Shown here piece by piece: positions 1-64,000 of a stretch of DNA of 64,000 nt. The notes below the pieces were generated by a model. That model searched no databases, was not told the DNA's origin, and saw only the letters and a list, made by a program, of their open reading frames with translations. The position numbers and the translations under genes were made by a program. Where the stretch lies: positions 1,302,001 to 1,366,000 of the forward strand of contig NZ_JAOCQD020000002.1 in the NCBI RefSeq assembly GCF_025290835.2. Reading direction: 5' to 3'. This stretch comes from Aquabacterium sp. OR-4 (GTDB lineage: Bacteria > Pseudomonadota > Gammaproteobacteria > Burkholderiales > Burkholderiaceae_C). Each line of letters begins with the position of its first letter. The first letter of the stretch is position 1.

Positions 1-2678
1 AGCTGCGGCAGCGTGGCGGTGGCCGTGCGGGTGATGTAGTTGATGTTCGAGCGCACCTGGGTGTAGTTGGCCAGCAGGCCCAGGTTGCTGAACATGCCCG
101 GTAGGAAGCGCAGCGGCGCCTGCAGGTTGAACTCGACCCCGTTGAGCGGCCCGCCCGGCGTGTTGGCGGCGCGGCTGACCGTGACGATCGAGCTGGGCAG
201 CGTCGGGCAGGCCGGCGTGCCACCGGTCAACGAGCAGCCGCCCGCGCTCAGCAGCGCATCGGGCAGGCCCAGCGTGCTGTAGGCCACACGCTCGCTGATG
301 CGCTGGATGTAGGTGTCGATCTTCTTGTGGAACAGGCCCAGCGAGACCATCGCGCCCTTGTCGTAGTACCACTCGGCCTGCAGGTCGAAGGTCTTGGCGC
401 GGATCGGTTCAAGCTGCGGGTTGCCGATATTCACCGTCTGCGCATTGACGTTGACGGCCGCCGACGGCGCCAGATCCACGTACTCGGGCCGCGACAGCGT
501 CTTGCCGGCCGAGAAGCGCACGAACACATTGCGCGGCAGCTGGGCGGTGAGGTTCAGTGCCGGCAGCACGTCGCGGTAGCCCTTCTCGAAGTTCACCGGT
601 GTCAGCGTGCCGCCGGCATTGACCAGCGCCGACGAGCGCGCGGTGGTGTCGGTGGCGCGCAGGCCGGCATTGCCGCGCAGCGGCACACCCAGCAGCTGGG
701 CGTTGAAGTCGGCCGACAGGTAGGCGGCCTGGATCTTCTCGTCGACCGTGCGGTTGGCCTGGGTCAGCCAGCTCAGCTGCGAGCCGGGCACGGCGGCGCA
801 GTTGCACTCGATGTCCCACACCTGGCGGAACTTGTCGAGATCCACCGCCACCCACTGCGACGGGAAGCCCGAGCCCTCCAGCCCGCGGCCGAAGCCGGTG
901 ATCAGGCGCGACACGCTGCCCATGTTGAACCCGGCCGGATTGGCCAGGCCGTTGGGCGCGCCGAAGCTGACCTCGAAGTTGTCCCAGGTGTTCTGCCGCA
1001 GCGACAGGCCGCTCTTCAGCGTGAGCTGCTCGTTGACTTCCCAGCTGCCGCCCAGGCTGTGGGTGGCCAGCTTGTTGCCGGTCTTGAGCACGCGGCCCAC
1101 GAACTGGCCATGCACCGTGCCGTCGGCATCCACCGGCCCCCAGCTGAAGTTGCTGGGGTTGGCCACGTCGATGCCGAAGTTCAGCGTGGGCACATTGCGG
1201 TTGTTGCGGAAGTCGAACGAGTAGCCGTTGACGTTGGGCGAGTCGAACTGCACCGTGGTGCGCTGCGGTGAATCGAGCGTGTTGCGCGACAGCCCGCTCA
1301 TGAACTCGAGCTTGACCCGCTCGCTCAGCTGGTGGCTGCCCGACAGCACATGCTGGCGAAAGCGCGTGTTGTTGACATCCAGCAGGCCCTCGGAGCGCAC
1401 ATCCACGCCGTTGAACTTGCCGTACTCCCAGCTGCCGTTGCCATTGAACGAGGCTTCGACGATCGAGGTCTGCGGCTTGCCGTTGGCCGCGGCCAGCGTG
1501 CGGCCGAACGAGATGGCCGAGATGTAGTTGTCGTAGCGGCTGTTGTTGAACTGGCCGGCCAGCAGGTCGAGGTTGAGCTCGGTGGCCACCGAAGGCCGCC
1601 ACTGGAAGGCCGCGGTCAGGCCGCTGCGCTCGTACTCGGCCACCGAGCGGCGGTAGCGCGGAATGCGCGGGTGAAAGGCACCGCTGCCCGCGGCCGGCGT
1701 GGCCACCGTGCCGCCGAAGTTGTCGGTGCGGCCGAACACGTTCTGGTAGGCCGCGGGGTCGGATGTGCGCGCCAGGTTCACGCCGCAGTTCGTGGCCGAG
1801 GCCCCGCGCACCGCATCGTTGCCCGGGCTTTGCGGCGAGTAGCCCAAGGGCGAGCAGAAACCGCCATCGGCACTGGCCGGCAGCAGCTCCACGGCTTCGT
1901 AGCCTTCTTCCATGGCCTGGCGCTTGGAGTAGGCCAGCGACACCAGCGCACCCAGCTTGCCCCAGGGCGTGTCCCAGCGGTCCGACACCAGGCCGGTGAG
2001 CCGCGGCGCGGTGTTGCGCGCCAGCGTGTTGTAGCCCTTCTGCGCGCTCAGCGAGACGGTGCGGCCGCTGAAGTCGAAGGGCCGCGCGGCGCGCAGATCC
2101 ACCGTGGCACCCAGCGAGCCTTCCTCCAGATCGGCCTGCGAGGTCTTGCGCACCTCCAGGCTGCTGAACAGCTCGGCCGCGAACACCGAGAAGTCGAAGG
2201 CGCGGCTGCGGTTGGTGCTGCCGTTGATGTCGGAGGCGCCGGTGGCCGAGATGGCCTCGATGCCGTTGATGCGCACCCGCGTGAAGCCGGCGCTGAGGCC
2301 GCGCACGCTGATCTGCTTGCCCTCGCCGCCATCGCCACGCGCCAGCGACACGCCGGGCACGCGCTGCAGCGACTCGGCCAGGTTGGCATCGGGAAACTTC
2401 GACACATCCTCGGCGCGGATCACGTCGACGATGCCGTCGGCGTTTTTCTTGGCGTTGAGCGCGCTGTTGAGGCTGGCGCGAAAGCCGGTCACCACCACCG
2501 CCTCGCTGGCGCTGGCCGGCGTGGCCGGCGCGGCCGCGGCGGCGCTGCCGGTGCCGGTCTGGGCCTGTGCGGCCAGGCCGGCCGCGGCGGCGGCCAGGGC
2601 CACGGCACGGGCCCCCATGGGCCAGCGCGGCTGCGCCGCTTGCCGCAGCGCGCGGCGATTGGTCTTGCTTGTTCCCAC
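1..2678 (-). CDS. TonB-dependent receptor (partial, C-terminus outside window)
   Basis: Outer-membrane active transporter powered by TonB; from its position it probably imports pectin fragments. About 892 residues are visible and the reading frame stays open to the window edge, so the last beta strands are missing. A GTG start at 2678 is chosen because AGGAGA lies just upstream and is followed by a signal peptide ending around AAQAQ. The plug domain follows (VVVTGFRASLNSAL, then FPDANLAESLQRVPGVS, residues about 60-170), then a long barrel with the conserved GNPQLEP-type segment near the visible end. Plug wording matches the Xanthomonas/Caulobacter-type receptor family (TIGR01782) often found in polysaccharide loci. 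It lies downstream of the PL1-CE12 gene in the same direction but is separated from it by a structured repeat. Family is sure; substrate is inferred. Confidence 0.9.
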   Translation of the reverse strand, partial: MGTSKTNRRALRQAAQPRWPMGARAVALAAAAAGLAAQAQTGTGSAAAAAPATPASASEAVVVTGFRASLNSALNAKKNADGIVDVIRAEDVSKFPDANLAESLQRVPGVSLARGDGGEGKQISVRGLSAGFTRVRINGIEAISATGASDINGSTNRSRAFDFSVFAAELFSSLEVRKTSQADLEEGSLGATVDLRAARPFDFSGRTVSLSAQKGYNTLARNTAPRLTGLVSDRWDTPWGKLGALVSLAYSKRQAMEEGYEAVELLPASADGGFCSPLGYSPQSPGNDAVRGASATNCGVNLARTSDPAAYQNVFGRTDNFGGTVATPAAGSGAFHPRIPRYRRSVAEYERSGLTAAFQWRPSVATELNLDLLAGQFNNSRYDNYISAISFGRTLAAANGKPQTSIVEASFNGNGSWEYGKFNGVDVRSEGLLDVNNTRFRQHVLSGSHQLSERVKLEFMSGLSRNTLDSPQRTTVQFDSPNVNGYSFDFRNNRNVPTLNFGIDVANPSNFSWGPVDADGTVHGQFVGRVLKTGNKLATHSLGGSWEVNEQLTLKSGLSLRQNTWDNFEVSFGAPNGLANPAGFNMGSVSRLITGFGRGLEGSGFPSQWVAVDLDKFRQVWDIECNCAAVPGSQLSWLTQANRTVDEKIQAAYLSADFNAQLLGVPLRGNAGLRATDTTARSSALVNAGGTLTPVNFEKGYRDVLPALNLTAQLPRNVFVRFSAGKTLSRPEYVDLAPSAAVNVNAQTVNIGNPQLEPIRAKTFDLQAEWYYDKGAMVSLGLFHKKIDTYIQRISERVAYSTLGLPDALLSAGGCSLTGGTPACPTLPSSIVTVSRAANTPGGPLNGVEFNLQAPLRFLPGMFSNLGLLANYTQVRSNINYITRTATATLPQ

Positions 2679-2854
2679 CTGTGTCTCCTGTTGTCTCGAG
2701 GGCTTGGCCTTCGGGCCGCTGCCATGTTCACGGGCCGGCCGCCGGCCCGCAATGCAGCGGCCGGAAACAATCAGGAAGATGAGCGCTCCACCCGGCCGCG
2801 CCCGCACCGCGCTAGGGGATAGACCTGAAGCGCAGGCCGCCGACCCAGGTGTTG

Positions 2855-3130
2855 CCCTAGTCCAGTGAAACCGAGAAATCGGATGTGCGCAGGGGTTTGG
2901 CAGGGCAGGCGACAAGGCGCGGCCCGCAGCCCAGGCTAAACGCCTGGGCAAGGGTTGCAACACCGGCGCATGCCCTGCCAGACCCCTGCCCGCAGGGTGG
3001 GCACCTGTCAGGGGAGCCCTCGTCGTTGCCGGTGCTCGCCGGGTGCCCAACCCGGCTGCGCCCGGCGCCTAGATGGCGCCCCTGACAGGTACCCACGCAC
3101 ATCCGATTTCTCGGTTTCACTGGACTAGGG
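2855..3130. repeat. 276-bp inverted-repeat element with two nested hairpins
   Basis: Positions 2855-2889 and 3096-3130 are perfect 35-bp inverted repeats (outer ends CCCTAG...CTAGGG). Between them, 2890-2907 pairs with 2971-2988 (18 bp, one G-T pair) and encloses an 8-bp hairpin (2929-2936/2942-2949, loop TAAAC). Then 2998-3014 pairs with 3079-3095 (16 of 17) and encloses a 7-bp hairpin (3038-3044/3050-3056, 5-nt loop). The whole can fold as a Y-shaped three-way junction. The right end provides the last Pro codon and TAG stop of the PL1-CE12 gene. No transposase is inside. CTAG at both ends could be a target duplication of an IS5-like insertion, but CTAG is itself palindromic so this cannot be decided. 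The rest of the 446-bp gene-free stretch (2679-2854) is the leader of the receptor gene, with no further clear signal. Confidence 0.85.
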
Positions 3131-5425
3131 TTTGAGCCAGCCGGCGCCGGCCAGGCCCTGCGCCCGCCAGGCCTGCACCGCCAGCGTGGCGGTGGCCTGG
3201 GCGCCGGCCTGCACGTAGTGGGTGTTGTCCTGCAGGCCTTGCGGCAGGCTGTCCCACTGGCCCGGGGCGATGTGCATGAACAAGGCCTTGCTGGCCTCGG
3301 GGCCCAGCTGCTGCAGCTGGGCGCTGGTGAGCGCGTTCAGGTCGATCAGGCCCACGCCCATGGCGGCGGCCACCTGGCGCGTCACGGCCGGGTAGTCGCC
3401 CAGGGTCTGCTGCACCTGGCCTTGCGCGTCGAAGCTGCGCCGCGCCACCGCGGTGGCCAGCAGCGGTGTGGCCCCGCGTGCGCGCAGCTCGGTGATGAAG
3501 CGGCGCAGATAGGCCTGGTAGTCGGTGTGCGCCTCGGCATAACGCGCCGGGTCATCGGCCTTCATGTCGTTGTGCGCAAACTGGATCAGCACCACATCGC
3601 CCGGCGCCAGCTGGCCCAGCACATGGGCCCAGCGCCCCTCGTCGACAAAGCGGCGCGTGCTGCGGCCGTTGGCCGCATGGTTGACCAGGCGCTCGGGCCG
3701 GTCGAGCATCGGGCGCAGGGCCATGCCCCAGCCGCGCTCGGGGTGGGCCGGCAAGGGCGCCTTGTCGGCCATGGTGCTGTCACCCACCAGGTGCAGGGCC
3801 GGGTGCAGCGTGGCGCGCGGCAGCGGCGGGCTGGCCTTGCCGGCGCTGGGCACCGGCATGTGTTTCGAGACCAGGCTGGCCAGGTACAGCTCGAGCTCGG
3901 TGTAGCCGGTGTAGGGGTCGGTGCGCGCGCCGTCGGCGGCATCGGCCGGGTCCAGGCCACGCTGGCGTTCCCAGGCATCGGGCATGCCGTCGCGGTCGGC
4001 GTCGGGCGGCGGCGGCAGGCTCTTCAGCAGCGGCCAGCCGCCCACCTGGGCCTGGCTGTCGATCAGGCGGCCGCCGCGCTGCCTGAACTGCTGCAGCACG
4101 CGCTGGTCCACCGCGTCGCGCACCAGCACCGCGCCGGCATGGGCCAGCACGCGCTGCTCGGCCTCGGCCGCGGCCACGGTGTGCACCGGCCCCAGGTTCA
4201 GCGGCGCGGCCAGCCAGTAGCCGGCGGGCAGGCCCTGCGGCAGGTGTTTGGGATGGGCGCGCCACAGGCTGCGGGCATCGGCGGGCAGCTGCCCGTCCAT
4301 CTGGTTGCCCTCGGCATGGGCCTGGGCCAGCGGGCTGCTTTCCTCGAACGCCCAGGCGCCCTGGCTGGACGGGCCGCGCCGGTAGCTGTTGGCCACAAAG
4401 CCGTAGGTGCTGCGCGTGGCGGTGTCGAGGTTGTAGCCGGCGCGCTCGCGGCCCCAGTCGTAGAACAGGTTGTTGCGGAACTCGAAGAAGCCGCCCTCGG
4501 CGTCCAGCGCCGGGCCGTGCCAGTTGCCCGGCCGCGGCATGCGGTCGGCATGGTGGGCCCACAGGTTGTGCTGGAAGCTCAGGCGCGCGCCGCGCCCGGC
4601 GCGCAGCAGGGTGCCGAAGCCGTGCTTGTGCGGCGCCTTCACGCGGTTGGCATCGAGTGATTCGCTGATCAGGCACCACTGCACGCTCACCGCGTCGAAG
4701 CTGCGCTCGGGCCGGTCGAAGCGGGCGCTGGCCGACAGCACCTCGTCGGTGCTCCAGCTGGCCGAGACATGGTCGATGACGATGCGCCGGCCCGAGACGA
4801 TGCCGATGGCATCGCCATCGACCCCGCTCTCGTCGCCCAGGCGGCTGCGGATGAAGCGCAGCACCACGTCGTCGGCGGCGATCTCCAGCGGCTGGTCGCG
4901 CAGCGTGATGCCGTCGCCCGGCGCGGTCTGGCCGGCGATGGTGATGCGGCCGTTCCTGACCACCAGCGGGGTCTTCAGCGCGATGGTGCCCGAGACCTCG
5001 AAGACCACGGTGCGCGGCCCCTGGGCTTCGACCGCGGCGCGCAGCGAGCCGGGGCCGCTGTCGCCGAGGTTGCTGACGAAGATCACCCGCCCGCCGCGCC
5101 CGCCCAGCGCGAAGCGGCCTGCGCCCTCGGCGCCCGGAAAGGCCGGCAGGCCCTCGTCGCGCGCGCCGTCGGTGGCCTTCCAGCCCGGCGGCACGCTCAC
5201 TGGGCTACCTTCAGGCTGCGCCTTCCGGTTTTCGCCTTGGGGGCGGCCCGGCGGGCTCATGGCCGGGCGGCCGGCGGCGGCGGCCACCTCCACGGCCGTG
5301 GCGCCCTGCGGCGCGGCGCCCTGCAGCGCGCAGGCGGCCAGGCCCAGCGGCAGCAGCAGGGCCGCCAGCCGGGTGAGGGCCGGCCGTGCAGCCCGGTGGC
5401 GGGCCGGGGTCAGGCGCAGCCGCAT
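3125..5425 (-). CDS. Pectate lyase PL1 - rhamnogalacturonan acetylesterase CE12 fusion lipoprotein
   Basis: A 766-residue two-enzyme protein. An N-terminal signal with lipobox LAAC (Cys32) points to a lipid-anchored protein. Residues about 93-470 are a PL1-type parallel beta helix (AFPGAEGAG start, VIDHVSASWSTDE about 216-228, HADRMPRP about 292-299 with the R-x-P-x-R-like catalytic region), ending in a calcium-loop-like DADRDGMPDAWE. Residues about 543-766 are an SGNH esterase of the CE12 type: GDS with Ser550, GRSTRR about 587, FAHND about 616-620 and DNTH about 733-736. It would cleave de-esterified homogalacturonan and remove acetyl groups from rhamnogalacturonan. Its start overlaps the upstream receptor stop by ATGA, so the two are translationally coupled. 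The stop codon lies in the right arm of the inverted-repeat element. The domain calls are strong; the acetylesterase substrate is inferred from family. Confidence 0.88.
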   Translation of the reverse strand: MRLRLTPARHRAARPALTRLAALLLPLGLAACALQGAAPQGATAVEVAAAAGRPAMSPPGRPQGENRKAQPEGSPVSVPPGWKATDGARDEGLPAFPGAEGAGRFALGGRGGRVIFVSNLGDSGPGSLRAAVEAQGPRTVVFEVSGTIALKTPLVVRNGRITIAGQTAPGDGITLRDQPLEIAADDVVLRFIRSRLGDESGVDGDAIGIVSGRRIVIDHVSASWSTDEVLSASARFDRPERSFDAVSVQWCLISESLDANRVKAPHKHGFGTLLRAGRGARLSFQHNLWAHHADRMPRPGNWHGPALDAEGGFFEFRNNLFYDWGRERAGYNLDTATRSTYGFVANSYRRGPSSQGAWAFEESSPLAQAHAEGNQMDGQLPADARSLWRAHPKHLPQGLPAGYWLAAPLNLGPVHTVAAAEAEQRVLAHAGAVLVRDAVDQRVLQQFRQRGGRLIDSQAQVGGWPLLKSLPPPPDADRDGMPDAWERQRGLDPADAADGARTDPYTGYTELELYLASLVSKHMPVPSAGKASPPLPRATLHPALHLVGDSTMADKAPLPAHPERGWGMALRPMLDRPERLVNHAANGRSTRRFVDEGRWAHVLGQLAPGDVVLIQFAHNDMKADDPARYAEAHTDYQAYLRRFITELRARGATPLLATAVARRSFDAQGQVQQTLGDYPAVTRQVAAAMGVGLIDLNALTSAQLQQLGPEASKALFMHIAPGQWDSLPQGLQDNTHYVQAGAQATATLAVQAWRAQGLAGAGWLKP

Positions 5426-8250
5426 CAGAACGTGTACTCGGCGCTCACGCGGTAGGCGCGGCCCACCACGTCGGCGGTGCTGGTGAGGTAGCCCTGGTAG
5501 CCGCTGTGGTTGGTCTGCGGCGGGTTGCGATCGGTCAGGTTGTTGATCGCCAGGCCCAGCTTGAGCTGCTTGATGCCGGTGTACTGCAGCGCCAGGTTGT
5601 ACTGCTCGTACGAGGCCACGTTGCGCGGCCCGGTGGTGCCGGTGCCGGTGCGCGTGGCCAGGTTCTGGTCACGCACCTTGCTCTGGTAGCGCTGCGACAG
5701 CTGCGCCGCGAAGGCCCCGCGCGACCAGCCCAGGCTGGCCACGTGGCGCCAGCGGTTGTTCATGCCGCGGGTGTTGTTGCTGAGGCCGGCATTGGGGTTG
5801 ACCGGCACCACGTCGTTGTACTGGCCCAGGGCCGAGATCCACTGGTTGCCGTTGACGTCTTCGCTGCGCGCGTCCCACTTCAGCAGATAGGCCACATCGA
5901 GCCCGGCGCTGAACTGGCCCAGGTCGCTCTTGGGGGCCACGAACTTCAGGCTCACGTCGAGGCCGCGGCTGAGGATCGAGCCCACGTTGCCGGGGGTGTT
6001 GATCACCGCGTCGACGGCCAGCGTGCCATCGGCGTTGCGCCGGTACAGGCCGGTGTAGAGGCTGGGGTTGGCCAGGATGAAGTTGATGTTGCGCGTGCCG
6101 ATCACGTCGTCGATCTGGGTCTCCCAGAAGTCGACCGTGATGCCGAACTCGCGCACTGGCTGGAAGGCCACGCCCAGGTTGAACGAGCGCGAGGTCTCGG
6201 CCTTGACGCCGCTGTTGCCCGGCACCTTGGTGATCTGGTTGCGGTTGGCCATCTGGCACACCTGCTCGCTGGTGTAGCCCGCCGCCGGCGTGCGCACGCC
6301 GTTGACGGTGGGGCACAGCAGCGGGTCGTCGAAGGTGGCGATGGCCGTGCGCTCGGTTTCCTTGGAGTACACCTCGGGCAGGCTGGGGGCGCGGAAGCCG
6401 GTGTTGGCCGAGGCGCGCAGGGTCAGCGCGCTCAGCGGCTGCCAGCGCACGCTGAGCTTGGGGTTGACCGTGGTCTCGCCCAGGTCGTCGTACTGGTCGG
6501 CGCGCACCGCGGCATTGAACGACAGGTTCTTGCGCAGCGGCAGCTCCAGCTCGGTGAACAGCGAGCTGATCTTGCGCGTGCGCTCGGTGCTGCTGGAGGC
6601 GCGCGCGCCGGCCACGGCGGCGTCCTGGCCCAGCACATTGACCAGGCCGTTCAGCGAGCTCAGCGGGTCGTTGTCGGCAAAGCCCACGGCCTCCCAGCCG
6701 TCGCGGCGCAGTTCGCCACCCACGGCCAGCGTGGCCGCGCCGCCCGAGAGCTCGAACAGCTCGCGCGAGACGGTGACATCGACGCTGTCGTTGAGCGTCT
6801 TGTGCAGGCGGTAGGTGCGGCCCTCGAGGTTCTTGCCGGCCAGCAGGGCCAGGCCCTCGGCGGTTTGCAGGCCGAAGGGGTTCAGGCGCGCATCCAGGAA
6901 CTGCGTGGTGGCCGTGCCCTGCACGCTGACCAGGCCGCTGGCCGAGACCCAGCCGCTGCCGAACTTGGTGCGGCGCTCGGCGCGGCCGATGTTCAGGCCG
7001 GCGCGGTAGTCCCAGCCCATCAGCTGGCCTTCAGACTCGAGCACCACGCGGTTGTTGGTGTGCTCGTCGCGGCGGATGCGCGGGCCGGTGTCGACCACCG
7101 ACCACAGCACGTCGATCGGCCGGCCGGCCAGCGTCTGCCCGGCGATGGTGGGCGTGATGCCGTTGCCGGGGTAGTAGGGGTGGGTGCTGGTCAGGCGCAC
7201 GGTCACCGGCGTGGGGTCGTTGTACTGGCCCACGCGGTAGAAGCCGTGGTTGACCGACAGGCTCACGCGGTGGCCGGCCAGCATCAGGCTGCCGCGGGCA
7301 AACAGCGTGGTGATGTCGTTGTCGTTGCTGAACGGGCGGTAGTTGTTCTCGTTGTCGGCAAAGCAGGTGCGGCTGCTGCCGCTGATGCTGGGCGCCGAGT
7401 AGCCGGCCAGGCAGCCGGTGGCGTAGTAGGGGTTCCAGCGGATGGTGCGCTGGCTGCTGGTGGGATGGGTGGGATCGGTGAAGTTGCCCGGCGCCGCATT
7501 GCTGCCCAGGCCCGAGGTGTTGTTGATGCCCAGCGTGGCCAGCACCGCGGGGTCGATCAGCTCGGGGCGGTCCTTGCGCAGCAGGATGGCGCGCTTTTGC
7601 ACCTCGAGCGCGCCGTAGATGTTCCAGCCGTCCTTTTGCAGGTTGCCGCGGCCGGCCAGCAGGCCCACGTCCTGCTCGTCGGCGCCGCCCGAGGCCTCGG
7701 GCTGCATGGCCGCGACCTTGATCTTCAGGCCCTCGAAGCTCTTGCGGGTGTAGAAGGCCTGCACGCCGCCGATGGCATCCGAGCCATAGCTGCTGGAGGC
7801 GCCGTCGCGCAGGATGTCGGTGCGCTCGAGCGCCATGCGCGGGATCACCGACACGCTGACGTACTGGTTGACCAGCGATTCCTTGGCCAGGCGGCGCCCG
7901 TCCAGCAGGGTGAGCGTGCGCATCGGGCCGAAGCCGCGCAGGCTGGTCATCGGGCCGGCGGTGCCGGCATTGCTGCCCAGCGAGTTGGCCTGCGGCAGCT
8001 CGAGCATGAAGTCCTTCAGCTCGGTGTGGCCGCGCAGCTCGAGCTCGGCCGAGGACACCGAGGTCACCGGCAGCGGCGAGTCATCGACCACGCGGCGGAT
8101 GATCGAGCCGGTGATCTCCACGCGCTGCGGGTCGGCGGTCTGCGCCAGCGCCGGCTGCAGGCTGGCGATCAGGCCGAAGGCGGCCAGCGCCGTGGCACGC
8201 GGCTGCAGCACCGTGCGGCGGCGGGAGGCTTTGACAGGGGTCGGGTTCAT
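5425..8250 (-). CDS. TonB-dependent receptor, likely pectin oligosaccharide uptake
   Basis: Complete outer-membrane receptor of 941 residues. The signal peptide ends near ALAQ (residue about 37); the plug begins QRVEITGSIIRR and includes LRGFGPMRTLTLLDGRRL and the DGASSSYGSDAIGG segment (about 40-170). The 22-strand barrel follows and ends with an aromatic terminal residue (AEYTF), as outer-membrane proteins do. NPKLSVRWQP and GFRAPSLPEVY are typical barrel motifs. It sits between the PL1-CE8 gene upstream (51-bp gap) and the PL1-CE12 gene downstream (ATGA overlap), so the three are probably one operon. That context suggests import of galacturonide oligomers. It belongs to a different receptor subfamily from the one at the left edge of the window. 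Confidence 0.92.
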   Translation of the reverse strand: MNPTPVKASRRRTVLQPRATALAAFGLIASLQPALAQTADPQRVEITGSIIRRVVDDSPLPVTSVSSAELELRGHTELKDFMLELPQANSLGSNAGTAGPMTSLRGFGPMRTLTLLDGRRLAKESLVNQYVSVSVIPRMALERTDILRDGASSSYGSDAIGGVQAFYTRKSFEGLKIKVAAMQPEASGGADEQDVGLLAGRGNLQKDGWNIYGALEVQKRAILLRKDRPELIDPAVLATLGINNTSGLGSNAAPGNFTDPTHPTSSQRTIRWNPYYATGCLAGYSAPSISGSSRTCFADNENNYRPFSNDNDITTLFARGSLMLAGHRVSLSVNHGFYRVGQYNDPTPVTVRLTSTHPYYPGNGITPTIAGQTLAGRPIDVLWSVVDTGPRIRRDEHTNNRVVLESEGQLMGWDYRAGLNIGRAERRTKFGSGWVSASGLVSVQGTATTQFLDARLNPFGLQTAEGLALLAGKNLEGRTYRLHKTLNDSVDVTVSRELFELSGGAATLAVGGELRRDGWEAVGFADNDPLSSLNGLVNVLGQDAAVAGARASSSTERTRKISSLFTELELPLRKNLSFNAAVRADQYDDLGETTVNPKLSVRWQPLSALTLRASANTGFRAPSLPEVYSKETERTAIATFDDPLLCPTVNGVRTPAAGYTSEQVCQMANRNQITKVPGNSGVKAETSRSFNLGVAFQPVREFGITVDFWETQIDDVIGTRNINFILANPSLYTGLYRRNADGTLAVDAVINTPGNVGSILSRGLDVSLKFVAPKSDLGQFSAGLDVAYLLKWDARSEDVNGNQWISALGQYNDVVPVNPNAGLSNNTRGMNNRWRHVASLGWSRGAFAAQLSQRYQSKVRDQNLATRTGTGTTGPRNVASYEQYNLALQYTGIKQLKLGLAINNLTDRNPPQTNHSGYQGYLTSTADVVGRAYRVSAEYTF

Positions 8251-8301
8251 GGCTCTTTTGTCTCCGTGGTGATGTGGGGATGAAGATGGGGCTGCGGCCG
8301 C

Positions 8302-11133
8302 TCAGGGCACCGGCACCCAGCCGCCCGGCGCGCCGGTGGCGGCGGTGCTGCGCGCAAACACCTCGGCGCGCGTGCCCAGGCCGGTGGTGCTGCCCAGCGG
8401 CCTGGCCAGCTGCACGCTGCTGGCGCTGCCAGCCACCGTGACCGTGGCCAGGCCCAGACGGGCGCCCAGGTCCAGCGGCAGGCCGGCCAGATCGGTGCTG
8501 CCCAGCTCGCGCCAGCCGGCGCTGTCGGTGCTGGCGCCGGTGGCCGTGCCGGCCCAGGGCGGCGGGTTGCTGCTGCAGCTGCCGCGGCCGGTGCCGGTCT
8601 TGCTGCTGCCGGTGCCCACGCACCAGCCGATGGGCAGGATGTGGCTGTCCATGCGCGTGTTCAGGTAGGCCACGTTGTCCACGTAGCTGGAGCTGGTGGT
8701 GCCGCCGCTGCGTGCCAGGTAGGCCTGGGTGACACCCGGGCCGGCGGTCAGGCGGCTGTTGAGGAACACGAAGCCGGCATCGCCCGCGGTGGCCCGTGCC
8801 TGCACGATGTAGCCGGGCGAGCTGCTGGCGGGGTCGAACACCGAGCGGATCTCGCAGTCCTCGAACAGCGCGGCCATCACGTTGCCCCAGATGAAGTCGA
8901 CGTTGCCGCTGACCAGCGACTGGTAGATCCAGGCATAGCCCTTGAGCTGCAGCGTGTCCTGCTCGCTCAGAAAGTCCATCTCGCGGGCCACCAGGCGGGC
9001 GGCAGCGGCCGTGGTGCCGGTGTTGAAGTACAGCGCCTCGGCCTGGTTGTCGTAGACGCCCAGGCGGCCGTGCGGGTTCTCCAGCGTGAAGCCCTGCAGC
9101 GTCAGCAGGTCGGCGTTCTCGACCAGCAGCACCGCACGCCCGCCACCCAGCACGCGGTGGCCGGGCACCCGCCCCGAGCTGCCGAGGGCCGTGCCGGCGC
9201 TGGTGGCGGTGCTGCCGCTGCCCGCATTGAGCGATTCGAAGTTGGACGCGCCCACGCGCACACCGCCGCGGCTTTCGCCCACGATGCGCAGATTGGCCAC
9301 GTTGCGCAGCACGGCCAGCTCGGGGTAGTGGCCGTTCTTCAGCGTGATGGTCTTGGCCGTGGCCGCGCTGTTGCAGCCATGGCTGGCCGCGGCGGCGCTG
9401 GCGCAGTGGCTCATCACCCAGTTCAGCGCGCCCTGCAGGGTCTGGAAGTCGGCGCTGCCGCCGTCATCGTCCACCGTGATGCTGGTGTAGCCGGCCGGCC
9501 GCGCCCGCGTGGTGAAGCGCCAGCTGGCCCCGGCGAACGGCGCCGCGTTGACCGTGCCGGCCAGCGCATCGGCGCTCACCGTCACGGTGTACTGCGTGGC
9601 CCAGTCGAGCCGGTGGTTGTGCAGGCGGATCTGCGCCAGGTTGGCGCTGATGCTCACCGGCCGATACCACACGAAGCGCGCGCGGGCGCTGCTGTCGGGC
9701 ATGGCGCCCAGGCCCAGCGCATCGATCTCGAGGTTGTGGCGCGAGATCGCCGTCTGCGTGTCGCCGGCCGAGGGCGCGCTCGACAGGTCGATGCTGTCGA
9801 CCAGCGCGTTGTCGCTGCTGCGCCGCACCGTCACCGTGCCGCTGCCGGTGAGCCGCGGCGCGGCGTCGAAGGCCAGTTGCAGCAGGGTGTCGGTGTGCAC
9901 GCCGGTGGCGCCGTCGGCCGGGCGCAGGCTGCCCGGCGTGGCGCCGATCACCGCCGTGCCGGTGAGCGTGCTGGCGATGCGGCCGGCACCGGCCTTGGCC
10001 AGCGCATTGGCCTTCACCAAAGCAGCCGGGCGCAGCGTGTAGGCATAGGGAATGGTCCAGCTGCTGCCGCTGGTGGCCGGGCAGCCGGCCAGCGCGGCGC
10101 CGTTGAGCACCGAGCCGGTGTCCACAAAGCTGCTGCTGGCCGTGGCGTTGAGCGTCTGCACCACGCTGGCACAGCCACCGGCACCGGTGATGGCAAACAC
10201 GTTGGCCTGCGAGATCACCTGGCCGGCCGTGCCCACGCCCAGGCTGTAGGCGTGGCGGTAGCTGGCCGCGCCGGTGCTGTTGACGTGGTAGTTGTTGTAC
10301 ACGTGCACCTGGCCATAACGCACACGCGGCGCGCGCTGCACGATGCTGGTGAACACGTTGTTGGCGATGGTGACCTTGAGCTTGCCGCTGTCGGCGCTGA
10401 AGCTGTCGCTGTGGCCGATCAGCAGCGCCTTGTCATGCCGGTCGAACAGGTTGTAGGTGATGCTGACGTGGTTGGCGCCGCGCGTGATGTCGATGGCGCC
10501 GTCGTGGCACTGGCGCGTCTTGCCGTTCTCGATCGGCAGCGTGTCGTCGGTGGTGGGCGCGTCGGTGATCGTGTTGCGGTCGATCCACACATGGTCGGCG
10601 CCCTGCACGGTGATGGCGTCGTAGGCGGCGTTCCAGCTGCCGGTGCTGCCGTCGCTGGGGTCCCACACGGGTGCGATGTCGCAGGGCGCCACCAGGCTCA
10701 GGTTGCGCACGATGACATTGCGCACGGCAATGATGTCGATGCCGCCGTTGACCAGCTGGGCCGCGGGGCCGGCGCCGATCAGCGTGGTGTTGCTGCTGAG
10801 CTTCAGGCGCGAGCGGGCGCCCTGGTCGGCCGCGCTGGTGTAGGGCACGCCGTCGCTCATGTCGATGCGCCCGGTCACGCGGATGATCTTGGGCTGAGCC
10901 CCGGCGCGGGCCAGCGCCGCCAGCAGCTCGCCGCGGTTGGCCACGCTGTAGATGTGCTCGCTGGTGGCGGCGCTGCCGCCGCTGGTGCCACCCGCGGTGC
11001 CGGCCCAGCCGTCGGCCGGTGCCGCTTCGCGCGCCGGATCGAGGGCGGCCTGCGCGCCCGCGGCGGCCAGGGCCGCGCACAGGGCCAGCGCCCAGCGCGC
11101 CGGCTGCGGTGGATGTCGGGTCGGGTGGGGCAT
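8302..11133 (-). CDS. Pectate lyase PL1 - pectin methylesterase CE8 fusion, secreted
   Basis: A 943-residue secreted enzyme. GGAG precedes the ATG by seven bases; the signal peptide ends near AAGAQA (residue about 29). Residues about 45-380 are a PL1 pectate lyase with VWIDRNTITDAP, DGAIDITRG followed by HDKALLIGHSDS (the PL1 calcium-site region, about 211-244) and QRAPRVRYG (about 266-274). Residues about 400-545 look like an Ig-like spacer (start RPADGATGV, end WRFTT). Residues about 550-880 are a CE8 pectin methylesterase with QDTL (Asp726, general acid), NVDFIWG (Asp746, nucleophile) and QAR (about 778-780). One chain could thus demethylate pectin and cut the exposed polygalacturonate. 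It is the first gene of the receptor/lyase operon on this strand. Confidence 0.92.
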   Translation of the reverse strand: MPHPTRHPPQPARWALALCAALAAAGAQAALDPAREAAPADGWAGTAGGTSGGSAATSEHIYSVANRGELLAALARAGAQPKIIRVTGRIDMSDGVPYTSAADQGARSRLKLSSNTTLIGAGPAAQLVNGGIDIIAVRNVIVRNLSLVAPCDIAPVWDPSDGSTGSWNAAYDAITVQGADHVWIDRNTITDAPTTDDTLPIENGKTRQCHDGAIDITRGANHVSITYNLFDRHDKALLIGHSDSFSADSGKLKVTIANNVFTSIVQRAPRVRYGQVHVYNNYHVNSTGAASYRHAYSLGVGTAGQVISQANVFAITGAGGCASVVQTLNATASSSFVDTGSVLNGAALAGCPATSGSSWTIPYAYTLRPAALVKANALAKAGAGRIASTLTGTAVIGATPGSLRPADGATGVHTDTLLQLAFDAAPRLTGSGTVTVRRSSDNALVDSIDLSSAPSAGDTQTAISRHNLEIDALGLGAMPDSSARARFVWYRPVSISANLAQIRLHNHRLDWATQYTVTVSADALAGTVNAAPFAGASWRFTTRARPAGYTSITVDDDGGSADFQTLQGALNWVMSHCASAAAASHGCNSAATAKTITLKNGHYPELAVLRNVANLRIVGESRGGVRVGASNFESLNAGSGSTATSAGTALGSSGRVPGHRVLGGGRAVLLVENADLLTLQGFTLENPHGRLGVYDNQAEALYFNTGTTAAAARLVAREMDFLSEQDTLQLKGYAWIYQSLVSGNVDFIWGNVMAALFEDCEIRSVFDPASSSPGYIVQARATAGDAGFVFLNSRLTAGPGVTQAYLARSGGTTSSSYVDNVAYLNTRMDSHILPIGWCVGTGSSKTGTGRGSCSSNPPPWAGTATGASTDSAGWRELGSTDLAGLPLDLGARLGLATVTVAGSASSVQLARPLGSTTGLGTRAEVFARSTAATGAPGGWVPVP

Positions 11134-11312
11134 GCAATGTCTCCGGATCGTGGGCTGCGCCCCGGGGGCGCAGAGACTGCTCTGCGGCAGTGTTTCGATG
11201 CAGGCCGGACGGGCCGGCGGCGTGCTGCGGAGTGCAGCCTGGGTGCGGCGAGTTGCTGCGAGTTGCCGCGGTGGGGCAGCGGGGTGCAGCCGGTGGCCGG
11301 GCGGTGCCCGGC

Positions 11313-11888
11313 TCAGCCCTGGCCGCGCGTGCGGCGGCCGGGCCGGGGCCGGGCCGCGGCGGCGGCCAGCGCCGCGGTGGCCAGCAGGGCCAGCGCACCG
11401 GGCTCGGGCACCGACTGCAGCTGCCAGCTCAGCTCGGCAAAGGGCGCCGCCAGCTGCACGCCCTGCCAGGCGATCTGCACGCTGTGCGCGTCGATCAGGC
11501 TGGCCACCAGGCTGCCGGCGGCCAGGGCCGAGAAGTCGAGCGCCAGCACCGCGCCCAGCGGCGTGGGCAGGGCGTCGAAGCCCAGGCGCAGCACGCCGCC
11601 GGCCAGTGCGCCGTCGCCGTCAAAGTCGATCAGGCGCAGCACGCCGTCGCTGCTCAGCTCCACCGCCAGGCCGAAGTCGGGCGCCAGCAGCTCGATGTCG
11701 CCAAAGCCGTCGCTGAGCGTGGCCGCTGCGCTGGCGGCATAGGCGGTATCGAGGCTCAGCAGATCGGCGCCGTCAAGCCGGCCCTGCACCTGCGTGAGTC
11801 CGGCCACCAGCGGCGTGGCGGCGGCCACACCGGCAGCCGCCAGGCCGGCGGCCAGCAGCAGGGTGCGGAGGAAGGAAAGGCTCGTCAT
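11313..11888 (-). CDS. PEP-CTERM sorting-signal protein, unknown function
   Basis: A 191-residue exported protein of unknown function. The start at 11888 is preferred over an upstream in-frame ATG because AGGAG sits just before it and the signal peptide (FLRTLLLAAGLAAAGVAAA) follows at once. The C-terminus has the tripartite PEP-CTERM signal: VPEP, a hydrophobic helix (GALALLATAALAAAAA) and an Arg-rich tail. Such proteins are processed by an exosortase, which must be encoded elsewhere, and are tied to surface or matrix deposition. The middle is rich in Asp, Gly and Leu with no recognised domain. It lies directly upstream of the PL1-CE8 gene (179-bp gap), so a role at the cell surface during growth on polysaccharide is possible but unproven. 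Confidence 0.8.
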   Translation of the reverse strand: MTSLSFLRTLLLAAGLAAAGVAAATPLVAGLTQVQGRLDGADLLSLDTAYAASAAATLSDGFGDIELLAPDFGLAVELSSDGVLRLIDFDGDGALAGGVLRLGFDALPTPLGAVLALDFSALAAGSLVASLIDAHSVQIAWQGVQLAAPFAELSWQLQSVPEPGALALLATAALAAAAARPRPGRRTRGQG

Positions 11889-12081
11889 CTCGTCTCCTGC
11901 CGCCGCGCGGAGCACACCGCCATCAAGGCGGCCGCATCCCGGCGGGCGTTGCGTTCGCGGGCACGGCGGCGTCAGCGCACCGCCACCCAGGCACTCGCAG
12001 GGCGCCTGCTCTCGGGATGGAACGTCGGGCTGCAGTGCCCGCCGCTCCGGACCGTCCGTCGCACGGACGGGGGGGATGGGA

Positions 12082-12414
12082 TCAGAGGTAGTCGTCGCGG
12101 CGCGGCGAGAACTGGTCGAGCAGGGTGCTGCCGGCCTCCAGCGCCACCACGCCGTGCATCACCAGGCGCGGCGCCACGAAGGCGTCGCCGGGGCGCAGCA
12201 CGCGCTTGACACCGCCCACCTCGCACTCGAAGGCGCCGCGGATCACGTAGGCGATCTGGTCGTGCGCGTCGTGGGCATGCGGGGTGCCAATGGCGCCGGC
12301 ATCGAACTGCACCAGCACGCTCATCAGCTCGGGCGTGTGGCCCACCACCTTGCGGCGGATGCCGTCTCCCAGTTCGTGCCAGGGCGTGTCGGCGTCGAGG
12401 AAGTAGGGGCTCAT
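12082..12414 (-). CDS. kdgF: Cupin protein KdgF-like, linearises unsaturated uronate
   Basis: A single-domain cupin of 110 residues, the size of KdgF. KdgF speeds conversion of the cyclic unsaturated galacturonate released by lyases into the open-chain 5-keto-4-deoxyuronate. Cupin metal-site residues are visible: PHAHDAHDQ followed by a Glu in FECEV (motif 1), and PGD...APRLVMHGV (motif 2). The start at 12414 has GGAG five bases upstream; an in-frame ATG at 12441 is less likely. It is transcribed divergently from kduD across a 210-bp region that carries an operator-like dyad. The context with ogl and kduD makes the KdgF call convincing, though small cupins are otherwise hard to assign. Confidence 0.82.
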   Translation of the reverse strand: MSPYFLDADTPWHELGDGIRRKVVGHTPELMSVLVQFDAGAIGTPHAHDAHDQIAYVIRGAFECEVGGVKRVLRPGDAFVAPRLVMHGVVALEAGSTLLDQFSPRRDDYL

Positions 12415-12476
12415 GCGCGCTCCAGCGATCAGGTGAAACATCAATCTGTGTTCAATGTAACCTCTGCGAAAATTTC

Positions 12477-12491
12477 TGAAACGCTGGTTCA
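12477..12491. promoter_or_regulatory. KdgR-like operator between kdgF and kduD
   Basis: The dyad TGAAACGCTGGTTCA (five of seven base pairs symmetrical) sits in an unusually AT-rich patch between the divergent kdgF and kduD genes. It shares GAAAC and TTCA with identical spacing with the site just before kdgR (20766-20780). Known enterobacterial KdgR boxes are TGAAA...TTTCA palindromes, so this is a reasonable operator for the KdgR encoded here. GAAAATTTC lies just left of it and a perfect 12-bp palindrome (GCTTTCGAAAGC, 12507-12518) just right; a kdgF promoter may use TTTCAG and TACATT on the minus strand (16-bp spacer). Binding is inferred from pattern and context only. Confidence 0.55.
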
Positions 12492-12624
12492 CCCTAATGG
12501 AACCCAGCTTTCGAAAGCCAGAAGATGCACGCCATGCCGATCGGACGCAGCGGCTGTCGTGCGGCCCGGCGCCTTGCTGCGTCGACCTGCTGCGTTTCCA
12601 CTCCCTTCTCCGCACCCCCACACC

Positions 12625-13386
<762 letters not shown>

Positions 13387-13471
13387 CTCCCCCCCGAAAC
13401 GCCTTCGGCGCCTCCGCCCCAGGGGGGCGCCGCCAGCGGCCCGGCCAAACCGGTTCCGCGGCGGCCGCTGG
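13387..13471. repeat. GC-rich tandem-hairpin intergenic sequence between kduD and togM
   Basis: The gap contains two strong stem-loops. One pairs GCGCCTCC with GGGGGCGC (one G-T pair) around 13409-13431. The second pairs CCAGCGGC (13433-13440) with GCCGCTGG (13464-13471) around an inner CCGG/CCGG stem. From memory, similar hairpin-rich spacers recur between genes in Burkholderiales, but no second clear copy was seen in this window. As RNA it could stabilise or process the kduD-tog transcript. No T-run follows, so it is not a typical rho-independent terminator. Confidence 0.55.
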
Positions 13472-13493
13472 GTTCTGACCGAGGACTGCGACG

Positions 13494-14378
13494 ATGTACG
13501 AGAACCGGCGCGTCGGCTTCCTGTTCGCCCTGCCCTTTGTGCTGGGCGTGCTGGGCTTCAAGCTGTTTCCGTTCGTGATGAGCTTTGCGCTCAGCTTCTC
13601 GCAGTTCGAGGTGTTCCGGCCGCCGCAGTTCGTGGGCCTGGACAACTACGCGCAGCTGGCGCAGGACCCGAGCTTTCACAGCGCCATGGGGGCCACGCTG
13701 TGGTTCGTGGCGCTGGCGGTGCCGCTGCGGGTGGGCTTTGCGCTGCTGGTGGCGCATGTGCTGAACTACAAGCTGCGCGGCATCGGCTTTTTTCGCGCCG
13801 CGTTCTACCTGCCGTCCATCCTGGGCGGCTCGATCGCGGTGGCCGTGCTGTGGCGCTTCATCTTCGCGCGCAACGGCCTGGTCAACCAGGTGCTCGCGGC
13901 CATCGGCCTGGAGCCGGTGATGTGGCTGGCCGACGAGCAGCATGCGATGTGGACCATCGTGCTGCTGTTCACCTGGCAGTTCGGCTCGTCGATGGTGATC
14001 TTTCTGGCCGCGCTGCAGAACGTGCCCACCAGCCTGTACGAGGCCGCCGAGCTCGACGGCGCCAGCAAGTGGCAGCAGTTCTGGCGCATCACCGTGCCGC
14101 TGATCACGCCGGTGATCTTCTTCAACCTGATCATGCAGCTGGTGCACGGCTTCCAGGAGTTCAACGGCCCCTACATGGTCACCGAGGGCGGGCCGCTGCA
14201 AAGCACCTACCTGCTGAGCCTGTACATCTATGAAGAGAGCTTCCGCTACTTCAATCTCGGCTATGGCGCGGCCATGAGCTGGGTGATGTTTGCCGTGGTC
14301 GGCGCCTTCAGCGCCATCAGCTTCTGGAGCTCGCGCTACTGGGTGTTCTATGCCGGCGAGAAGGAGCGCGCCAAGTGA
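13494..14378 (+). CDS. togM: ABC transporter permease, oligogalacturonide (TogM-like)
   Basis: Inner-membrane permease of the CUT1/MalF type, 294 residues, with six predicted membrane segments starting at GFLFALPFVLGVLGFKLF. The EAA loop that docks on the ATPase is present (YEAAELDGASKWQQFWRITV, residues about 183-202). It overlaps the next permease by GTGA, so the pair is translationally coupled. With togN, togA and togB it would form an importer for short oligogalacturonides, which fits the neighbouring cytoplasmic oligogalacturonate lyase. The family is certain; the substrate is inferred from context. Confidence 0.85.
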   Translation: MYENRRVGFLFALPFVLGVLGFKLFPFVMSFALSFSQFEVFRPPQFVGLDNYAQLAQDPSFHSAMGATLWFVALAVPLRVGFALLVAHVLNYKLRGIGFFRAAFYLPSILGGSIAVAVLWRFIFARNGLVNQVLAAIGLEPVMWLADEQHAMWTIVLLFTWQFGSSMVIFLAALQNVPTSLYEAAELDGASKWQQFWRITVPLITPVIFFNLIMQLVHGFQEFNGPYMVTEGGPLQSTYLLSLYIYEESFRYFNLGYGAAMSWVMFAVVGAFSAISFWSSRYWVFYAGEKERAK

Positions 14379-15283
14379 GCAGCAGTCTCGACGCACTCGA
14401 CCCCGCGGCGCTGCAGCTCGGCCGCCTGGAGGCCGCCCGCACCCGCCGCAAGGCGCATCTGCAACTGGCCCTGCGCTACCTGATCCTGGGCGCGGTGTCG
14501 GTGCTGATGCTCTACCCCATCGTGTGGCTGGTGGGCGCCTCGTTCAAGAGCAATGCCGAGATCTTCGGCTCGGCCGGCTTCTGGCCCAGCAGCTGGAACG
14601 TCGAGTCGTATGTGAAGGGCTGGAAGACCAGCACCGAGTACACCTTTGCCACCTACTTTCTCAACAGCTTCCTGATCGCCATTCCGCGCATCGTGGTCAC
14701 GGTGGTCAGCTGCGTGCTGGTGGCCTATGCCTTCGCACGCTTCGAGTTCTGGGGCCGCAAGACGCTGTTCTCGATCATGGTGGCCACGATGATGCTGCCG
14801 CACGTGATCCTGCGCATTCCGCAGTACCTGATGTTCCGCGAGTTCGGCTGGCTCGACAGCTACCTGCCCATCATCGTGCCCTCGGCCTTTGCCACCGACA
14901 CCTTCTTTGTGTTCATGCTGGTGCAGTTTCTGCGCGGCATCCCGCGCGACATGGAAGAGGCCGCGGTGATCGACGGCTGCAACCCGCTGCAGCTGCTGTG
15001 GCATGTGGTGGTGCCCATGCTCAAGCCGGCCATCGTGTCGGTGATCGTGTTCCAGTTCATCTGGACCATGAACGACTTCATGAGCCCGCTGATCTACCTC
15101 AGCACGGTGGCCAAGTACCCGGTATCGCTGGCGCTGAAGATGAGCATCGGCGCCACCGAAGAGGTCGAGTGGGCCAGCGCCATCGCCATCTCTGTGGTGG
15201 CCCTGCTGCCCAGCGTGGCGGTGTTCTTCGCCGCGCAGCGGCACTTCATCGACAGCGCCGCATCCAGCGGCATCAAGGGTTGA
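14375..15283 (+). CDS. togN: ABC transporter permease, oligogalacturonide (TogN-like)
   Basis: Second CUT1 permease (MalG type), 302 residues, with a GTG start inside the end of togM (GTGA overlap). A cytoplasmic N-terminus of about 30 residues is followed by six membrane segments. The EAA loop reads MEEAAVIDGCNPLQLLWHVV (residues about 193-212), matching the family pattern with conserved Gly. It would pair with TogM to form the transmembrane channel. The ATPase gene follows after ten bases. Confidence 0.85.
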   Translation: MSSSLDALDPAALQLGRLEAARTRRKAHLQLALRYLILGAVSVLMLYPIVWLVGASFKSNAEIFGSAGFWPSSWNVESYVKGWKTSTEYTFATYFLNSFLIAIPRIVVTVVSCVLVAYAFARFEFWGRKTLFSIMVATMMLPHVILRIPQYLMFREFGWLDSYLPIIVPSAFATDTFFVFMLVQFLRGIPRDMEEAAVIDGCNPLQLLWHVVVPMLKPAIVSVIVFQFIWTMNDFMSPLIYLSTVAKYPVSLALKMSIGATEEVEWASAIAISVVALLPSVAVFFAAQRHFIDSAASSGIKG

Positions 15284-15293
15284 TTTCCTCGCC

Positions 15294-16442
15294 ATGGCCC
15301 AGCTGAGTCTGAACAAGATCGAGAAGGTCTACCCCAACGGCTTCAAGGCCGTGCACGGCATCGACCTCGAGGTGCGCGACGGCGAGTTCATGGTCTTCGT
15401 CGGCCCCTCGGGCTGCGCCAAGAGCACGGTGCTGCGCATGATCGCCGGGCTCGAGGGCATCTCGGGCGGCGAGCTGCGCATCGGCGGGCGCGTGGTCAAC
15501 AACGTGGCGGCCAAGGAGCGGGGCATCGCGATGGTGTTCCAGAACTACGCGCTCTACCCGCACATGAAGGTCTACGACAACCTGGCCTTCGGCCTCAAGC
15601 TGGCCGGCCTGAAAAAGGCCGAGATCGACGCCCGCGTGCGCGAGGCCGCCGAGCTGCTGGAGATGGGCCACCTGCTGGATCGTTATCCCAAGCAGCTGTC
15701 GGGCGGCCAGGCGCAGCGCGTGGCGGTGGGCCGCGCCATCGTCAAGAAGCCGGGCGTGTTCCTGTTTGACGAGCCGCTGTCCAACCTCGATGCCAAGCTG
15801 CGTGCGGCCATGCGCGTGCGCCTGACCGAGCTGCACCAGACCCTGCGCGCCAACGGCCATGCCAGCACGGTGATCTACGTCACCCACGACCAGACCGAGG
15901 CCATGACCATGGGCGAGCGCATCTGCGTGCTCAAGGACGGCCGCATCCAGCAGGTGGACGCGCCGACCACGCTGTACCACCATCCGGCCAATGCCTTCGT
16001 GGCCGGCTTCATCGGCTCGCCCGAGATGAACCTGCACCCGGTGACCCTGGCCACCGCCGGTGACGGCCTGGCGCTGCGCTGGGGCGGCGAGGGCGATGGC
16101 GACGGCCTGCTGCTGCCGCTGCCCGACGCCAAGGCCGCGCGGCTCAAGCTCGACGCCGGCAGCCGGGTCACGCTGGGCCTGCGGCCCGAGCACATCAGCG
16201 TGCTGCCGCCCAGCGGCCGCGCCATCACGCTGCCGGGCACGCTGCGCTTCATGGAGCACATGGGCAGCGAGGTGTTCGTGCACCTCACGCTCGGCGGCCT
16301 GCCCTTCACCAGCCGGGTGGCGGCCGATGCGCTGGGCGAGCTGGCGCACAAGCGCCGCGGCGATGCCCAGCTGTTCCATCTGCAGCCCGAGGGCTGCCAG
16401 GTGTTCTGCGCCGAGTCGGGCCAGAACCTGCTGCTGCCGTGA
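15294..16442 (+). CDS. togA: ABC transporter ATP-binding protein (TogA/UgpC-like)
   Basis: CUT1-type ATPase of 382 residues that would energise the TogMN channel. The nucleotide-binding domain (about 1-235) shows a P-loop GPSGCAKST, Q-loop FQNYALYPHM, signature LSGGQAQRVAVGRA, Walker B FLFDEPLSNLDA and H-loop THDQTEAM. The C-terminal about 145 residues are the OB-like regulatory domain of the MalK group (LGLRPEHISVLP). Odd point: the second Gly of the P-loop is Ala (GCAKST rather than GCGKST). It overlaps the binding-protein gene by four bases (GTGA). The same ATPase could serve other CUT1 importers. Confidence 0.88.
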   Translation: MAQLSLNKIEKVYPNGFKAVHGIDLEVRDGEFMVFVGPSGCAKSTVLRMIAGLEGISGGELRIGGRVVNNVAAKERGIAMVFQNYALYPHMKVYDNLAFGLKLAGLKKAEIDARVREAAELLEMGHLLDRYPKQLSGGQAQRVAVGRAIVKKPGVFLFDEPLSNLDAKLRAAMRVRLTELHQTLRANGHASTVIYVTHDQTEAMTMGERICVLKDGRIQQVDAPTTLYHHPANAFVAGFIGSPEMNLHPVTLATAGDGLALRWGGEGDGDGLLLPLPDAKAARLKLDAGSRVTLGLRPEHISVLPPSGRAITLPGTLRFMEHMGSEVFVHLTLGGLPFTSRVAADALGELAHKRRGDAQLFHLQPEGCQVFCAESGQNLLLP

Positions 16443-17803
16443 AGCCGGCTGCCGTGTCGATCACCCGCCGCCAGCTGCTGGCCGCGGCCCCGGCGCTGGC
16501 CGGCGCCGCGCTGCCGGACGCCGGCCTGGCCCAGGCCACCAACAGCACCACCAGCACCACCGCCACCAGCACCGCGACGGCCCCGGTGCAGCTGCGCTTT
16601 GGCTGGTGGGGTGGCGGCGAACGCCACAAGCGCACGCTGGAGGCCATTGCCCTGTTCGAGTCGCGCCATCCCGGCGTGTCGATCAAGGCCGAGTACATGG
16701 GCTTCAACGGCTACCTCGAGAAGCTCACGATGCAGATGGTGGGCGGCACCGAGCCCGACATCATGCAGATCAACTGGGCCTGGCTGAGCATGTTCAGCAA
16801 GGACGGCCAGGGCTTTCTCGACCTCTACCGCCACCGCGACCGCCTGTCGCTGGCCCAGTTCAGCGACGAGGACCGCCGCCTGTGCGAGGTGCGGGGCCGG
16901 CTCAACGGCCTGCCGCCCTCGTACTCGGCGCGCATCTTCCTGTGGAACGCGGCCGCCTTCGAGCGCGCCGGCGTGCCGCTGCCCAGCCACTGGGATGCGC
17001 TGTTCAGCAGCGGCCAGGCCTTTCGCCAGCGCCTGGGCGAGCGCTTCTACCCGCTGGACGGCGAGATCTACGACATGCTGCTGCTGGCCCAGAGCTGGGT
17101 CACGCAGCGCCATGGCATGGCCTACCTGCACCCCAGCGAGCCGCGCGTGGCGATGAGCCGCGAGGCGCTGCAGGACTGGGTGGCCGCCTTCCGCCGCCTG
17201 GGCCAGCAGCATGTGGCCACGCCGCTGCGCTACCGCGCCAGCCTGGGCGGCGCCGACAAGCCCACCGAGCAGCAGCCCGACTGGGTGAACGGCCGCTGGG
17301 CCGGCAACTACACCTGGGACTCGACCATCCGCCTGCGCCAGAGCACGCTGGACAAGCAGCAGCGCCTGGCGCTGGGCGAGCCGCTGATGCTGCCCGGGGC
17401 CAGCTCGTCGGGCGTGTTCGGCCGGCCGGCGATGCTGTTCTCGGCCAGCCGCAATACCCGCCACCCCGAGTGGGCCGCGCGCTTCATCGACTTTCTGCTC
17501 ACCGATGCCGACGCCTCGCGCGTGCTGGGCCTGGTGCGTGGCCTGCCCTCGGCGCGCAGCGCGCTCGAGGTGGCCCTGGCCGACCGCAAGCTCACGCCGC
17601 TGGAAAAGCAGGCCTGGCAGCAGATCCAGAGCCAGCGCGCGGCCGGCCGCATTCCGCTGCCCTCGCCGGTGTTCGAGGACGCCCGCATGCGCAAGTTCTT
17701 GCGCGACACCTTCGAGCGCGTGTCCTACGACCGGCTGGGCGTGGTGGATGCCGCCGAGCGCCTGCTGGTGCATGGCAACGCGCTGCTGCGCCGCATCCAC
17801 TGA
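16439..17803 (+). CDS. togB: ABC transporter substrate-binding protein (TogB-like)
   Basis: Periplasmic sugar-binding protein of 454 residues with a GTG start overlapping the ATPase stop. The N-terminus carries a twin-arginine-like signal (ITRRQLLAAAPALAGAAL), suggesting Tat export, then a Thr/Ser-rich linker that repeats TTST/TATS. The mature domain begins VQLRFGWWGGGERHK, typical of solute-binding family 1 proteins (FGWWGG, EYMGFNGYLEKL, PDIMQINWAW). The neighbours make short unsaturated oligogalacturonides its likely ligand. Ogl follows 37 bases downstream. Confidence 0.86.
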   Translation: MKPAAVSITRRQLLAAAPALAGAALPDAGLAQATNSTTSTTATSTATAPVQLRFGWWGGGERHKRTLEAIALFESRHPGVSIKAEYMGFNGYLEKLTMQMVGGTEPDIMQINWAWLSMFSKDGQGFLDLYRHRDRLSLAQFSDEDRRLCEVRGRLNGLPPSYSARIFLWNAAAFERAGVPLPSHWDALFSSGQAFRQRLGERFYPLDGEIYDMLLLAQSWVTQRHGMAYLHPSEPRVAMSREALQDWVAAFRRLGQQHVATPLRYRASLGGADKPTEQQPDWVNGRWAGNYTWDSTIRLRQSTLDKQQRLALGEPLMLPGASSSGVFGRPAMLFSASRNTRHPEWAARFIDFLLTDADASRVLGLVRGLPSARSALEVALADRKLTPLEKQAWQQIQSQRAAGRIPLPSPVFEDARMRKFLRDTFERVSYDRLGVVDAAERLLVHGNALLRRIH

Positions 17804-17840
17804 CCCCCTGTCGTCCACCCGAGATCCCGGACCTTTCGGC

Positions 17841-19004
17841 ATGCCCAAGCACACCCACCGCCAGCTGCAGTTCAGCACCCAGACCGACCCCGACACCGGC
17901 ACCCGCGTGACCCGGCTCACGCCGTCCGACGTGACCTGCCATCGCAACTACTTCTACCAGAAGTGCTTCACCCAGGATGGCGGCAAGCTGCTCTTCGGCG
18001 GCGAGTTCGGCCCCGGCAGCGACTGGAACTACCACCTGCTCGACCTGCACACCGGCGACTGCCTGCAGCTCACCGACCAGCCCGACGAGAACACCTTCGG
18101 CGGCTTCCTGAGCCCCGACGACAAGCACCTGTACTTCGTGCGCGCCAAGCGCCAGCTGATCCGGCTGGACCTGGCCACGCTGGCCGAAGACGTGGTCTAC
18201 GTGGTGCCCGACGGCTGGGTGGGCTACGGCACCTGGGTCAGCAACAGCGCCTGCACCAAGATGGTCGGCATCGAGATCGCCGCCGAGGACTGGTTCGCGC
18301 TCGACACCTGGGAGAAGTTCAATGCCATGTTCCACACCCAGCCGCGCTGCCGGCTGTTCAGCGTCGACCTCAGCGGCCCCCACCAGGGCCGGCGCAACCT
18401 GATCCTCGAGCAGAAGGGCTGGCTGGGCCATCCGCAGTACCGGCCCTTTGACGACCACACCGTGGCCTACTGCCACGAGGGCCCGCACGACCTGATCGAC
18501 GCGCGCATGTGGTTCATCAACGAAGACGGCACCCAGCGCCGCTGCGGCAAGCCGCACGCCGACGGCGAGAGCTGCACCCACGAGTTCTGGGTGCCCGACG
18601 GCAGCGCGATGATCTACGTGAGCTACCGCCACGACTCGCCCGAACGCTTCATCTGCAGCCTTGACCCGGTGACGCTGGAGAACCGGGTGCTCACCGCCAT
18701 GCCGCCCTGCTCGCACCTGATGAGCAACCACGACGGCACGCTGATCGTTGGCGACGGCTGCGGCCAGGTCAGCAACGACAGCAGCGCCAGCAATGCCATG
18801 CTGACCGGTGACCCCTACCTGCACCTGTTCGATCTCAAGGCCGGCAGCACGCGCCGCATCGCGCGCCACGACAGCAGCTGGGGCGTCTACAAGGGCGACC
18901 GCCAGGTCACCCACCCGCACCCCAGCTTCACGCCCGACCAGAAGGGCGTGCTGTTCAGCTGCGACAAGGCCGGTGAGCCCGGCCTGTTCCTGGCCGAGCT
19001 GTGA
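17841..19004 (+). CDS. ogl: Oligogalacturonate lyase (PL22)
   Basis: Cytoplasmic lyase of 387 residues, almost the same length as known Ogl proteins (about 388). It splits digalacturonate and short unsaturated oligomers to 5-keto-4-deoxyuronate. There is no signal peptide, as expected. The seven-bladed propeller shows repeated strands, and the manganese site Q-x-x-H-x-H is visible as QVTHPH (Gln355, His358, His360); an earlier His in CTHEFW is the likely fourth ligand. The start at 17841 gives the conserved N-terminus (MPKHTHRQLQFSTQTD). It overlaps the following methylesterase gene by ATGA-type coupling (four bases). Confidence 0.93.
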   Translation: MPKHTHRQLQFSTQTDPDTGTRVTRLTPSDVTCHRNYFYQKCFTQDGGKLLFGGEFGPGSDWNYHLLDLHTGDCLQLTDQPDENTFGGFLSPDDKHLYFVRAKRQLIRLDLATLAEDVVYVVPDGWVGYGTWVSNSACTKMVGIEIAAEDWFALDTWEKFNAMFHTQPRCRLFSVDLSGPHQGRRNLILEQKGWLGHPQYRPFDDHTVAYCHEGPHDLIDARMWFINEDGTQRRCGKPHADGESCTHEFWVPDGSAMIYVSYRHDSPERFICSLDPVTLENRVLTAMPPCSHLMSNHDGTLIVGDGCGQVSNDSSASNAMLTGDPYLHLFDLKAGSTRRIARHDSSWGVYKGDRQVTHPHPSFTPDQKGVLFSCDKAGEPGLFLAEL

Positions 19005-20761
19005 TGCAGCGGCCGGCGCCCGCCCAGCCACCGCTGCGGCGCAGCGGCCGGCGGCGCCTGCTGGCCTGGGTGCTGGCCTGCGGCGTGGCGGGTGTGCTGG
19101 CCGGCCTGGCGCGGCCGGCGCGCGCCCTGGGCCCGGCCCCGGCCCCGGCGCCTGCACCAGGCCCTGCCGCAGCCGCCACGCCGGCCACGCCGGCCACCCC
19201 GGCCACCCCGGGCATCCCGGGCACAGCGGCGCCCCCGGCCGGCGCCGGCCGACCCCAGCTCAGCGCAGCGCAGGCGGCGGCGCATGGGCGCCAGCAGGTG
19301 CTGGCCCTGGCCGGGCCGCTGGGCGCCCTGCAGCGCGACGACTGGGACCCGCTGGCCGACCGGCTGATCACCGGCAGCACCGAGCCGGCACAGTGGCACT
19401 ACCAGGTGGATGGCGCACGGCCCGCGGCCGCCGATGGCCGGCAGCGTTTTGCCACCGTGCAGGCGGCCGTCCAGCAGGCCCACCGCGATGTGCTGGCCGG
19501 CCGCCACGCCGGCACGGCGCGGCTGTACATCGGCATTGCACCGGGCCTGTACCCCGAGGTGCTGGTGGTGCCGGCCACGCCCATCCCGCTCACGCTGTGG
19601 GGCCGCGGCGCCACGCCGGCCGAGGTGCGCATCGAGGCCGGCCTGCATGCCCGCATGCCCGGGCCGCGCCTGGCGGCGCTGCTGGCGCCGGTGTTCGGTG
19701 CCGCCGATGCCCACCCCGACATCGCCGCACCCTGGCTGGCCTGCCGCCAGCGCGAGCTCATCGGCACCGATTGCAGCGCCACGCTGCGCGTGCGCAACCA
19801 CGGCTTCCAGCTGCGCGGCGTGACCGTGGCCAACCGCTTCCAGCTCGACCAGCCCGGCCCCGGCCAGCAGGCGGTGGCCCTGGTCAGCGACGGCGCCGAC
19901 CGCGTGCACCTCGAGCAGGTGCAGCTGTTCGGCTGGCAGGACACGCTGTACCTGCGCGGCCCCGCCGATCGCCTGGTGCGCGTGGCCGTGCACCGCAGCC
20001 TGGTGGCCGGCGATGTCGACTTCATCTTCGGCAATGCGCTGGCCTGGATCGGCCGCTCGGAGATCCGCTACCGGCCCAGCCGGCCGGCCGCACCCGGCGA
20101 TGCAGGCAACGCCAGCCACACCCCGCGCCAGGGCTGGATCGCCGCCCCCAGCACCTCGTGGCGCGCACCGCACGGCTTTGTGTTCGACGACTGCGACTTC
20201 ACCAGCGAGGGCGCGGCCGATGCCCCGGCCGGCACAGGCACGGCCACGGGCCCGGCCAGCACAGGCACGGCCACGGGCCCGGCCAGCACAGGCACGGCCA
20301 CGGGCCCGGCCAGCACCGGTGGGGCCAGCGGCCGCGTGCACCTGGCCCGCCAGTGGTTCATCGGCGCGCGCTGCAGCCCCTTTGGCCGCGCCACGGCCGA
20401 GCAGCCCAATGGCGCGCGCTGCGTGCCCGAGCCGGCGCTGGCCGCCGGCGCCACGCTGCCCGCCCAAGGCCTGCGCCTGGCCGCCAGCAGCCTCGAGGCC
20501 GTGGGCCGCATGGTGGTGATGCACTCGCGCCTGGGCCCGCACCTGCACCCCAGCCAGCCCTGGGCCGACTGGAGCAGCCAGCCCGAGCACCCGGCCTACC
20601 GCCCGGTGCTGCCCGACAGCGAGCGCTGGTGGCAGCTGCTGCAGGCCGCCGGCCACGAGCCCGCGCAGTGGGGCTGGGTGCGGCCTGCACCAGCGCAGGC
20701 CTGGCTGGCGGAATATCGCAACATCCTGAGCGAAACGCGCGCCGAGACGGCGCGACAATGA
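19001..20761 (+). CDS. Pectin methylesterase CE8, PemB-like
   Basis: An exported CE8 esterase of 586 residues that removes methyl groups from pectin or methylated oligomers. A hydrophobic N-terminal helix (LLAWVLACGVAGVLAGLA) after an Arg-rich stretch could be a signal peptide or anchor; a Pro/Ala/Thr linker follows (residues about 42-85). Catalytic motifs are WQDTLYL (Gln313, Asp314) and GDVDFIFG (Asp340); the 26-residue spacing is wider than the roughly 20 in the CE8 half of the fusion enzyme and resembles PemB/YbhC types. ARQW near the C-terminal third fits the conserved Arg-x-Trp. A loop contains three perfect 9-residue repeats. Its presence beside ogl and tog suggests action on oligomers in the periplasm or at the outer membrane. 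Confidence 0.87.
   Translation: MMQRPAPAQPPLRRSGRRRLLAWVLACGVAGVLAGLARPARALGPAPAPAPAPGPAAAATPATPATPATPGIPGTAAPPAGAGRPQLSAAQAAAHGRQQVLALAGPLGALQRDDWDPLADRLITGSTEPAQWHYQVDGARPAAADGRQRFATVQAAVQQAHRDVLAGRHAGTARLYIGIAPGLYPEVLVVPATPIPLTLWGRGATPAEVRIEAGLHARMPGPRLAALLAPVFGAADAHPDIAAPWLACRQRELIGTDCSATLRVRNHGFQLRGVTVANRFQLDQPGPGQQAVALVSDGADRVHLEQVQLFGWQDTLYLRGPADRLVRVAVHRSLVAGDVDFIFGNALAWIGRSEIRYRPSRPAAPGDAGNASHTPRQGWIAAPSTSWRAPHGFVFDDCDFTSEGAADAPAGTGTATGPASTGTATGPASTGTATGPASTGGASGRVHLARQWFIGARCSPFGRATAEQPNGARCVPEPALAAGATLPAQGLRLAASSLEAVGRMVVMHSRLGPHLHPSQPWADWSSQPEHPAYRPVLPDSERWWQLLQAAGHEPAQWGWVRPAPAQAWLAEYRNILSETRAETARQ
20234..20314 (+). repeat. Three perfect 27-bp tandem repeats inside the pectin methylesterase gene
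   Basis: Three identical, in-frame 27-bp units (20234-20260, 20261-20287, 20288-20314) encode the peptide TGTATGPAS three times, followed by a decayed partial copy. They sit in a loop between the DDCDF and ARQWF parts of the esterase, so copy number can change without breaking the frame. Confidence 0.95.
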
Positions 20762-20765
20762 GCTT

Positions 20766-20780
20766 CGAAACAGCATTTCA
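20766..20780. promoter_or_regulatory. KdgR-like operator before kdgR
   Basis: CGAAACAGCATTTCA contains GAAA-N5-TTTC and matches the GAAAC and TTCA halves, at the same spacing, of the site between kdgF and kduD. It lies 14 bases before the preferred kdgR start at 20794, an autoregulation position. It also falls inside the short in-frame extension from the ATG at 20758. Recognition by KdgR is inferred. Confidence 0.5.
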
Positions 20781-20793
20781 AAGAAATCGAGCC

Positions 20794-21618
20794 ATGGACG
20801 ACGACGCTCTCGACAGCCGGCAACCCGAATCGGTGGCCGCGGTACTCAAGGTGTTCGCGATCCTGCAGGCACTGGGCGAAAGCGCCGAGACCGGCGTGTC
20901 CGACCTGTCGGTGCGCCTGGCCATGCCCAAGGCCACGGTCTACCGCTTTCTGCAGACCATGAAGACCCTGGGCTTCGTGCGCCAGGACGGCGACAGCGAG
21001 CGTTACGGCCTGGCCATGCGCATGTTCGAGCTGGGCACCAAGGCGCTGCAGTACCCCGAGCTGGTGGAACTGGCCAAGCACCCGATGCAGATGCTGGCCG
21101 ACCGCACCGGCGAAACGGTGCACCTGGGCATGCTGATCGACAGCGAGATCATCTACGTGCACAAGGTCGATTCGCGCCACATGCTGGGCATGTACTCGCG
21201 CGTGGGCCGGCGCGCGCCGCTGCACTGCACCGCCATCGGCAAGGTGCTGATGGCCTGGGAGCACCCCGAGCGCCGCGAACTGATCCTCGACGGCGCCAGC
21301 TTCCAGCGCTTTCGCGACAAGACCATCGTTGATCGCCAGGACTACCTGGCCGAGCTCGACCGCGTGCGCAGCCAGGGCTTCGGCGAGGACCGCGAGGAGT
21401 TCGACGACCACATCCGCTGCCTGGGCGTGCCCATCTTCGACCGGCTCAACCAGCCGGTGGCCGGGCTGTCGGTGTCGTTTCCCACCTTCCGCTACGACGA
21501 GGCGCGCGCGCCCGAGCTGGTGGCCATGCTCACGCAGGCCAGCCGGCAGGTGTCGCAAGGCCTGGGCTGCACGCAGTTTCCGCTCGACCCGGCCGACGCC
21601 GGCAGCCGCCGGCGCTGA
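20794..21618 (+). CDS. kdgR: IclR-family pectin regulator KdgR
   Basis: Transcription regulator of 274 residues closely resembling enterobacterial KdgR, which represses pectin genes until 2-keto-3-deoxygluconate binds. The N-terminal winged helix covers about 1-75 (PESVAAVLKVFAILQALGE, KATVYRFLQTMKTLGFV), followed by the IclR effector domain (YVHKVDS, MYSRVGRRAPLHCTAIGKVLMAW, GLSVSFPTFR). The start at 20794 lines up with the KdgR N-terminus; an ATG at 20758, overlapping the methylesterase stop, would add 12 residues. Being at the end of the ogl-pme run and carrying its own operator-like dyad, it probably controls this locus. Confidence 0.88.
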   Translation: MDDDALDSRQPESVAAVLKVFAILQALGESAETGVSDLSVRLAMPKATVYRFLQTMKTLGFVRQDGDSERYGLAMRMFELGTKALQYPELVELAKHPMQMLADRTGETVHLGMLIDSEIIYVHKVDSRHMLGMYSRVGRRAPLHCTAIGKVLMAWEHPERRELILDGASFQRFRDKTIVDRQDYLAELDRVRSQGFGEDREEFDDHIRCLGVPIFDRLNQPVAGLSVSFPTFRYDEARAPELVAMLTQASRQVSQGLGCTQFPLDPADAGSRRR

Positions 21619-21666
21619 GCCGGCCTGCCCCAGGCCCTGCCGCCCCGCCCGCCAACCCCCTGGCCC

Positions 21667-22536
21667 ATGCCCCAGCCGCCGATGCGCGCCCCTGACCCGA
21701 CCCCACCCCTGCGCCTGAACCGCCTGCTGCTCACCGGCGCCGGCGGCGGCATCGGCCGTCAGCTGCGGCCGCGGCTGCGCGCGCACTGCGCGGCGCTGCG
21801 GGTGTCCGACATCGGCCCGCTGGGCGAGGCCGCGCCGGGCGAAGAGCTGGCCCCCTGCCGGCTGGAAGACCGCGCCGCGGTCGAGGCCCTGCTGCAGGGC
21901 GTGGACGCCGTGGTGCACCTGGGCGGCATCTCGGTCGAAGACCGCTGGCAGCCGATCCTCGAGGCCAACATCGTCGGCGTCTATCACCTGTACGAAGCGG
22001 CGCGCCGTCAGGGCGTCAAGCGCATCGTGTTTGCCAGCAGCAACCATGTCACCGGCTTCTACGGCCAGCACGAGACCATCGACGCGCTGGCGCCGCCGCG
22101 CCCCGACGGCCTGTACGGCGTCAGCAAGGCCTTTGGCGAAACCCTGTCGCGCCTGTACTGGGATCGTTACGGCATCCAGACCGTGTGCCTGCGCATCGGC
22201 AGCGTCACGCCCGCGCCCGAGAACCGGCGCATGCTGGCCACCTGGCTGAGCATCGACGACCTCGAGCGCCTGGTGCTGGCCAGCCTGCGCACGCCGGTGG
22301 CCGGCCACAGCATCGTGTTCGGCATGAGCGACAACAGCGTGCGCTGGTGGGACAACCGCCACGCCGCCCACATCGGCTACCGGCCGCAAGACACCAGCGA
22401 GGCCTGGCGCGCCCAGGTCGAGGCGGCCGAGCCGCCCTGGCTGGACGCCGCCAACCCGGTGGTGGCCTGCCAGGGCGGCCGCTTCGTGCGCCTGGGCCCC
22501 TGCGACGACGAACCCGCTGCGCCGGCCGGCGGCTGA
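21667..22536 (+). CDS. udh: Uronate dehydrogenase (NAD-dependent)
   Basis: Extended SDR of 289 residues that would oxidise D-galacturonate (or glucuronate) to the aldaro-lactone, the first step of the oxidative route. Visible motifs: GAGGGIGR for NAD near residue 25, SSNHVTGFYG with the substrate-contacting Ser/Asn/His, and the catalytic YGVSK (Tyr150, Lys154). It has about 15 more residues at the N-terminus than typical Udh (about 265-275), so an internal ATG at 21682 may be the true start. Flanked by kdgR upstream and a TRAP transporter and lactonase downstream, which fits import and oxidation of free galacturonate. Confidence 0.88.
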   Translation: MPQPPMRAPDPTPPLRLNRLLLTGAGGGIGRQLRPRLRAHCAALRVSDIGPLGEAAPGEELAPCRLEDRAAVEALLQGVDAVVHLGGISVEDRWQPILEANIVGVYHLYEAARRQGVKRIVFASSNHVTGFYGQHETIDALAPPRPDGLYGVSKAFGETLSRLYWDRYGIQTVCLRIGSVTPAPENRRMLATWLSIDDLERLVLASLRTPVAGHSIVFGMSDNSVRWWDNRHAAHIGYRPQDTSEAWRAQVEAAEPPWLDAANPVVACQGGRFVRLGPCDDEPAAPAGG

Positions 22537-22672
22537 ACCCCTGCCCTTGACCCACCGGGGCGGCCGCGGCCGCCCGCTGCATCCGCTTCCTGCGGGGCCG
22601 GCCTGACGCCGGCACTCGCGCCCCCCCCAGGGTCAGCGCCCTCTGCGCGGCCCGGCCCCCAGGAGACCTGCC

Positions 22673-23662
22673 ATGTTGTTCCCCGCCCGCCGGCCCGCGC
22701 TGGCCGCTGCCGCCCTGTCTGCCCTGTGCAGCCTGTTTGCCACCGGCGCCGCGCAGGCGGCCGAGTTGCGCTCGGCCGATGTGCACAACGCCGACGACTA
22801 CCCCACCGTGGCCGCCGTGCGCCACATGAGCACGCTGCTCGAGAAGGCCAGCGGCGGCAAGCACAAGATCAAGGTCTTCAACAAGGGCGCGCTGGGCACC
22901 GAAAAGGAGACCATCGACCAGGTCAAGATCGGCGCGCTGGACCTCACCCGCGTGAACATCAGCCCGATGAACGCGGTGTGCCCGCTGACCCAGGTGCCGA
23001 CCATGCCCTTCCTGTTTCGCTCGGTCGAGCACATGCGCCATGCGCTCGACGGCCCGGTGGGCGACGAGATCCTCAAGAGCTGCGAAGGCGCCGGCTTCAT
23101 CGGCCTGGCCTTCTACGACTCGGGCGCGCGCAGCATCTATGCCAAGAAGCCGATCAAGAGCGTGGCCGACGCCAAGGGCCTGAAGATCCGCGTGCAGCAA
23201 AGCGATCTGTGGGTGGCCCTGGTCGGCGCGATGGGCGCCAACCCCACGCCCATGCCCATTGGCGAGGTCTACACCGGCCTGAAGACCGGCCTGATCGATG
23301 CCGCCGAGAACAACCTGCCCAGCTTTGACGGCTTCAAGCATGTGGAGGCGGTGAAGTTCTACGCCAAGACCGAGCACTCGATGGCGCCCGAGATGCTGCT
23401 GATGAGCAAGCTGGTCTGGGACAAGCTGCCCAAGGCCGAGCAGGACATGGTGCGCGCCGCGGCCAAGGCCTCGGTGGCCTTCCAGCGCCAGAAGTGGGAC
23501 GAGCAGGAGGCCAAGTCGCTGGCCGCCGTCAAGGCCCAGGGCGGCCAGGTGGTCGATGTCGACAAGGCCTCGTTCCAGGCCGTGATGGGCCCGGTCTACG
23601 ACAAGTTCATGACCACGCCTGAGCACAAGCGCCTGGTCAAGGCCGTGCAGGACACCAAGTAA
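22673..23662 (+). CDS. dctP: TRAP transporter solute-binding protein DctP-type
   Basis: Periplasmic binding protein of 329 residues with a clear signal peptide (ends near GAAQA) and a good ribosome site (AGGAGA). DctP-family features: [19 protein letters not shown], then the [11 protein letters not shown] segment whose Arg binds the ligand carboxylate, and NLPSF near the pocket. It would capture an acidic sugar, most likely galacturonate given udh upstream and the lactonase downstream. The gap before it (22537-22672) has a GC-only palindrome at 22558-22575 but no obvious promoter. Confidence 0.87.
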
Positions 23663-23684
23663 CTCCGGCGGACGGGCGCGCACG

Positions 23685-24174
23685 ATGTACACGCAGTTCT
23701 GCGCCGGGCTGTCCCGGCTGTGCCTGATGGCGGCGGTGGCCCTGCTGCTGGCGGTGGTGCTGAGCGTGCAGTGGCAGGTGTTCGGCCGCTACGTGCTCAA
23801 CGACACGCCCACCTGGGCCGAGGCCGTGGCCCTGCTGGGCGTATTGTTCGTCACCGCGCTGGGCCTGGCGGTGGGCGTGCGCGATGCCGGCCACGTGGGC
23901 CTGGAGTCGATGGTGGCGCTGCTGCCCGAGGCCTGGCAGCGCCGCATCGAGCTGCTGATCCATGCCCTGGTGGGCCTGTTCGGCGCGCTGATGTGCCATG
24001 GCGGCTGGACCCTGGGCCGCCGCCAAGTGGGGCGAAAAAAAGCCCATGCTGCCGGTACCCGACGGCATCGACTATGTGCCGCTGATCATCGCCGGCGCCT
24101 TGATCGTGCTGTTCTCCATCGAGCACATCCTGGCCAACCTGCGCGGCAGCGTGGTGGAGCCATCGTGGAACTGA
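23685..24174 (+). pseudogene. dctQ: TRAP transporter small permease DctQ, frameshifted
   Basis: Four-helix small permease of a TRAP importer. The first frame from 23685 gives about 110 good residues (three helices, WQVFGRYVLND, GHVGLESMV, up to GGWTL). After that, the correct continuation is in the next frame: AKWGEKKPMLPVPDGIDY and a fourth helix (VPLIIAGALIVLFSIEHI) ending in a TGA at 24172-24174. Removing one G from the GGG at 24014-24016 restores a continuous 162-residue protein reading TLAAAKWGEKK. As given, the broken frame runs straight into dctM and would make a 590-residue hybrid. It could be a real mutation or a base-call error. Confidence 0.85.
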
Positions 24175-25457
24175 CCGTCTTGGGAGTCTCGTTCGCGGCC
24201 CTGCTGCTGCTGGGCGTGCCGGTGGCCTTTGCCATCGGCCTGTCGTCGGTGGCCACCATCCTGGCCGCCGGCCTGCCGATGGCCGTCGTCTTCCAGAAGA
24301 TGGTGGGCGGCATGCAGGTGTTCAGCTTTCTGGCCATCCCGTTTTTCGTGTTCGCCGGCGAGCTGATGCTCTACGGCGGCATCGCCGAGCGCATCGTGCG
24401 CCTGGCCAACAGCCTGGTGGGCCATGTGCGCGGCGGCCTGGGCATGAGCAATGTGCTGGGCTGCACGCTGTTCGGCGGCATCGTCGGCAGCCCGGTGGCC
24501 GATGTCTCGGCCATGGGCAGCGTGATGATCCCGCTGATGAAGAAGCAGGGCTACGACGCCGACTACGCGGTCAACGTCACCACCCATGCGGCGCTGGTGG
24601 GGGCGTTGATGCCCACCTCGCACAACCTGATCCTGTTCACGCTGGCCACCTCAGGCATCGCCTCGGTCAGCGTGATGGGGCTGATCCTGGCCGGCGTGCT
24701 GCCGGCGCTGCTGCTCACGCTGTGCAACCTGGGCGCCGCCTGGTGGGTGGCGCGCCGGCGCGGCTATGCCACGCAGGGCGAGTTTCCGGGCTGGGCGGCG
24801 GTGGCGGTGGCCTTTGCCGCCTCGCTGCCCGGGCTGCTGGTGGTGGCCATCATCCTGGGCGGCATCCTGAGCGGCCTGTTCACCGCCACCGAGTCGGCCG
24901 CGGTGGCCGTGGGCTGGGCGCTGCTGGTCACCGTGGGCGTGTACCGCTCGCTGAGCTGGGCGCACTTTCTGAAGGCCTGCGCCAAGGCCTGCAAGACCAC
25001 CGGCGTGGTGCTGCTGCTGATCGGCATCTCGGCGGCCTTCGGCTACTTTCTGGCGCTGTACGAGGTGCCGCAGAAAACCGGCGCGCTGATGCAGTCGCTG
25101 TCGAGCGACCCGTGGGTGATCTTCCTGCTGATCAACGTGCTGCTGTTCGTGCTGGGCACCTTTCTGGACATGGCGCCCACCATCCTGATCTGCACGCCGA
25201 TCTTCCTGCCCATTGCCCAGCAGTTCGGCATGGACCCGCTGCAGTTCGGCATCGTGATGCTGATCAACTGCGCGCTGGGCCTGAACACGCCACCGGTGGG
25301 CACGGTGCAGTTCGTGGGCTGCGCCATCGGCGGCATCTCGGTGGGCCAGGTGATGCGCTCGATCTGGCCGTTCTACGGTGCCATGGGCCTGTGCCTGGCC
25401 CTGGTGACCTATGTGCCGGCCTTCTCGACCTGGCTGCCCGCGCTGATGTTGAAATGA
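24165..25457 (+). CDS. dctM: TRAP transporter large permease DctM
   Basis: Large membrane subunit of about 430 residues and 12 helices that carries the substrate with sodium. A GTG start at 24165 overlaps the dctQ end by ten bases, the usual arrangement; the length matches DctM. Typical features: GVPVAFAIGLSS, GGIVGSPVADVSAMGSVMIPLM, FTATESAAVAVGWALLV and GLNTPPVGTVQF near the C-terminus. It is joined to the lactonase gene by an ATGA overlap. If the dctQ shift is genuine, a DctQ remnant may be fused to this protein. Confidence 0.9.
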   Translation: MELTVLGVSFAALLLLGVPVAFAIGLSSVATILAAGLPMAVVFQKMVGGMQVFSFLAIPFFVFAGELMLYGGIAERIVRLANSLVGHVRGGLGMSNVLGCTLFGGIVGSPVADVSAMGSVMIPLMKKQGYDADYAVNVTTHAALVGALMPTSHNLILFTLATSGIASVSVMGLILAGVLPALLLTLCNLGAAWWVARRRGYATQGEFPGWAAVAVAFAASLPGLLVVAIILGGILSGLFTATESAAVAVGWALLVTVGVYRSLSWAHFLKACAKACKTTGVVLLLIGISAAFGYFLALYEVPQKTGALMQSLSSDPWVIFLLINVLLFVLGTFLDMAPTILICTPIFLPIAQQFGMDPLQFGIVMLINCALGLNTPPVGTVQFVGCAIGGISVGQVMRSIWPFYGAMGLCLALVTYVPAFSTWLPALMLK

Positions 25458-26473
25458 GCGCCACGATGACCACGCCCCCGCTCAGCCTGCAGCACGGCCC
25501 GGCCGTGCCCTTTGTGCCCAGCACGCGCTACCCCGACCCCGCCATCGAGCTGCTGCACCCCGGCTTTGCGGCGCTGCGGGTCTACAGCAGCGGGGTCGAG
25601 CAGCTGGCCAGTGGCTGCCGCTGGGCCGAGGGGCCGCAGTGGTTTGGCGACCACCGCTGCCTGCTGTGGAGCGACATCCCCAACAACCGCATCCTGCGCT
25701 GGGACGCCGCCACCGGCGCGGTGACGCCGTTTCGCACCCCATCCCAGCATGCCAACGGCCTGGCACGCGATGCCCAGGGCCGGCTGCTGGCCTGCGAGCA
25801 CCACACCCGCCGTGTGACGCGCACCGAACACGACGGCCGCATCACCGTGCTGGCCGCCACCATCGACGGCACGCCGGGCGGCCCTCGGCTGAACTCGCCC
25901 AACGACATCGTCTGCCAGCGCGACGGCACGGTGTGGTTCACCGACCCCGAGTTCGGCATCCACGGCTGGTGGGAGGGCGAGCCCGGCACGCCGGCGCCGC
26001 ACCAGGGCGTGTACCGCATCGACGCCGCCAGCGGCCACCTGAGCTGCCCGATCACCGAGCCGGCCGGCCCCAACGGCCTGGCCTTCAGCCCTGACGAGCG
26101 CGTGCTCTACGTGGTGGAAAGCCGGGCCACGCCCACGCGCAAGATCTGGGCATGGGATGTCGGGCCGGGCGGTGCGCTCGGCAACAAGCGTCTGCACATC
26201 GACGCCGACGGCCCCGGCGCCTTCGACGGCATCGCGGTCGATGTGGACGGGCGCATCTGGGCCGGTCTGGGCTCCGACGGCAGCCCCGGCGCGGCCAGCG
26301 CCGGCCTCGACGGCGTGCGTTGCTACGACCGCGACGGCCGGCCCATCGGCCACATCCACCTGCCCGAGCGCTGCGCCAACCTGTGTTTTGGCGGCGAGCG
26401 GCGCAACCGGCTGTTCATGGCCGCCAGCCACTCGCTGTACACGCTGGCGCTCAACACCCAGGGCGCGGCCTGA
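25454..26473 (+). CDS. SMP-30/gluconolactonase-family aldarolactonase
   Basis: A 339-residue six-bladed propeller of the SMP-30 family with no signal peptide. Metal-site features are visible: CRWAEGPQW (Glu), RLNSPNDIV (Asn and Asp) and FDGIAVDVDG (Asp). Being coupled to the TRAP transporter and close to udh, it most likely opens the galactaro-lactone made by Udh to galactarate (the role of UxuL/Gli-type lactonases). A second ATG at 25466 is possible. It ends the plus-strand pectin unit and faces the chemoreceptor gene across 15 bases. Confidence 0.82.
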   Translation: MSATMTTPPLSLQHGPAVPFVPSTRYPDPAIELLHPGFAALRVYSSGVEQLASGCRWAEGPQWFGDHRCLLWSDIPNNRILRWDAATGAVTPFRTPSQHANGLARDAQGRLLACEHHTRRVTRTEHDGRITVLAATIDGTPGGPRLNSPNDIVCQRDGTVWFTDPEFGIHGWWEGEPGTPAPHQGVYRIDAASGHLSCPITEPAGPNGLAFSPDERVLYVVESRATPTRKIWAWDVGPGGALGNKRLHIDADGPGAFDGIAVDVDGRIWAGLGSDGSPGAASAGLDGVRCYDRDGRPIGHIHLPERCANLCFGGERRNRLFMAASHSLYTLALNTQGAA

Positions 26474-26488
26474 CAGGTCGTCAGGCCG

Positions 26489-28063
26489 TCAGGCGTGCAG
26501 GGTTCGGCCGGCCTGGCCGGCCAGCTTGAAGCCCGACACCGCGTGCAGCAGTTGCTGGGCCTGGGTCTTGAGGCTCTCGGCGGCGGCTGCGCTCTGCTCC
26601 ACCAGCGCGGCGTTCTGCTGGGTGGCCTGGTCCATCTGGCCCACGGCATCGCCCACCTGCGAGACGCCGCTGCTCTGCTCGGCGCTGGCCGACGAGATCT
26701 CGCCCATGATGTCGGTCACGCGGCGGATCGAGCTGACGATCTGGGTCATCGTGTGGCCGGCCTTGTCGGCCAGCTGCGTGCCCTGCTCCACCTGCTCGAC
26801 GCTGGCGGTGATCAGGCTCTTGATCTCCTTGGCGGCCTCGGCGCTGCGCTGGGCCAGGTTGCGCACCTCGCCGGCCACCACCGCGAAGCCGCGGCCCTGC
26901 TCACCGGCGCGGGCGGCTTCCACCGCGGCGTTCAGCGCCAGGATGTTGGTCTGGAAGGCGATGCCGTCGATCACGCCGATGATGTCGGCAATGCGGCGCG
27001 AGCTGTCGTTGATGCCCTTCATCGTCTGCACCACCGCATCCACCACCTGGCCGCCTTCGCCGGCCACGGTGGACGCGCTTTGCGCCAGCTGGTTGGCCTG
27101 GCTGGCGTTTTCGGCGTTCTGGCGCACGGTGGAACCCAGCTGGTCCATCGTGGCGGCGGTCTGCTCCAGCGCGCTGGCCTGCTCTTCGGTGCGCTGGCTC
27201 AGGTCGTTGTTGCCCTGCGAGATCTCGGCGCTGGCGGTGGCCACGCTCTCGGCATTGGTGCGCACGGTGCCCACCACATTGCTCAGCGCGGTCTGCATCT
27301 CGCCCAGCGCGCTCAGCAGCGGGCTGAACTCGTCGTGGCCGTCGTCGTGCACCGGCTGGGTGAAGTCGCCGTCGCGCACCCGGGCCGTGACCTCGCGCGC
27401 CAGGCTCACCCGCTGGGTCAGCGCCCGCGTCACGTACCAGCAGAACACCGCCAGCACCAGCACCACGCCGACCACCAGGCTCACCAGCAGCACCATCGTG
27501 CGCTGGCCTTCGCGCTGCACTTCCGCCACGTCGGCCTGCAGCGTGCGCACATGGAACTTGTTGGCCGCTTCCAGCGAGGCCAGCACCTGGTTGCGGGCCG
27601 GAATCGTCTTGTCGACCAGGAAGCCGAAGGCCGCCGCGGTGTCGCCCTTCTTCACCAGCTCGAGGTTGGCAGCCCCCACCTGCCAGAAGCTGCTCAGCTG
27701 CGTGGCGACGTCGGCCGAGCGCCGGCGCTCCTCGTCGTCGATGGCGGCCTTGGCATAGGCCGCCGCGCCCTTGTCGATGTGCTGGCGCAGCTCGCCGATC
27801 TGGGCCAGCGTGGCCTCGCGCTCCTGCGGCGTGCGCGCCAGCATGGCGTGGCGCAGCTGCAGCGAGGTGCGGGTGACATTGAGCTCGAGCTCGGCCACCC
27901 GTTCGAGCTGCGGCACGCGCTGCGCGGCAATGCGCTCGGTTTCGCGGCCGATGCCGCGCAAATCGGTCGAGGCGAAGAAGGCCACCGCCAGCAGCGCCAG
28001 CGCGACGGCGGTCACCACGAGGTAGAGGCGTTGGGCAATGCCGAGGCGGGCAAAGGCATTCAT
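26489..28063 (-). CDS. Methyl-accepting chemotaxis protein
   Basis: Chemoreceptor of 524 residues with two membrane helices (about 11-30 and 190-210), a periplasmic four-helix bundle of about 155 residues between them, a HAMP domain ([17 protein letters not shown]) and a signalling domain with the hairpin tip around [34 protein letters not shown]. It resembles Tsr/Tar-like receptors with a 4HB_MCP sensor. The start at 28063 is chosen over longer in-frame options because a membrane helix follows at once and GAAGC lies upstream. It converges on the pectin unit, so it could sense a pectin-derived compound, but nothing in the sequence proves the ligand. Confidence 0.92.
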
Positions 28064-28524
28064 CGGTGAAGCTTCCTGTTCGAACGACGGATTCAATGAA
28101 CGGCCAGACGACGGTGCTTGCGTACACCCCCGCATGACCTGGCGGCATTGGGCATTTCGGCGTGGCGCTGCAATCGCTTGAGGAGTGCCCGGCCGGCAGG
28201 CCAGTTCAAAATTGATAAAAACTGCGCGCCTGGCGGATTGCATGCGCCGCCCCGGGCTTTTGGCGGCCTGCGACCGCAGGGCGCAGCCGCCGAGGCGCGG
28301 CGCTGATGGGCAAAGACCGGCGCCGCACCCGGCGCGCCAGCGCGCGGTTGATCAGCGATATGCTTCATATTGCAGTGCAGCAAAAATTGACACGCGGCTG
28401 TCAAGGCGTGCGCCCAGGATGGGGCGGCGCGTGTGCGCCGGGCGGCTGGGCGGCCCCGGCGCACCGGCTTTGCACACCCGCTGAACCGGCAGGTGCCGGC
28501 ACCGCAACTGGAGTTGACAGGCCC
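28064..28524. other. 461-bp intergenic region between chemoreceptor and ackA
   Basis: Gene-free stretch between two divergent genes. It holds two AT-rich islands, one at about 28203-28226 (TTCAAAATTGATAAAAA) and one at 28348-28390 that includes TTGATC and the PhbF-like site. The first may belong to the chemoreceptor promoter and the second to ackA, but neither has a textbook pair of promoter boxes. No sigma-28 type motif for the chemoreceptor was seen. The short frames inside show no coding character. Confidence 0.5.
28370..28383 (-). promoter_or_regulatory. PhbF/PhaR-type operator motif upstream of ackA
   Basis: On the minus strand the sequence TTGCTGCACTGCAA fits the TG-N-TGC-N3-GCAA motif reported for PhbF, the PHB-responsive repressor of Herbaspirillum. 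It lies about 140 bases before the ackA start inside an AT-rich patch. If used, it would link acetate kinase to polyhydroxybutyrate metabolism. The motif is short and binding is inferred. Confidence 0.45.
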
Positions 28525-29826
28525 ATGAATCCCGTGATCCCGCCGCTGGCCGGCGCCTATGCCGGCGACGACGCGCTGCTGACGCTCAACAGCGGCTCCT
28601 CGTCGCTGAAGTTCGCGCTGTTCGACGCGCTCGACGAAAGCGGCCTGCCGCATGCCGACGGCCTGCAGCTGCTGCTCAGCGGCCAGATCGACGGCCTGGG
28701 CGGCGCGGTGCGCTTTCAGGCGCGCAGCGCCGACGGCACGCTCGATGCCCACGAGCAGTGGCCGGCCGCCAGCGCCCCGGCCGATGCCGGCGCCGCGCTG
28801 CGGTGGCTGATCGACTGGCTGCGCCGGCAGGTGCCCGGCCGCGCGGTGGTGGCGGTGGGCCACCGGGTGGTGCACGGCGGCCTGCACCATGCCGAGCCGG
28901 TGCTGCTGACCGACGCCGTGGTGGCCCGCCTGCAGGCGCTGGTGCCGCTGGCGCCGCTGCACCAGCCGCACAACCTGGCCGGCGTGGCCGCGGCGCGCCA
29001 GGCCTTTGGCGCGGTGCCGCAGGTGGCCTGCTTTGACACCGCGTTCCACCGCCACCACCCCTTCGTCAACGACTGCTTCGCGCTGCCGCGCCGCTTTTTT
29101 GACGCCGGCGTGCGGCGCTACGGCTTTCACGGCCTGTCCTACGAGTACATCGCGCAGCGCCTGGCCGAGCAGCATGCGCAGCAGCATGCCGGGCGCGTGG
29201 TGGTGGCCCACCTGGGCAACGGCGCCTCGATGTGCGCGCTGCAGGGCGGGCGCTCGGTGGCCTCGACGATGGGCTTCTCGGCCCTGGACGGCCTGCCGAT
29301 GGGCACCCGCTGCGGCCAGATCGACCCCGGCGTGCTGCTGTACCTGATGCAGCACGAGGGCCTGGACGCCGACCAGGTGGCCGACCTGCTCTACAAGCAG
29401 TCGGGGCTCAAGGGCTTGTCGGGCGGGCTGTCGCACGACATGCGCACGCTCGAGGCGGCCGGCACGCCCGAGGCCGCGCAGGCCATCGACTACTTCGTGT
29501 TCCGCATCCGCCGCGAGCTGGGCGGCCTGGCTGCGGTGCTGCAGGGCCTGGACGCGGTGGTCTTCACCGGCGGCATCGGCGAGAACTCGGCGCTGATCCG
29601 CGAACGCGTGCTCGAGGGCATGGGCTGGCTGGGCATCCGGCTCGATGCGGCGCGCAACCGCGCCGGCGCCACCGTGATCTCCAGCGACGATTCACCGGTG
29701 CTGTGCCTGCGCCTGCCCACCAACGAGGAGGGCATGATCGCCCAGCAGACCCTGCGCACCGCCGCACTGGGCCGCCGGCCCGCGGCCGCCGCGCCTACAG
29801 CACCAGCAGCGCGCGAAAGTCGTTGA
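28525..29826 (+). CDS. ackA: Acetate kinase
   Basis: A 433-residue acetate/propionate kinase that interconverts acetate plus ATP and acetyl phosphate. Conserved parts: LTLNSGSSSLKF at the N-terminus, GHRVVHGG, CFDTAFH with the catalytic Asp, HLGNGAS, GTRCGQIDPG with the catalytic Arg, and TNEEGMIA with the metal-binding Glu. The start is the ATG before NPVIPPL. No phosphotransacetylase gene is adjacent. Acetate released by the pectin acetylesterase might feed it, though this is only a thought from proximity. Its last 32 bases overlap the convergent glycerate kinase gene. Confidence 0.93.
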   Translation: MNPVIPPLAGAYAGDDALLTLNSGSSSLKFALFDALDESGLPHADGLQLLLSGQIDGLGGAVRFQARSADGTLDAHEQWPAASAPADAGAALRWLIDWLRRQVPGRAVVAVGHRVVHGGLHHAEPVLLTDAVVARLQALVPLAPLHQPHNLAGVAAARQAFGAVPQVACFDTAFHRHHPFVNDCFALPRRFFDAGVRRYGFHGLSYEYIAQRLAEQHAQQHAGRVVVAHLGNGASMCALQGGRSVASTMGFSALDGLPMGTRCGQIDPGVLLYLMQHEGLDADQVADLLYKQSGLKGLSGGLSHDMRTLEAAGTPEAAQAIDYFVFRIRRELGGLAAVLQGLDAVVFTGGIGENSALIRERVLEGMGWLGIRLDAARNRAGATVISSDDSPVLCLRLPTNEEGMIAQQTLRTAALGRRPAAAAPTAPAARESR

Positions 29827-31114
29827 CGTTGGTGAAGGTGGGCCCGGTGTGCACCAGATCGCCCAGCGCGCTGAAAAAGCCGTAGGCGTCGTGCCGGGCC
29901 AGGCTGTCGCCCGGCGTCAGGCCGGCGGCCGCGGCCCGGGCCAGCGTGTCGGGCGTGACCAGGGCGCCGGCGTTGTCTTCCACGCCGTCGATGCCGTCGG
30001 TGTCGGCCGCCAGCGCCCACACGCCCGCCTGGCCCTGCAGCGCCAGCGCCGCGCCCAGCAGGAACTCGCCCGCCCGCCCGCCGCGCCCGGGCCGGGCATG
30101 GCGCACGGTGACCGTGGTCTCGCCACCCGACAGGATCACGCAGGGCCGCGCAAACGGCTCGCCGTGGCGCGCCACGCTGCGCGCCAGTGCCGCGTGCACC
30201 TGGCCCACGCAGCGGCTCTCGCCCTCCAGGTCGTCGCCCAGCACATGCGCGGCCAGGCCGGCGGCGCGCGCCGCCTCGGCCGCCGCCTGCAGGCTCTGGC
30301 GCGGCGTGGCGATCAGCGCCACCGAGCCGCGTGCAAAGCAGGCATCGCCGGGCTTGGGGCTTTCAAACGCCGCACTCTCCAGCCCGGCGCGGGCCGCCGG
30401 CGGCAGCGCGATACCGTAGCGGTCCAGGATGGCCAGCGCGTCGGCGCAGGTGCTGGCGTCGGGCACCGTGGGGCCACTGGCGATGACCGCCGGCTCGTCG
30501 CCCGGCACGTCGCTGATCAGCAGCGTCACCACCCGTGCCGGTGCGCACAGCGCCGCCAGGCGGCCGCCCTTGACGGCGCTGAGGTGCTTGCGCACGGTGT
30601 TCATCTCGTCGATGGCCGCACCGCTGTTCAGCAAGGCCTTGTTCAGCGCCTGCTTGTCGGCCAGCGTGAGGCCGGCCGCCGGCTGGGTGAGCAGGGCCGA
30701 GCCGCCGCCGGAGATCAGGCACAGCACCAGGTCGTGCTCGGTGAGGCCCTGGGTCAGCGCCATCAGGCGGGCGCTGGCGGCCAGGCCGGCGGCGTCGGGC
30801 ACCGGGTGCGCGGCCTCCACCACGGCGATGCGGCCAGGGCGTGCCGCACAGGCCGGCGGCACATGGCCGTAGCGCGTGATCACCAGGCCCGACAGCGGCG
30901 CATCGGCCGGCCACAGCGCATCCACCGCCGCGGCCATGGCGCCGCCGGCCTTGCCGGCGCCCAGCACCAGCGTGCGGCCGCGCGCCGGATCGGGCGGCAC
31001 CGGCAGGAAGCCGCCCATCACCTGGGCCGGCTGGGCACGGGCCACGGCAGCATCGAACAGCGTGCGCAGCAGGGCGCGCGCCTGGGCGTCGTCGGTCGGG
31101 ATGGCGGCATTCAT
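29795..31114 (-). CDS. Glycerate 2-kinase (GckA/TtuD family, MOFRL domain)
   Basis: A 439-residue kinase of the DUF4147/MOFRL family, formerly annotated as hydroxypyruvate reductase. It phosphorylates D-glycerate to 2-phosphoglycerate. Features: LVLGAGKAGGAMA near residue 50, CLISGGGSALL, a KHLSAVKGG segment and the C-terminal MOFRL domain (ILSGGETTVTV, GRAGEFLLGAAL, ADTDGIDG). The start at 31114 gives the expected N-terminus. It could close a glycerate-forming branch of sugar-acid breakdown. It converges on ackA with a 32-bp overlap. Confidence 0.9.
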   Translation of the reverse strand: MNAAIPTDDAQARALLRTLFDAAVARAQPAQVMGGFLPVPPDPARGRTLVLGAGKAGGAMAAAVDALWPADAPLSGLVITRYGHVPPACAARPGRIAVVEAAHPVPDAAGLAASARLMALTQGLTEHDLVLCLISGGGSALLTQPAAGLTLADKQALNKALLNSGAAIDEMNTVRKHLSAVKGGRLAALCAPARVVTLLISDVPGDEPAVIASGPTVPDASTCADALAILDRYGIALPPAARAGLESAAFESPKPGDACFARGSVALIATPRQSLQAAAEAARAAGLAAHVLGDDLEGESRCVGQVHAALARSVARHGEPFARPCVILSGGETTVTVRHARPGRGGRAGEFLLGAALALQGQAGVWALAADTDGIDGVEDNAGALVTPDTLARAAAAGLTPGDSLARHDAYGFFSALGDLVHTGPTFTNVNDFRALLVL

Positions 31115-31274
31115 CACATGATTGTGCCGGCAAGGCCGGCGGCGGCCCGCTGTCCGCCGCGGGCATTCAGCCCGACCCGCCCTGCGGGCTTGCAGCTGGG
31201 CGGCACCGCGCCCACCGCCCACCGCCCCTACACTGGGCGCCACGCTGCCAAACCACCGCCACGGAGGATCGCCC

Positions 31275-31937
31275 ATGACCACCCTGCACATCGATTTCGT
31301 CTCCGACGTGGTGTGCCCCTGGTGTGCGGTGGGCCTGGCCTCGCTGCAGCAGGCGCTGGCGCGGCTGGCGCCCGAGGTGCATGCCGAGATCAGCTTCCAG
31401 CCCTTCGAGCTGAACCCGCAGATGCCGGCCGAGGGCGAGGAGATCGTGGCCCACCTGACGCGCAAGTACGGCATCGGCCCCGAACAGGTGGCGGCCAATG
31501 CCGAGGCCATCCGCCAGCGCGGGGCGGCACTGGGTTTCGAGTTCGGCGTGGGCAAGCGCACGCGCATCGTCAACACCTTCGACGCCCACCGCCTGCTGCA
31601 CTGGGCCGGCCTGCTGGGCGCGCGTGAGCAGCTGGCGCTGAAGCAGGCGCTGCTGAAGGCCTATCACACCGACGGGCGCGACCCGTCCGATGCGGCCACG
31701 CTGGCCGCCGTGGCCGGCGAGGCCGGGCTTGACGCCACCGCGGCCGCCGCGGTGCTGGCCAGCGGCGAACACGCCGACGCGGTGCGCCAGGCCGCCCAGC
31801 GCTGGCTGAAGGCCGGCATCCAGTCGGTGCCGGCGGTGGTGATCGAGGGCCAGTATCTGGTGTCGGGCGGCCAGCCGCCCGAGGTCTTCGAGCAGGCACT
31901 GCGCCAGATCGCCGCCTCCAGCAGCACCATGTGCTGA
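31275..31937 (+). CDS. DsbA-family oxidoreductase, FrnE-like
   Basis: A 220-residue thioredoxin-fold protein with the active-site CPWC at Cys14-Cys17 right after the first beta strand, a helical insert and the cis-Pro region GIQSVPAVVIEG. There is no signal peptide, so like other FrnE proteins it is probably cytoplasmic and acts in thiol redox or stress tolerance. A strong GGAGG precedes the ATG. It is likely transcribed alone and converges on the hybrid kinase 16 bases later. Confidence 0.9.
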   Translation: MTTLHIDFVSDVVCPWCAVGLASLQQALARLAPEVHAEISFQPFELNPQMPAEGEEIVAHLTRKYGIGPEQVAANAEAIRQRGAALGFEFGVGKRTRIVNTFDAHRLLHWAGLLGAREQLALKQALLKAYHTDGRDPSDAATLAAVAGEAGLDATAAAAVLASGEHADAVRQAAQRWLKAGIQSVPAVVIEGQYLVSGGQPPEVFEQALRQIAASSSTMC

Positions 31938-31953
31938 GCCGCGGCGCGGCTGC

Positions 31954-35976
<4,023 letters not shown>

Positions 35977-36188
35977 CGTGGCGCCGTCTTCCCGGTTTTG
36001 ATTGGGCTGGCGCCGATTGTGGGGGACAAGTCAGGCCCCGCCGCCCTGGGGAGAGCCCGGGCACGACGGGCCGGGTGCGGATGGGCGCGGGCGGCCGCCC
36101 GACGCCTGGCCGCGGCAGGGGCCTGACGCGCCAGCGCAGCGGCCATTGCTGCGCTGCGCTGGGCGGGGCGGGGCCGGGTTGGCCAGGT

Positions 36189-36617
36189 TCAGGGCCGGGT
36201 CGCGGCTTCGCCCTTGCGTGCCTTGTCGGCCTTGTCGGCCTTGTCGGCCTTGCCGGTCTTGTCGGTCTTGCCGCCCGCGCCGCGCGGGGCCGTCGCCGTG
36301 CCGGCGCGCGGCGCGGCCTCGGCCAGGCCGGCGAAGCCGCTGCCGGCCACCGTGAGCCCGGCTTGCGAGAAGCGGGCCGAGTTGCCGCTGCCGATGCCGG
36401 CCACGCGCTCCTGCAGATCGGTCCAGTCCTTGAAGGCGCCGCGCTCACGGGCCGCCAGGATCTTGCCCGACAGCGCCGGCCCGATGCCCTTCACGGTCTC
36501 CAGCTCGGCCTGGCTGGCGCGGTTGGCCTCCACCTCGGCCAGCGCCGGCGTGGCCAGCGTGGTCAGTGCGGTCACGGCGGCCAGCAGCAGGCGGGCGATG
36601 TGTTGATGGATCGACAT
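36189..36617 (-). CDS. Exported ComEA-like helix-hairpin-helix protein with Lys/Asp repeat tail
   Basis: A 142-residue exported protein. After a signal peptide (ends near TPALA) comes a ComEA-type HhH pair: VEANRASQAELETVKGIG, ALSGKILAARERGAFKDW. ComEA proteins bind DNA in the periplasm during uptake. The C-terminal 30 residues are a low-complexity basic/acidic tail with repeated KAD units (from 9-bp repeats at about 36220-36260) that is not part of ordinary ComEA. AAGGAAACC precedes the ATG at 36617; an in-frame ATG ten codons upstream is possible. No competence genes are adjacent. The gap to the kinase gene (35977-36188) shows nothing. Confidence 0.82.
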   Translation of the reverse strand: MSIHQHIARLLLAAVTALTTLATPALAEVEANRASQAELETVKGIGPALSGKILAARERGAFKDWTDLQERVAGIGSGNSARFSQAGLTVAGSGFAGLAEAAPRAGTATAPRGAGGKTDKTGKADKADKADKARKGEAATRP

Positions 36618-36983
36618 GATGGTTTCCTTCCAGATGGGTTGCATGGCGGGTTCACGGGAGTGGGTTGGCCTGGCCAGGCGGGGCCCGCTGCCTGCGCCGG
36701 TTCGGGCACATCGCAAGGGGCTGGGTTGAATTCTGCGAACACGGCCCGGCGCCCGCACTCCCCCTGCGGTGGGGCCCGCGGAGGGCCCCCGGGGCCACCC
36801 CCGCTTGGGTGATGCGCGCCGTGGACATCCTCCCCCCCCCCCCGCCCTCCCACCCTGGCCCGGAAGAACCGCTGGCCCGCAGACCAGCGTGGGCGGCGCC
36901 AAGCCCATCACGCCCGGGTATTTGATGCCGTGGCATAATTTGCCTAGTCAACTATTGATCCAGCAACGGAATCCGACGCCACC
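36618..36983. other. 366-bp intergenic region with 12-C tract
   Basis: Lies between the divergent ComEA-like and marR genes. It contains GC-rich imperfect inverted repeats around 36758-36810 and a run of 12 C at 36832-36843, a stretch prone to slippage. The right end turns AT-rich and carries the marR promoter/operator. No gene or terminator was recognised. Confidence 0.6.
36934..36954 (+). promoter_or_regulatory. marR promoter and putative MarR operator
   Basis: CATAAT at 36934-36939 is a good -10 box in an AT-rich patch 45 bases before marR. It is followed by TAGTCAACTA (36945-36954), whose TAGT/ACTA halves are inverted, like the short dyads that EmrR/MarR proteins bind over the start of transcription. 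No convincing -35 box is visible. Autorepression is inferred. Confidence 0.45.
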
Positions 36984-37475
36984 ATGCCCAACCGCCGCAC
37001 CCGCCCGCTGTACAGCGGCAGCTGCTTCAACATTGGCGACAGCGTGGCCCACCAGATGGTGCGCCTGGTGGCCATGCTGCGCCGCGAGGCCGACGCGCGC
37101 ATGGCGGCGCTGGACCTCACCGATGCGCAGTGGAAGCCGCTGTGGTTTCTGCACGCCGGCCGTGCCACCACGCCCAACGAGCTGGCACGCGAGATGGATG
37201 TCGACGGCGGTGCCGTGACCCGTCTGCTCGACCGCCTGGAGAGCAAGGGCCTGCTGGTCCGCACCCGCTCGGACACCGACCGCCGCGTGGTGCAGCTGGC
37301 GCTCACCGAGGCCGGCCGCGCCGCCGCCGCGCAGATCCCGCCGGTGCTGGCCTCGGTGAACAACGACTTCCTCGATGGCTTCAGCAGCGCCGAATGGCAG
37401 CAGCTGCGCGGCCTGCTCGACCGCATGCTGGTCAATGGCGAGGCCTTGTCCGGGCCGGCCACCCCCACCTCCTGA
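36984..37475 (+). CDS. MarR-family regulator of the efflux operon
   Basis: A 163-residue winged-helix repressor with the MarR pattern: TPNELAREMDVDGGAVTRLLDRLESKGLLVRTRSDTDRRVVQLALTEAG split over the recognition helix and wing (about 70-115). It begins a four-gene run (marR, outer membrane factor, emrA, emrB) with 16-bp spacing to the next gene, as in EmrR-EmrAB systems. It probably represses the operon until a toxic phenolic or drug binds. Confidence 0.9.
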   Translation: MPNRRTRPLYSGSCFNIGDSVAHQMVRLVAMLRREADARMAALDLTDAQWKPLWFLHAGRATTPNELAREMDVDGGAVTRLLDRLESKGLLVRTRSDTDRRVVQLALTEAGRAAAAQIPPVLASVNNDFLDGFSSAEWQQLRGLLDRMLVNGEALSGPATPTS

Positions 37476-37491
37476 GCCCACTCTTTCAGCG

Positions 37492-39003
37492 ATGACCCCG
37501 TCCTTTTCATCCCAGACCGCACCGCCGCCGCCCGGCCGCTGCGCGCGCGGCCTCACCTTCATCACCGCCAGCACCGCGGTGGCCGCGGCAGCCTTGCTGC
37601 TGCTGCTGGGCGGCTGCGCCAGCCCCGGCCCGCAGGCCCAGGCGCCGCTGGCGCAGCCGGTCACGGCCGCCGCCCTGGGCGCCACCGGCAGCGCCACGCC
37701 GTGGCCCGCCGAGCGCTGGTGGCAGGCCTTCGGCGATGCGCCGCTGGATGCCCTGGTGCAGCAGGCGCTGGCCGGCCAGCCGGGGCTGCGCCTGGCACAG
37801 GCACGCCTGCAGCAGGCGCGCGCCGCACTCGGCAGCGCCGAGGCCGCCCAGGGGCCGCAGGCCAGCCTGGCCATCGACATGACCGATCAGCGCTTCACCG
37901 CCAAGGGCCTGGTGCCGGCGCCGGTGGCCGGCAACATCTACTGGAACAACAGCGCCACGCTGTCGGGCAGCTGGGAGCTGGACCTGTTCGGCCGCCAGCG
38001 TGCCGCGCTGGAGGCCGCCATCGGCCAGGCCCGCGCCGCCGAGGCCGAGACCCAGGCCGCGCGCGTGCTGCTGGCCGGCAACCTGAGCGCGGCCTGGGTC
38101 GATCTGGCGCGCCAGCTGCAGCAGCGCGCGCTGGCCCAGCACGGCCTGGCGCTGCGCCTGCAGCTGCAGCAGCTGGTGGGCCAGCGCCTGGCCGCCGGGC
38201 TCGACACGCAGGTCGAGCTGCGCCAGGCCGACGGCGGCATCGCCCAGGCCCGCCTCGAGCTGGCGCAGCGCGACGAGGCCATCGGCCGCAGCCGGCGCGC
38301 GCTGGCCGAGCTGGCCGGCCTGGCCCCCGACGCCCTGGCCACGCTGAGCCCCACCCTGGCCAGCCTGCCCGCGCAGACCGTGCCCGCGGCGCTGCCGGCC
38401 GACCTGCTGGGCCGCCGCGCCGATCTGGTGGCGCAGCGCTGGCGCGTGGAGGCCGCGCTGCGCGACGTGGACGTGGCACGCGCCCAGTTCTATCCCAACA
38501 TCAGCCTCAATGCCTTTGTCGGCCTGTCGAGTCTGAGCCTCGACAACTTCCTCAGTGCCGGTGCGCAAACCTATGGCATCGGCCCGGCGCTGCGTCTGCC
38601 GGTGTTTGATGGCGGCCGGCTGCGCGCCAACCTGGGCGCCCGCCGCGCCGAGGTGGACGCCGCCGTGGCCGGCTACGACAGCGCCCTGCTGCGCGCCCTG
38701 CGCGAGGTGGCCGACGAGCTGGCCAGCCTGCAGTCGCTGGCCGCCCAGACGCAGGCCCAGGCCGAGGCCAGCAGCGCCGCCGAGGCCGCGCTGGCCTTGG
38801 CCCGCCAGCGCGCCCAGGCCGGCCTGGGCACGCGCCTGGCCGTGGTCAACGCCGAGCTGGGCCTGCTGGCCCAGCGCCGCACCGATCTCGAGCTGCAGGC
38901 CCGCCACCTGGCCAGCCAGGTGGCGCTGGCCCGCGCACTGGGCGGCGGCTGGCAGGCCGCGCCCGACACCCGCATCGCACTCCAGAACACCGCACACCCA
39001 TGA
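37492..39003 (+). CDS. NodT-family outer membrane efflux lipoprotein
   Basis: TolC-like outer membrane channel, 503 residues, with a lipobox LLGGC near residue 42 after a long N-terminus, so it is lipid-anchored. The mature part shows the family pattern: WWQAFGDAPLDALVQQAL, ARLQQARAALG, SWELDLFGRQRAALEAA, LLGRRADLVAQRWRVEAA and ARAQFYPNISL. Long helical repeats match the periplasmic tunnel. Its stop overlaps the emrA start (ATGA). It would complete a tripartite pump. Confidence 0.92.
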   Translation: MTPSFSSQTAPPPPGRCARGLTFITASTAVAAAALLLLLGGCASPGPQAQAPLAQPVTAAALGATGSATPWPAERWWQAFGDAPLDALVQQALAGQPGLRLAQARLQQARAALGSAEAAQGPQASLAIDMTDQRFTAKGLVPAPVAGNIYWNNSATLSGSWELDLFGRQRAALEAAIGQARAAEAETQAARVLLAGNLSAAWVDLARQLQQRALAQHGLALRLQLQQLVGQRLAAGLDTQVELRQADGGIAQARLELAQRDEAIGRSRRALAELAGLAPDALATLSPTLASLPAQTVPAALPADLLGRRADLVAQRWRVEAALRDVDVARAQFYPNISLNAFVGLSSLSLDNFLSAGAQTYGIGPALRLPVFDGGRLRANLGARRAEVDAAVAGYDSALLRALREVADELASLQSLAAQTQAQAEASSAAEAALALARQRAQAGLGTRLAVVNAELGLLAQRRTDLELQARHLASQVALARALGGGWQAAPDTRIALQNTAHP

Positions 39004-40379
39004 GCCAAGACCAAGCCCCCCGCACCGCCGCGCCAGCGGCCGCCCCCACCGCGGCCCCGGCCGCCACCGCCAACGCCACCGCCACCGCGACCACCATCAC
39101 GCCGGTGCCTGCCAACCCGCGCCGCCCGGCGCTGATCGTGCTGACCGGCGCCGTGCTGCTGGGCGCGGCCGGCTACGCCAGCTGGTGGGCCCTGACCCAG
39201 CGCCACCACGAGACCACCGACAACGCCTATGTGCAGGCGCCGGTGGTGCAGGTCACGCCGCAGGTGGGCGGCACGGTGCTGGCCGTGCTGGCCGACGACA
39301 CCGACGTGGTCCAGGCCGGCCAGCCCCTGGTGCGCCTGGACGCGGCCGACGCCCGCGTGGCGCTCGAGCGCGCCGAGGCGCAGCTGGCGCAGACGGTGCG
39401 CGAAGTGCGCACCCTGTACGCCAACAACGCCACACTCGACGCCACCATCCAGGCACGCGAGGCCGATGTGGCGCGCATGAAGGCCGAGCTGGGCCGCCTG
39501 CAAAACGACCTGGCCCGCGCCCAGGACGACCTGCAGCGCCGCAAGCCGCTGCTGGCCAGTGGCGCGGTCAGCGGCGAGGAACTGCAGCACGCCGAGTCGG
39601 CCGCCACCGCCGCACGCAGCGGCCAGGCCAGCGCCCAGAGCGCCCTGGCGGCAGCGCAGGCAGCCCTGGCCGCTGCCCGCGAGCAGGCCGCCGGCAACCG
39701 CGTATTGACCGAGGGCACGCAGGTGGCCAGCCACCCCAACGTGGCCCGCGCCGCCACCGCCGTGCGCGAGGCCTGGCTGGCCCAGCAGCGCACCGAGCTG
39801 CCGGCGCCGGTGAGCGGCCAGGTGGCGCGGCGCAATGTGCAGGTGGGCCAGCGCATCGCTGCCGGCACGCCGCTGATGAGCCTGATCCCGCTCGAGCAGG
39901 TGTGGGTCGAGGCCAACTTCAAGGAAGGCCAGCTGCGCCAGATGCGCATCGGCCAGCCGGTGCACCTGACGGCCGACCTGTACGGCAGCCAGGTCGAGTA
40001 CCACGGCAAGGTGGCCGGCATGGGCGCCGGCACCGGCGCGGCCTTTGCGCTGCTGCCGGCGCAAAACGCCACCGGCAACTGGATCAAGGTGGTGCAGCGC
40101 GTGCCGGTGCGCATCGAGCTCGATGCCAGGGAGCTGGCCGCCCACCCGCTGCGCGTGGGCCTGTCGATGGAGGCCACGGTGGACGTGGCCGGCGCCGAGG
40201 GCCAGCCGCTGCTGGCCGCCAGCGGCACCGCCACGCCGCGCGCCAGCAGCCGCACCCAGGCCTTCGACCTGCCCACCACGGCCATCGACACGCGCATCCA
40301 GCGCATCATCGCGGCCAACCAGGGCGCGGCAGGCCCGGCCCGGGCCGACAAGGCGCCGGCCCGGCTGGCCAAGGGCTGA
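39000..40379 (+). CDS. emrA: EmrA-like periplasmic adaptor (HlyD family)
   Basis: Membrane-fusion protein of 459 residues linking the inner-membrane pump to the outer channel. After an Ala/Thr/Pro-rich N-terminus there is one membrane helix (LIVLTGAVLLGAAGYASWWAL), the start of the mature region TTDNAYVQAPVVQVTPQV typical of EmrA, a coiled-coil hairpin (about 115-230) and a lipoyl/barrel part (RRNVQVGQRIAAGTPLMSLI, VEANFKEGQLRQMRIGQPV). Overlaps the preceding gene by four bases; emrB follows ten bases later. Confidence 0.93.
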   Translation: MSQDQAPRTAAPAAAPTAAPAATANATATATTITPVPANPRRPALIVLTGAVLLGAAGYASWWALTQRHHETTDNAYVQAPVVQVTPQVGGTVLAVLADDTDVVQAGQPLVRLDAADARVALERAEAQLAQTVREVRTLYANNATLDATIQAREADVARMKAELGRLQNDLARAQDDLQRRKPLLASGAVSGEELQHAESAATAARSGQASAQSALAAAQAALAAAREQAAGNRVLTEGTQVASHPNVARAATAVREAWLAQQRTELPAPVSGQVARRNVQVGQRIAAGTPLMSLIPLEQVWVEANFKEGQLRQMRIGQPVHLTADLYGSQVEYHGKVAGMGAGTGAAFALLPAQNATGNWIKVVQRVPVRIELDARELAAHPLRVGLSMEATVDVAGAEGQPLLAASGTATPRASSRTQAFDLPTTAIDTRIQRIIAANQGAAGPARADKAPARLAKG

Positions 40380-40388
40380 GGCACACGC

Positions 40389-42014
40389 ATGAGCCAGAGC
40401 CTGACCGCCGCCACGCCCGCCCCGGGCGGCGCCGCAGCCCCGGTGCCAGCGCCGCCGGCCGGCCCGCCGCGGCCGGCCTTTGCGCCGCTCACCGGCAGCC
40501 AGCGCGTGCTGGGCACGGTGGCGTTGTCGCTGGCCACCTTCATGAACGTGCTCGACACCTCGATCGCCAATGTGTCGATCCCGGCCATTGCCGGCGATCT
40601 GGGCGTCAGCCCGGGCCAGGGCACCTGGGTCATCACCTCGTTTGCGGTGGCCAACGCCATCGCGGTGCCGCTCACCGGCTGGCTGACGCAGCGTTTTGGC
40701 CAGGTGCGGCTGTTCACCGCCAGCGTGCTGCTGTTCGTGCTGGCCTCGTGGCTGTGCGGCCTGGCGCCCAGCATCGAGGCGCTGATCTTCTTTCGCGTGC
40801 TGCAGGGTCTGGTGGCCGGGCCGATGATCCCGCTGTCGCAGACCCTGCTGCTGGCCAGCTACCCGCCGCAGCTGGCCGGCACGGCGATGGCCATGTGGGC
40901 CATGACCACCCTGGTGGCGCCGGTCACCGGGCCGCTGCTGGGCGGCTGGATCACCGACAACTTCAGCTGGCCCTGGATCTTCTACATCAACGTGCCGGTG
41001 GGCCTGCTGGCCGCGGCCATCACCTGGAGCATCTACCGCAGCCGCGACCCCGGCCCGCGCCGCGTGCCGCTCGACCGCCTGGGCCTGGGCCTGCTGGTGC
41101 TGTGGGTGGGCGCGCTGCAGCTGATGGTCGACAAGGGCAAGGAGCTCGACTGGTTCGCCTCGCCCGAGATCGTGGCCTATGCCCTGGTGGCGGCCATCGG
41201 CTTCGCCTACTTCCTGGTGTGGGAGCTGACCGAGGCCCACCCCATCGTCAACCTGCGGCTGTTTGCGCGACGCAACTTCCTGGCCGGCACCACGGCGCTG
41301 TCGGTGGGCTACGGCCTGTTCTTCGGCAACGTGGTGCTGCTGCCGCTGTGGCTGCAGCAGTGGATGGGCTACACCGCCACCTGGGCCGGCTGGGCCACCG
41401 CACCGGTGGGCCTGCTGGCCATCGTGTGCTCGCCGTGGGTGGGCAAGAACGTCGGCCGCATCGACCCCCGCCGCCTGGCCACGGTGGCCTTTCTGGGCTT
41501 TGCGCTGGTGCTGTGGATGCGCGCGCAGTTCAACGTGCAGGCGCCGTTCATGACCATCCTGCTGCCCACCGTGCTGCAGGGCGCGGCGATGGCGTTTTTC
41601 TTCATCCCGCTGCAGGCCATCACCTTCAACGGCCTCACGCCCGAGCAGATGCCGGCGGCCTCGGGGCTGTCGAACTTCGTGCGCATCACCGCCGGCGCCA
41701 TCGGCACCTCGGTGTTCACCACGCTGTGGGAAAGCCGTGCCACGCTGCACCACGCCCATCTGGCCGAGGCGGTGCACCAGGGCAACCCGGCCGCGCTGCA
41801 GGCCCTCGGCGGCCTGCAAACCGCCGGGCTCACGCCCGAGCAGGCCAGCGCCACCCTCACACGGCTGATCGACCAGCAGGCCTTCACGATGGCCGCCACC
41901 GACCTGTTCCACCTGTCGTCGCTGCTGTTCCTGGCGCTGGTGGGGCTGGTGTGGCTGGCCCGGCCCAGGCGCCTGGCCGGGGCGGCGGCGGCCGACGCCG
42001 GCGGCGCGCACTGA
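40389..42014 (+). CDS. emrB: EmrB-like MFS drug exporter (DHA2, 14 helices)
   Basis: Proton-driven multidrug exporter of 541 residues. The DHA2 signature FMNVLDTSIANVSIPAIAGDLG is in helix 1, GWLTQRFGQVRLF in loop 2-3 and VAPVTGPLLGGWITDNFSWPWIFYINVPVG in helix 5 (motif C and beyond), followed by further helices to make 14. The cytoplasmic N-terminus is Pro/Ala-rich. Forms a tripartite pump with the EmrA-like adaptor and the outer membrane factor. Confidence 0.93.
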   Translation: MSQSLTAATPAPGGAAAPVPAPPAGPPRPAFAPLTGSQRVLGTVALSLATFMNVLDTSIANVSIPAIAGDLGVSPGQGTWVITSFAVANAIAVPLTGWLTQRFGQVRLFTASVLLFVLASWLCGLAPSIEALIFFRVLQGLVAGPMIPLSQTLLLASYPPQLAGTAMAMWAMTTLVAPVTGPLLGGWITDNFSWPWIFYINVPVGLLAAAITWSIYRSRDPGPRRVPLDRLGLGLLVLWVGALQLMVDKGKELDWFASPEIVAYALVAAIGFAYFLVWELTEAHPIVNLRLFARRNFLAGTTALSVGYGLFFGNVVLLPLWLQQWMGYTATWAGWATAPVGLLAIVCSPWVGKNVGRIDPRRLATVAFLGFALVLWMRAQFNVQAPFMTILLPTVLQGAAMAFFFIPLQAITFNGLTPEQMPAASGLSNFVRITAGAIGTSVFTTLWESRATLHHAHLAEAVHQGNPAALQALGGLQTAGLTPEQASATLTRLIDQQAFTMAATDLFHLSSLLFLALVGLVWLARPRRLAGAAAADAGGAH

Positions 42015-42118
42015 GCCTGCCGCAGGCCGCCCGGCGGCGGCCAATGGGCACGCGGTGGCACGCGCCAGAACCGGCCGGGCCGGCACGGCAGGCCCGGGGG
42101 TGGTACAACCCTGCCCCC

Positions 42119-43456
42119 ATGCCCGACGCCGCCCTGCCTTCGCCCGCCCCCCTCACGCCCGGCCGTGCCGGCCTGCGCGTGGCCGTCATCGGCGGCGGCC
42201 CCGCCGGGCTGATGGCCGCCGAAGTGTTGGCCGCCGGGGGCGCGCAGGTCGACCTGTTCGACGCCCTGCCCTCGGTGGGCCGCAAGTTCCTGCTGGCCGG
42301 CAAGGGCGGTCTGAACCTCACCCACAGCGAGCCGCTCGAGCCCTTTCTGGGCCGCTATGCCGCGGCGCGCCCGGCGCTCGAGCCCATCGTGCGCCAGTTC
42401 GACGCCGACGCGCTGCGCGCCTGGGCGCAGCAGCTGGGCGTGGCCACCTTCGTGGGCAGCTCGGGCCGCGTGTTTCCGGCCGACATGAAAGCCGCGCCGC
42501 TGCTGCGCGCCTGGCTGCACCGCCTGCGCGCGGCCGGCGTGGCGGTGCACACCCGCCACCGCTGGCTGGGCTGGGCACCCGGCGCCGATGGCGCCGGCGC
42601 GCTGCGCTTTGCCACCCCGGCCGGCGAGCAGGTGCACCGGCCGCAGGCCACCGTGCTGGCGCTGGGCGGCGCCAGCTGGTCCCGGCTGGGCTCGGATGGC
42701 GCCTGGGTGCCCTGGCTGGCGGCACGCGAGGTGGCCATCACGCCGCTGCAGCCCGCCAACTGCGGCTTCGATCTGGCGCCGGCGGCCGACGGCCGCATCG
42801 GCTGGAGCGAGTTCATGCGCAGCCGCTACGCCGGCCAGCCGGTCAAGCCGGTGGCCGCCAGCGTGACCGACGCCGCCGGCCACAGCCACCGCCAGCAGGG
42901 CGAGTTCGTGCTCACCGACACCGGGGTCGAGGGCAGCCTGGTGTATGCCTTCTCGGCGCGGCTGCGCGAGGCCATTGCCGCGCAGGGCAGCGCCACGCTG
43001 CTGCTCGACCTGCTGCCCAACCACAGCGCCGACCAGGTGCTGGCCGAGGTGCAGCGCCCGCGCGGCCCGCGCAGCCTGGCCACCCACCTGAAAAGCCGCC
43101 TGGGCATTGCCGGGCTCAAGCTGGCACTGCTGCACGAGCGCCTGGGCGCCGATGGCCTGGCCGATGCACCGCGCCTGGCGGCGGCGCTGAAGGCCCTGCC
43201 GCTGGTGCTGGGTGCGCCGCGGCCGATCGACGAGGCCATCAGCACCGCCGGCGGCGTGGCCTGGGGCGCGCTGGACAGCCGGCTGATGCTGCGCGCCCTG
43301 CCCGGCGTGTTCTGCGCCGGCGAGATGCTCGACTGGGAGGCGCCCACCGGCGGCTACCTGCTCACCGCCTGCCTGGCCACCGGCCGTGCCGCCGGCCAGG
43401 GCGTGCTGGCCTGGGCGGCCCAACCCTCCAACGACGCGTCCGCTGCGGGCGCCTGA
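42119..43456 (+). CDS. TIGR03862-family flavoprotein (HI0933/BaiN-like)
   Basis: FAD-binding oxidoreductase of 445 residues of the HI0933 family. The dinucleotide-binding VAVIGGGPAGLMAAEVLA (about 19-36) is followed by GRKFLLAGKGGLNLTHSE, ALGGASWSRLGSDG and a C-terminal FCAGEMLDWEAPTGGYLL. The exact reaction is not known. A -10-like TACAAC lies only 11 bases before the ATG, which would give a leaderless or nearly leaderless message. Probably transcribed with the methyltransferase 12 bases downstream. Confidence 0.88.
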   Translation: MPDAALPSPAPLTPGRAGLRVAVIGGGPAGLMAAEVLAAGGAQVDLFDALPSVGRKFLLAGKGGLNLTHSEPLEPFLGRYAAARPALEPIVRQFDADALRAWAQQLGVATFVGSSGRVFPADMKAAPLLRAWLHRLRAAGVAVHTRHRWLGWAPGADGAGALRFATPAGEQVHRPQATVLALGGASWSRLGSDGAWVPWLAAREVAITPLQPANCGFDLAPAADGRIGWSEFMRSRYAGQPVKPVAASVTDAAGHSHRQQGEFVLTDTGVEGSLVYAFSARLREAIAAQGSATLLLDLLPNHSADQVLAEVQRPRGPRSLATHLKSRLGIAGLKLALLHERLGADGLADAPRLAAALKALPLVLGAPRPIDEAISTAGGVAWGALDSRLMLRALPGVFCAGEMLDWEAPTGGYLLTACLATGRAAGQGVLAWAAQPSNDASAAGA

Positions 43457-43468
43457 CGAAAGCTGCCG

Positions 43469-44674
43469 ATGAGCACCCTCCCCAACGCCGCCGAACAGCC
43501 GACGATTGCCTGGACCGACGACGACGGCGTGTCGCACACCGCGCTGTGGCGCAGCGAGTCGGGCGCACGCCCGCCCAAGCGCGTGGTGCTGGCCGACGAC
43601 ACCATGAACGCCGACACCGCCTACCGCATGGCCTGCGAAGGCACGGCCCTGCTGTGGCGCGGCGATTTTCAGAACGCACGCCTGCTGCTGCAGGCCCTGG
43701 CCCGGCGCGTGGAGCGCAAGCCGCACAAGCCCAAGGCCGCCGCCGCGGGCGAAGCGCCCAAGAGCAAGCAGCAGGCCGCGGCCGACGCCTTTCACCTGCA
43801 CCGCAAGGCGCAGGGCGAGCGCGCGCGCATCCTGGGCATGCTGGTGCTGCCCTTTGACGCCGACCACAGCGTGCCGCTGCGCCGCGCGCCCGATGTCAGC
43901 CAGGCCTGCCTGGAGGCGCATGGCCCGGCCGACGGTGCCTACGTGGCCTCGCTGCGCGAACTGCTGGGCCTGGTGGGCGCGCATGAGTGGCGCAAGAAGG
44001 GCGTGAAGGTCGACGCGCTGGGCGGCGCGGCCATCCACCCGCACTACGCCGTGTTCAGCCCGGTGCGCGGCGAGTACCTCGAGCTGCTGGCCGCCGCACC
44101 GCTGCCGCTGGCGCTCACCAGTGCCGGCAAGGCCGGCGTGGCCTTCGACATCGGCACCGGCACCGGCGTGGTGGCGGCCCTGCTGGCCAAGCGCGGCGTG
44201 GCCCAGCTCATCGCCACCGAGACCGATCCGCGCGCGCTGGCCTGCGCGCAGGACAACCTCAAGCGCCTGAAGCTCGACAAGAAGGTGCAGCTGCAGCCGG
44301 TGGATCTGTTTCCGGCCGCGCGCGCGGCACTGATCGTGTGCAACCCGCCGTGGGTGCCGGCCAAGCCCGCCGCGCCGGTGGAACGCGCCATCTACGACCC
44401 CGAAAGCCGCATGCTGCGCGGTTTTCTGGCCGGCCTGGCGGCCCACCTGCTGCCCGGCGGCGAGGGCTGGCTGATCCTGTCGGACCTGGCCGAGCACCTG
44501 GGCCTGCGCAGCCGCGCCGAGCTTGAGCAGTGGATCGATGCCGCCGGCCTCGAGATCGAAGGCCGGCTCGACATCCGCCCGCAGCACCCCAAGGTGGGCG
44601 ATGCGAACGACCCGCTGCACCGCGCCCGCGCCCGCGAAGTCACCTCGCTGTGGCGCCTGACCGTCAAGGCCTGA
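43469..44674 (+). CDS. Class I SAM-dependent methyltransferase with NPPW motif
   Basis: A 401-residue methyltransferase. The C-terminal half has the SAM motif AFDIGTGTGVVAALLAK (about 227-243) and the NPPW motif of enzymes that methylate a planar amide or amine (glutamine of release factors, adenine or guanine in RNA, DNA). The N-terminal half (WTDDDGVSHTALWRSESG, a Lys/Ala-rich linker) has no known motif. It is longer than PrmC. Substrate is unknown. It follows the flavoprotein gene closely and ends directly against the opposite-strand lipoprotein gene, stop to stop with no gap. Confidence 0.82.
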   Translation: MSTLPNAAEQPTIAWTDDDGVSHTALWRSESGARPPKRVVLADDTMNADTAYRMACEGTALLWRGDFQNARLLLQALARRVERKPHKPKAAAAGEAPKSKQQAAADAFHLHRKAQGERARILGMLVLPFDADHSVPLRRAPDVSQACLEAHGPADGAYVASLRELLGLVGAHEWRKKGVKVDALGGAAIHPHYAVFSPVRGEYLELLAAAPLPLALTSAGKAGVAFDIGTGTGVVAALLAKRGVAQLIATETDPRALACAQDNLKRLKLDKKVQLQPVDLFPAARAALIVCNPPWVPAKPAAPVERAIYDPESRMLRGFLAGLAAHLLPGGEGWLILSDLAEHLGLRSRAELEQWIDAAGLEIEGRLDIRPQHPKVGDANDPLHRARAREVTSLWRLTVKA

Positions 44675-45577
44675 TCAGCGCATCGTGAACGCCACCTTGC
44701 GCTGCTGCCGCGCCGAGATCTGGGTGGTGCTGAAGCGCTCATCGGGCAGGCCCATGGCCTGATGGCTGACCTCCAGGTCGACATCGCAGCGGGCGACAAC
44801 ACCGCGCGCGTAGGTGGTGGTGAAGCTCAGGCGGTCGATGGCCGAGCCGATGTCCAGCAGGTAGCTCACACCGGTGGCCGTGCGCACGGTGCTGTCGGGC
44901 ACGATGCCCAGCGAGCGGCTTTCGGATGCGGTGTTGCCGTTGGCATCGGTGCACTTGAAGCTGGCGTGGTGCGTGTTCACCGGCGAGGCGATGTTCAGGC
45001 TGACCGCCACGTTGCGCGCCGCCATGTCGAGCTGGGCACCCGGCGCCGGTGCCGCGATCTGGTGCGACGCCGGCAGGCTCACCGACGCGACGTACACCGT
45101 TTCACCGCGCACGAATTCGAACTGCACCGCCATCACGCCCGCGGTGGGCGTCAAGGTCGCCACATAAGGCCGCGCGCCGGTCAGCAGCACCCCCAGCGCA
45201 TCAAACACGACGCTGGCCAGGCTGCTGCCCGGAATGTGGAAGGCCTGGCTGCCCTGCGCGGTCTTCAGGCGCAGGCTGTCGCCGCCGTCGAGCTCGACAT
45301 TGAAGCGCAGATCACTGCCGGTGCTGAACGCGGCCTGCGCCTGCGCCTGCGTGCCGTCGCTGACCACGGCGAAAGCCGGCCGGATCTGGTTGATGGCCAG
45401 CGAACTGGACGACTTGCACGTGGTGGCGCAGGTCAGGCGCTCGGGTTGCGCCCCTGAATCGGACTCGATCCCGCCACCGCAACCCGCTGCCGCCAGCATG
45501 GCCAGGCTGGCCAGCACGCCGCCGGCCACCCGGCCCGGGCGCAGCCGCGCCCCGCCAGACCCCTGAATGTTCTTCAT
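44675..45577 (-). CDS. Hypothetical lipoprotein
   Basis: A 300-residue protein with a signal and lipobox LAAAGC near residue 33 followed by GGGIESDSG, so likely lipid-anchored. The mature part has four or more spaced Cys (CATTCKSS, KCTDANG, RCDVDLE) and beta-rich segments but no recognised domain. GC and codon use are like the neighbours, with somewhat more Ser and Thr. Neighbours give no clue to function. Confidence 0.75.
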   Translation of the reverse strand: MKNIQGSGGARLRPGRVAGGVLASLAMLAAAGCGGGIESDSGAQPERLTCATTCKSSSSLAINQIRPAFAVVSDGTQAQAQAAFSTGSDLRFNVELDGGDSLRLKTAQGSQAFHIPGSSLASVVFDALGVLLTGARPYVATLTPTAGVMAVQFEFVRGETVYVASVSLPASHQIAAPAPGAQLDMAARNVAVSLNIASPVNTHHASFKCTDANGNTASESRSLGIVPDSTVRTATGVSYLLDIGSAIDRLSFTTTYARGVVARCDVDLEVSHQAMGLPDERFSTTQISARQQRKVAFTMR

Positions 45578-45642
45578 CCTCGCTCTCCCTTGACATCCCT
45601 GCCCACGTCAGGCGCCCGAGGCAGCAGCAAGGCCGCACTGCG

Positions 45643-45671
45643 TTGACGCTCAGGACGCTCGTTACTATAGA
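45643..45671 (+). promoter_or_regulatory. Sigma-70-type promoter for the DinB gene
   Basis: TTGACG (45643-45648), a 17-bp spacer and TATAGA (45666-45671) form a good housekeeping promoter about 100 bases before the DinB-like gene. It is one of the clearest promoters in this GC-rich window. Confidence 0.6.
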
Positions 45672-45772
45672 TCGGCTTCCTGCGTGGTGGCCGCGCCGCT
45701 CTGCCCCCCCCTGCTACGCTGGCGACCCAAACCGCTGTTCAACGCCAACCCGGCATCCCATCCGTCCGAGCC

Positions 45773-46270
45773 ATGAACACCCTGTCATCCCTGTTCGCGC
45801 AGAAGTCCTGGGCCAACAACGAGCTGTTCCACGTGCTGGCCAGCGTGCCGGTGGCGGCACATGGGCCGGTGCTGCACACGGCGGTGCGCACGCTCAACCA
45901 CATCCGTGTGGTCGACCGCATCTTCCAGGCCCACCTGTCGGGGCAGGCCCATGCCTACACCGCCACCAACACCGAAGCCACGCCCGAGCTGGGCACGCTG
46001 CAGTTCGAGGTGGCCGAGACCGATGCCTGGTTCGAGCGGCACGTGGCCGCACTGGCCCCGGCGCAGCTGGCCGAGCGCATCCGCTTTCGCTTCACCGATG
46101 GCGACGGCGGCTGCATGAGCCGCGAAGAAATGCTGAGCCACGTGATCACCCATGGCGCCTACCACCGCGGCAATGTCGGTCAGCTGCTCAAGTCGATCGG
46201 CATGGCGCCGCCGCGCGATCTGTTCACCAAGTTCCTGCACCTGCGCGAGCCGGCACGCCGCCAGGCCTGA
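45773..46270 (+). CDS. DinB-family protein
   Basis: A 165-residue four-helix bundle of the DinB/YfiT type. The three metal-binding His are visible: LNHIRVVDRIF, and HVITHGAYHRG near the end, in the pattern seen in DinB proteins. These are often metal-dependent thiol transferases or hydrolases; the reaction here is unknown. It has its own promoter upstream. Confidence 0.85.
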   Translation: MNTLSSLFAQKSWANNELFHVLASVPVAAHGPVLHTAVRTLNHIRVVDRIFQAHLSGQAHAYTATNTEATPELGTLQFEVAETDAWFERHVAALAPAQLAERIRFRFTDGDGGCMSREEMLSHVITHGAYHRGNVGQLLKSIGMAPPRDLFTKFLHLREPARRQA

Positions 46271-46408
46271 GCGGGTGTCTCCGAACTGAGAGGCCCCCGC
46301 TGAGGGCCGGGCATGCGGGCGAACCCCCAGCGCAAAGCAGGGGGGGCCGCAGGGGCGGTGGCCACGGTGCCCGCCGCTACACTGCGCGCACCGTCCTATG
46401 TGCCTGCC

Positions 46409-47254
46409 GTGATCGATCGCCTCGCCGTCCTGCCCCAGTACCTGTTGCCCAAGCAGGCGCTCACCTCGCTCATGGGCCGGCTGGCCAGCCGCCCGAGCGG
46501 CGGCCTGACCACCGCGCTGATCCGCTGGTTCATCGGCCGCTACGGCGTCAACATGTCCGAGGCCGCCAATCCCGACCCGGCCGCCTACGCCACCTTCAAC
46601 GAGTTCTTCACCCGGGCGCTGAAGCCCGGCGTGCGGCCGCTGGCCGATGCCCGCCTGCTGTGCCCGGTGGATGGCGCGATCAGCCAGTTCGGCCGCGTGT
46701 CGCGCGGGCGCATCTTCCAGGCCAAGGGCCACGAGTACACCGCCACCGCGCTGCTGGGCGGCGACAAGGACCTGGCCGCGCGTTTTGCCGATGGCTGGTT
46801 CGCCACCATCTACCTGAGCCCGCGCGACTACCACCGCATCCACATGCCCTGTGCCGGCCGCCTGCGCCGCATGCTGCATGTGCCGGGCGAGCTGTTTTCG
46901 GTCAACCCGACCACGGCGCGCGCCGTGCCCGGCCTGTTTGCACGCAACGAGCGCGTGGTGTGCCTGTTTGACGACGAGGCCGGCCGGCCCTTCGTGATGG
47001 TGCTGGTGGGCGCCACCGTGGTGGGCAGCATGGCCACCGTCTGGCACGGTGTGGTCAACCCGCCGCGGCCCGGCACGCTGCGCGAGTGGCGCTACGACGA
47101 CCAGGACATCACGCTGGCGCGCGGCGCCGAGATGGGCCGCTTTCTGCTCGGCTCGACGGTGGTGATGCTGTTTCCGACCGGCCCGCTGACCTTCAACCCC
47201 GGCTGGGCCGAGGGTGTGCCGGTGCGCATGGGCCAGCCGATGGTGCGGGCCTGA
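46409..47254 (+). CDS. psd: Phosphatidylserine decarboxylase (proenzyme)
   Basis: Membrane enzyme of 281 residues that makes phosphatidylethanolamine. The self-cleavage site is LGST near the C-terminus (FLLGSTVVMLFP), giving the pyruvoyl group. Other conserved parts: FNEFFTRAL, PVDGAISQFG, YLSPRDYHRIHMP and LFARNERVVCLF. A GTG start at 46409 aligns with known Psd N-termini (IDRLAVLPQYLLPK); the ATG at 46313 would add 32 low-quality residues. A TACACT -10-like box lies about 32 bases upstream. Confidence 0.93.
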   Translation: MIDRLAVLPQYLLPKQALTSLMGRLASRPSGGLTTALIRWFIGRYGVNMSEAANPDPAAYATFNEFFTRALKPGVRPLADARLLCPVDGAISQFGRVSRGRIFQAKGHEYTATALLGGDKDLAARFADGWFATIYLSPRDYHRIHMPCAGRLRRMLHVPGELFSVNPTTARAVPGLFARNERVVCLFDDEAGRPFVMVLVGATVVGSMATVWHGVVNPPRPGTLREWRYDDQDITLARGAEMGRFLLGSTVVMLFPTGPLTFNPGWAEGVPVRMGQPMVRA

Positions 47255-47260
47255 TCCGGC

Positions 47261-48028
47261 TCAGCGCACCAGGTTCACGCCACCGTCCACGGTGAGCGTG
47301 GTGCCCACCACATAGTCGCCGGCACGGCTGGCCAGGTAGATCGCGGCGGCAGCCATGTCGGCGTCCTCGCCGATGCGGCGCGCCGGAATGCGCGCGGCCA
47401 CCGCCTCGGCCTCGTCGCGCGCGGCGCGGTTCATCTCGCTGGCAAAGGCACCGGGGCAGATGGCATTGACCACGATGTTGTCCTGCACCAGGCGCAGCGC
47501 CATGCGCTTGGTCAGGTGGATCAGGCCGGCCTTGCTGGCGGCGTAGCTGTAGGTCTCCAGCGGGTTCACGCTCTGGCCGTCGATCGACGCGATGTTGATC
47601 ACCTTGGCCGGCTGGTGCTTGCCGGCGGCGCTGAGCTGGGCATGCAGCGCCTGGGTCAGGAAAAACGGCGTCTTCATGTTCAGGTCGACCACCTTGTCCC
47701 AGCCGGCCTCGGGAAACTCGTCGAAGGGCGCGCCCCAGGCGGCACCGGCGTTGTTGACCAGGATGTCGAGCTGCGGCTCGCGCGCGCTGAACGCGGCCAC
47801 CAGCGCGGCCAGGCCCTCGGCGGTGGCCACGTCGGCCGGCAGGGCCACGCACTGGCCGTGCACCGACAGCGCATCGGCCGTGGCCTGGCAGGCCTCGGAC
47901 TTGCGCGCCGAGATGTAGACGCGCGCGCCCTGCTCGAGAAAGCCCTTGGCGATCATGCGGCCGATGCCGCGCGAACCACCGGTGATCAGGGCCACGCGGC
48001 CGGCAAGGGAAAACAGGGCATTGCTCAT
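47261..48028 (-). CDS. SDR-family oxidoreductase
   Basis: Short-chain dehydrogenase of 255 residues with TGGSRGIGR (cofactor), NNAGAAWG, ASIDGQSV, YAASKAG (catalytic Tyr and Lys) and the C-terminal DGGVNLVR. The arrangement resembles gluconate 5-dehydrogenase-like or 3-oxoacyl-ACP reductase-like SDRs; the substrate is unknown. The true start is the ATG at 48028; a longer frame upstream is spurious. Likely co-transcribed with the nitronate monooxygenase gene upstream. Confidence 0.88.
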   Translation of the reverse strand: MSNALFSLAGRVALITGGSRGIGRMIAKGFLEQGARVYISARKSEACQATADALSVHGQCVALPADVATAEGLAALVAAFSAREPQLDILVNNAGAAWGAPFDEFPEAGWDKVVDLNMKTPFFLTQALHAQLSAAGKHQPAKVINIASIDGQSVNPLETYSYAASKAGLIHLTKRMALRLVQDNIVVNAICPGAFASEMNRAARDEAEAVAARIPARRIGEDADMAAAAIYLASRAGDYVVGTTLTVDGGVNLVR

Positions 48029-48063
48029 GAGGGGCTCTCGGGTTGCAAAAGTTGAAGGGGGAT

Positions 48064-48129
48064 TCAGAAACCGCCGGCCGCAGCCGGCGCGCCAGCTCAG
48101 AAACCGCCGGCCGCGCCCAGCGCGCCCAG
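48064..48129. repeat. Short tandem duplication at the 3' end of the nitronate monooxygenase gene
   Basis: Two copies starting TCAGAAACCGCCGGCCGC at 48064 and 48097 lie head to tail (about 33 bp each, some differences in the second half). The second includes the gene's stop codon, so the first is a repeat of the gene end placed just after it, with its own in-frame stop. Confidence 0.7.
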
Positions 48130-49029
48130 CCGGCGGCTGATGGCATGGAACTCGGCCACCGTGTCGTCGACGATCTGCTGCACGCTTTTCACGCCATGGA
48201 TCAGCCCGGCTGACTGCCCGGCCAGCGCCGGCGCGGCGTTCATGTCGCCATCGAAGTACACGCCGCGGATGCGCTGGAAGGCATCGGCCGGCAGCACACC
48301 GGCCGCGCGCACCGGCGCCATGGCCTCGGTCTTGAGCGCGCGGATGCAGGGCGTGCCGCTCTGGTTGAGCACCCAGGTGCCGGTGGTGGGCGCGTCGACG
48401 ATGGCCTGCTTGTAGTGCGCATGCACGGGGCTTTCGGCACTGGCCACGAAGCGCGTGCCCATCTGGATGCCTTCGGCGCCCAGCGCAAAGGCCGCGGCCA
48501 TGCCGCGGCCGTCCACAATGCCGCCGGCGGCGATCAGCGGCACGTCCACGCGCTCGCGGATGGCCTGCAGCAGCACCAGGCTGCTCACCTCCTCGGGGTT
48601 CTTGAAGCCACCGCCTTCGGCGCCCTCGACCACCAGGCCGTCGATGCCGGCGTCCACGCATTTCAGCGCCGCGTCCAGCGTGGGTACCGCGTGATAGACC
48701 ACGATGCCGGCAGCCTTCAGCGGTGCAATGAACTTGGCCGGGCTGCCGGCCGAGGTGGTGACGAAGCGGATGCCGCTGCCGCACACATAGCGCAGCATCG
48801 CGTCGTCTTTCAGAAAGCGGATCGGCAGGTTGACGCCGAAGGGCAGGCCGCTTTTCAGCATCACCGCGATCTCGCGCTGGCAGGCCTCGGCCTCGCCGGA
48901 CGAGGTTTCGATGATCCCCAGGCCGCCGGCACGCGAGACGGCCAGCGCCAGCGGGCTGCGCGCGATCCAGCCCATCGGCGCCTGCACGATGGGATGGCGG
49001 GCGCCGGTGTGGGCAAGCACTCGGTTCAT
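48097..49029 (-). CDS. Nitronate monooxygenase family protein
   Basis: FMN-dependent barrel enzyme of 310 residues (2-nitropropane dioxygenase family). Conserved: PIVQAPMGWIA at the N-terminus, GADGLVVEGAEGGG-type segment (GIDGLVVEGAEGGGF), LIAAGGIVDGRGMAAAFALGA and GTRFVAS. It may detoxify nitronates, but many members have other or unknown substrates. Encoded upstream of the SDR gene in the same direction. Confidence 0.85.
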   Translation of the reverse strand: MNRVLAHTGARHPIVQAPMGWIARSPLALAVSRAGGLGIIETSSGEAEACQREIAVMLKSGLPFGVNLPIRFLKDDAMLRYVCGSGIRFVTTSAGSPAKFIAPLKAAGIVVYHAVPTLDAALKCVDAGIDGLVVEGAEGGGFKNPEEVSSLVLLQAIRERVDVPLIAAGGIVDGRGMAAAFALGAEGIQMGTRFVASAESPVHAHYKQAIVDAPTTGTWVLNQSGTPCIRALKTEAMAPVRAAGVLPADAFQRIRGVYFDGDMNAAPALAGQSAGLIHGVKSVQQIVDDTVAEFHAISRRLGALGAAGGF

Positions 49030-49149
49030 CGGGGCGCGCTCCTGTTGAGGATCAAGGGAGCGCGGAGTGTCGATGCCGGCCAGCCGCCAGCGCAGTCGCC
49101 AAGGTGCCAGCGTGGCCGGCCTTGCATGCTGCGCCGGCTCAGCCGGCGC

Positions 49150-49989
49150 TCAGGGGCGGCGTCTTGCCCGCAGTGCGCCCAGCGATGCCAGACCGGCCAG
49201 CAGCATGGCCACGCTGGCCGGCTCGGGCACAGCGCTCACCGTCACGCCCTCGACCACCAGCGGCAGGGCGAGCAGATTGCCGACGAAATCACTGCCGGAG
49301 GAGGCCCGTGCCAGGCCGATCACGAAGCTTGCGCTGGCAAACCCACCGGAGAACGCAGTGCTCAGCAGATCGGGCGCGTTGCCGTCGGTCAGCCCTTGGC
49401 GCACCGCGGTATCCCAGGCATAGCCAAATCTGACGCCGCCGAACTCGTAGTCGGCGCATGACCCGCCAGCACCGACACAGCTCAGGCGGATGCCGCTGAA
49501 GCGCATCTGCAGGATGTCGTAAGTGTGGGTGCCGTCGGCCACGATGCCCGCGATCTCCGGCGGCTCGATGTTTGCCGGAACCAGCATGTCGTTGATGGTG
49601 GACAGCTCGGAGAACAGCGTGTCCGTGCCTGCAAACAAGCTGCTGCCGCCCACGGTCAGGCTGTAGCGGATGTTGGCGGGCGCCCAGTAGTTGAAGACCA
49701 GACCGGGAATGGCAGGGTCCGTCTCGGACTGCTTGACCACCCCGCTGATGTCAGGCTGCAGCACCAGCGTGAACGGCTGGTTCAGCCAGGCGCTGGTGTC
49801 ATAGGCCGGCGTGCTGCCCAGCGCCACGCCGCTGCTGCCGACGGTTCCGGTGATGGTGACCACGGCCGGTGCGGCGGCGCTGGCAGCCGTGGCCGCGCCC
49901 AGCAGCAAGGCCGCCGCCAGGCAAGGCATGGACTTGCTGTTGCGCGCCGCTGGTTGGCGCTGCATTGTTTGCATTCTGATGACTCCCAT
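49150..49989 (-). CDS. PEP-CTERM sorting-signal protein
   Basis: Exported protein of 279 residues with unknown function. A signal peptide follows a basic N-terminus (CLAAALLLGAATAASA). The C-terminus carries VPEP, a hydrophobic helix (ASVAMLLAGLASLGALR) and RARRRP, the exosortase sorting signal. The mature part is beta-rich with one Cys pair (LSCVGAGGSCADYEF). An internal ATG at 49974 is an alternative start. Second PEP-CTERM protein of the window, so the organism should encode an exosortase. Confidence 0.85.
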   Translation of the reverse strand: MGVIRMQTMQRQPAARNSKSMPCLAAALLLGAATAASAAAPAVVTITGTVGSSGVALGSTPAYDTSAWLNQPFTLVLQPDISGVVKQSETDPAIPGLVFNYWAPANIRYSLTVGGSSLFAGTDTLFSELSTINDMLVPANIEPPEIAGIVADGTHTYDILQMRFSGIRLSCVGAGGSCADYEFGGVRFGYAWDTAVRQGLTDGNAPDLLSTAFSGGFASASFVIGLARASSGSDFVGNLLALPLVVEGVTVSAVPEPASVAMLLAGLASLGALRARRRP

Positions 49990-50141
49990 GGTTGATGCGG
50001 GCACCCACCCCCAGCGGACAGGCACCCGCGCAGGCTGGTCAAACGACCCGCCGCCCGATGATCCCCCCGCGGCATGGCGCCTGGCTCCCTCAAACTGATG
50101 GTTGCCGAATACGCTGGCCCGTGCATGGGTCAGACCACCGC

Positions 50142-50189
50142 GCACCAACGCACCAACGCACCAGCGCAGCAACGCACCAGCGCACACCG
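50142..50189. repeat. Six imperfect 8-bp tandem repeats (GCACCAAC type)
   Basis: Units GCACCAAC, GCACCAAC, GCACCAGC, GCAGCAAC, GCACCAGC, GCACACCG follow each other between the PEP-CTERM and nitroreductase genes. It is a simple-sequence tract with no spacer, so not a CRISPR array. Confidence 0.85.
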
Positions 50190-50218
50190 TGGGCCAGGCC
50201 GGGGCGGTGGGGGCTGCT

Positions 50219-50872
50219 TCAGCCGGGTGGCGGTGCCCAGTCGCCCAGGAAATCGGCCGCCACACCCCGGCCGCGCCGGTGCGACGCGTTGCGGGCGCGG
50301 CCGATCGAGACGAAACACACCGCCTGCTCGCCCGGCGCCAGCGCAAAGGCACGGGCGAAGCGCGGCGTGCGCACCGCCCGGCCGCTGGTCAGCATGGCGC
50401 CATAGCCCAGGCCGTGGGCGGCCAGCAGCAGGTTCATCAGCGCCGCGCCCAGGGTGATGGCGCGCTCGACCAGCGGCACCTCGGGATCATCGGCCGCCTG
50501 GGCCGCCTGGGCCGCCTGGGCCGGCTCGCCGCGCAGCACCGCCAGCAGCAGCACCGGGGCGCGGTGGGCCTTCTCGCGGCTGCGGGCGATGTCCTCGGGG
50601 GTGGCGGCAGGGTCGCGGTCGCGGGTGCAGGCGTCGAACAGATCGGCCAGGGCGGCGCGCTGCGAGTCGGCAATGCGCACCAGCCGCCAGGGCCGCAGGC
50701 CGCGGTGGTCGGGCGCGCAGGCGGCGGCATCGACCATCTGGCACAGCTGCGCTTCGTCGGGCCCGGGCGCCTCCAGCCGCTTGGGCATCACCGACTGGCG
50801 GCTACCGATCAGCGCCAGCACCAGGGCGGCCAGGTCGGCGCCGTCGCCAGCATCGTCCGTGGGGGTGTCCAT
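50219..50872 (-). CDS. Nitroreductase family protein
   Basis: FMN-dependent nitroreductase-like protein of 217 residues. Typical pieces are SRQSVMPKRLEAPGP at the N-terminus, APDHRGLRPWRLVRI for FMN contact and LLAAHGLGYGAMLTSG in the C-terminal half. It resembles the YdjA-type minimal nitroreductases. A short Ala/Gln repeat (from a 9-bp tandem repeat at about 50493-50523) lies in the middle. A TTG at 50878 with GAGG upstream could also be the start. Confidence 0.85.
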   Translation of the reverse strand: MDTPTDDAGDGADLAALVLALIGSRQSVMPKRLEAPGPDEAQLCQMVDAAACAPDHRGLRPWRLVRIADSQRAALADLFDACTRDRDPAATPEDIARSREKAHRAPVLLLAVLRGEPAQAAQAAQAADDPEVPLVERAITLGAALMNLLLAAHGLGYGAMLTSGRAVRTPRFARAFALAPGEQAVCFVSIGRARNASHRRGRGVAADFLGDWAPPPG

Positions 50873-50985
50873 GACCAATTCTCACACCTCGGGGCAGCGG
50901 CGGCATGGCGGCGCCGCACTGCCAGCATGGGTCGAACGGGCCGTCGGCGTGGCGATGGCCAGGTGGGGCGCCTGGGCCAGGCGCT

Positions 50986-51906
50986 TCATCGCTGGCGGCT
51001 CGACACCACGATGCCGGCCACGATCAGTGCAAAGGCCACCCCATGGTAGGCCTGCGGCCATTCGCCCAGCAGCGCGGCCGACAGGCAGGCCGCGAACAAG
51101 GGCGTCAGGTTGCCGAAGAACGAGGCCAGCGCCGGCCCCACCGCGGCCACGCCCAGGCCCCACAGCCGGTAGGCCAGCAGCGACGGCCCCACCGCCACAT
51201 ACACCAGGGCCAGCACCAGCCCGGCCGACCATTGCGGCGTGACCGACGGCTGCACCGCCTCCAGCAAGCCGGCCGACAGCGTGGCCCAGCCCAGGCCCAG
51301 CGTGATCTGCACGAACAGGAACTGCGCCCAGTCCCAGGCCGGCCGCGCCGCGCCCTGCATGTGCGCGGGCGGCCGCGCCAGCAGCCAGCTGTAGAAGCTC
51401 CAGCTGATGATGGCCAGCAGCATGAACAGATCGCCCGGCACGAACTGCACCCGCGCCAGCGCCGCCACCTCGCCGCGCGCCAGCACCACGGCCACGCCCA
51501 GCAGCGACAGCAGCGCGCCGACCAGCTGCGCCCGGCCGGGCCGCACGCGGTACACCAGGGCGCCGATGGCCATGGCCCACACCGGCGAGCTGGCGGCGAT
51601 CAGCGTCACGTTCAGCGGCGTGCTGGTGGTCAGCGCCAGGTACTGCAGCGCGTTGTAGGCGCCCACGCCGGTGAGGCTCAGCAGCGCCAGGTGCGGCCAG
51701 CGCGCACCCACCGCCGCGCGCGCCTGCGGCGAACCAAAGGCACGCCAGCCCAGCGGTGCCAGCAGCAGCAGGGCCAGCAGCCAGCGCGCGGCGTTGAGCC
51801 ACAGTGGCCCGATCGACTGCACCGCCAGCCGGCCCACCACGGCATTGCCGGCCCACAGCAGCGGGGGCACGGCCAGCATCAGGGCAAGGCGGGGCGTCAG
51901 GCTCAT
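50986..51906 (-). CDS. EamA-family (DMT) transporter
   Basis: Inner-membrane exporter of 306 residues with ten predicted helices in two EamA repeats: LLWAGNAVVGRLAV near the start and the second unit beginning LLAIISWSFYSWLLA. Ends with a helix and short basic tail (IVVSSRQR). Substrate unknown; relatives export amino acids or metabolites. It is divergent from the quinone oxidoreductase gene across 262 bases in which no strong promoter was recognised. Confidence 0.88.
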   Translation of the reverse strand: MSLTPRLALMLAVPPLLWAGNAVVGRLAVQSIGPLWLNAARWLLALLLLAPLGWRAFGSPQARAAVGARWPHLALLSLTGVGAYNALQYLALTTSTPLNVTLIAASSPVWAMAIGALVYRVRPGRAQLVGALLSLLGVAVVLARGEVAALARVQFVPGDLFMLLAIISWSFYSWLLARPPAHMQGAARPAWDWAQFLFVQITLGLGWATLSAGLLEAVQPSVTPQWSAGLVLALVYVAVGPSLLAYRLWGLGVAAVGPALASFFGNLTPLFAACLSAALLGEWPQAYHGVAFALIVAGIVVSSRQR

Positions 51907-52168
51907 GGCAGGGGCAAACCGGGGGCGACGGACAACCGGAAGAACAACCGGCGCGATGGATCAGCAGGGCGGCGGATTGTGGCCCGCCCTCCCCCGGCCT
52001 GCGCCCTGCGGCTGCCGGCTCGGCTGCAAACGCCGTTTGCATCGGCGCGATCTGCCGGTGACACGGCCACCGGCATGGCTGCGGTTACGCTTGCGCGCCA
52101 CGCCCGACCGCGGGCCGCCAGGGCCCCGGCCCGGCAACGCCCCATCAGCCCAGACCACGGAGACTCCC

Positions 52169-53152
52169 ATGCCCCAGGCGATCCAGATCACGCAATTCGG
52201 CGGCCCCGAGGCCATGCAGCTTGTGGAGCGCGAGGTCGGCGCGCCCGGCCCCGGCGAGATCCGCATCCGCCACCACGCCATCGGCCTGAACTTCATCGAC
52301 GTGTACCAGCGCACCGGCCTGTACAAGAACGCCCTGCCGCTGACGCTGGGCATGGAAGGCGCCGGCGTGGTGGAGGCCGTGGGCGAGGGCGTCACCCACC
52401 TGAAGGCCGGCGACCGCGCCGCCTATGCCAGCAACCCGCCCGGCAGCTACTGTGATGTGCGCGTGATGCCGGCCAAGTGCGTGTGCAGGCTGCCCGACGA
52501 GATCGGCTTCGACACCGGCGCGGCCATGATGCTCAAGGGCCTGACCGTGCAGTACCTGCTGAAGAAGACGCTGCCGGCCGAGGGCCTGCAGCCCGGCGAT
52601 GCCATCCTGTGGCATGCCGCGGCCGGCGGCGTGGGCCTGATCGCCTGCCAGTGGGCCAAGGCGCTGGGCCTGCAGCTGATCGCCACCGCCGGCAGCGATG
52701 CCAAGTGCCAGCTGGCGCTGCAGCATGGCGCGGCACATGCCATCAACTACCGCAGCGAGAACTTCGTCGAGCGCGTGAAGGCCATCACCGGCGGCCAGGG
52801 CGTCAAGGTGGTCTACGACTCGGTGGGCAAGGACACCTTCGAGGGCAGCCTCGACGTGCTGCGCCCCTTCGGCCTGCTGGCCAGCTTTGGCAATGCCTCG
52901 GGCCCGGTGCCGCCGTTTGCGCCGGGCATCCTGGGCACCAAGGGTTCGCTGTACATCACGCGGGCCACGCTGTTCTCGCACATCGCCACGCGCGAGGCCA
53001 CGCAGGCCATGGCCGACGACCTGTTTGCGGTGGTCAAGAGCGGTGCGGTGAAAGTCCGCATCGACCAGCGCTACCCGCTGGCCGATGTGGCACGCGCCCA
53101 TGTCGAGCTGGAAGCGCGCAACACCACCGGCTGCAGCATCCTGACCCTGTGA
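52169..53152 (+). CDS. qor: Quinone oxidoreductase, zeta-crystallin type
   Basis: NADPH-dependent quinone reductase of 327 residues (medium-chain family without zinc). Features: IGLNFIDVYQRTGLYK, GMEGAGVVEAVGEGV, GAAMMLKGLTVQYLL, AAAGGVGLIACQWAKALG for NADPH and YDSVGKDTFEGSL. Strong match in length and motifs to Qor. It overlaps the acetyltransferase gene by four bases (GTGA). Confidence 0.92.
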   Translation: MPQAIQITQFGGPEAMQLVEREVGAPGPGEIRIRHHAIGLNFIDVYQRTGLYKNALPLTLGMEGAGVVEAVGEGVTHLKAGDRAAYASNPPGSYCDVRVMPAKCVCRLPDEIGFDTGAAMMLKGLTVQYLLKKTLPAEGLQPGDAILWHAAAGGVGLIACQWAKALGLQLIATAGSDAKCQLALQHGAAHAINYRSENFVERVKAITGGQGVKVVYDSVGKDTFEGSLDVLRPFGLLASFGNASGPVPPFAPGILGTKGSLYITRATLFSHIATREATQAMADDLFAVVKSGAVKVRIDQRYPLADVARAHVELEARNTTGCSILTL

Positions 53153-53688
53153 ACCCCACCCCCACGGCCGGCACGCCGCAGCTGCCGGGCGCCATCCGCA
53201 TCGCACCGATCACGCTGGCCCATGCGGCCAGCTTCCACGCCTGCCTGGACACCGTGTGCCGTGAAAAGCGCTACCTGGCGCAGCTGCACGCGCCACCGCT
53301 CGAGAAGGTGGAAGGCTTTGTGCGCGACAGCGTGGCCGGCGACGTGGCGCAGTTCGTGGCCCTGGATGGCGAACGCGTGGTCGGCTGGGCCGACATCTTT
53401 CCGGCCTGGGCGCATGCGCTGCAGCACTGCGGCCGCCTGGGCATGGGCCTGCTGCCCGAGTACCGCGGCGCCGGTCTGGGCGAAGCCCTGCTGCGCACCT
53501 GCGTCGCCAAGGCCTGGGCCAAGGGCCTGGCGCGCATCGAGCTGGAAGCACGCGCCGACAACCAGCGCGCCATCCGGCTGTATGAACGTGCGGGCTTCGA
53601 ACACGAGTGCCTGAAGCCGCGTGCGCTGCGCTTCGACGGCGTGTACTTCGATGCCGTGCAGATGCGGCTGCTGAAGCCCGACGCCTGA
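53149..53688 (+). CDS. GNAT-family N-acetyltransferase
   Basis: A 179-residue acetyltransferase with a GTG start inside the qor stop. The acetyl-CoA site is visible as LLPEYRGAGLGEALL (the Q/R-x-x-G-x-G/A motif), followed by ARADNQRAIRLYERAGFEHE. The substrate is unknown. A strong terminator hairpin follows 16 bases after the stop. Confidence 0.9.
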   Translation: MNPTPTAGTPQLPGAIRIAPITLAHAASFHACLDTVCREKRYLAQLHAPPLEKVEGFVRDSVAGDVAQFVALDGERVVGWADIFPAWAHALQHCGRLGMGLLPEYRGAGLGEALLRTCVAKAWAKGLARIELEARADNQRAIRLYERAGFEHECLKPRALRFDGVYFDAVQMRLLKPDA

Positions 53689-53704
53689 GCGGCGCCACCA
53701 AAGA

Positions 53705-53734
53705 AAAAGCCCGACGGGAACCCGTCGGGCTTTT
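53705..53734. terminator. Bidirectional rho-independent terminator
   Basis: AAAAGCCCGACGGG and CCCGTCGGGCTTTT form a 14-bp perfect stem with a two-base AA spacer, with A-run on one side and T-run on the other. It serves the qor-acetyltransferase transcript on the plus strand and tmRNA on the minus strand. Confidence 0.92.
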
Positions 53735-53742
53735 CAGTTGTG

Positions 53743-54117
53743 TGGTGGAGCCGGGGGGAATCGAACCCCCGTCCGCAAGCCATCACCGGCCAGTTCTACA
53801 TGCGTAGCTGTCTGATTTGAGTCTCGTCGGCCAGGTCGCGCAGCAGCACGCTACCTGACAGACCAGTCACCTTGAATCTCGCACCCGGCCAAGTGACCCG
53901 GCAAGGTGCCAGCCGATGTGAATGACCTCACAGCCCTTGCCTTGCGGCTCAAGCCCGGCCCATCGGCCAACCGTTGTGAGGCTCACCGGTGTTTAAGCGG
54001 CGAGGGCGAAACGTTCGTCGTTCGCAGTTACTTGTTTCCAGCTGGATTTACGAGCTGATCTGGCGCTCGGCATGCCCTGTACCGACTCCGCACCCACGTC
54101 GAAGCCAGGTCGGCCCC
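53743..54117 (-). ncRNA. ssrA: Transfer-messenger RNA (tmRNA)
   Basis: A 375-nt tmRNA that rescues stalled ribosomes with SmpB. Its 5' end GGGGCCGACCTGGCTTCGAC pairs with the tRNA-like 3' end, which has the T-loop GGGTTCGATTCCCCCC and finishes GGCTCCACCA. The tag frame (53993-54025) encodes ANDERFALAA followed by TAA, a form typical of Burkholderiales. It starts only 15 bases after the gph stop. A weak promoter (TTGAAC, 15-bp spacer, TAAACT) is inside the end of gph. The terminator lies just downstream. Confidence 0.97.
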
Positions 54118-54132
54118 TGGGAACCCCGTAGT

Positions 54133-54795
54133 TTAGGCCAGTTGCAGCCAGTTCAAGAGCTGGCCGGGATGATCCATCACATGGTCGGCGCCCCAGGCGG
54201 CCACCGGCTCGCCCTGGCCGAGGTAGCCCCAGGCGGCGGCCAGTGTGGCCATGCCGGCGGCGCGGCCGGCCTGCATGTCGCGAAGATCATCGCCCACATA
54301 GGCGCACGCTGCAGGCGCCACGCCCAGGCGGCGTGCGGCCTCGAGCAGCGGCTCGGGGTGCGGCTTGGCATGCGCCGTGGTGTCGCCGGCAATCACCACC
54401 GCGGCCCGCCGGTCCAGGCCCAGGCCGGCCACGATGGGCGCGGCAAAGCGCATGGCCTTGTTGGTGACGATGCCCCAAGGCCGGCCGGCGGCGTCCAGCG
54501 CATCCAGCAGCGGCGCCACGGCCTCGAACACGCGGGTGTCGACCAGCAGGCGCTCGGCGTAGCGGTCCAGAAAGGCCTGCTTCAGCGCCTCGAACTCGGG
54601 CTGCTCGGGTGTCACGCCAAAGGCCACGCCGACCATGCCGCGCGCGCCGGCGCCCACCATCGGCCGCAGCGCGGCCAGCGGCAGCGGCGGCAGGCCGTGG
54701 CTGGCGCGCAGGTCGTTGGCGGCGCCGGCCAGATCGGGCGCGCTGTCGATCAGCGTGCCGTCCAGATCGAACAGAGGAAGGAAGTCGGCGCTCAA
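54133..54795 (-). CDS. gph: Phosphoglycolate phosphatase (HAD family)
   Basis: A 220-residue HAD phosphatase that removes 2-phosphoglycolate. The nucleophile motif is [14 protein letters not shown], with GIVTNKAM (motif 2) and the late [16 protein letters not shown] (motif 4). Its start overlaps the ubiG stop (ATGA), the ubiG-gph order common in Burkholderiales. ssrA follows 15 bases downstream. Confidence 0.93.
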
Positions 54796-55496
54796 CCCGG
54801 CACCCGGCAGGCCAGCAGGTAGTTCACCGAGGTGTCGGCCGACAGCCAGTAGCGCTGCGTGAACGGGTTGTATTCCATGCCCTTGAAGCCCAGCGGCTCC
54901 AGGCCGGCCTCGCGCGCCCAGCCGGCCAGCTCGCTGGGGCGGATGAAGCGCTGGTACTCGTGCGTGCCCTTGGGCAGCAGCTTGAGCACATGCTCGGCGC
55001 CGACGATGGCGAACAGCCAGCTCTTGACGTTGCGGTTGAGCGTGGAAAAGAACACCCAGCCGCCGGGCCGGGCCAGCGTGGCGCAGGCGCGCACCACCGA
55101 GGCCGGCTCGGGCACATGCTCGAGCATCTCCATGCAGGTGACCACGTCAAAGCTGCCCGGCTGCTCGGCGGCCAGCGCCTCGGCGGCCACCTCGCGGTAG
55201 CGCAGGCGCTGCACGCCGCTTTCCATGGCGTGCAGCATGGCCACCTTCAAGGGCTTGGTCGAGAGATCGATGCCCAGCACGTCGGCACCGCGCTGGGCCA
55301 TGCTCTCGGCCAGGATGCCGCCGCCGCAGCCGACATCCAGCACCGCCTTGCCCTGGATCTGGGCCAGGCCGTCGATCCAGTCGAGCCGCAGCGGGTTGAT
55401 CTGGTGCAGCGGACGGAACTCGCCTTCGGCGTCCCACCAGCGGTGGGCCAGATCGCCGAACTTGGCCAGTTCCTGAGGGTCGGCATTGATGTTCAT
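54792..55496 (-). CDS. ubiG: Ubiquinone O-methyltransferase UbiG
   Basis: A 234-residue SAM methyltransferase that carries out both O-methylations of ubiquinone synthesis. Conserved: [19 protein letters not shown] at the N-terminus, [15 protein letters not shown] for [13 protein letters not shown] and the C-terminal NYLLACR. Length matches UbiG. Coupled to gph by a four-base overlap. Confidence 0.95.
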
Positions 55497-55575
55497 GGGG
55501 CGAGATGCTACCCGCCCCGGCCAGCCCTGGCGGCGGCCGGGCCGGCCGATCAGCCGCCGTGGCTGGCCGCCTGGT

Positions 55576-56481
55576 TCAACGCCCGCGCACGCGCTGCACC
55601 AGCGTCACGGCACCCAGCACCAGTGCACCGGCCACCACGCCCACCACGGCATTGGCCAGGTTGTCCACCAGCACGGCCCGCAGCATGCCGGCGCCCTCGG
55701 TCCAGGCCTGGACGACATGGTGCAGCGGCGCGAAGCCGTGCACCAGGATGCCGCCGCCCACCAGGAACATGGCCGCCGTGCCCACCACCGTGAGGCCCTT
55801 CATCAGCCAGGGGGCGCCGGCCAGCAGCGCGCGGCCCACGGCCTGCACCGCGGCGCCCGGGCGGCGCGACAGCCACAGCCCGGCGTCGTCGATCTTCACG
55901 ATGCCGGCCACCAGGCCGTAGACGCCCACGGTCATCAGCAGCGCCACCGCCACCAGCACCGAGGCCTGGCGGGTGATCGCCTCGGTGGCCACGGTGCCCA
56001 GCGTGATGGCGATGATCTCGGCCGACAGGATGAAGTCGGTGCGCACCGCGCCCTTGATCTTGTCTTTCTCCACCGTGGCCAGATCCACCGCGGGGTCGAG
56101 CAGGGCCTGGGTCAGCTCGGCATGCTGGGCCTCGTCTTCAGCGCGGCTGTGCAGCCAGCGGTGGGCCAGCTTCTCGAAGCCCTCAAAACACAGGAACGCG
56201 CCGCCCACCATCAGCAGCGGCGTGATGGCCCAGGGCGCCAGCGCACTGATCAGCAGCGCCGCCGGCACCAGGATGGCCTTGTTGACCAGCGAGCCGCGCG
56301 CCACCGCCCATACCACCGGCAGCTCGCGATCGGCGCGCACGCCACTGACCTGCTGCGCGTTGAGCGCCAGGTCGTCGCCCAGCACGCCGGCGGTCTTCTT
56401 GGCCGCCACCTTGGTCATCACGCTCACATCGTCGAGCACGGTGGCGATGTCGTCGAGCAGGGCTAGCAGGCTGGTGGCCAT
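55576..56481 (-). CDS. DUF808 inner-membrane protein (YedI-like)
   Basis: Membrane protein of 301 residues of the DUF808 family. The N-terminus [37 protein letters not shown] is the family hallmark, followed by several hydrophobic helices and [14 protein letters not shown]. Function unknown. The correct start is the ATG at 56481; a longer frame upstream is spurious. Confidence 0.9.
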
Positions 56482-56653
56482 GGGTAGTGCATGCGCCAGG
56501 GTTGGCGCCGGGGTTGCGGAATTGGGCCGCATGCTACCCGGCAGGCCTGGCGGGCCGGGTCGGCGCGAGGCGAATCCGGCTGTCGGCCCAGGCCGGCATG
56601 CCGGGTGACGGGCCTGGGCACCGCTGCGCGCCCGGCCTGCGGCGCCGCGGGCC

Positions 56654-57013
56654 TCAGCGTGGCGCGTTGATCGCGCGCTCGCTCTCGGCCAGGGCCTGGT
56701 TGTAGCGCTCGATGGCCTGCTGGCAGGCCAGCACGCTGCGAACCAGCGCGCCCTCGCGCGCGGCGCAGTCGGCCAGGGCCTTGCGGTCCTGCTGCGCAAT
56801 CTGCAGGGCCTGGCCGTAGTTGATGCCGTCGGCCACCGGTGCCGGCGCGGCGCAGCGCGCCACCAGCAACTCGGGCGCCACGGGGCAGGCCATGGTGGGC
56901 AGCGGCTTGACCACCGTGGCGGCGCAACCCGGCAGCAGCAGGGCCACCGCCGCCAGCGTGGCGATCAGGGCGATGGGGCGCAGAGGGGTCAGGGGCAGGG
57001 GCAGGGGCAGCAT
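56654..57013 (-). CDS. Rz1-like outer-membrane lipoprotein (o-spanin-like)
   Basis: Small protein of 119 residues with a signal ending in a lipobox LLPGC (about residue 31). The mature part has the pattern C-x-x-x-P-x-L-L-x-x-x-C then a YGQAL...ALADC helix, much like the outer spanin subunits of phages (Rz1/LysC type) that fuse inner and outer membranes at lysis. It begins two bases after the stop of a membrane-anchored coiled-coil gene, the Rz/Rz1 order. No other phage gene is near. The resemblance is from pattern only. Confidence 0.6.
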
Positions 57014-57015
57014 GA

Positions 57016-57519
57016 TCAACCTCCCACCCGCAGCGGCGCCAGCAGTTCCACCGGCACCGGCACCTTGGAGCATTCAAGCCCGGCCACACGCGCGCGCTCG
57101 GCCTGCACCTCGCCCTGCAGCCGCGCGATCTCGGCCTGCAGCGTGTTGCGCTCGGCCACCGGCAGCGTGGGATCGGCCACGCGATTCGCGATCTCGACGA
57201 TGCGCGTCTGCTTGCCACCGCTGCTGCGCTGCAGCTCGGTGATGGTCTTGTCGCGGCCGGCCAGTGCGGTGTCGAGCTGCCCCTTGGCGCTGGCGAACTC
57301 GGTGTCGCGCGCCTTCTGCCGGGCCTCGAACTCGGCGCCGATGCCCTCGAGCTTGGACTTCAGCGCCTGGGTTTCCTCGGCATGCGCCTTCTTGGCCTGC
57401 TCACCCAGCTCGGCGGCCTTGGCCAGTGCCTGCTTGGCGTCGCGGCCCGACCAGCTGCCGGCCCACCAGCCGGCGCCGCCGGCCAGCACCATCACGATCA
57501 AGAGCACCAGGTTGCGCAT
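57016..57519 (-). CDS. Rz-like membrane-anchored coiled-coil protein (i-spanin-like)
   Basis: A 167-residue protein with one N-terminal membrane helix (LVLLIVMVLAGGAGWWAG) followed by about 115 residues of Ala/Glu/Lys/Gln-rich coiled coil and a short end (ECSKVPVPVELLAPL). This is the layout of phage inner spanin Rz. A GTG at 57528 is an alternative start. Together with the lipoprotein gene two bases downstream it makes a spanin-like pair outside any visible prophage. Function not shown; could equally be an envelope-spacing pair. Confidence 0.6.
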   Translation of the reverse strand: MRNLVLLIVMVLAGGAGWWAGSWSGRDAKQALAKAAELGEQAKKAHAEETQALKSKLEGIGAEFEARQKARDTEFASAKGQLDTALAGRDKTITELQRSSGGKQTRIVEIANRVADPTLPVAERNTLQAEIARLQGEVQAERARVAGLECSKVPVPVELLAPLRVGG

Positions 57520-57621
57520 GCCTCCCACCCCATCTTGGCTGATTGTGTGCGGCGCATGCTGTCACGATTCATTGCTGGCTTGCGCCTGCCCCCCCAGTTC
57601 GCAGAGGCCGGCCGCCCGCGC

Positions 57622-58236
57622 CTATCTTGACAAGGCGAGCTTGACGCCAAAGCCCAGCAGCAGCGTGCCGGCCACGCGATTGAGCCAGCGCGTCAGCGTG
57701 GGGCTGGCGCGCAGGCGCTCGGCAAACACCTTGGTGAGCACGATCACCACGGCCGCATAGCCGAAGGTGAGCACGGCGATGGTGGCCGCCATCACGCCGA
57801 AGGTGAGCACGCCCTGGTGGCGCTGCGGATCGACGAACAGCGGAAAGAAGGCCATGTAGAACACGATGGCCTTGGGGTTGAGCAAGGTGATCGTGAAGGC
57901 CTGGCGGAAGTAGTGGCCGGCGGTGATGGTGATCGGCGAGGCATCGCCCGGCTTGGCGGTGATCATGCGCCAGCCCAGCCACGCCAGGTAGGCCGCGCCC
58001 AGCCACTGCACGGCGTTGAACACCAGCGGCGCGGCCGCCAGCAGCGCCGCCACGCCGGCCACCGCGGCCCACATCAGCACCTGGTCGCCGCCGATCAAAC
58101 CGGCCGTGGCCGCCAGGCCGCCACGCACGCCGCCCTTGCTGGTGGAGGTGATCAGCGCCAGATTGCCCGGCCCCGGGATGGCCAGGAACACGATCACCGC
58201 CACCACGAAGGCGCCATAGTCAGCCACACCGAACAT
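57622..58236 (-). CDS. LysE/RhtB-family amino-acid exporter
   Basis: Inner-membrane exporter of 204 residues with about six helices. The LysE hallmark [24 protein letters not shown] lies at the N-terminus, and [20 protein letters not shown] in the middle is typical of RhtB/LeuE relatives. The start at 58236 has AGGAGCAGGTG upstream. Likely exports amino acids or derivatives. Confidence 0.92.
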
Positions 58237-58343
58237 CACCTGCTCCTGTTGTGCCGGCCCCTGCCAGCCGCCTGTTGCCCGGGCGCCCGTGGCCCCGGCG
58301 ACCGCCAAGCCTGCGGCGCCGCATCGGCGATGATCCCACGGCC

Positions 58344-58766
58344 ATGTCTGACAGCACCCTGCCCCCGGCCCTGGAGCCCCGCGACGACGAACTCGAGTTC
58401 TCGGCCATCCGCGCCCAGGGCGCCGGTGGGCAGAACGTCAACAAGGTGTCGAACGCCGTGCACCTGCGCTTCGACATCGGCGCCAGCCGCCTGCCCGAGG
58501 CGGTGAAGGCCCGGCTGCTGGCGATGGGCGATCAGCGCATCAGCGCCGACGGCGTGGTGGTGATCAAGGCCCAGGCCCACCGCAGCCTGCCGATGAACCG
58601 CGCCGAGGCGGTGGACCGCCTGCGCGCGCTGATCGCCGAGGCCGCGCATGTGCCCAAGGCGCGGCGCGCCACCAGGCCGACGCGCGGCTCGCAACGGCGG
58701 CGGGTGGAGGGCAAGCTGCAGCGGGGGCAGGTGAAGGCGCTGCGGGGCAAGGGGGGGATGGAGTAG
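58344..58766 (+). CDS. arfB: Alternative ribosome-rescue factor ArfB (GGQ hydrolase)
   Basis: A 140-residue peptidyl-tRNA hydrolase that frees stalled ribosomes without a stop codon. The catalytic GGQ is in [14 protein letters not shown] (about residues 26-39), and the C-terminus is a basic tail ([21 protein letters not shown]) that enters the mRNA channel. This is a backup to tmRNA, whose gene is 4 kb away. Divergent from the LysE gene across 107 bases. Confidence 0.95.
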
Positions 58767-58884
58767 CGCGTTTGCCCGGCTTCCCGGCTGCCCGGCTGGC
58801 AGGTCGCATTGGCATGTGGTGGCCACTCCTGCACTGCCCGATTTTCATTGCGCGCCGGCAAGAAGCCAGACGCCAGGCATCAAC

Positions 58885-59685
58885 CTAAACCGGCGGCCCC
58901 GCCGACTCCCAGGCCCGGTACGGCCGCACCATGCGCAACCACTTGCGCGCCGGCAAGCTGAACTGCTGCTCGATCGCATCGGCGCGGCGGTTCAGCGTGT
59001 CGCGGTCGGGCACCACCACGCCGCGGCCGGCCACCACGATGGTGTTGCCTTCCTGCGTGGGCGCCAGCTGCCACAGCTGGTCGGTGCCGAAGGCTGCGGC
59101 GATGCGCGCGGCGCTGCGCTCGAAGCTGGCGTCGCGGCCGAACAGGTTGACGGTCATCAGGCCGCCATCGGCCAGCATGGCGCGGCAGGCGGCGTAGAAG
59201 GCCTCGTCGTCGAGCACCGGCGCGGCGGCGTCGTGGTCGTACAGGTCCACGCACAGCACATCCACGCTGCCGGGCGGCGCGTCGCGGCTCACCCATTGCG
59301 CGGCGTCGGCCTCCACCAGCGTCAGGCGCTCGTCTTCGGGCGGCAGGTGAAACCACAAGCGGTTGGCGGCCAGCACGGTGGGGTTGATCTCCACCACCGT
59401 GGTCGGCCAGCGCAGCACCTGGTGGGTGAAGCGGGTGATGGCGCCGGCGCCCAGGCCCAGCTGCACGGCCTGGCCGGCGTCGGGCGCCAGCGAGCCGGCG
59501 TCGCGCCACAGCATCCAGGCCATCATGCGCTGGATGTACTCCAGCTCCAGCTTCTTGGGGCTGCGGATGCGCATCGCGCCCTGCACCCACTCGGTGCCCA
59601 GGTGCAGGTAGCGCACGCCGTCAAATTCGCTGATCGTGGCGCCGGCCAGATCGGTCTGGCGGCGCGCGGTTTTTTTGGTGCTCAT
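58885..59685 (-). CDS. Spermidine synthase-like methyltransferase-fold protein
   Basis: A 266-residue protein with the spermidine-synthase fold: YLHLGTEWVQGAMRI, a nucleotide-binding LGLGAGAITRF, VEINPTVL and CVDLYDHD. Some polyamine-site residues are hard to place, so it may be a spermidine synthase-like protein of unknown substrate rather than SpeE. Its start overlaps the DNA glycosylase stop by ATGA. Confidence 0.8.
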   Translation of the reverse strand: MSTKKTARRQTDLAGATISEFDGVRYLHLGTEWVQGAMRIRSPKKLELEYIQRMMAWMLWRDAGSLAPDAGQAVQLGLGAGAITRFTHQVLRWPTTVVEINPTVLAANRLWFHLPPEDERLTLVEADAAQWVSRDAPPGSVDVLCVDLYDHDAAAPVLDDEAFYAACRAMLADGGLMTVNLFGRDASFERSAARIAAAFGTDQLWQLAPTQEGNTIVVAGRGVVVPDRDTLNRRADAIEQQFSLPARKWLRMVRPYRAWESAGPPV

Positions 59686-60263
59686 GCGGTGGCCGAGGGC
59701 CCGGGCGTGGAGGGTTCAACAAGAAGATGCGGGCCCAGCGCCTCGCGCCAGGCGGCCAGCTTGCGCTCGAACGACCAGCTGGCGTTGGCCGGGCTGGTCG
59801 ATGGCAGCCGGTACACCGGCACGCCAAAGGCCCGTGTGATGCGCAGGCTGCGCGCCGATTCGCCGCCATTGTGGGCGATGGCCGCCAGCTGCGGCAGTCG
59901 CGCCAACAGGCCGGGCAGATCGTTGGGCTCGGCCTGCTCGATGGCCGAGTCGAGGCTGCCCTCGCGCCGGCAGGCGGCGTACACGTCCCACAGGCCCAGG
60001 CCGTGGGCGCGCAGCGTGCACAGGCGCTGCGCATAGGGCTGGGCGGCCAGCGGCTGGCCGATCAGTGCGCCGACGATGGGCCAGAACTGGTTGCGCGGGT
60101 GGCCGTAATACTGCTGCGCCGCCAGCGATGCAGCGCCCGGAAAACTGCCCAGCAGCAGCACCCGGGTGCCGGCATCGGCCACCGCGGGCAGGCCCAGCAG
60201 GCGGCCGCCCACCGGCGGCGTTGGCGGCGGGGGGTCGATTCCGTCACGCGGCTGGGTCATCAT
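59682..60263 (-). CDS. DNA glycosylase of the hypoxanthine/uracil superfamily
   Basis: A 193-residue protein resembling the DNA-deoxyinosine glycosylases (TIGR04274, UDG superfamily). Conserved: LLLGSFPGAASLAAQQYYGHPRNQFW with the first catalytic motif, GLGLWDVY and RLPSTSPANAS with the second motif. It would remove deaminated bases from DNA. Start at 60263 or the adjacent ATG at 60260. Coupled to the spermidine-synthase-like gene. Confidence 0.87.
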   Translation of the reverse strand: MMTQPRDGIDPPPPTPPVGGRLLGLPAVADAGTRVLLLGSFPGAASLAAQQYYGHPRNQFWPIVGALIGQPLAAQPYAQRLCTLRAHGLGLWDVYAACRREGSLDSAIEQAEPNDLPGLLARLPQLAAIAHNGGESARSLRITRAFGVPVYRLPSTSPANASWSFERKLAAWREALGPHLLVEPSTPGPSATA

Positions 60264-60314
60264 CGGCCTGCCGGCACCGGGCCGGCAACATTCAACGCAA
60301 CGAGGGAAGGCTTC

Positions 60315-61124
60315 ATGAACATCGAGGCAGTGATCAATTTTCTCAGCACCCAGGGCGCCGACTTCGGCCTGAAGATCCTGGGCGCGCTGGCGGCCTGGAT
60401 CGTCGGGCGCTGGCTGATCAGCATGGTGGTGCGGGCCTTCGGCGCCGCGCTGGCCGCCGGCCGCAAGGTGGATGCCACGCTGGCCAACTACCTGAAGTCG
60501 ATTCTGGGCGTGGTGCTCAACATCGTGCTGGTGCTGGCCATCCTGGACATCTTCGGCGTCAAGACCACCTCGTTCGCCGCCTTGCTGGCCGGTGCCGGCC
60601 TGGCCATCGGCACGGCCTGGGGCGGCCTGCTCACGCACTTTGCGGCCGGCGTGTTCATGCAGGTGCTGCGGCCGTTCAAGGTGGGCGATTTTGTGCAGGC
60701 GGGCGGCGTCACCGGCACGGTGCACGAGCTGGGCCTGTTCGGCACCACCATCATCACGCCCGACAACGTGCTCACCATCGTGGGCAACAACAAGGTCTTC
60801 TCCGACAGCATCCAGAACTTCTCGGCGCTGCCGCACCGCCGCGTGGACTGCACCGCCAAGGTGGCCAACAGCGTCGACCCGGTCGACGCCATCGCGCGGC
60901 TGAAGGCGGCCGTGGCGGCCATCCCCAACGTCAAGGCCGATCCGGCGCCCGATGTCGACCTGCTGCAGTTCACGCCCGAAGGCCCGCTGCTGGCGGTGCG
61001 CCCGTACACCCACACCGACCACTACTGGCAGGTGTACTTCGACACCCACCGCGCCATCGTGGCCACCTTCGGCAGCGCCGGCTACCCGGTGCCCGAAACC
61101 CCGCTGGCCCCGCGCAACCGCTGA
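60315..61124 (+). CDS. Small-conductance mechanosensitive channel (MscS family)
   Basis: Channel protein of 269 residues with three N-terminal helices. The pore helix is Gly/Ala-rich (LLAGAGLAIGTAWGGLLTHFAAGVFMQVL), followed by the beta domain hallmark PFKVGDFVQAGGVTGTVHELGLFGT and a C-terminal vestibule. It releases solutes on osmotic downshock. The 3' end overlaps the convergent TatD gene by 43 bases. Confidence 0.93.
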   Translation: MNIEAVINFLSTQGADFGLKILGALAAWIVGRWLISMVVRAFGAALAAGRKVDATLANYLKSILGVVLNIVLVLAILDIFGVKTTSFAALLAGAGLAIGTAWGGLLTHFAAGVFMQVLRPFKVGDFVQAGGVTGTVHELGLFGTTIITPDNVLTIVGNNKVFSDSIQNFSALPHRRVDCTAKVANSVDPVDAIARLKAAVAAIPNVKADPAPDVDLLQFTPEGPLLAVRPYTHTDHYWQVYFDTHRAIVATFGSAGYPVPETPLAPRNR

Positions 61125-61945
61125 TCGGGCAGCAAGGCGGCCAGCCGCGGCAGCGCGGCTAGGGCATTGGCCGTGGTGATGCGGGCCGTGTCGTCCAGCG
61201 TCCAGCCGCGCAGCGCGGCCAGCGTGCCGGCAATGCGCGGCAGCTCGGCCGGCTCGTTGCGGCTGCTGGCGCCGGCCGCGCGCTCGGCGGCGGTGCGGTA
61301 GGCCCAGGCCGGCGGGATGTCGGGCGCGTCGGTTTCGAGCACCAGTGCGCTGTCGGGCAGGTCGGCGGCCAGGCGGCGGATCTGCAGCGCGCGCTCATGT
61401 GTCATCGCGCCACCAAAGCCCAGGCGCCAGCCCTGCGCCACAAAGCGCTGGGCCTGCACATGGCTGCCGTTGAAGGCGTGGGCGATGCCGCCGGCCACCG
61501 GCACGCGGTTCAGGCCGGCCAGCAGCTGGTCGGCCGAGCGGCGCACATGCAGGATCACCGGCAGGCCCGCGGCCCGCGCCAGTTTCAGCTGCGCCAGGTA
61601 AAAGCGCTGCTGGCGCGCGGCGTCCAGCCCGGGCACGAAGAAGTCGAGCCCGATCTCGCCCACCGCCACCAGGCGCGGGTCGTCGCGCCAGCGGCCCAGC
61701 GCATCGGCCAGCTGCTCGAGATCGGCCTCGTCGGACCGATCGACATACAGCGGGTGGATGCCCAGTGCATAGGCCAGGCCATGGGCATGGGCCAGCGCCC
61801 GCACGGCCTCGAAGTGGCGCGCCATCACCGCCGGCAGCACCTGCATCTGCACACCGGCCGCGGCAGCGCGCGCGGCCACGGCCGGGCGGTCGGCATCGAA
61901 CTCGGGCGCGTCGAGGTGGCAGTGGGTGTCGATCCAGCAGGGCAT
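61082..61945 (-). CDS. TatD-family metal-dependent hydrolase
   Basis: A 287-residue TIM-barrel nuclease-like hydrolase. The metal site is [13 protein letters not shown] at the N-terminus, then Glu in VGEIGLDFF, His in ILHVRRS and HAFNGS, and Asp in LETDAPD. Family members act as deoxyribonucleases or tRNA-editing enzymes; exact role unknown. Start at 61945 fits the family N-terminus. Overlaps mscS at the 3' ends by 43 bases. Confidence 0.92.
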
Positions 61946-62128
61946 CGCGCGATGATGCCTCGGGCCGGCCCACGGGCCGCCCAGAGCCCGCACCGGGCTT
62001 CAACGGCCACGCCCGCCCGCCCCGGCAACCGCCCCGCCACCCGCCGCGGCAACCCTGGCCCCACTGCGGTGCTGCGGCGCGTGTTACCTTCATGGCACGC
62101 AGCCTTTGCATGGCTGCCGGAGCCCCTG

Positions 62129-63240
62129 ATGAAGGCCCGCCACCCCTTGTACAGCCGCTCGCCACAGCGCCCAGGCAGCAGCCCGCCCGCCGCGGTGGCC
62201 GCGGCAGTGCCAGCGGCCGCGGTGGCGCACGATGCACAGGCTGCGCAGGCCACTGTGGCCGCACACCCGCGGCACACAGCACACGCCGCGCACCCCTCGG
62301 CTCCCGGGCAGATGACCACGGCCACGGCCACGGCAACGGCAACGGCCGCACCCTGCCCGTCCCGCCGCCAGGCGCTGCAGGCCTGGCTGCAGCGGCGCGA
62401 GCGCTGGCTGTGGGCGCTGGGCGCGTTGCTGCTGGCGCTGGCCGCCGGCTGGCCGGCATGGACGCAGCGCCAGCCCGGGCCCGTGAACCTGAAGGCACTG
62501 GACGCCGCGCTGCGCGAGTCGCTGATCAAGGAGCCGCTGCCCTCGGCCGCCGCCGCGGCCTATGCGGCGGTGCTGCCCTCGGTGGTGCGGATGCAGGGCC
62601 ATGCTGCGGTCACCGCCCCCGCGGCCGCCGGCCAGGCCAACAGCCGAAAGCCGCGGCCACCCGCCGGCGCCCGGCCGGGCGACGAGGCCGACGGCGAGCC
62701 GCACGCCGCCAGCGTGGGCACCGGCGTGGTGATCGTCGACCGCGGCCTGATCCTCACCGCGCTGCATGTGGTGGACGGCGCGGCGCGCATCAGCGTCACC
62801 TTTGCCGATGGCAGCCAGAGCGATGCGGTGCTGGTCAACCGCCAGCCCGAGAACGACCTGGCGGTGCTGCAGGCCACCGTGCTGCCCGACGACCTGCACG
62901 CCGCCACGCTGCGCAGCACGCAGGGCCTGGCGCCGGGCGACGAGGTGCTGGCGGTGGGCTTTCCGTTCGGCATCGGGCCCTCGGCCTCGGCCGGCGTGGT
63001 GTCGGGCCTGCAGCGCGAGTTCAGGGCGCCGATGGCGGGCCGGTGCTGCGCAACCTGATCCAGTTCGATGCCGCGGCCAATCCCGGCAACTCGGGTGGGC
63101 CGCTGGTCACGATGGACGGCCATGTGGTGGGCATCGTCACCGCGATCATGAACCCCAACCGCCAGCGCACCTTCATCGGCATCGGTTTTGCTGTGCCGAT
63201 CGAGAACGCCGCGACCGCCGCCGGCATGCCGCCGTTCTGA
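62129..63240 (+). pseudogene. Trypsin-like (DegP-type) serine protease, frameshifted
   Basis: A membrane-anchored protease of about 370 residues when repaired. A long Ala/His/Thr-rich N-terminus precedes one membrane helix ([17 protein letters not shown]). The His of the triad is in LTALHVVDG, the Asp in PENDLAVLQ, and the Ser in NPGNSGGPL. The first frame ends at 63058 just after REFRAP, while the Ser-containing part continues in another frame ([20 protein letters not shown]) to TGA at 63238-63240. Adding one C to the CC at about 63029-63030 joins them. No PDZ domain is present. GGAG precedes the ATG at 62129. It stands before a MoxR gene. The shift may be a real mutation or a sequence error. 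Confidence 0.8.
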
Positions 63241-63274
63241 CCCCCCTGCCCCGCCCGCGCGAAGGGCCCCGCCC

Positions 63275-64000
<726 letters not shown>

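Follow-up and report, generated by a model that had tools for sequence, protein, structure and literature searches.

A CTAG-bounded, probable MITE of Aquabacterium sp. OR-4 with a double-hairpin core shared by elements of other Pseudomonadota

Within the window, by which we mean the whole stretch of 64,000 nucleotides of Aquabacterium sp. OR-4 DNA that was analysed, lies a short, multi-copy, gene-less element that has the size, the copy number and the terminal inverted repeats of a MITE. We consider it probable, with a probability of a little under 0.8, that this element is a MITE mobilised in trans. The DDE transposase, supplied by a separate insertion sequence (IS), would recognise the element's ends of about 30 bp and insert it at CTAG.

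Extent and parts of the element

The element proper reaches from CTAG to CTAG and measures 272 bp (2857-3128). The perfect 35-bp inverted ends described in the initial annotation are present (2855-2889 versus 3096-3130), and their outermost CC/GG is a chance flank, since the other four full copies in the genome match from CTAG to CTAG only. The following features were assigned.

2857-3128, no strand: whole element, the extent common to five copies
2857-2889, plus strand: left terminal inverted repeat including CTAG, 33 bases identical to the right arm
3096-3128, minus strand: right terminal inverted repeat including CTAG, 33 bases identical to the left arm
2857-2860, no strand: CTAG of the left end; the target is duplicated either as CTAG or as the TA within it (CTAG at both ends in five copies; single CTAG in the empty site corresponding to copy L003 in relative G008)
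3125-3128, no strand: right CTAG, whose minus-strand TAG is the stop codon of the gene at 3125-5425 (from sequence, ORF list and copy ends)
2889-2989, plus strand: hairpin half A (covariance model R1, 88.0 bits; half A is in the training set)
2997-3096, minus strand: hairpin half B, in opposite orientation (R1, 95.2 bits; half B is in the training set)
2990-2996, no strand: centre CCGCAGG between the halves, forming a small CCC...GGG hairpin with its neighbours (from sequence)
2915-2920, plus strand: loop motif AGGCGC of half A (read from sequence; columns conserved)
2957-2962, plus strand: loop motif GCAACA of half A (read from sequence; columns conserved)
3065-3070, minus strand: loop motif AGGCGC of half B (read from sequence; columns conserved)
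3024-3029, minus strand: loop motif GCAACG of half B (read from sequence; columns conserved)

Folding agrees with the two two-tier hairpins with 18- and 17-bp stems that had been described; we read the outer stems as roughly 19 and 18 bp long, each with a single T.G wobble. The two strands fold at -221.9 and -219.3 kcal/mol (z -19.2 and -15.2), and none of 200 shuffles was as stable. A single open reading frame of at least 80 amino acids lies inside the element; it encodes 87 aa and overlaps the hairpins.

The gene at 3125-5425, on the minus strand, adjoins the element. It had been called a PL1-CE12 gene. Pfam gives one family for its protein, a GDSL lipase domain at residues 547-702, with no PL1 at E <= 0.001. 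The right end of the element had also been said to supply the stop codon of this gene, and the minus-strand TAG is indeed there, as CTA at 3125-3127, but the triplet belongs to the CTAG target. The stop codon of the neighbouring gene is thus part of the insertion target, hence an element that ends a gene. Elsewhere in the window, the gene at 8302-11133 encodes a single protein that combines pectate lyase and pectinesterase domains (Pfam).

Copies in the genome and the CTAG target

Five full copies, 97-99% identical, are dispersed over four contigs of the OR-4 genome (G000), as would be expected from the MITE-like, small non-autonomous mobile element that the initial annotation had suspected, and CTAG stands at both ends of all five. 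A 24-base arm pattern with up to 3 mismatches matched the genome 13 times (12 exact, one with one mismatch) and its reversed control not once, and a solo arm lies at C1:206602. Near C1:2222258-2222320, a palindrome of 62 bp consists of two arms with no core, and arm-only palindromes without the core occur also at L042, L094, L104, L108, L269 and L270, as though a deletion between the repeats had removed the interior.

The target could be read at the site of one copy, L003. Among six same-genus relatives, the right flank of this site was found in all six and both flanks in five, and the element was absent from all six. In one relative, G008, the orthologous gene closes with a single CTAG, the TAG of which serves as its stop codon, and in the other five it ends at a stop without CTAG. 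Since the single CTAG of G008 is the native stop, the stop codon was the target at this site and was restored on insertion. The comparison of one CTAG in the empty site with two in the filled one shows a target duplication, read at this one site, where duplication of TA and of CTAG are indistinguishable. By eye, target duplications were not readable at several further elements, L017, L021, L027 and L067 among them. At the locus of the window copy, relative G004 is without the element, and the exact site does not align. The proposal of a CTAG-targeting element is therefore upheld both by the ends of the copies and by the empty site in G008, and CTAG is confirmed as the target at one resolved site.

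Distribution of the core

A BLAST search gave matches in 13 of 100 genomes, the own genome counted. The covariance model matched 134 of 200 family genomes at E <= 1e-3, a lenient threshold with 20 candidates scored per genome, at which other hairpins may be included. At E <= 1e-8, it matched 48 of 276 class genomes and 20 of 299 phylum genomes, the own genome counted in both, and nine of the latter lie outside the class. Parsing of the loci collected yielded 88 distinct two-half elements, every one of them with terminal repeats scoring at least 13, as against 5 of 2318 random placements; the terminal repeats are outside the covariance model, and the parsing omits single-half loci such as L118. 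The layout is fixed, with ends of about 31 bp (median 31, quartiles 30-33), a core of 207 bp (206-208), halves of 100-101 and a centre of mostly 3-7 bp. At L118, a single recognised half lies between terminal repeats, and at L124 the second half lies at a distance.

The arm of the window copy matched four of 399 family genomes, again counting its own, with elements in G157, G648 and G103. A relative with the same ends occurs in a metagenome-assembled genome (MAG; L040, JARXKP010000037.1), and a member with other ends in the Variovorax paradoxus plasmid NZ_CP138516.1 (one feature in its gene table). Among named plasmid records, neither the window arm nor the L040 element had a match and the L033 element had one; named phage records gave none for the L040 element. 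Against Rfam, six loci gave no matches at the gathering score, and a separate search that admitted E values up to 10 gave 17 matches, all below threshold. The core was not found described in the literature searched, which took in little subscription literature and included the accessible portions of PMC10969869, PMC4853749, PMC3189936, PMC3733652 and PMC8794818.

Conserved loops and covarying stems

Both halves of the element are one two-tier hairpin of about 100 nt in opposite orientations. From the outside inwards, the module has about 21 bp of outer stem, one mismatch followed by two pairs, an internal loop AGGCG / GCAAC, and then two inner stems with a small loop. In an alignment of 29 halves, taken by eye for diversity from 51 found by pattern (L022 was moved by one base), 94.8% of cells were paired, compared with 62.0% in shuffles, and 31 of 34 pairs changed on both sides, compared with a shuffle mean of 26.2. 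Covariation reached 0.848, against 0.219 (sd 0.015) in shuffled and at most 0.187 in slid versions, and RNAalifold on the aligned halves gave 31/35. The patterns used to select training halves and parsed elements require the loop motifs, and the invariance of the motif in 29/29 halves is partly built in.

Because the training halves had been picked with the motif, the test was repeated on 118 model matches at 67 loci outside the training set; one of these, the plus-strand row of L065, only mirrors a match found on the opposite strand. AGGC and AAC were both in place in 114 of them, an upper bound, as the model favours the motif. The loop columns had a top-letter share of 0.98-1.00, as against a median of 0.46 for outer-stem columns, and covariation was 0.977, as against 0.207 (sd 0.007) in shuffles. 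Further pair types numbered 130, with 130.8 in shuffles, and hence showed no excess. The covariation score is the telling measure here, two-sided changes and pair types being little above or equal to shuffles. In L230-L232, which were found by their arms alone, reading by eye gave AGGCG in 6/6 halves and CAAC in 6/6. One half of L231 (G648:C721) keeps both loop motifs and has lost the inner stem-loop between them. Two elements of viral contigs found by their ends alone (L165, L167) are AT-richer, and by eye their core looks like a diverged AAGG...AACG version. The initial annotation had held that a lack of any other copy and of covariation would speak against a mobile or structured family; five copies in the genome, relatives elsewhere and covarying stems were found.

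Since template switching can make paired changes in one step, the covariation shows maintained palindromy, and the conserved loops are a better sign of selection than the covarying stems. Such events have been described for RNA stems (in the part consulted of PMC8794818) and for the arms of inverted repeats (likewise in PMC8604942). The paired stems might accordingly be kept by template switching during replication, with selection on the loops only and none on the fold, and of all the alternatives we give this one the most weight, while still thinking it somewhat improbable. In its favour, both arms of the window copy have C in place of G at mirror-image positions, a change that is absent from the other four copies and that a single event would produce. 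On the other side, stem lengths, the internal mismatch and loop sizes do not vary even where the stems differ greatly, a constancy that switching by itself would not call for.

Stop codons and strand preference

We regard as unlikely the explanation that the hairpins act as RNA past the stop codon, where they would stabilise, terminate or process the message, and that the copies are kept for that. The stable fold of both strands speaks for it, as does the position of the copies in OR-4: six of the ten window-class ends, in four of the five copies, close an open frame of at least 100 codons with the TAG of CTAG, compared with 54 of 183 CTAG sites in the control (p 0.044). With the second class of ends in this genome, GAGGGTGTCCCC, seven of nine TGA-preceded arms follow a frame of at least 327 codons (control 238 of 1382 TGA, p 0.0001). 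The placement of the window-class copies, however, is accounted for by the CTAG target, and elsewhere, in other genomes, stops adjoin 26 of 76 elements, each counted with both its ends, which is not above the same control of 54/183. A crude gene prediction for the window placed five CTGAG sites at stops and a further 27 elsewhere in non-coding DNA. Since a GC content of 71.7% makes long open frames common by chance, the stop-codon placement is a lead only, and its simplest cause may be that insertions survive where they leave a gene intact.

A role as RNA might also be read from the wobble pairs, with G.T exceeding A.C in the stems by 73 to 22 in the motif's orientation (106 representatives). 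Two positions with a recurrent T.G, however, account for about half of that excess; without them the same representatives give 42 to 21 (p 0.011), and the first count had been 58 to 43 (101 halves); further counts were 137 to 54 (222) and 96 to 29 (133 representatives). This modest excess, which bears on the putative structured 3' RNA limiting readthrough of the initial annotation, is compatible with a single strand folded on itself, whether of RNA or of DNA, and we build nothing on it. The RNA role is further weakened by the lack of an Rfam match and by the halves lying on opposite strands, so that no single transcript carries both in the favoured orientation. We prefer a DNA role of the hairpins in the spread of the element.

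Classes of ends and candidate transposases

The same core is joined to many classes of ends; OR-4 holds two, those of the window copy and of L009, and genome G027 at least three. The CTAGGGCCTGTTMACAC class (L063) agrees in 18 of its outer 19 bases with the end of a Polaromonas sp. JS666 element that is annotated as IS5-family, and the CTAGTGTA class (L121) in 24/32 bases with the end of an IS630-type element of OR-4 itself, whose homologue in Variovorax sp. WDL1 is annotated IS630. Given that some ends match the IS5 family and others the IS630 type, one core would ride with more than one type of transposase. The ends of the window copy agree with the IS630 end in 10/11 bases at the tip with CTAG and in 15/32 overall; with the JS666 IS5 end, the one IS5 element compared, the figures are 5/11 and 12/32, which is not a match. 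The IS630-type element has eight near-identical copies in OR-4 (L150 and seven other loci), two of them 1.2 kb apart on C2, which suggests that it may have been active recently.

No autonomous partner with the ends of the window copy was found in its own genome, in 399 family genomes or in viral contigs. A partner with shared ends in the same genome is not required of old MITEs. PF13358 transposases occur in three of ten genomes searched, so that seven of those carriers are now without one. For the CTAGGGCCTGTTARC class, G032 and G027 gave 42 pattern matches (24 and 18), and at eight loci read by eye no transposase lay beside the end. The GAGGGTGTCCCC pattern (<= 3 mismatches) matched OR-4 22 times, with three matches in the control; the nine loci listed, of which L264 is the first match, are the L009 element together with arms or remnants, with no transposase in the 150 bases read. 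L009 and L264 (G000:C1:1631083-1631349) are one two-half element with TCA on both sides, and L266-L273 are eight further loci, solo arms or remnants, with TGA in front of each.

These end classes bear on the explanation that the element is a remnant of one insertion sequence after internal deletion. Terminal repeats of some classes do resemble IS ends, but the same core comes with many classes, three in G027 alone, and in the JS666 IS5 and WDL1 IS630 elements only short stretches separate the ends from the transposase gene, with no core there by eye; we therefore think this origin quite improbable. Perfect inverted ends can also come from hairpin artefacts of assembly, a possibility that the initial annotation had raised against the element and that now has next to no standing, given five copies with different flanks on four contigs, relatives in other genomes, and the same architecture in the MAG record and the V. 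paradoxus plasmid.

Comparison with known elements

Nezha is an IS630/Tc1-mariner MITE, short and gene-less, with terminal repeats and a TA-type target. Among short non-autonomous elements, Tn3-derived TIMEs have inverted Tn3 ends and produce 5-bp duplications. Our element is set apart from Nezha by its conserved two-tier double hairpin and by its several unrelated classes of ends. It resembles TIMEs in being short and non-autonomous with inverted ends, and differs from them in its CTAG ends, which do not fit Tn3 ends and 5-bp duplications. Nezha is named among MITEs in the part consulted of PMC3733652; for TIMEs, see PMC4133298.

MITEPsy1 of Pseudomonas syringae is an IS5-type MITE of 100 bp with 18-bp ends that has been shown to transpose (PMC3189936, in part). 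Like the element described here, it is gene-less and has IS-like inverted ends, and it duplicates CTAG or YTAA; unlike it, MITEPsy1 comes without mention of a double-hairpin core in the accessible text of that source. REPs are palindromes of 20-40 bp with GTAG or CGTC tags (sections consulted of PMC3733652). Our element shares with REP, BIME and REPIN sequences the palindromic repeats and the pairing in opposite orientation (partly after the same sections of PMC3733652), and it differs from REPs in its halves of about 100 nt, its terminal repeats of about 31 bp and its CTAG-type targets. As a candidate, membership in REP/REPIN was rejected, the tagged palindrome as defined in those sections of PMC3733652 not being found in the element sequence.

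Proposed mechanism and implications

If the element is a MITE mobilised in trans, as we propose, an IS630- or IS5-type transposase may move the window's class, with IS630 the better fit at the tip. The inverted pair would give one correctly oriented hairpin on either strand, and its function would then be independent of orientation. The hairpins may be needed in cis for spread, for example through folding of the single strand and binding of a host factor, as suggested by loops that are kept while everything around them changes. Copies would persist where the restored target leaves the neighbouring gene whole, as at a stop codon.

MITEs are usually taken as decayed scraps of one insertion sequence. 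What is unusual here is a precise core with conserved loops that is common to elements with IS5-type and IS630-type ends. The combination of this core and its loops with freely changing paired stems and many classes of ends implies a function in cis beyond transposase binding. Tentatively, and as a suggestion that we ourselves hold to be rather doubtful, the double-hairpin core, conserved across much of the Pseudomonadota, may be a transposase-agnostic chassis with IS5- and IS630-type ends, whose conserved loops, on a folded single strand, would be read by a conserved host factor, enabling the elements to spread with any transposase available, the inverted pair offering a readable hairpin on either strand.

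Our findings suggest that the fast-changing palindromes of these elements allow selection and template switching to be separated, and the CTAG target explains how such an element can end a gene at the gene's own stop codon.
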